Virus record (IMG/VR): IMGVR_UViG_3300044646_000007
Location: 1 to 21,673 of that record
Source of the DNA: a virus
DNA: 21,673 nucleotides
Strand: one strand, 5' to 3'
This document shows, piece after piece, positions 1 through 21,673 of this stretch (within the stretch, counting starts at the first letter, position 1; each line of letters opens with the position of its first letter). A program made the translations under genes and the position numbers. The notes below the pieces were generated by a model, which saw only the letters and a program-made list of their open reading frames with translations, did no database searches and had not been told where the DNA came from.

Positions 1-1
1 A

Positions 2-1525
2 TTATTTCCTTGCTTTTGAAACTAATTTACCATTGACAATTTCAACGTCACCATTAATTAAGTCATTGTAAAATTTTGACTTATTGTAAAGCTCGTTTCC
101 TTCTTCAAATCCAATGTTATTTTTTTCCAAATAATCATTAAATTTTTGTTTTTTCTGCGCATCAGTTAATTTTTTATCATTTTTAATGTTGTTCATTTGA
201 ATTGCTCTTAATTCATATGCTTGATTCATAGCAGTATCAAATAAAGCCTTATTAAATGCTCCGTGTTCTGGATATTTTTGAATTAACTTATCCATGCCTA
301 GAGTGTAATCTTTTTGATGCTGCATCAAAACTTGAATATCACCAATAACTTTGCGAATTGCTGGATCAGTCTGCGCAACGGTTGCAACGGCATTTTGTGT
401 TTGCGCCAAATCGGCAGCAAATTTTCCGTTGCCGCTTGCGTTTTGGTGCATGACAAGTGATGCCAAAGATTTGTTTACAATTTCACGGGCTGCCGCTTTT
501 TGTTCGGCGGATGACAAACCCGCCAAACCAAGCGCCGATAATGCTTTATTTAACCTTTCACTGCCCACGCCAGTCATTGCTGCATCAAGATATGTTTCGA
601 CATTTCTAATATCTTTAAGCGCATTTTCTGCGTTAGTTAAACTGCCTTTCGTAGTCGTTACTTGTTCTTGCAAAGTTTTGTAATCATTTGGCCCTAAGCC
701 GCTACCAATTGGCGCTGTAATTGCTCGACCTTTTGGAATGTTTGTAACTGGCGTAGAAACAGCGCCTACTGATGGCGGCTCAACTCGCTGAACAGCGCCA
801 CCAGAAGGTTCTAATTCTCGTTGGAATGCTGGTAATTGTTCGGGCAAAACCCCAGTTTGAACAACATTGCCTCTTGAATCCAAAATGTTATACGTTGGAT
901 TACCAGCCGCATCTGTTGGCCCTTGAACAATTTGAGAACCCGGCTCCAAAGTTTTTGGTGCAAACAATACTGGCGCACCTCGTTTTTCTGGTGCGAATTC
1001 GCCAGATTGAATAAAGGTTTCTCCAGCGCCAGTTTTAACGCCTGTAAGTGTTCCAGTAAGAACTGGAGTTCTTGCTGCCTGATCTAAACCTTCAATATGC
1101 CGTTGTTTCAAAAACGTGCGTACTTGCGAAGGATCTTTTGTTGCCAAATCCAAATAAGGTGACAACAAACCAGTTACTTGTTCTTCTGGAATGCCTAAAT
1201 TTTTGCCAAGAGTTCTGCCGCGACTTTCAATTAATTCAATAAGTTTTGTTTTGTCAACGCGATTGGGATCTTGCTCTGCTTGCAAAATTAAAGGATCGTT
1301 AATTAATGAAATTTGACTGTCAGCAATAGCACGCATTCTTGACTGCGCAAGCGATTGTTGATCTGCTAATGTTTTTACTTTTGTTTGTTCTATTTGTTCG
1401 GGCAGAAGTTGTTTTTCAGCCTTGTACTGCTGTGCGCCGCGAACAAAATTAACTATCTCGCCCAGCGACATCCCTTGCACAGGCTTAACTTGTGTACCAA
1501 TTGGTTGAACTGATAAATCAGCCAT
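2..1525 (-). CDS. Putative internal virion / DNA ejection protein (gp20-position)
   Basis: A complete 507-aa gene: ATG at 1525, TAA at 4-2. I recognise no enzymatic motif. The N-terminal part (about residues 30-70) is rich in Q, K and E and probably helical. A middle section (about 150-280) is rich in P, G and T. The C-terminal half is alanine-rich helical (NKALSALGLAGLSSAEQ near residue 330) and then turns strongly K/N-rich. It follows the gp7-like gene by 3 bp, which is the place of P22 gp20 (471 aa), one of three proteins ejected with the DNA to cross the cell envelope. The assignment rests on position, length and helical, low-complexity character rather than on a motif. The last roughly 360 bases of the gene (window positions 1-360) are about 28% GC by hand count, far below its neighbours, which suggests a mosaic C terminus. 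Confidence 0.6.
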   Translation of the reverse strand: MADLSVQPIGTQVKPVQGMSLGEIVNFVRGAQQYKAEKQLLPEQIEQTKVKTLADQQSLAQSRMRAIADSQISLINDPLILQAEQDPNRVDKTKLIELIESRGRTLGKNLGIPEEQVTGLLSPYLDLATKDPSQVRTFLKQRHIEGLDQAARTPVLTGTLTGVKTGAGETFIQSGEFAPEKRGAPVLFAPKTLEPGSQIVQGPTDAAGNPTYNILDSRGNVVQTGVLPEQLPAFQRELEPSGGAVQRVEPPSVGAVSTPVTNIPKGRAITAPIGSGLGPNDYKTLQEQVTTTKGSLTNAENALKDIRNVETYLDAAMTGVGSERLNKALSALGLAGLSSAEQKAAAREIVNKSLASLVMHQNASGNGKFAADLAQTQNAVATVAQTDPAIRKVIGDIQVLMQHQKDYTLGMDKLIQKYPEHGAFNKALFDTAMNQAYELRAIQMNNIKNDKKLTDAQKKQKFNDYLEKNNIGFEEGNELYNKSKFYNDLINGDVEIVNGKLVSKARK

Positions 1526-1528
1526 TTT

Positions 1529-2152
1529 TTACCCCTTCATCAACTGATACATCATGTATTGATTGCCTAAATTACCCAATGCACCAGCGTACGCATTTGC
1601 TGCACCAATACCGCCAGCGCCAAGCGCAGTTGCGCCACCAATAGCCGCTTGCCCAATGTTGCCTGCGACGTTTTGCGCCATTTGACCTGTCTGGCCTTGC
1701 GCAACCTGACCGATGCCTGCAATGCCTGCTAGCGTGTTATAAATATTTGAACGCTGCGCTAAGACCTGCGGCATCGCCGTACTCATTGTGTAATCAATCG
1801 CAAACTTTTGCGCAGCTCGGTCAACATTCGACCCGCCGCCACCGACATTTGCCGTTTGTCGCGCAGCTCCCACGCCTTGCTTAATCGCAAAATCAAAACC
1901 GGGCAAACCTGAAATTTCCGCTTCAGTAACCGGTCGCGTTAAACTTGGCAATAACTCCCCGACCCTTGTAAGCGCACCATAGCCAGCTTCGCGGTAAGGT
2001 TTATATTGTTCGTTCTGGATGTCGAACATCTGCTTTTGCAGATCAGCAGCATAGCGAGTGGCTCCCGCCTGAGCTGCACCCGCGCTTTCAGCGGCGTTTG
2101 CCTGCATTCCAGCGCCTAATAAACCGCCGACTGCTGTGACTACGAATGTCAT
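1529..2152 (-). CDS. Putative DNA transfer (ejection) protein, gp7-like
   Basis: 207 aa. The first 30 residues are hydrophobic and small (TFVVTAVGGLLGAGMQANAA). They are followed by a Q/Y-rich amphipathic helix ending in EQYKPYREAGYGALTRVGE, and the last 70 residues are a G/A/Q-rich stretch. This plan (hydrophobic N terminus, YKPYREAG-type motif, glycine/alanine tail) is common in phage internal virion proteins that leave the capsid with the DNA. Length and position fit P22 gp7 (229 aa). The ATG overlaps the cupin gene's TGA by 4 bp, so translation is probably coupled. The N terminus could be removed on maturation, as happens for P22 gp7, but I see no decisive cleavage site. The ejection role is inferred from family pattern and synteny. 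Confidence 0.65.
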   Translation of the reverse strand: MTFVVTAVGGLLGAGMQANAAESAGAAQAGATRYAADLQKQMFDIQNEQYKPYREAGYGALTRVGELLPSLTRPVTEAEISGLPGFDFAIKQGVGAARQTANVGGGGSNVDRAAQKFAIDYTMSTAMPQVLAQRSNIYNTLAGIAGIGQVAQGQTGQMAQNVAGNIGQAAIGGATALGAGGIGAANAYAGALGNLGNQYMMYQLMKG

Positions 2153-2613
2153 GATGATTCCCCTTGTAATGCTTTCATCTCGCCAACAATTTGTTTTAAC
2201 TTGTTGCCAGAATCAAATAACGCCATCGGCTCAGGTTCTACTAATTCGGTTTCTATTTCGTCCAAATCGGTCTTGTCGGTCATGTGAACCGTAACCCCAA
2301 TGCTGTCTTGGGTCGCCAGCGTAATCCGCTTGGTTCCCGGCTGGCATTCCACCACGTCCCCAGCCTGCAATTTACGCATACCGCTTTCAGTCCATGCAAT
2401 TATCTCGCCTTTAGCGCATAGAAAAAAGTGCGGCTTTTTATGCACCTTGCCAACAATCAATGTGCCAGCAGGCCGGTAAACCCGCCGCAGATACATGCCC
2501 GGGCTAAAAAAATGCTCTGTCTCCAGCTCAACCTGCGGCATCTTGACCATTTCGGATTGCAGCCGGTCAATCTGGTCGCGCGTTGGCACTTGGTTAAGTA
2601 AATCAAGTTCCAT
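2149..2613 (-). CDS. Cupin-fold protein of the tail/ejection block
   Basis: 154 aa from ATG 2613; a TTG 9 bases upstream would give 157 aa and overlap the previous gene. Residues 40-112 read as one small cupin barrel. Alternating strands carry the pattern VGKVHKKPHFF (H58, H62), then KGE (E70) and LQAGDVVECQPGTKR, and end at VTVH (H110). The first cupin motif is partly kept, but the histidine of the usual PxGxxH second motif is missing, so metal binding is doubtful. An N-terminal helix (10-30) and an acidic C-terminal tail (115-130) flank the barrel. The gene sits between the tail-needle candidate and the gp7-like gene, where P22 carries gp14. A structural or assembly role seems more likely than catalysis. 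It is coupled to the downstream gene by a 4-bp overlap. Confidence 0.65.
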   Translation of the reverse strand: MELDLLNQVPTRDQIDRLQSEMVKMPQVELETEHFFSPGMYLRRVYRPAGTLIVGKVHKKPHFFLCAKGEIIAWTESGMRKLQAGDVVECQPGTKRITLATQDSIGVTVHMTDKTDLDEIETELVEPEPMALFDSGNKLKQIVGEMKALQGESS

Positions 2614-2614
2614 T

Positions 2615-3148
2615 TTAGACAATCGAAGTAATAATTCCGTTGGTTACTGTTACCACTTCCCCACTTTGTGCCGTAAACGATCCCGACACCCCAATATTCT
2701 GCGTGGACATCGTACCTAAGCCGGAAATGTCCGTGTTAGGAATTGTCGCCACGGCAGTAAATGGCGACGCTCCGTTTCCTTTTAAGTAACCAGTCAAGGT
2801 CGTGGCACCCGACCCGCCATTTCCTACAGGCAAGGTTCCGGTAATGTGCGTAGTCAGTCCCACCTTGCCGTAGAACGGCGCAGCGCCCACCCCGCCGGAC
2901 AGCAGCGCGTTGCCCGTAGCAACGTCTGCGAGCTGCGATAACGCCGCCGTCCCCGATGCGTACAGCAAATCACCTACGGTGTAGGTTGACTGCCCTGTGC
3001 CGCCGCTAGAGGCCGCTAATGGGACGTTTAGCGATAGCGTCAATAGTTGGGGTGCCTGTAGCCATAAAACCCACTCCCGCGCTGGTCGCCCCGTCGCCTG
3101 CTCAATAAACGGCGAATTCGGGAACCGGACGTTAGTGAGCATCACCAT
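2615..3148 (-). CDS. Short fibre / candidate tail needle protein
   Basis: 177 aa. The start ATG shares one base with the TAA of the gp10-like gene (TAATG). The first 35 residues form a distinct short segment with PFIEQATGRPAREWVLWL, an N-terminal type I associate with phage fibre proteins. After it come fibre repeats: GGTG, YTVGDLLYASG (residues 57-66), ALLSGGVGAAP and LPVGNGGSGATTLTGYLKG. The end, VTVTNGIITSIV, is the sort of beta-strand terminus seen in trimeric fibres. It directly follows the gp10-like gene, where P22 encodes gp26, the needle that plugs the tail and binds gp10 through its N terminus. This could therefore be the needle, but the long coiled coil of gp26 is not evident. A small accessory fibre is the alternative. 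Confidence 0.5.
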   Translation of the reverse strand: MVMLTNVRFPNSPFIEQATGRPAREWVLWLQAPQLLTLSLNVPLAASSGGTGQSTYTVGDLLYASGTAALSQLADVATGNALLSGGVGAAPFYGKVGLTTHITGTLPVGNGGSGATTLTGYLKGNGASPFTAVATIPNTDISGLGTMSTQNIGVSGSFTAQSGEVVTVTNGIITSIV

Positions 3149-4626
3149 TAGTTGTCACCCGCGCTGGCTTTAAGGTTCGCCGACACAATCACCGCTTTGA
3201 CCGGATCGCTTACCACCACCTCGAAAATACGATCTCGCGCCCAGCCCAGCCGCCGCCAAATGGCTCGGTTTGTGTACTGCCCCTGCCGTCCTATGCTGAC
3301 CCAATGCTCGTTTGACCATGTTGACCCGCCGTCATTTGACCAGCGCAGCATGGCCTGCGGGTTTTCGCCTTGTCCTAGTTGCGGGTTTAAGCCGACACCC
3401 GGCTCAAACTGAATTTGCAATTCTTCGAAAAATTGCCGCTGCAAATCGGTGGTCAAATGCGGACACCGGCGCAGCCTGCGAATCGGTGCCAAATTGTCTG
3501 TAAACCAATCTAGCCGCAGGCTGTATATGTAGCCATTAGCGTAGTCGCCGACAATACTTTTACCCGCAAATGACATGGCGCACTGACCACGGTGGCGCTC
3601 ATATTTGCCCGCCACCGGATTCCAAAATAGCCATTTAAACCACTGGCCGGTCGCTAAATCATACGCCCACGTCAAATTGATGGTCGGGAAGTTAATAACG
3701 TAAAACTCATGTCCTTCGATTTGTGTAGACCAAGCACGGGCATCCTCGACTATTTTGCCGACCAGCGTGTCCTCGACTGCGTGGTTTGATAGGCGCTGAA
3801 ATTCGTAGCCTTTCATCATGCCAATGGTTGCGGTTCCCAATGTGTCCCGCGCCAGAAACATAAAAGTTTCAGCAAAGCGAACGACGGAAAACGGCGCACC
3901 GCAGCCATTTTGTGAGCTGGTGCCGCTAACCCGCTGGAATGGAAACGTCACTAAGCCGGGTATCTGACTGCCGACATCAATCCAGACTTCGGTCGTAACT
4001 TCGCCCATTAAATACACTTGCCGGTGGTCAATAATCAACGCAACCAGCGTGTCGGGCGAACCGTCTTTTGCGCCATATAACCCAGTGGTGGACAACGGCG
4101 AACTAAGATCAGTAACCGCCCAGTTTTGCGTAAATGGCTCGTTGTAGGCGATATAGTTGTCAACCGTATCGACCATCGTCGCGCCCTGCCAATCCCCATC
4201 CGTATTTGGCAGGGTGGTGAATGTGTCATTCGCAAAATCGTAGTAATAGCGGTCTGGCCCATCCACAATGTACGCCATTAGACCGCCGGGAATCATTACG
4301 TTGTCGGTAATTGATACCGGCCCAGTGCTGGTATTAAGTGTGCCGACTTCCGTTGCGAATAAATTTGTGTCAAGTTTATAAACCTTGTCGCCGCACACCA
4401 CGATGGCATATTGCAGGCCAGACATAGCCCGCATCCCCCGCACCTCGGCCTCAGCTTCTAATTGCAGCTCTGGATACAGCCCCGGCGTTGGGTACAGCGC
4501 AACAATCGCCCGCTCGCCCTGTGTTTTAGTCGGGTCAATTTCAGGGTAAAAGTTAATGCACTCTTGGTCGTTCTGGTAGATTGACCGGGCAGTGTATGAA
4601 GCTCCTACAAAACCGAAGTCTGGCAT
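3148..4626 (-). CDS. Packaged DNA stabilization protein, P22 gp10-like tail hub
   Basis: 492 aa (P22 gp10 is 472). The N terminus has DFGFVGASYTARSIYQNDQE and then NFYPEID, followed by TPGLYPELQ, the opening I associate with the P22 gp10 / Phage_stabilise family. Repeated hydrophobic strand pairs such as GLQYAIVVCGDKVYKLD and GGLMAYIVDGPDRYYYDF fit a beta-propeller-like body, and the C-terminal region contains LRWSNDGGSTWSNEHW. In P22 this protein assembles under gp4 to close the portal channel after packaging and holds the needle. It lies 13 bp downstream of the gp4-like gene and overlaps the next gene by one base, matching the P22 order gp4-gp10-gp26. No damage or frameshift is visible. Confidence 0.88.
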   Translation of the reverse strand: MPDFGFVGASYTARSIYQNDQECINFYPEIDPTKTQGERAIVALYPTPGLYPELQLEAEAEVRGMRAMSGLQYAIVVCGDKVYKLDTNLFATEVGTLNTSTGPVSITDNVMIPGGLMAYIVDGPDRYYYDFANDTFTTLPNTDGDWQGATMVDTVDNYIAYNEPFTQNWAVTDLSSPLSTTGLYGAKDGSPDTLVALIIDHRQVYLMGEVTTEVWIDVGSQIPGLVTFPFQRVSGTSSQNGCGAPFSVVRFAETFMFLARDTLGTATIGMMKGYEFQRLSNHAVEDTLVGKIVEDARAWSTQIEGHEFYVINFPTINLTWAYDLATGQWFKWLFWNPVAGKYERHRGQCAMSFAGKSIVGDYANGYIYSLRLDWFTDNLAPIRRLRRCPHLTTDLQRQFFEELQIQFEPGVGLNPQLGQGENPQAMLRWSNDGGSTWSNEHWVSIGRQGQYTNRAIWRRLGWARDRIFEVVVSDPVKAVIVSANLKASAGDN

Positions 4627-4639
4627 AGTTGCTTACCTA

Positions 4640-5620
4640 TTAATTAAATCCACCGTCAAGAATAAACGCCGCATCTTTCGGCCTGCCGGTCATCAATACG
4701 TCTGGGTATTTGCTGACCTGTGGCGGCTTCATGTTTGTGCGCTTGACTGTTGCTTTTGCCTGCGCAGCATACGCCGAAATTTGGCCGATTTGAACCTGAT
4801 TGACTTTGCCGTACATAGGCATCATGCGCTCGGCCAAGCACCACCGCAGGCACATATTGTAGCCCTGCGGAAATTGCATTGACCCGTACAAATCCCCAAA
4901 CTCGCGGAAAATTGTGTTGGTGAATAAGTGCATTTCACCCTGCGATGGATTCGGCCACAAGTAGATAGTTCCCAGCAGCTCAGACGGCTGGTAATACAGC
5001 GCCTTCGGCCACGGGCCGTTGAGCGTTTTTAGGCCGATAGATTCGTATTCCTCAAGGCTCAAAATTGTGATCGGATAGTCCAGACCGCCGCCATAGATCG
5101 GCACCCCGTTGCTGGTGGTATTAACCCGCACAAAAGCGCTATCAATGCTTAATGGGCGTTCATAGTAAGAATCAATAATCTCATCAACGACCGGCGTTAT
5201 ATGGGCGCGGCTAACCGTATAGGTGCCGCCTTCGTTGACGTTGCCGCCTGCGCCTGTAGTAAAGCCGACAATCGTGGTGCCGGGTAGCACCCCGTTGCCG
5301 GTTAGCGTCATGCCAATAGTGATCGCACCTTTTAATACGCCGTCATTAGGCACGGTCAGGGTAGTGCCTGAAATCGACCCAATAAACCGCGCCGATACGT
5401 TACCCGCTGGGCCTATGGTGTATTGCACCTGATTCTGGACGCAGGGAAACACAATCTCGGTGCGATAAAACACCATCATGTTTTCGTTAGACCACTGCGC
5501 CAACATGTCGTTCAGCATGTCCAGCCCGTCTTGCGCTTCGGCGGCAGTCGGGTTTTCGCCAGCAGCCAATGCGCCAATATCTTTCATGGCGCGGCTAATG
5601 ATGTCGAGAGGCGTTGTCAT
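4640..5620 (-). CDS. Packaged DNA stabilization protein / head completion, P22 gp4-like with inserted module
   Basis: 326 aa. The N terminus, PLDIISRAMKDIGALAAGE then LDMLNDMLAQWSNENMM, and the C-terminal half (ILSLEEYESIGLKTLNGP, ALYYQPSE, GTIYLWPNP, NMCLRWCLAERMMP) fit the gp4 / tail accessory factor family that binds the portal ring and is the first neck protein added after packaging. P22 gp4 is only 166 aa. Residues about 78-143 (bases 5192-5389) carry an extra beta-type module with GSISGTTLTV, GMTLTGNGV, PGTTI and GGTYTVS, a pattern I know from phage fibre and surface proteins. It sits between VQYTIGPAG and YYERPLSID, which would normally be continuous. The SD (AAGGAATC) precedes the ATG at a usual distance, and the gp10-like gene follows after 13 bp. 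Confidence 0.85.
   Translation of the reverse strand: MTTPLDIISRAMKDIGALAAGENPTAAEAQDGLDMLNDMLAQWSNENMMVFYRTEIVFPCVQNQVQYTIGPAGNVSARFIGSISGTTLTVPNDGVLKGAITIGMTLTGNGVLPGTTIVGFTTGAGGNVNEGGTYTVSRAHITPVVDEIIDSYYERPLSIDSAFVRVNTTSNGVPIYGGGLDYPITILSLEEYESIGLKTLNGPWPKALYYQPSELLGTIYLWPNPSQGEMHLFTNTIFREFGDLYGSMQFPQGYNMCLRWCLAERMMPMYGKVNQVQIGQISAYAAQAKATVKRTNMKPPQVSKYPDVLMTGRPKDAAFILDGGFN
5192..5389 (-). other. Inserted fibre-type beta module inside the gp4-like gene
   Basis: An in-frame segment of about 66 codons. The encoded residues follow the pattern GSISGTTLTV, then ITIGMTLTGNGV, PGTTIVGF, a TGAGG turn, and GGTYTVS. The surrounding gp4-type sequence resumes on both sides. Boundaries are approximate because they are set by eye from where the family pattern stops and restarts. 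Confidence 0.6.
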
Positions 5621-5652
5621 GTTTGATTCCTTCGATTAATTACAGCAAATCG

Positions 5653-6342
5653 TTATTCCCAAATAATGTTAATGGTGCCAGCATCGAAGGTGTCAGACGG
5701 TGAGCCTGTTGCACTAGCAATAACACGAACTCTATCTAATGTGCCTGAAAGTGAAATAGACCCTGCGCTGTTCATAATCTGAGCACCTGCGCTTGAATCA
5801 TTCAAAATACCATTAGAAACCCAAGAATTTGCTGATGGGTTTAGTATCGTCAACCTAACCGCACCATGCCAAAGTGAGGTACTAGCACTATTGTATGCAC
5901 AACCAAACCCTGTAGTAACAGCCGAGTACCCCACATAATTACTTGCGCCGCTTAAATACCCACTAATTGTGTAGGAACCTGAGCCAATTTGAACTTGAAT
6001 AACCCCAGTACTACTTGCGCTGACACCCTGAAACATCACAATAATTTGTTTAGCGTATGATGGGATGCCTGTAAATTCAACGCTGGTTCCGCTGGTGGAC
6101 GCAACCGCAGTACCAGACACCAGAACCCCACTCACACCACTCACCGCAACCGTGCCCGTACCATCGGGCAGCGTGATTGTTCTATTCGACGCAACAGACG
6201 TAGGTGCAATCAGGCGCACATAATTCGACCCGTTGTCGGTATCCTCAAACAAATCAAGGTAAGTCGGCGTTGTGGAATTAGCCGCAATTAGCGATCCCGT
6301 GCCGGTGTCTATTCCTGTAGTTCCGTTGATGACGACGGTCAT
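5653..6342 (-). CDS. Tail fibre / receptor-binding-like structural protein
   Basis: 229 aa. The N terminus (about 5-70) is a fibre-shaft style segment with GTTGIDTGTGS, NYVRLIAPTSVASNRTITL (residues 41-59) and PDGTGTV. From residue 80 there is a compact beta domain beginning SGTAVASTSGTSVEFTGI and continuing with KQIIVMFQGVS and VQVQ-type strands; it ends in INIIWE at the C terminus. Both segments are patterns I know from phage fibre and adhesin proteins, where the C-terminal domain is probably the receptor-contacting tip. It is the last gene of the fibre cassette and directly precedes the gp4-like gene. An adhesin role is inferred. There is no enzymatic motif. Confidence 0.65.
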   Translation of the reverse strand: MTVVINGTTGIDTGTGSLIAANSTTPTYLDLFEDTDNGSNYVRLIAPTSVASNRTITLPDGTGTVAVSGVSGVLVSGTAVASTSGTSVEFTGIPSYAKQIIVMFQGVSASSTGVIQVQIGSGSYTISGYLSGASNYVGYSAVTTGFGCAYNSASTSLWHGAVRLTILNPSANSWVSNGILNDSSAGAQIMNSAGSISLSGTLDRVRVIASATGSPSDTFDAGTINIIWE

Positions 6343-6344
6343 TA

Positions 6345-6578
6345 TTAAACCCCCAACGCTGCTTTAATCTCTTCCGGTGTAGCGGCTGCGTCGATCTGCT
6401 CTTGTATCGTTGCGTATTTGTCTCTGATTGCCTGCCGCGCAGCTTCGGCTGCTTGTGCATCTACGCCGGGAATCTGTTTCATGATGACTTCATCATGCGG
6501 TTTGAACTCTTCCGCACGGGCAGCACGACGCATGTCATGGGCTACTGTTTTAGCCTTGTCGATGTTGACGACAATCAT
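6345..6578 (-). CDS. Small helical phage protein next to fibre genes
   Basis: 77 aa, ATG overlapping the previous gene's stop by 4 bp. The sequence is mostly charged helix (KAKTVAHDMRRAARAEEF, QAAEAARQAIRDKYATIQEQ) and ends in a short ATPEEIKAALGV helix. This is the look of small phage proteins that commonly accompany tail fibre genes. Such proteins are sometimes annotated as fibre assembly or DUF4376-like, but I cannot confirm a family. It forms a coupled pair with the 87-aa gene before it. A chaperone or assembly role for the fibres is a guess from context. Confidence 0.6.
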   Translation of the reverse strand: MIVVNIDKAKTVAHDMRRAARAEEFKPHDEVIMKQIPGVDAQAAEAARQAIRDKYATIQEQIDAAATPEEIKAALGV

Positions 6579-6838
6579 TCTGTTACCTCCGCTTCTTTCG
6601 GTGCAAACTCATTGCTGTCTGCGCCTACGCCATCCGGCTCATCAATTACCGCTTCCCATGCATTACGGAAAGTGCGGTCGATTGGGATGTCATCGGTTGT
6701 GACGATCTTGTACGGCTTGCCAGCAGGCACGTCTTTGTCTGCGATTTCTTGAATCGTGCGCTTTGCCAAGCACTCAGGCGTTGGAATCAGAATTGATACA
6801 CCGCCATCGTCGTTTTGATAAATAATTCTCTGGTTCAT
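6575..6838 (-). CDS. Small conserved phage protein in the fibre cassette
   Basis: 87 aa. It opens with NQRIIYQNDDGGVSILIP, then KDVPAGKPYKIVTTDDIP and DRTFRNAWEAVI, and ends with an acidic tail. I recognise this layout as a recurrent small phage protein found beside tail fibre genes in many tailed phages, with no established function. The ATG has an SD (AAAGG) lying in the 18-bp sequence that is repeated upstream at 7855-7872. It follows the 323-aa fibre gene by 9 bp and overlaps the next gene by 4 bp. Confidence 0.65.
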   Translation of the reverse strand: MNQRIIYQNDDGGVSILIPTPECLAKRTIQEIADKDVPAGKPYKIVTTDDIPIDRTFRNAWEAVIDEPDGVGADSNEFAPKEAEVTE

Positions 6839-6856
6839 GGTTGACCTTTAACGGAA
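6833..6856. repeat. Direct repeat copy 1 at fibre gene end / small gene start
   Basis: On the plus strand this is GTTCATGGTTGACCTTTA, then one mismatched base, then CGGAA. It matches 7855-7878 in 23 of 24 positions. On the coding strand it spans the last codons and stop of a fibre gene, the SD and the start ATG-AAC of the next frame. Confidence 0.85.
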
Positions 6857-7819
6857 AAATGCAAGCGATACCCAAGCACAATCTTGGTTCGAAACGTAGC
6901 TAGTTGTCTGTAATTGACAAGCTGTTGTTGTTGGAGCTTGAGGCTGATAAGCACCATTGGAATTTGTTGACACCATAATTGCTGAACCACCAATAGTGTT
7001 TGCGCTGCCAACCGCCGAATAATTTATATCAGGCATAGCAGTCGTAAAGTTCACCGTGTAATTACCAACGGCGTTATCTGCAACGCTTGATACATTTCCA
7101 CTTGCGCGAATAGTGTTTCTTCGCAGCGTTACGTTGCCGCTGGTCGTTAGTGACGTTCCGGCTGTGTAGGTAAACTGGCTTGAGCTGATAACTGTAGCAA
7201 CGGTGTAAGTTCCGTCAACTGCCGTCCCCGTCGTAATGTCTGAATAAACAACATTACCCGCGATCAATCCGTGCGCTGTGGCTGTAACCGTGACCGTCGT
7301 ACCTGATTGACTATATGTGCCAGATAAGTTTGCGGTATTGCTTGTGCCATCAAAATTCACCCAAGCGCGGCAACCGTAAGCGGTAGCGACTGAACCGTAG
7401 CCGGAGTTGAATTGAAGATTACCCGACGTATCAATCCGCATACGCTCAGAGCCGCCGGTGTAGAAGGTCATTGGCAGGTAAGTGCCGGTGCCGTTAATCT
7501 GCGAGCTAATTGAACACTCAGCAGACATTGCGTTAATTGAAATAGACGCTTGGTTATTTGGGTCTAGACTATTGCCCGCTTGTATGGCACCTATTGTTCC
7601 TGTTCCATTTGGAATTGCTCTTAGAATCGTATTTCCATTAACCGTACTCGTCTGGAACATCACACGGTTAGCAATCGTCGCATTGCTGAAGTCGCCAGTG
7701 ATGCGCTGCCCCGATATGGGGAAGTTGATATTCCCCGTCGAGCTTAGACCAATAACGTCTGTGCCGCCTACCTGAATAGCTGCGCTACCGTCTACGTTTG
7801 CCTTGATCCCGGCTGTCAT
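6848..7819 (-). CDS. Tail fibre-like protein with inserted module (paralogue of 7870-8436)
   Basis: 323 aa. N-terminal fibre-shaft residues (GSAAIQVGGTDVIGLSSTG, later RMRIDTSGNLQFNSGYG) are typical of phage fibre proteins. The C-terminal domain starts at residue 150 with CRAWVNFDGT and resumes at 237 with IRASGNVSSVADN, YTVNFTTAMPDINYS and a final FR. This is the same domain as in the next-upstream gene, but here residues about 161-235 are inserted between the two parts. The insert has SQSGTTVTVTATAHGL, GTAVDGTYTVA and SQFTYTAG, a module I know from other phage fibres. The ATG has an SD (AAAGGA) and overlaps the stop of a 14-codon frame by 4 bp. Probably a host-contact protein; the target is unknown. 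Confidence 0.7.
   Translation of the reverse strand: MTAGIKANVDGSAAIQVGGTDVIGLSSTGNINFPISGQRITGDFSNATIANRVMFQTSTVNGNTILRAIPNGTGTIGAIQAGNSLDPNNQASISINAMSAECSISSQINGTGTYLPMTFYTGGSERMRIDTSGNLQFNSGYGSVATAYGCRAWVNFDGTSNTANLSGTYSQSGTTVTVTATAHGLIAGNVVYSDITTGTAVDGTYTVATVISSSQFTYTAGTSLTTSGNVTLRRNTIRASGNVSSVADNAVGNYTVNFTTAMPDINYSAVGSANTIGGSAIMVSTNSNGAYQPQAPTTTACQLQTTSYVSNQDCAWVSLAFFR
7115..7339 (-). other. Inserted beta module in the 323-aa fibre protein
   Basis: About 75 codons that break the shared CRAWVNF...IRAS domain. The encoded pattern is TVTVTATAHGL, then VYSDITTGTAVDG, TYTVATV, SSSQFTYTAG and TTSGNVTLRR. The paralogue at 7870-8436 passes from FNGTGTVAI to RASFNV with no such segment. Edges are judged by eye. 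Confidence 0.65.
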
Positions 7820-7860
7820 GCCGATCCTTTGTCTTTTATGTGAGTAATTTGATAGTTCAT
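7816..7860 (-). pseudogene. 14-codon vestigial or leader reading frame between fibre genes
   Basis: ATG at 7860 gives MNYQITHIKDKGSA and a TGA that overlaps the next gene's ATG by 4 bp. It has the same SD-ATG-AAC context as the 87-aa gene at 6575-6838, because both lie in a 24-bp direct repeat. The simplest reading is the truncated start of a small gene left behind when the fibre gene was duplicated or replaced. It could also act as a short leader coupling translation to the 323-aa gene. Confidence 0.45.
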
Positions 7861-7878
7861 GGTTGACCTTTAGCGGAA
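7855..7878. repeat. Direct repeat copy 2 at fibre gene end / vestigial frame start
   Basis: Carries the 18-bp plus-strand sequence GTTCATGGTTGACCTTTA plus CGGAA after one mismatch, as at 6833-6856. Both copies sit at the 3' end of paralogous fibre genes, about 1.02 kb apart, so they bracket one fibre gene unit. Confidence 0.85.
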
Positions 7879-8436
7879 GATGGCAACTTGAACTGACGCC
7901 GTATCTTCTGCCGTAAACGCGCCAGCAGTAGAAGACACATACCCCGCAACAAACCTTAAACTTGCACTTGCTTTTGTGCTTGAGCTATAAGATCGGTTAT
8001 TTAAAGGGGTGTAGCTACTTTCAGAAAATGCGGTTGTAATATTATGTGCATAATTCGCATCTGGTAGCGCATTGGTAAAGTTCACCGTATAGTCACCTGT
8101 ACCGTTATCCGTAATACTCGTCACGTTAAACGACGCACGAATAGCGACTGTGCCTGTACCGTTAAAGTTCACCCACGCACGACAGAACGTACCAATCTGC
8201 GTACCGGCACTATCCTGAATCGTAGGGGGTGTAGAAACGGCGTTTGATCTAATTGTCGGGAGCGTAGCATTTCCGGTCACACTCACAGCCCCCGCAAATG
8301 TAGCTGCTTGAGCCGAACTTAAAGTCATTGCAGTCGTACCAGCACCCGTGCCCGTTTTTAGTTCCAATATCCCGGTGTTATCAGGCGCTATTACTAGCCC
8401 ATTCGTTGCATTGCCCGCTGTAATTGTCGTTGCCAT
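7870..8436 (-). CDS. Tail fibre-like protein (short paralogue)
   Basis: 188 aa. The N terminus (TITAGNATNGLVIAPDNTG, GAVSVTGNATLPTIRS) is a short shaft. The C-terminal domain begins at residue 85 with CRAWVNFNGTGTVAIRASF, continues with SITDNGTGDYTVNFTNALP and ends in VQVAIFR. The same domain occurs at the end of the adjacent 323-aa protein, so the two genes are tandem paralogues or alternative tips. I know this domain from many phage fibres. There is no catalytic motif. The gene follows the 172-aa fibre gene by 9 bp. A host-recognition role is inferred. Confidence 0.68.
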   Translation of the reverse strand: MATTITAGNATNGLVIAPDNTGILELKTGTGAGTTAMTLSSAQAATFAGAVSVTGNATLPTIRSNAVSTPPTIQDSAGTQIGTFCRAWVNFNGTGTVAIRASFNVTSITDNGTGDYTVNFTNALPDANYAHNITTAFSESSYTPLNNRSYSSSTKASASLRFVAGYVSSTAGAFTAEDTASVQVAIFR

Positions 8437-8445
8437 GCTTTACCC

Positions 8446-8964
8446 TTAAACAATCGTCCAGCGCGATCCGTCCGGTACCGTAACAATGACATCATTCGCA
8501 AGTGTAATAACGCCCGCCGACATTCCGTTGTTCCCAACTGGTATTGAATAGTTAGCCGACACCGTGGCGTTGTTCACATAAATACCGTTACTCGCCACCA
8601 CCACCGATGCGGTCAAGGTCGATAGCGTTAAACTCGACGACCACTGCGGCGCTGTTCCAGACGATGTTAGTACCGTATTGTTTGCGCCAATTCCCAGCTT
8701 GGTTAAAGTCGTGCCGGTGGCGTAGTAAAGCAAATCGCCAGCCGTGTAATTGGTCAGCCCTGTGCCGCCTGCGGTAGTTGGCGTAGTTTTCCAGCCAATA
8801 ACCTGAACAGCGTTGGCGTTGTCCTTATAAAACAACTTGCCGTCGGTGATGTTGATCGCAAGTTCTGACCCCAGCGTGCTATTGGTCAAATTCCCAGCAA
8901 CAGGCGCAGCCGCAACCGTGCTGCTACTGTAGATTAAAAGAGGGGTGAAGCCAGTCTGTGCCAT
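8446..8964 (-). CDS. Fibre-like structural protein with a conserved N-terminal phage motif
   Basis: 172 aa. It opens with AQTGFTPLLIYSSST, then GSELAINITDGKLFYKD, an N-terminal arrangement found in a large number of phage fibre and structural proteins. A repeat block follows, GGTGLTNYTAGDLLYYATG then GTAPQW, which is shared with the proteins at 2615-3148 and 9591-12086. It ends with a strand-rich tip, VTVPDGSRWTIV. Length and composition suggest a small trimeric fibre or connector. The next gene starts 9 bp downstream. The exact position in the virion is unknown. Confidence 0.65.
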   Translation of the reverse strand: MAQTGFTPLLIYSSSTVAAAPVAGNLTNSTLGSELAINITDGKLFYKDNANAVQVIGWKTTPTTAGGTGLTNYTAGDLLYYATGTTLTKLGIGANNTVLTSSGTAPQWSSSLTLSTLTASVVVASNGIYVNNATVSANYSIPVGNNGMSAGVITLANDVIVTVPDGSRWTIV

Positions 8965-8967
8965 GTC

Positions 8968-9282
8968 TTAGCTCGCGCAGCTACAGGGGATCACATCATC
9001 ATACGTTCCGATCAAAACGTCGTTGGCATCGGTCAAAATAAACTTGTAATTGTTTACTGCATCCGGCAACCAAACTTGACCGCTTGGCACCCTGCCTGCC
9101 GCATCCAAAATAATCGGATTCGTATGCGCGGCATCTCCAGCGCTGCTGGTGTAGCTGTCGGTCAGTGTGCTAGTGCCGCCCAGATAGACGTAAATTTTGC
9201 CGCCAGCTAAAGGGGTGCCGTTATCGTCAAATAACTGCCCACCGACCCCAACAAACGGCGATAGAACGACGGAAACTGGCAT
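8968..9282 (-). CDS. Stand-alone tailspike-type head-binding domain protein
   Basis: 104 aa. GQLFDDNGTPLAGGKIYVYL (15-34), then TSTLTDSYTSSAGD, NPIILDAAGRVPSGQVWL (55-72) and NYKFILTDANDVLIGTYDD match the layout of N-terminal virion-anchoring domains of phage tailspikes, such as the P22 gp9 head-binding domain with its GKIYIG...AAGK pattern. Normally this domain is fused to a long receptor-binding or enzymatic part. Here the gene stops directly after it, with PCSCAS. It may be an adaptor that anchors other fibres, or the relic of a longer spike. There is no frameshifted continuation: a separate fibre gene with its own start follows 3 bp later. Confidence 0.65.
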   Translation of the reverse strand: MPVSVVLSPFVGVGGQLFDDNGTPLAGGKIYVYLGGTSTLTDSYTSSAGDAAHTNPIILDAAGRVPSGQVWLPDAVNNYKFILTDANDVLIGTYDDVIPCSCAS

Positions 9283-9285
9283 AAA

Positions 9286-9594
9286 TTACTCCTCAAATGT
9301 TGGCGTAAAAACAGGCGGATTCCACGGCACCGACAGCGGAGTAGCAGCTTTTAAGTTAGCGACTTGCTCGGCTAGGCGCTTTTCAACCTGTCCCTCGGTT
9401 TGCCCCTTGATCCAATCAATCACCATTTCCTCGGTTACATCGCCCATCGGCAAAGCCGTTTTCGGGTCTTTAATTGTCCACGTCCCCTCAGTATCAACAG
9501 AGAAACCGCGATCAGTAGCTTTGCAGTAATACTTGGCCCCAGTAATTAAATCATCATTTACTGTAACGCCTTCAATTTTCCATTCATAGTTCAA
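9286..9594 (-). CDS. Small phage accessory protein (TTG start)
   Basis: 102 aa starting at TTG 9594, which overlaps the TGA of the 831-aa gene by 4 bp and has a G-rich SD (GGGGGT) just upstream. The sequence opens NYEWKIEGVTVNDDLITGA, then KYYCKATDRGFSVDTEGTW, and has a helical end (EEMVIDWIKGQTEGQVEKRL) and a proline-rich tail (PWNPPVFTPTFEE). I recognise the MNYEW-type opening as a recurrent small phage protein of unknown function near fibre genes. The proline-rich, acidic C terminus could be a docking peptide. It may assist fibre assembly, but this is context only. Confidence 0.6.
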   Translation of the reverse strand: MNYEWKIEGVTVNDDLITGAKYYCKATDRGFSVDTEGTWTIKDPKTALPMGDVTEEMVIDWIKGQTEGQVEKRLAEQVANLKAATPLSVPWNPPVFTPTFEE

Positions 9595-12086
9595 AATGCA
9601 CCCCCACCGATACCGCCTGTGGCCGTTAAAACGCCGCTGGACGGGTTAAATTTTAGTTTAGTGCTGGTAACTTTTGCAGGCAAATTGCCCGTGCTATTTG
9701 TCACCCAAACTGGGAAATAATCCGCATTTGTGCTGGTGTCATCCGTAATTGCGATGTTGTTAGCATTTGTTGCCGTTCCCGCAGTCGTGGCCGACCCAGC
9801 AGACCCGTCAATGCTGACCCCGGTCAAGCTCTGGCTGGCGCTGCCCCGATTCAATGCAATCGAAGTCGTGCCAATAAACAGGCTGGAGTTACCCAGCACG
9901 CCACTAGGAATCGTGCCGGACAACTGACCCGCAGGCAGGTTCGTCAAGCTCGCGCCCGACCCGCTAAATACTGTCGCGGTCAAGGTTCCCGTGCTTGGGT
10001 TGTATTGATACTTCGTGCTGCTGACAAACTGCGACGTGATGCTGCCCGTTGTCTGATTTGCAAATAACGGATAAAACGTCGAATTTGTGGTTGTGTCATC
10101 GGTTACGCTAATTGCGCCCGAAACAGTTGCCCACGTCGGTGCGCTGGTGCCATTGCTCTGTAGCACCTTCCCTGCGTCCCCCGCTGCTGACGCTAGAAAC
10201 GCCGTCGCTCCAGCGCCAGATTGGTAAGGAATGCTTGCCGCAGCGCCGCCTGCTAGATTGGTCGCGGTCACTGCGTTTGTTGCGTTTGTGGCGTTGCCGA
10301 CCGTGATTGACGATGGGTTTGTCCACTGCGGTGCAGACGCGCCAGCCGTCAAAATATGTGTTGCTGTACCTAAACCGAGGAAAGTGGTCGCCCCAGCCCC
10401 AGTTTGATACGGCAAAGCGCCTGTCGTGCCACCCGCTAGATTTGTTGCGGTGCCTGCCGTACCTGCTGATCCTGCGCTGCCTGCGGTGGTAGCAAAGCTA
10501 ACTGATAACGTGCTGGCCGCGACGTTTTTCCAATACTGCGCCGTGCTGTCGTACTGAATAACGTCAAGGTTATTTAGCGTCCCGAATTGCACGTTGCCAT
10601 CGGTGCCGCCCAAAACCGACCCGTAGGTAGGCCGCACAAACAAGATGCCGTTTGATGATCCTACATTGACTACCGCCGCCACTAACACGATTGCATTTGG
10701 CGCGGTTGGTTTAGTTTTAGTCAGACCACCTGTCACCAGAGGGTTGTAGTACAGCTCTTGCCCCTGCGTCCATGCTTCCGCACCGCCCGTCGTATTCAGA
10801 TTTTTGACTTCGCCGAACGTCGTAACAAAAATCCAATCATTGTTAGCGCCGGTCTCAGCAGCGATGCCTAAAATGTAATAAGACTTGTCAAACGCGACCC
10901 CGGTAGCTGCTTTCGCAATTAAACCGCCCGACGCGCCGACCGTACCGGCAAATGACACCACCTGCCCTTTGGTAATCGCGCCCTGACATTTGACGCGATA
11001 AAACAATTCCTCGCCAACCTTTTGAACGACAGCGCCATTCATTTGGAACGCTAACGTCTGGAATTGGTCGCTACTGTCGTAATAAAGCCGCGCCGTTGCG
11101 TCGGTCGGCAGCGGACTTTGGGTCGTGTTGAACTGAATGTAAGTCGGCGTGGCAATCGAACCAGTGATCGCCGACAGGCTGGTGATATCGTTATTTGCGC
11201 CCAAAATGGCCGCAAACAAATTAGCCCTTGCGCCTGCCGCATCCGATGCCCCGGTGCCGCCGTGCAATACGCCGACATCGGTAGCCGCCCATGTGCCGGT
11301 GGTAATTGTCCCCAGCGTTGTAATGCTGGTCTGCCCGGCGTAGGTCGTGGAAATGCGCAGGCCGCTGGCGCTGGCATCTAGGCTTGTGCCGTTTAGCTTG
11401 ACCGAAAACTGATTTGCGATTAGTTGCAGGCCATCGCCTGCGGTGTACGTTCCGGCGCTCGAAAACTGCGTCCACGGCATTGCTGTAACGCCAATGGTGC
11501 CGGTCGATGCTGCCGTCGTCACCCAGCTTGTCGCAGTTAAAGTAGCGCCCGATTCGATATAAGTAAACGCCCCCGGCACTTCTGACCAGTTATCCATGTC
11601 AGGGGTGCGTGTCCAAACCCCCGCAGCCGCCGCATAGATACCGTTTTGCGCTGGGTTGCTCTGGCTTTTGACCAGAATACGGTCGCCAGCCGTCAAACTC
11701 GACAACCAATCGCCGCCTGCCTGCGTACCCAGCCCCGACAGCGTGATGTTGTTTACGGTGCCATACAAGCAACTAGCTTTAATGTCCAAACCTTGCGCAA
11801 CTGAATCAACATACGCCTTGTTTGCGACATCGTTGTTTGTTGTCGGGGTCGCCGAAACCTGCGCAGTCGTAAAAAACGCCGCCGCAGGGGTTACGCCCCC
11901 TATAACCGACGAATTAATCGTCGAATTAGTAATCGACAAGCCCGACTGATTCGGATTAATAACTGGGTAAAAGTACGACCCAGCAGGGCCGACCAGCGTA
12001 ATCGGCGTAAACGTCGGCTCAGGGCCAAAAATACCCTGAACTGGGACAATGTTGATTGTCTGCTGGTTGGCGACTTCGTTCGCCAT
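9591..12086 (-). CDS. Large fibre / surface appendage protein with internal repeats
   Basis: 831 aa, the largest gene of the fibre cassette. An N-terminal segment (1-45, PTFTPITLVGPAGSYFYPV) is followed by a fibre module with FFTTAQVSATPTTNNDVANK and AYVDSVAQGLDIKAS (70-105). Next is WTRTPDMDNWSEVPGAF near 158-174. A beta domain (about 330-490) has GEELFYRVKCQGAITKGQVV and AWTQGQELYYNP, a module widespread in phage appendages. The C-terminal third holds two pairs of repeats: ATNLAGG...YQTGAGAT at 547-590 and 607-653, and TDDTTTN...NPSTGTLTATV at 659-707 and 779-826. It starts 3 bp after the 113-aa gene. No depolymerase or protease motif is visible. It is probably a trimeric fibre or decoration protein. 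Confidence 0.7.
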   Translation of the reverse strand: MANEVANQQTINIVPVQGIFGPEPTFTPITLVGPAGSYFYPVINPNQSGLSITNSTINSSVIGGVTPAAAFFTTAQVSATPTTNNDVANKAYVDSVAQGLDIKASCLYGTVNNITLSGLGTQAGGDWLSSLTAGDRILVKSQSNPAQNGIYAAAAGVWTRTPDMDNWSEVPGAFTYIESGATLTATSWVTTAASTGTIGVTAMPWTQFSSAGTYTAGDGLQLIANQFSVKLNGTSLDASASGLRISTTYAGQTSITTLGTITTGTWAATDVGVLHGGTGASDAAGARANLFAAILGANNDITSLSAITGSIATPTYIQFNTTQSPLPTDATARLYYDSSDQFQTLAFQMNGAVVQKVGEELFYRVKCQGAITKGQVVSFAGTVGASGGLIAKAATGVAFDKSYYILGIAAETGANNDWIFVTTFGEVKNLNTTGGAEAWTQGQELYYNPLVTGGLTKTKPTAPNAIVLVAAVVNVGSSNGILFVRPTYGSVLGGTDGNVQFGTLNNLDVIQYDSTAQYWKNVAASTLSVSFATTAGSAGSAGTAGTATNLAGGTTGALPYQTGAGATTFLGLGTATHILTAGASAPQWTNPSSITVGNATNATNAVTATNLAGGAAASIPYQSGAGATAFLASAAGDAGKVLQSNGTSAPTWATVSGAISVTDDTTTNSTFYPLFANQTTGSITSQFVSSTKYQYNPSTGTLTATVFSGSGASLTNLPAGQLSGTIPSGVLGNSSLFIGTTSIALNRGSASQSLTGVSIDGSAGSATTAGTATNANNIAITDDTSTNADYFPVWVTNSTGNLPAKVTSTKLKFNPSSGVLTATGGIGGGAF
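9609..10448 (-). repeat. Two interleaved pairs of coding repeats in the 831-aa fibre gene
   Basis: Pair A lies at 10317-10448 and 10128-10268, with shared residues TATNLAGG, PYQ(T/S)GAGAT and (G/N)(A/T)SAP(Q/T)W. Pair B lies at 9966-10112 and 9609-9752, with shared residues TDDT(T/S)TN, STK(Y/L)(Q/K)(Y/F)NPS(T/S)G and LTAT. The order A-A-B-B and the divergence suggest old duplications within the gene. Limits were set by eye from the translation. Confidence 0.7.
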
Positions 12087-12089
12087 AAT

Positions 12090-12431
12090 TTATCCAGCCG
12101 CAACAGGCGTTACATACACATCGCCAGCCGCAGAGCTGCCGATAATCGATACAAAAAAGTTATTGCGCGGTGCCGGAATAATCATCGGAGCGATCATGTT
12201 CGGCGGCAGCACGACACCCGGCGTTGACGCAGTAGTCAGCGGCACAACAGGGGTCGGGGTAGTGCCTGAAGTCGAACCCAAGCTCACGGAAACAGTCGCA
12301 GCGCCGACGTTCAGCAGGCCGACGTAGTTGTTTTCGACGTTAGTGTTTGGGGTAATTTGCAGCGGCGTGGACGCGCTGGCGGGTACTGTGATTCGAGTGG
12401 TCGGGCCGTTAGGTCTAAAGCTCGGCAACAT
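12090..12431 (-). CDS. Small probable structural protein
   Basis: 113 aa from ATG 12431, chosen because AAAGGG lies 6 bases upstream. An ATG at 12446 and a TTG at 12449 are in frame but would place that SD inside the coding region. The protein has an opening LPSFRPNGPTTRITVPASA, then P/T-rich beta sequence with NNYVGLLNVGAATVSVSLGS and ending in a strand near NNFFVSIIGSSAAGDVYVT. It has no cysteine, catalytic motif or membrane segment. It is the first gene after the terminator and sits between the coat block and the large fibre gene. A capsid decoration or small fibre subunit would fit, but I do not recognise the family. Confidence 0.55.
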   Translation of the reverse strand: MLPSFRPNGPTTRITVPASASTPLQITPNTNVENNYVGLLNVGAATVSVSLGSTSGTTPTPVVPLTTASTPGVVLPPNMIAPMIIPAPRNNFFVSIIGSSAAGDVYVTPVAAG

Positions 12432-12444
12432 GGCTTGCCCTTTC

Positions 12445-12456
12445 ATCAAATTTGAT
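12445..12456. repeat. Perfect 12-bp palindrome ATCAAATTTGAT
   Basis: The sequence reads the same on both strands. It lies between the T-tract of the terminator and the SD of the 113-aa gene, ending 14 bp before that gene's ATG (12431). It may be a protein-binding site or simply chance in an AT-rich gap. Confidence 0.5.
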
Positions 12457-12487
12457 AAGAAAAAGCCACCCCACGAAGGGGCGGCTT
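12457..12487 (-). terminator. Intrinsic terminator after the coat block
   Basis: On the minus strand AAGCCGCCCC pairs with GGGGTGGCTT across a five-base TTCGT loop: a 10-bp stem with nine Watson-Crick pairs and one G-U. It is followed directly by TTTTTCTTA, counting the stem's last two T as part of the run. It lies about 20 bp past the stop of the 140-aa gene. It would end or attenuate transcripts carrying scaffold and coat before the fibre cassette. On the plus strand the stem is followed by a much weaker T run. Confidence 0.85.
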
Positions 12488-12506
12488 CTTCGGCGACTAT
12501 TCCATA

Positions 12507-12929
12507 TTAAGGCAGGAAAGTCAGGTCGTAACCGTAGATATAAACATCAGCGGTAGCGGCTGCGCCTTGCACAGTCGTGCAGCGAATGTACAGATTATCG
12601 CCGGTAAGCGAGTCTGTATCAGTAGCTGGAGTCACCACCACTTTGTCGCTGGCCGAGTTGCCGGTCAACGCATAAGCGGTTTTAACTGCCACACCTGTCG
12701 CGCCGGGGCCGCTGTAAACAGCGAGCTGGGCGGTGGTCAGATCGACGCTGGCATTTGCCACGATGATGTCCTGAACGCTATACGATGAGCTGTTAACGAT
12801 TGCTGCAACGGTGTCAGCAACTGAGTTCAGGTTCACACCCTGCGCACTAGCCAGCAGGCGGTAGGCCTGATTGGTGGCTAGATTTGAAGGGTGGTTGGTT
12901 TGGGTACTTGCTGGGCCGGGATTGCTCAT
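12507..12929 (-). CDS. Probable capsid-associated structural protein downstream of coat
   Basis: 140 aa. The N terminus is polar (SNPGPASTQTNHPSN). The remainder is a predicted beta-sandwich rich in V, A, T and S, including YSVQDIIVANASVDLTTAQL and KVVVTPATDTDSLTGDNL, ending VYIYGYDLTFLP. An SD (AAAGGAAA) precedes the ATG. It lies 22 bp after the coat gene and just before the terminator, so it should be made at coat-like levels, as expected for a head decoration or cement protein. I do not recognise a named family. The assignment is from position, composition and fold impression. Confidence 0.6.
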   Translation of the reverse strand: MSNPGPASTQTNHPSNLATNQAYRLLASAQGVNLNSVADTVAAIVNSSSYSVQDIIVANASVDLTTAQLAVYSGPGATGVAVKTAYALTGNSASDKVVVTPATDTDSLTGDNLYIRCTTVQGAAATADVYIYGYDLTFLP

Positions 12930-12951
12930 GTCAATTTCCTTTCAATGATAA

Positions 12952-14208
12952 TTAGGCTGCGACACGGCAGGCCAGTTCTTGGTACAGCGGTGCCCAGCCA
13001 TACAGGACATCAATACGAGTCGGGATCGAGTCGTTGTTGATGGTGTATTGACGCACCACACGAAGCGACAGACCTAGCTCTTTGTCCGATGCGCGGCCAG
13101 CAAAGTGAACGCCGTCAGGCAGCTCAAGATCAGCAGTCGCAAGCGTGAACGCATTGCGGTGCATGATGATGTTCTGTGGCGATACGGTGCCGGTGGCCGA
13201 CGTGCCGATGGAGAACGGGGTAACAGTCGCGGTAGCCGAAGTGGTTGGGATCGTGACGTTTTGGAACTGACCGCCGGTGATGATCGCCGGAACAACAGTC
13301 ACTTGCATGGTCGAAGAACCGGAACCAGTTACGGTCGATTGGATCACGAAATTGCGTGGCTTGTTCGAACCATACGCCTGACGGTTCTGCGGGTTGACCG
13401 CAAACACGTTAGCGATCTGGATCACATCGCCTTGACGCAGGGTCAGGCCTGCGCTGTGGGTCAGGGTGATCGTCGAGGACGATGCCCAGCCGGTAGAAAT
13501 ACCGATGCTCTGTGTATTCGCGGTCAGGGTGCCAGCAGTTGTAGTCCACGAACCGAAAGTTTGTGCCACAACGTTCTGATCCATCTTCCAGTTCATACCA
13601 CCCGAATCACGGCCCATCAGACCCTTCTGGTACTGATCCGATACTGCGGACTGTGGGTTAAACAGACCCTTTAGGCTGTCAACGATAGTCGCCGAAGTAA
13701 ATGGCTCGATGATGCAAGAACGACGGCCATCACGCGGTGCGCCTTCGCTGTCCAGATACGCTTGCGCGGTCAGGTAAGTGATAAGGCCGGTCGGTGGTGT
13801 GCCAGCGGTGCCAACGATGTTAGCGGTCGAGTTCTTAGCCGTTGTCAGGCCGTCGAAGTCGATCTTGTTGGCAATAGCCGCCACAGCAGGCTTCAGAACG
13901 CGGTCGCTGAACATATCGAGCGACAAGGCCAAGTCTTGCGTGGTGAACTGGGTATCAACGTGGAACTGAGTTGACAAGGTGACTGGGATGCTGGTTTCGT
14001 TGAAATCTTCAACGTTCAGCGCAGGGCCAGTCGTACCAATGAAGCGACCCGGACGGCGGACGTTCAGGGTGTTACCGATTTTTGCGCCTACGACGGCAAA
14101 TTGATCGTCGTACTCGCGGTTTACTTCTGACGAGAATGTTAGTTCGTTTTCCAAGACCATCAACGCTTCGTTGGTGATCTTGCTAATGGTTAGCAAATTG
14201 TTGGACAT
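12952..14208 (-). CDS. Major capsid (coat) protein, P22 gp5-like
   Basis: 418 aa (P22 gp5 is 430). The N-terminal half has ITNEALMVLENELTFSSEVN, then GNTLNVRRPGRFIGTTGPAL (45-64) and STQFHVDTQFTTQDLALSLD (79-98), followed by DRVLKPAVAAIANKID. The C-terminal part has HRNAFTLATADLELPDGVHF, LGLSLRVVRQYTINNDSIPT and DVLYGWAPLY. These are the marks I know for P22-type HK97-fold coats. Residues about 225-340 are beta-rich and replace or match the P22 insertion domain. It forms the icosahedral shell on the scaffold. P22 coat folding uses GroEL/ES, and a GroES-like gene lies upstream in this window. The gene sits between scaffold and a 140-aa structural gene, with the SD (AAAGGAA) in a weak hairpin at 14217-14230. 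Confidence 0.93.
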   Translation of the reverse strand: MSNNLLTISKITNEALMVLENELTFSSEVNREYDDQFAVVGAKIGNTLNVRRPGRFIGTTGPALNVEDFNETSIPVTLSTQFHVDTQFTTQDLALSLDMFSDRVLKPAVAAIANKIDFDGLTTAKNSTANIVGTAGTPPTGLITYLTAQAYLDSEGAPRDGRRSCIIEPFTSATIVDSLKGLFNPQSAVSDQYQKGLMGRDSGGMNWKMDQNVVAQTFGSWTTTAGTLTANTQSIGISTGWASSSTITLTHSAGLTLRQGDVIQIANVFAVNPQNRQAYGSNKPRNFVIQSTVTGSGSSTMQVTVVPAIITGGQFQNVTIPTTSATATVTPFSIGTSATGTVSPQNIIMHRNAFTLATADLELPDGVHFAGRASDKELGLSLRVVRQYTINNDSIPTRIDVLYGWAPLYQELACRVAA

Positions 14209-14216
14209 TTCTATTT

Positions 14217-14230
14217 CCTTTAAGAAAAGG
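14217..14230 (-). promoter_or_regulatory. Weak hairpin covering the coat gene SD
   Basis: On the coding strand CCTTT pairs with AAAGG around a TCTT loop. The AAAGG arm is the SD of the coat gene. A 5-bp stem with only two G-C pairs is weak, so an effect on coat translation is speculative. Confidence 0.3.
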
Positions 14231-14236
14231 GTTTAA

Positions 14237-15181
14237 CTAGCGTATTTTCCTCGATGAACGGGCGGCTTTCCACTGCTGATACGTTCCATGAAAATTGCCA
14301 TCGGCATCCATGTTGGCATCTACTGTGTTTACCGCACCGCGCAGCGGATTAATCGGCGCTGGCGCTTTTGACTTCCCAACAACAGGCTTTGGCTCCGGTT
14401 CTTTTGCCTTGTCGAAGCGAGCTTCGATCTTCCCAATCTCACGAACAGCAGAAACAACTGACATATCGGCCAATTTCTTTGCAAAGTCGGTGTTTTCAGC
14501 CAACCAATACAAAATTTTTGGCCCATGCTCTGATTCTATGATGGCATCCCGAACCGGGTCAGACACCCGCACCTCGGAACTTTGCACCATATCGTCAAAG
14601 TCGGGTAACTCGTTCTTGGCAGCGCTTACGCGATCAGCCCAAACTTTGAATTTTGCATCCTGTTCGGCCTTCGCTTGACGCGCCTTCTCCTCGTTATCCC
14701 GTTCCATCAGCTTTTTATCAGCGGTATATTCAGCCAACGCTCTCGCGTATTCGAACATATCGCTGAACTGCTCTGGCTGCGGCTCTGGGCCTAGCGCATC
14801 CGCTTCCGGTTCGACCGGTTGCGGGTTTACTTTGGCTTCCAGCTCTCTCAGCCTAGTTTCCAGCACTTCCCGTTGCTCACGTTCGCGTTGCGCTTCCTGC
14901 CGCGCTTGCTCTCGTTGCTTGGTTATCTCTGAAAACCGCCGTTCCAGCTTGGGATTTGGCTTCTTTTCCTTCGCCTCGTCTGTTGCTGTCGCGTCCTTCC
15001 CTTCCCCGTCCTGTCCACTTTGATCTGCCTCGGCATCCGGCTCGGTAACGGCGCTGTCTGCGTCCTCGTTTACCGCCTCGTTAGCTGGCGTTTCAACTAG
15101 ACCAAGTTTCTGGGCTGCGAATTCCGCTAAATTCTCACTGGTGACGATATTTGCCGCCAGCCTTGCTTCCACTTCAGACAT
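14237..15181 (-). CDS. Scaffolding protein, P22 gp8-like
   Basis: 314 aa (P22 gp8 is 303). Residues about 30-70 are very acidic. A charged coiled coil follows at about 78-119 (KLERRFSEITKQREQARQEA onward). The second half is mixed helix, with ELPDFDDMVQ and KILYWLAENTDFAKKLAD, then a K/P linker. The end is a basic helix, YQQWKAARSSRKIR, matching the coat-binding basic C terminus known for P22-type scaffolds. It directs coat assembly and leaves before or during packaging. The position between portal and coat matches P22. The ATG has an SD (AGGGAA) 6 bases upstream, and a candidate promoter lies in the 70-bp gap before the gene. Confidence 0.85.
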   Translation of the reverse strand: MSEVEARLAANIVTSENLAEFAAQKLGLVETPANEAVNEDADSAVTEPDAEADQSGQDGEGKDATATDEAKEKKPNPKLERRFSEITKQREQARQEAQREREQREVLETRLRELEAKVNPQPVEPEADALGPEPQPEQFSDMFEYARALAEYTADKKLMERDNEEKARQAKAEQDAKFKVWADRVSAAKNELPDFDDMVQSSEVRVSDPVRDAIIESEHGPKILYWLAENTDFAKKLADMSVVSAVREIGKIEARFDKAKEPEPKPVVGKSKAPAPINPLRGAVNTVDANMDADGNFHGTYQQWKAARSSRKIR

Positions 15182-15226
15182 AGGTTTTCCCTAAGAATTG
15201 ACCCGGTGTTACCCGCCGGTAGGTTT

Positions 15227-15255
15227 ATTGTCATCCTGTATTCATTCCATGTCAA
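15227..15255 (-). promoter_or_regulatory. Candidate sigma70-type promoter before scaffold and coat
   Basis: Coding-strand TTGACA at 15255-15250 is a perfect -35 and overlaps the portal stop. After 17 bp comes GACAAT (4 of 6 matches to TATAAT) at 15232-15227. It lies in one of the few real intergenic gaps (15182-15251) and would start transcription about 40 bases before the scaffold ATG. Sequence match only. Confidence 0.45.
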
Positions 15256-17492
15256 ACCATTGGCTGTTCAGGCGGCATTTGCTCTGGCATAGCCTGCGGC
15301 ATTTGCTGCTGCTGGGCCATTTGTTGTTCTGCCATTTGCTGCATTTGCGCCGCTTGCTCCGCTTGGACAATCATCTCCTGCCCAGCCTGAATAAATGGGT
15401 TTGCGGTGTCGTTGACTTCGTCCTCGGCGAAGGCCATTTGCTGCTGTTGCTCGGCATCGCGTCGGGAAATCTCCGCAGCCAACGCGCCCATCGGCACCCC
15501 AGCCAAGACCAGCCGCAGCATCGCATCTAGCTCGACCTTGTTTTGCTCGGTCGTGGCCTTCAGGTTGGCTTGGTTGATCTTTGCCTCGTTGATAGTGTCC
15601 GTGTTGTAAGCGCGGGAAATCACGTCCATCAGCTTGCGGCGGCTCTGGCCTTCTTCCTTGATCTGCGCAATCTGACCACGGTTCTGGATTTCGAGCTGCA
15701 TCGCAATCATTTGCTGCTGCATATCGGCAATAGTCTTTTGCGACTGTAACAACTGCATTTGCGCCTGCGGTGGAATGTCCGATTTCGGATCGATCTGGCT
15801 CAACGGGTTCATAGCAGCCAGCCGGTCGGCAATGACATCCGCGCCGGGGAAATCCATGTTGCGGAACAGCAGGTCGCCTGCGGCTTGGAACACATTTGGG
15901 TCGGCCATCAGCGGCATCATCGTATCAACGGCCTGCTGGCGCTTTGAGTTGTAACCGGGGCCAACGTCCATCACCACGTCGTACAGGCCGACGGTTACAT
16001 CATTCATCACTTCGCCGGTGGCCTGCGCTTCGTTAATTGTCACCATGTCCGGCTTGCCATCAACCCCAATGATCCGCAACACGCGCTCGGTGTCGTAGAT
16101 TTTGGGGATCAGGTCGAGGATGATCTTGCCCGTCTGCTTAATGCTGCGGGTCATGTTGTCGTAGAAGTGGAAATTGCTCAAATCCACTTGCATTTGCTGG
16201 CCTTGCAGCGCCTTACCCGAAATATTGCCCGGTAGCGCCTGCGCTGGGTCAAAGATACCCAGCACGGTCTTTAGATCGTCAGCGATAGCGCCGGACGCGA
16301 CCATGATGCCATCGGGCGGCGGCTCTGGCTGGATGCGCTGCGGCACCGGCGCGGGTACGCCCTCAATGTCTTTCTGCTTGTAGCGTAGCACCGGCGTTGA
16401 CTTGATGTTCGCCAGCGCCCATTCGCTCTCGTGGCCTTCGTCTTGGCCCTCGGCGATCAGCCATTTTGGCTTTGGTGCCAGCGCAATAGATTCGGTCAGC
16501 GCCGTGCGCCAGAAATTGAACATCCGTTGCGGGTCTTTGGCAAAGCGAACAAGGCCGTATTTCTTGCGCTTGCCCTCAACCACGACCTGCGCACCGTAGC
16601 ACGGGACGATTGGAATGTACTTACCCGGCCATTCGCGTTCTTCCAGCACTTCCATCGCGGTCAGCTTGCACCACTTGACCGTGCGCTTATAAGTCGGGCG
16701 CTTGTCCATGATGGTGATTCCGCTGGCATCCAGCATGTCGGCACTTGGCAGCTCATCCTCAAAGACTTTCGTGCCGTCCGACAGCAAGACCAGTGTGGCT
16801 TTCACGCGCTCGACATACCAGTATTCAGCAAGTCGGATGTCCTCTTTCGTCACCCACTCGGCATCCGAGTCACCCGTGGCTCTCGCACTGAAGTTCGCCC
16901 CATCGTCCGCGCCGGGATATTCCTTGCGGAACGCCGCCTTAGACATCACGCTAGTAATCAGGCAACGCTCGGCATCCGACCCATCGGGCATGACTGAATT
17001 CGGGTCGAAATAAACCGAGAACGGATCATCAATCGCGTCGATGAATATTTCCTGATCGAAACTATCCTCAGAAACGTAATTAGTATTTACCCGCCAATAG
17101 CCCCAGCCCATCTTGACTGCGTACTCGAACGCCGTGTCGTAAGCGGTGTCGGCGTTAGAGTTCACCTCAATGTGCCGGGTGATTCCCTCAATGACCTGCG
17201 CGACCTTCAGATCGCCTTCGTTGTTGACAGGGTGGACTTTGATGCGTGGCCGCTGTTGGCGCTGCTGGTTCGTCACCTGCCGCACATAAGCGTCGATCTT
17301 GTTGATCGTCAGGCAAGGCCGCGATTCTAGGTTGCGGCTGTTTTGAATCTCGACCGGCCACTGATCGCCAGCAGCAAACTTTAGGTCGCCCAGCGCCTCA
17401 GCGCGGTTCTGGCTGTCAGCTTCGCCGACTAGCCGTAGAAACTTAATGGCCTCGCCAATCCTGCCATCCATGTCCATGTCTTGAAACGCCAT
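15252..17492 (-). CDS. Portal protein, P22 gp1-like
   Basis: 746 aa (P22 gp1 is 725). The N-terminal region has DLKFAAGDQWPVEIQ, then PCLTINKIDAYVRQVTNQQR followed by RIKVHPV, the hallmark opening of P22-type portals, and FEYAVKMGWGYWRVNTNY. Further on are DDPFSVYFDPNSVMPDGSDA and NFWRTALTESIALAPKPKWL, and the stem/crown region is at about 380-600. Residues 600-746 are a Q/M/A-rich coiled coil ending in a glutamine-methionine-proline tract, probably the barrel or its equivalent inside the head. It forms the dodecameric DNA gate to which TerL docks and on which gp4 assembles. It starts 10 bp after terL. Confidence 0.92.
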   Translation of the reverse strand: MAFQDMDMDGRIGEAIKFLRLVGEADSQNRAEALGDLKFAAGDQWPVEIQNSRNLESRPCLTINKIDAYVRQVTNQQRQQRPRIKVHPVNNEGDLKVAQVIEGITRHIEVNSNADTAYDTAFEYAVKMGWGYWRVNTNYVSEDSFDQEIFIDAIDDPFSVYFDPNSVMPDGSDAERCLITSVMSKAAFRKEYPGADDGANFSARATGDSDAEWVTKEDIRLAEYWYVERVKATLVLLSDGTKVFEDELPSADMLDASGITIMDKRPTYKRTVKWCKLTAMEVLEEREWPGKYIPIVPCYGAQVVVEGKRKKYGLVRFAKDPQRMFNFWRTALTESIALAPKPKWLIAEGQDEGHESEWALANIKSTPVLRYKQKDIEGVPAPVPQRIQPEPPPDGIMVASGAIADDLKTVLGIFDPAQALPGNISGKALQGQQMQVDLSNFHFYDNMTRSIKQTGKIILDLIPKIYDTERVLRIIGVDGKPDMVTINEAQATGEVMNDVTVGLYDVVMDVGPGYNSKRQQAVDTMMPLMADPNVFQAAGDLLFRNMDFPGADVIADRLAAMNPLSQIDPKSDIPPQAQMQLLQSQKTIADMQQQMIAMQLEIQNRGQIAQIKEEGQSRRKLMDVISRAYNTDTINEAKINQANLKATTEQNKVELDAMLRLVLAGVPMGALAAEISRRDAEQQQQMAFAEDEVNDTANPFIQAGQEMIVQAEQAAQMQQMAEQQMAQQQQMPQAMPEQMPPEQPMV

Positions 17493-17502
17493 GATTTCCC
17501 CT

Positions 17503-18774
17503 TTAACTCATCCAGCCGCCAGCCATAGCGAGCGCAGGCTTTTTGCGCACCTTTGCCGGTTCCTTAACCATCAGCGCGATATACCTAAAAGCGTCAGCCC
17601 CGTGGCTGTGGCGGTCGTGCAGCGGCATTTTGCTGAAGTTGCCGGTATCTGGGTCAACTTCGTAGCGATAATGGCGCAGGCAGTTTAGACCATCGGCGCA
17701 GTTTTCTCTATCGAAATAACAATTCGGGAATATTGTCCGCGCTGCGTTGATCGAGTCAATCGTCGGCACTCGCTCAAGCACCCGTGTCTTAAACCCCGCG
17801 CCCCGCACAATGTCCTCAATGCTGCGACCTGCCGCCGCCAGCGTTTTGTTCTGCGCGTCATGCGGTAGCCAAATCGTGTCGTACACATAGCCGAAGGATT
17901 GCAGCTCGGCTAGGTAGCTGGTCATCGTCCGCTGACTACCTTCAAAGTAGCGGATCAGCCGGGTTTCCATTCCGACAAATTGCACCAGCCACCACGCAGT
18001 CGCGTCCGACCAGCCTAAATCGCAGATCGCGTGTACAGGCTTGACCGGATCGTATGGCACCTTCGTGATGCGCTCCTCGGCCTCCGCCCTCATCATCTCT
18101 TTGGCGAAGATCGCGCCGTCGATGGTCTGGCGACAAACCCCTTCCCACACTTGCATGTACGCTTCGTGGTCGAGCGCCTTCAGGCTCTCCATCTCCATGC
18201 GCAGGGTTTCTGGGAACCACGGGTTGTCCCAGTAATTAATCTTGATGCTGATCGTGTCGGGCGGCGGGTGAACCACAAACCGCTGGTAGGTTTCATCGGT
18301 TTCCAGCTCTGGGTTAAAGCTCACCCAGATTTCGGACCCTTCTTTACGGATGGTCGGGGTCAGGGTTTTCCAGCTATTGCGGCTGACCGTCTGCGCTTCC
18401 TCGACCCAGCAGATGTCGATGCCCTCGTAGGATTTGACGTTGGCGACGTTATTCTTCAAGCCGACAAACGCGAACTCGCTGCCGTTCTGCCCCCGAATCG
18501 ATGTCTGCGTGATCTCAAAAAACTGCATCAGCTCAAGCGCGACGATCTGGTCAACCAGCAGCTTGTGAACCGAGTCTTTAATGGATGTCTGGAATTCCCG
18601 AGCACAGAGGATGCGCAGCGGCTTACGGGCGGCAAGGATAAGTAAGGCTCTGGCGATACCCCACGACTTCGCCCCGCCCCGGCCACCATATAAGACTTTG
18701 TAGCGCGACGGCTTAAATAGCGGCTGGAGTTTTAGCGGGAACTCCGCTTTGGCAATGGCGCTGTCAACGCTCAT
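17503..18774 (-). CDS. terL: Terminase large subunit (packaging ATPase and nuclease)
   Basis: 423 aa, terminase_3 / PBSX-like. The Walker A motif is GGRGGAKS at residues 30-37. Walker B is IDICWVEEAQ at 119-128, with catalytic glutamate 125 or 126. The coupling motif is SFNP at 152-155. The C-terminal RNase H-like nuclease has CDLGWSD (D252) in the first strand, the LPHDAQ aspartate D305 and HSHGADAFRY (D394) as the likely metal ligands. All core motifs are intact. It translocates DNA into the head through the portal and cuts the concatemer. Its start overlaps terS by 11 bp and the portal gene follows after 10 bp. Confidence 0.95.
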   Translation of the reverse strand: MSVDSAIAKAEFPLKLQPLFKPSRYKVLYGGRGGAKSWGIARALLILAARKPLRILCAREFQTSIKDSVHKLLVDQIVALELMQFFEITQTSIRGQNGSEFAFVGLKNNVANVKSYEGIDICWVEEAQTVSRNSWKTLTPTIRKEGSEIWVSFNPELETDETYQRFVVHPPPDTISIKINYWDNPWFPETLRMEMESLKALDHEAYMQVWEGVCRQTIDGAIFAKEMMRAEAEERITKVPYDPVKPVHAICDLGWSDATAWWLVQFVGMETRLIRYFEGSQRTMTSYLAELQSFGYVYDTIWLPHDAQNKTLAAAGRSIEDIVRGAGFKTRVLERVPTIDSINAARTIFPNCYFDRENCADGLNCLRHYRYEVDPDTGNFSKMPLHDRHSHGADAFRYIALMVKEPAKVRKKPALAMAGGWMS

Positions 18775-19039
18775 CGGGCATTACGAATGACACTTGAATG
18801 CCAGATAGCGGCTCACCATCAGCCCCTGTGATCTCTTGCGCTTGTACAGGCTTGCCGTCTAGCCGGTCGATCAGCTCTTTGACCGCCCACGGCTCTCTAG
18901 CTTCAGCCGCTTCGAATAAACCCTCTGCAATCCTGCGCAGCTTCTCAGGTTCTTGCACGGCAATCTTACGCAACTGGTCATAAAATATTTTGCCCTTAGC
19001 TGCATTCTTATTGCCCAAAGGTGCGCCACCACTTGACAT
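18764..19039 (-). CDS. terS: Terminase small subunit
   Basis: 91 aa from ATG 19039, supported by a strong SD (GGAGGT) 9 bases upstream. A TTG at 19090 in frame lacks this support. The N terminus SSGGAPLGNKNAAKGKIFYD is the basic entry I associate with small terminase-type DNA-recognition proteins. The helical middle is EPEKLRRIAEGLFEAAEARE and then AVKELIDRLDGKPVQ, a common ending of the DNA-binding/oligomerization part. The C-terminal tail is short. It recognises the packaging start and hands DNA to TerL. The 11-bp overlap with terL supports the assignment. Confidence 0.8.
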   Translation of the reverse strand: MSSGGAPLGNKNAAKGKIFYDQLRKIAVQEPEKLRRIAEGLFEAAEAREPWAVKELIDRLDGKPVQAQEITGADGEPLSGIQVSFVMPDER

Positions 19040-19069
19040 GTTGATATTACCTCCAACCCGTTGATTTAC

Positions 19070-19099
19070 TGCAACTTTAGCAGCAATCAAACAGTTGCA
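19070..19099. repeat. 7-bp inverted repeat upstream of terS
   Basis: TGCAACT at 19070-19076 is the exact reverse complement of AGTTGCA at 19093-19099, with 16 bases between. It lies in the only sizeable gap (19040-19105) between the small genes and terS. No T-tract follows, so it is not a standard terminator. It may be an operator, an mRNA structure or chance. Confidence 0.4.
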
Positions 19100-19105
19100 T
19101 GATTG

Positions 19106-19252
19106 TTACTTTTTGCCCTTGTCCTTCTTACCGGCTTCGCGCTTGACGTTGTAGGCAATCGCCACGGCCTGCTTCACCGGCTTGCCGGACTTCACCTCGG
19201 TTTTGATGTTCTTTTGAAACGCCTTTTGGCTTGCAGATTTAACCAGCGACAT
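19106..19252 (-). CDS. 48-aa basic phage protein
   Basis: ATG 19252, TAA at 19108-19106. The sequence opens SLVKSASQKAFQKNIKTEVK, then SGKPVKQAVAIAYNVKREAG, and ends in a lysine tract (KKDKGKK). I recognise the NIKTE...GKPxKQAxAIAY pattern from many small unannotated phage genes beside structural operons. Function is not known to me. Its high lysine content suggests nucleic-acid contact. It overlaps the preceding 53-aa gene by 14 bp. Confidence 0.65.
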   Translation of the reverse strand: MSLVKSASQKAFQKNIKTEVKSGKPVKQAVAIAYNVKREAGKKDKGKK

Positions 19253-19400
19253 CTTCAGCTCCTTTAGCTTTGGATTCTTCCTCGGCGATTACCCGTGTGT
19301 ATTCTTGAATCGCGCCGCTGATCTGGAGAAGGATGCTTTCATGCTGTTTCGCCAGTTCTCTGAGTTCAGCCAGACGAGTTTGCATTTGTTCAATGGTCAT
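19239..19400 (-). CDS. 53-aa helical phage protein
   Basis: ATG 19400, TAA at 19241-19239. It is almost entirely one predicted helix (TIEQMQTRLAELRELAKQHE then ILLQISGAIQEYTRVIAEEE), with heptad-like leucine/isoleucine spacing that suggests a small coiled coil. The ATG overlaps the previous stop as ATGA. No family is recognised. Its place in a tight overlapping chain argues that it is expressed. Confidence 0.55.
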   Translation of the reverse strand: MTIEQMQTRLAELRELAKQHESILLQISGAIQEYTRVIAEEESKAKGAEDVAG

Positions 19401-19561
19401 TTTTTAGCTGTCTTGGCGCTTTGTTTGAACGCTTTAGCCGTCGGTGCGCCCTCTGACCCCGGCTTGCGCATACGTTCTGGTGTTTTGCCTGCGGCCTTTT
19501 GGCTCTCAATCCGTTCACGCTTTGCGTGGATGTTTGCGTACAAACCCGGTTTAGTCGCCAT
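19397..19561 (-). CDS. 54-aa very basic phage protein
   Basis: ATG 19561, TGA at 19399-19397. It reads ATKPGLYANIHAKRERIESQ, then KTPERMRKPGSEGAPTAKAF and ends in SAKTAKK. I recognise the KPGLYANIHAK(R)...MRKPG...GAPTAKAF pattern from a recurrent small phage family without known function. About a third of its residues are K or R, so DNA or RNA binding is plausible. It overlaps the preceding gene by 11 bp and the next by 4 bp. Confidence 0.7.
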   Translation of the reverse strand: MATKPGLYANIHAKRERIESQKAAGKTPERMRKPGSEGAPTAKAFKQSAKTAKK

Positions 19562-19739
19562 CAGTGCCCCCGACTTTAATTTCGCCGCTGCAATCTTCGT
19601 CCGATTGCTTGGCAGTTTGGGCGATCAGGATGTCAAGCATCGCGACCGCCCCCTTAGCCTGTTGAACTCGCTCTAAAGCGCCCTGTAACTCATTTAAGGA
19701 CGCTTGCCTAAGTTCAATCAAATATTCCCGACTAATCAT
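19551..19739 (-). CDS. 62-aa small helical protein
   Basis: ATG 19739 shares one base with the previous stop (TAATG). Residues 1-45 form a predicted amphipathic helix, ISREYLIELRQASLNELQGA then LERVQQAKGAVAMLDILIAQ, with an acidic glycine-rich tail (ECSGEIKV and GGTDGD type). It may be a coiled-coil oligomer. No family is recognised. It is part of the overlapping chain of small genes leading to terS. Confidence 0.55.
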   Translation of the reverse strand: MISREYLIELRQASLNELQGALERVQQAKGAVAMLDILIAQTAKQSDEDCSGEIKVGGTDGD

Positions 19740-20527
19740 TAAGTCGGTTGGGCGGCATACATCGGCAACCAGTAATCAGTGGCACCAATACGGCAACGCA
19801 ACGCACCTGCGGCTGTGCCGAGCGTGGAACCAGTAACCCACATCTTGCCAGCGCCAGCAGTCACGCCCTGAAGGTTGATGAACCGGCCATTGGTGTCCAT
19901 TGTGGTTACGTCCGCACCTTGCTGGCTGGCGTAAATAAAGCTCGTTAGCGTGCCGGTGGACGCGCCCGACGGGACATTTAGCTCAAGCTCAAGCGGTGCA
20001 TAGGTGCCCGATGACGTGCCTGCCGACAAGGTCATTTCAGCAACCATCGCCGAACCCAGACCCGTAGTGCGGCCAGAAGCGCCATAAACCACTTCGCCCT
20101 TGACTGCGTTCGACCAGCCGCCCATCGCAGCATTGACCGTGGTCAGGAATTTGGCCCGGCCACCCACGCCGCCTGCGCCAGTCATGGTGGTCGATACCAG
20201 CACCGGCTCAACGCTTACCGACCCAGAAGTCGAAGCGCTGGTGGTGGTTACATTCAGATCGCCGCCGGTGTAGTTGATCGTGCCAGCAGCAGTCAGATCA
20301 GTTGTACTCAGCGCCGTGGCAGTTATCGTGCCAAACGTGCCGATGTTCTTGCTGCCGTCAACGATAACGGCTTTGTTGGCTGTAACTGTACCAGCCGTCA
20401 CGCCATCCAACGCGCCCAGCTCGGCAGCGTTGAATACGTTATTGCCGACAGTCAGCGTGCCGGTGATTGTTACGTTGGTGAATTCCGGGTCGGCGTAAGC
20501 TACGCCAGTTGCTTGTGTGTTTGGCAT
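19739..20527 (-). CDS. Virion-type beta-rich protein upstream of terminase
   Basis: 262 aa. The N-terminal part (25-70) has the phage surface-protein pattern NVFNAAELGALDGVTAGTVT then NKAVIVDGSKNIGTFGTITA. The middle is beta-rich and G/S/T/A-heavy, with VVYGASGRTTGLGSAMVAEM. The end is RFINLQGVTAGAG followed by ALRCRIGATDYWLPMY, similar to endings I know from phage structural proteins of unsettled role. An excellent SD (GGAGGG) precedes the ATG. A capsid decoration protein or short fibre is likely. It is well separated from the other structural genes, lying before the packaging genes. No enzymatic motif is visible. Confidence 0.65.
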   Translation of the reverse strand: MPNTQATGVAYADPEFTNVTITGTLTVGNNVFNAAELGALDGVTAGTVTANKAVIVDGSKNIGTFGTITATALSTTDLTAAGTINYTGGDLNVTTTSASTSGSVSVEPVLVSTTMTGAGGVGGRAKFLTTVNAAMGGWSNAVKGEVVYGASGRTTGLGSAMVAEMTLSAGTSSGTYAPLELELNVPSGASTGTLTSFIYASQQGADVTTMDTNGRFINLQGVTAGAGKMWVTGSTLGTAAGALRCRIGATDYWLPMYAAQPT

Positions 20528-20536
20528 GATGCCCTC

Positions 20537-20809
20537 CTAACAGTTCCAGTTCTTTAATGATGCCTTTGCCCGTTCTGCTGGGCCTTTGGCGTGCTTGACC
20601 ACCCCTTCCATTCTCGCGCAGAAGGACGCTTTGCGTCCAGCGTCGGCCTTCGTTTTCGGGTTTGGTGCTGGTGGTTTTAAATTTGAGTCATTCTTGCGGT
20701 TGTATTCAGCACGACCTTTTGCGGTCATACCCGCGCCCTTCTCGGTCGGGTTGTAGTTCTTGCCCTTGCCGGTGGTCGTTTTGGATATCGGTTTGTCGTG
20801 CTTTGCCAT
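20537..20809 (-). CDS. 90-aa basic phage protein with NWNC end
   Basis: ATG directly follows the GroES-like stop. The sequence has GKGKNYNPTEKGAGMTAKGR, then AEYNRKNDSNLKPPAP, RKASFCARMEGVVKHAKGP and the end SLKNWNC. I recognise the KGAG(L/M)TAKGRAxYNRxxxSNLKxP...RKxSFCARM...WNC pattern as a recurrent small phage protein, but I cannot attach a function. It is strongly basic, with two cysteines. It could be a minor virion or DNA-binding protein. The next gene starts 9 bp downstream. Confidence 0.7.
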   Translation of the reverse strand: MAKHDKPISKTTTGKGKNYNPTEKGAGMTAKGRAEYNRKNDSNLKPPAPNPKTKADAGRKASFCARMEGVVKHAKGPAERAKASLKNWNC

Positions 20810-21067
20810 TTAATGCTCCACGATCATGGCGACATCGCCTTCCTGAATGATCTGGTAGTCCTGACCCTCAAACTCATGGACAGGCCAGTCTAAATAGCTG
20901 CCGTTGCCGTATTTAACAAAGTCGCCCACCTTCGTGTCGCGCACCGCTGGGCCAACGGCAACCACCGTGCCTTCGTTAAACGGCTCTTTATTGGGAACAT
21001 AAAGAATGTCCGACAGTCTGCGGACTTCAGGCTTGATAACAATGCGATCACGCAACGGCTTAAGCAT
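20810..21067 (-). CDS. groES: GroES-like co-chaperonin (Cpn10)
   Basis: 85 aa from ATG 21067, with an SD (GGGAG) just upstream. An upstream in-frame start at 21136 would add 23 residues unlike GroES. The start LKPLRDRIVIKPEV (2-15) matches the conserved GroES N terminus. The mobile loop (about 16-32) has the hydrophobic triplet ILY (21-23) in the place of GroES IVL, which contacts GroEL. GTVVAVGP, TKVGDFVKYGNGSYL and the end EGDVAMIVEH follow the GroES fold. At 85 residues it is shorter than E. coli GroES (97). The roof hairpin between AVGP and VGD is reduced to a few residues. It probably forms a heptamer that caps host GroEL for folding phage proteins, the coat being the main candidate. It overlaps the previous gene by 8 bp. 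Confidence 0.92.
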   Translation of the reverse strand: MLKPLRDRIVIKPEVRRLSDILYVPNKEPFNEGTVVAVGPAVRDTKVGDFVKYGNGSYLDWPVHEFEGQDYQIIQEGDVAMIVEH

Positions 21068-21263
21068 TAGGTTTTCTCCCTCTTTTTTTAGGTTCCGCTT
21101 GCGCCATAACGTCATAGACCGGCACCGACGTAACAACGCTTAACTGGTGTTCGCCGCACCAGTCCATTTCGTGTTTGTTTTGAGTTTCGGGAAAACGACG
21201 ACACAAGCCCATTACTTGAGCTTGCGTAAAAAATCGGCAGGATTTGCACCGAACATCGCTCAT
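21060..21263 (-). CDS. 67-aa four-cysteine protein with AT-hook-like tail
   Basis: ATG 21263 overlaps the previous stop as ATGA. Cysteines 6, 9, 21 and 36 form CxxC-x11-C-x14-C, in the motif VRCKSCRFF, GLCRRFPET and MDWCGEH, so a zinc or iron-sulfur site is likely. Small phage proteins of this CRFF...GxCRRFP...WCGEH type are common and uncharacterized. The end, EPKKRGRKPNA, contains an RGRKP core like an AT-hook, which suggests DNA contact. It lies directly before the GroES-like gene and overlaps it by 8 bp. Confidence 0.7.
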   Translation of the reverse strand: MSDVRCKSCRFFTQAQVMGLCRRFPETQNKHEMDWCGEHQLSVVTSVPVYDVMAQAEPKKRGRKPNA

Positions 21264-21439
21264 AAAACAGGTTTTCCGCTTTTCATTGCTGCGTTTAACG
21301 CTGCTGCAATTTCTTCAGCAATAGACTGCACTTTCTTCTCGTGCATTCGCTTCATTTTGTGTTCAGCGGGCGTTGCCGCGCGTCCCTTCGTAGATCGCTT
21401 GGCTGATCTTTCCGCTTCTGTATGCGTTTTCGAGTGCAT
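21260..21439 (-). CDS. 59-aa basic protein overlapping the upstream gene
   Basis: ATG 21439 is preferred over the in-frame TTG at 21490 because AGAAAGGG lies at a good distance upstream. The first half is basic and polar (HSKTHTEAERSAKRSTKGRA). The second half is a helix (KKVQSIAEEIAAALNAAMKS) ending in GKPVL. It ends in a 4-bp overlap with the next start. Its first 77 bases also encode the end of the 101-aa gene in another frame, which lowers confidence that both starts are correct. No family is recognised. Confidence 0.5.
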   Translation of the reverse strand: MHSKTHTEAERSAKRSTKGRAATPAEHKMKRMHEKKVQSIAEEIAAALNAAMKSGKPVL

Positions 21440-21668
21440 CGGATAGACCCTTTCTAACCTCAGTATGGTTAAATTTTGGTAATTTGTCAAGACCGCTTAC
21501 CACTGCCGCTTTGCCAGCACCCCGGCTGTTATCAATAGCGACCAAGTGAAAACGGTGGTCATCACCATATTTTTCTTGCAAACGCTCCATCACCTCGCGA
21601 GCGCCTGCGTGGGTTTTGAAATGTTCGTCAATCGGTACTGTTCGACCAGTCCCCATTTCAGCTTCCAT
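21363..21668 (-). CDS. Unrecognised 101-aa protein, possibly extending past the window
   Basis: The first visible ATG is at 21668, 5 bases from the window end, with another in-frame ATG at 21659. The frame stays open to the edge, so the true start may lie outside. Visible sequence includes TVPIDEHFKTHAGAREVMER, then FHLVAIDNSRGAGKAAVVSG and HTEVRKGLSDALENAYRSGK. It is mixed alpha/beta with no motif I can assign. SRGAGK is only superficially like a P-loop and lacks the required GxxxxGK[ST] spacing. The 3' end overlaps the next gene by 77 bp in another frame and contains a promoter-like sequence. Confidence 0.5.
   Translation of the reverse strand: MEAEMGTGRTVPIDEHFKTHAGAREVMERLQEKYGDDHRFHLVAIDNSRGAGKAAVVSGLDKLPKFNHTEVRKGLSDALENAYRSGKISQAIYEGTRGNAR
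21462..21490 (-). promoter_or_regulatory. Candidate sigma70-type promoter inside the 101-aa gene
   Basis: Coding-strand TTGACA at 21490-21485, then 17 bp, then CATACT (4 of 6 matches to TATAAT) at 21467-21462. The expected start would fall near the SD of the 59-aa gene, leaving a very short leader. It could feed the GroES-to-portal genes. Because it lies in coding sequence, chance is possible. Confidence 0.35.
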
Positions 21669-21673
21669 ACGGC

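Follow-up and report, generated by a model that had tools for sequence, protein, structure and literature searches.

A phage-encoded Cpn10 with a reduced roof hairpin in the P22-type head module of a lake virus

Why does a small phage with a P22-type head carry its own lid for the folding chamber of its host, and is the shape of this lid set by the coat protein? The question is raised by a lake virus infecting bacteria, which encodes a short GroES-type co-chaperonin (Cpn10). Why T4 gp31 has no GroES roof, and whether this serves its large coat protein, has been discussed mostly on the basis of T4 and related phages. The window, meaning the whole stretch of DNA analysed here, comprises 21,673 nucleotides of the IMG/VR record IMGVR_UViG_3300044646_000007. 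Since circular relatives measure 33-37 kb, the window of 21.7 kb is probably a fragment.

The cpn10 gene occupies positions 20810 to 21067 on the minus strand, with an ATG at 21067 and a stop codon ending at 20810, and codes for 85 amino acid residues. A GGGAG sequence precedes the start codon, and the plus-strand frame of the same interval holds a stop. A TTG start at 21136, which would give an ORF of 108 residues, was rejected because most relatives begin at the position matching the ATG. The product matched the Pfam Cpn10 profile PF00166 (E=9.8e-7, 29.2 bits against a cut-off of 21.1, profile positions 2-91 of 93) and the PHROG family 'co-chaperonin GroES' (phrog_3188, E 1.8e-8), and solved Cpn10 chains were matched by sequence with E values from 2.7e-5 to 0.17. 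When viral contigs were scanned, at least 138 relatives were found, the best 80 of which are 65-99% identical to the window Cpn10. An alignment of 32 sequences of the window family contains 34 invariant columns. In pairwise comparisons with the window gene dS was 0.3-1.7 and dN 0.005-0.23 (0.31 and 0.026 against L006, 1.59 and 0.23 against L016), so that dN/dS is well below 1 and the gene is under purifying selection. The 138 viral relatives, the invariant columns and the excess of dS over dN show that the ORF is not a chance one. No relative in a bacterial genome (prophage) was confirmed with the same profile, and the lineage therefore looks confined to phages.

The fold of the subunit was predicted with AlphaFold2. 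With an alignment of 66 diverse Cpn10 sequences, which took in roofed phage Cpn10s and bacterial GroES, a model with a pLDDT of 84.8 and a pTM of 0.77 was obtained, and it shows the GroES beta-barrel. With 32 close relatives alone the pLDDT was 46.5 and the model was unusable; the fold is therefore supported by homology and not independently of it. In a Foldseek search the top 32 PDB matches were GroES/Cpn10 chains or a subunit of a Cpn20 co-chaperonin, the best GroES/Cpn10 match having an E value of about 1e-5, and T4 gp31 came next (4.5e-3). The VIA-align Z scores of the eleven best Cpn10 entries ran from 10.8 (Mycobacterium tuberculosis Cpn10) to 9.0, the latter being also the score of the 1aon GroES; the GroEL-bound gp31 chain reached 8.2, and oxidoreductases with a GroES-like domain at most 7.6. 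Since GroES-like folds also occur in dehydrogenases, the fold alone is no proof of a Cpn10 function. Taken together, the Pfam, PHROG, solved-chain and structure matches bear out the preliminary description of the protein as a GroES homologue, and the window protein is a member of the phage-encoded Cpn10 family. The GroES N-terminal strand and the C-terminal IVE ending reported there are both present.

The roof of GroES is formed by a hairpin of residues 44-58 (PMC5653362). In the window Cpn10 the corresponding segment is GPAVRDTKVG (residues 39-48, positions 20924 to 20953, minus strand), delimited by alignment and by linker counts. Only 8 residues lie between the conserved Gly39 and the glycine of the VGD motif, whereas 17 lie between Gly44 and this glycine in 80 of 80 bacterial GroES sequences, 9 more than in the window; these 80 were gammaproteobacterial and mostly from Enterobacterales, with broader support from solved Cpn10 structures. 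Most of the roof hairpin is therefore missing, as the preliminary description had proposed, and the protein departs from bacterial-type GroES at the hairpin of residues 44-58 (E. coli numbering). The segment has 8 residues in all 38 distinct sequences of the window family, its own included, and in all 80 loci of the DSL-LC05 family. T4 gp31 has 10 residues here, and short segments were also found in Pectobacterium phage CBB and Bacteroides phage SJC03. Among the families reached in this analysis, which are a part of all phages, a reduced roof is thus recurrent. gp31 has been described as being without roof loops (PMC6318259), so the hairpin is no general requirement for a Cpn10. Roofless phage Cpn10s were already known from gp31, and the window protein is an ordinary example of them.

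The contact to GroEL would be made by the mobile loop. The lowest confidence of the AlphaFold2 model falls on about residues 15-30, as is expected of a mobile loop, and this region (VRRLSDILYVPNKEPF, positions 20978 to 21025, minus strand) aligns with the IVL of GroES. The ILY triplet named in the preliminary description, I21-L22-Y23, is plausible as the putative hydrophobic contact to GroEL, and hydrophobic residues are kept at this position across the window family; the GG that precedes IVL in GroES is absent, however, and in the alignment the loop falls 4 residues short of that of E. coli GroES. The mobile loop of gp31 is longer than that of GroES, which goes with a larger cage (PMC6318259). 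As the window loop is shortened where that of gp31 is lengthened, an enlarged cage cannot be assumed. A further mark of the family is the segment YGNGSYLDWPV (residues 53-63, positions 20879 to 20911, minus strand), which is mostly invariant and forms an insertion compared with bacterial GroES: the aromatic stretch YGNGxYLxWP near GroES Tyr71 is longer in the window family.

With E. coli GroES the window Cpn10 shares the N-terminal strand, the beta-barrel core, the VGD motif and the IVE ending, but the two are only 29% identical and GroES has the longer roof, the GGIVL motif and the longer loop. With T4 gp31 it shares the absence of roof loops and a segment after the roof that is longer than in GroES, but the identity is 14% and gp31 has 111 residues and a longer mobile loop. 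The T4 protein serves gp23, which has about 56 kDa and for which it is needed, and the T4 virion is of a different type. As a precedent for a phage-encoded lid gp31 was well chosen in the preliminary description: T4 gp31 and RB49 CocO both replace GroES in E. coli (PMC3012670) and work with the host GroEL, and the same role is proposed here. Closer parallels are found in uncultured phages. Their GroES proteins in BFVD (entries of 83-92 residues, e.g. A0A6J7WHX6 and A0A221S4I6) are likewise short, phage-encoded and of the Cpn10 fold, and viral GroES co-chaperonins of uncultured phages are 25-43% identical to the window Cpn10. The GenBank records MW202520, MW202674 and DSL-LC05 combine a viral GroES with P22-type coat genes as in the window; the MW202520/MW202674 type differs in that its proteins end in MSWKD[IV]CF and have an extended FGTMGxDEYL segment.

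The genes around cpn10 belong to a head module and all lie on the minus strand. A small protein of 67 residues with four cysteines (4-Cys; 21060 to 21263), kept beside cpn10 in most related loci, overlaps the cpn10 start by 8 bases, and a conserved DUF6321 protein of 90 residues (20537 to 20809; PF19846, E=3.8e-17) starts directly after the cpn10 stop, which suggests co-translation with cpn10. Small genes follow, and then the terminase large subunit (terL; 17503 to 18774; PF04466, E=5.6e-41), a P22-like portal of 746 residues and 83.5 kDa (15252 to 17492; PF16510, E=7.7e-181), a scaffolding protein (14237 to 15181; phrog_8865, E=6.7e-41) and the P22-type major coat protein of 418 residues and 44.6 kDa (12952 to 14208; PF11651, E=5.2e-29, and phrog_283). 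An 831-residue fibre-like protein is also encoded in the module. This co-directional order is recurrent: in the loci long enough to show it nearly all agree, with the portal and scaffold inverted in L066 and the 4-Cys or DUF6321 neighbour absent from a few clades. The preliminary description placed cpn10 in the same operon as the coat gene. A conserved, co-directional head module is what stands of this; the two genes are about 6.6 kb apart, cpn10 being upstream, and might share a transcript. Promoter-like sites (6 against 5.1) and terminator-like sites (15 against 11.9) were at chance level in the window, and no operon boundary is therefore claimed. In a set of 18 related records, which includes three complete circular genomes, the P22-type coat family is present in every one. 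Cpn60 (GroEL) was found in none of these 18, in agreement with the earlier statement that no GroEL gene is visible, and the window Cpn10 is probably used with the GroEL of the host.

Several features of the two neighbours were recorded. The 4-Cys protein carries the pattern C-x2-C ... C-R-R-[FY]-P ... W-C-G-E and a basic KRGRKP-like tail, and in most related loci its ORF precedes cpn10 by about 150-290 bases. In Klebsiella phage K64-1 a zinc-ribbon ORF immediately precedes the GroES gene, and the 4-Cys protein is a possible candidate for a functional partner of phage co-chaperonins. The DUF6321 protein is among the best conserved neighbours, being 82-93% identical in many loci where cpn10 is 65-75% identical. 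It is also similar to the C-termini of phage proteins of far greater size (phrog_10346, phrog_3477).

Whether the roof follows the coat can be read from related contigs with a different lid. In four of them (L096, L097, L098 and L100) a roofed Cpn10 stands beside the same 4-Cys neighbour, and L096 and L100 then continue with the same head genes to the limit of their contigs. The roofed L096 has a close relative in L044, which is roofless with a linker of 8 residues: their coats are 89.2% identical, and they form sister branches in the coat tree (support 0.994) and in the terL tree (0.92). The two Cpn10s share just 42% identity, and cpn10 has therefore been exchanged while the coat remained nearly unchanged. 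With roofed and roofless Cpn10s at the same position beside 89% identical coats, the roof is not tied to the coat. The argument is carried by this one well-placed pair, with weaker support from L100, which groups with the roofless L007 and L034 in the terL tree. No 4-Cys neighbour was found in the L044 clade; a 122-residue ORF, of Dps/ferritin-like appearance when judged by eye, ends 5 bases before cpn10.

We consider it likely that the phage Cpn10 replaces or supplements GroES on the host GroEL and that the loss of the roof is a tolerated or mildly tuned trait. The protein would be expressed late and assemble as a GroES-type ring, presumably a heptamer, and its mobile loop would bind the host GroEL. 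Host GroES would then be replaced or supplemented by the phage lid during the folding of phage proteins, the most likely clients being products of the neighbouring head and tail module during morphogenesis. As most of the roof hairpin is gone, the central opening of the lid should be wider, as it is in T4 gp31. The reduced roof would be a trait of the lineage, tolerated or mildly tuned to client or host, rather than a response to coat size.

The reading of the preliminary description, that the roof was opened specifically to enlarge the chamber for the 418-residue coat as gp31 does for gp23, has in its favour that Cpn10 and the P22-type coat occur together in all 18 related records and that gp31, needed for gp23, is itself without roof loops (PMC6318259, PMC3012670). 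The view of P22-type coats as GroEL/ES clients on which it draws has been established chiefly with temperature-sensitive folding mutants, which interact strongly and are handled by host GroES, but the interaction of the wild-type coat is much weaker (PMC2267774). The coat of the window, moreover, is smaller than gp23, the mobile loop is shortened and not lengthened, and the fully roofed L096 has a coat that is 80% identical to that of the window besides being nearly identical to that of the roofless L044. The near-identical coats, the mass of 44.6 kDa and the P22 literature together disfavour an explanation by coat size, which we regard as very unlikely; accommodating the shell protein is probably not what the loss of the roof is for. 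The open roof might instead let larger virion proteins protrude, so that the portal and the 831-residue fibre-like protein are the clients and not the coat. The module does code for proteins of this size, and for gp31 protrusion through the widened opening has been suggested (PMC6318259), but the portal is 71% similar in L096 with its roofed Cpn10, and we find this improbable. A GroES fold serving another, structural or regulatory job, without action on GroEL, would suit the atypical mobile loop and the use of GroES-like domains elsewhere in other proteins; with Cpn10 as the best match by sequence and by structure, and with the hydrophobic residues conserved in the loop, it is highly improbable.

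A sub-case of the favoured explanation, replacement or supplementation of host GroES, concerns the gain of the gene and the reason for the loss of the roof. Here the Cpn10 would mainly match the host GroEL or outcompete host GroES and thereby bias folding towards phage proteins, the roof being dispensable and free to drift. The recurrence of roofless forms in the unrelated phages T4, CBB, SJC03 and the DSL-LC05 family and the exchange of Cpn10 types at one locus are consistent with this, but the constant roof length in 38 of 38 sequences of the window family is explained equally well by constraint and by common descent, and we hold the proposal only tentatively. Going further, P22-like freshwater phages might swap roofed and roofless Cpn10s at one locus and so retune the host GroEL to certain clients or hosts, independently of the coat. 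This is a rather unlikely idea; if it were true, the roof would be an exchangeable part of the GroEL lid that sets its specificity. These small phages offer a large natural set in which roofed and roofless Cpn10s occupy one and the same locus while the coats next to them are nearly identical, so that roof and coat can be told apart in their roles. Apart from this comparison, the window contributes a further phage GroES, located in a head module of the P22 type.

Two further observations were made outside the cpn10 region. The window encodes a 326-residue protein on the minus strand (4640-5620) that matches phrog_12985 in two stretches; its residues from about 75 to 140 match tail-fibre families and may be an inserted domain. 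In L083 (MW202674.1) an insert of about 263 nucleotides, at about 16825-17088, splits the P22-type coat gene; it is absent from the relatives L087 (91-95% identical on either side) and L088. A search of the insert against Rfam gave no match. It contains group-I-like strings (ACGACUAAG ... GAUAGUCUGA) and folds better than shuffled sequences (z -2.4), and is possibly a small self-splicing intron.
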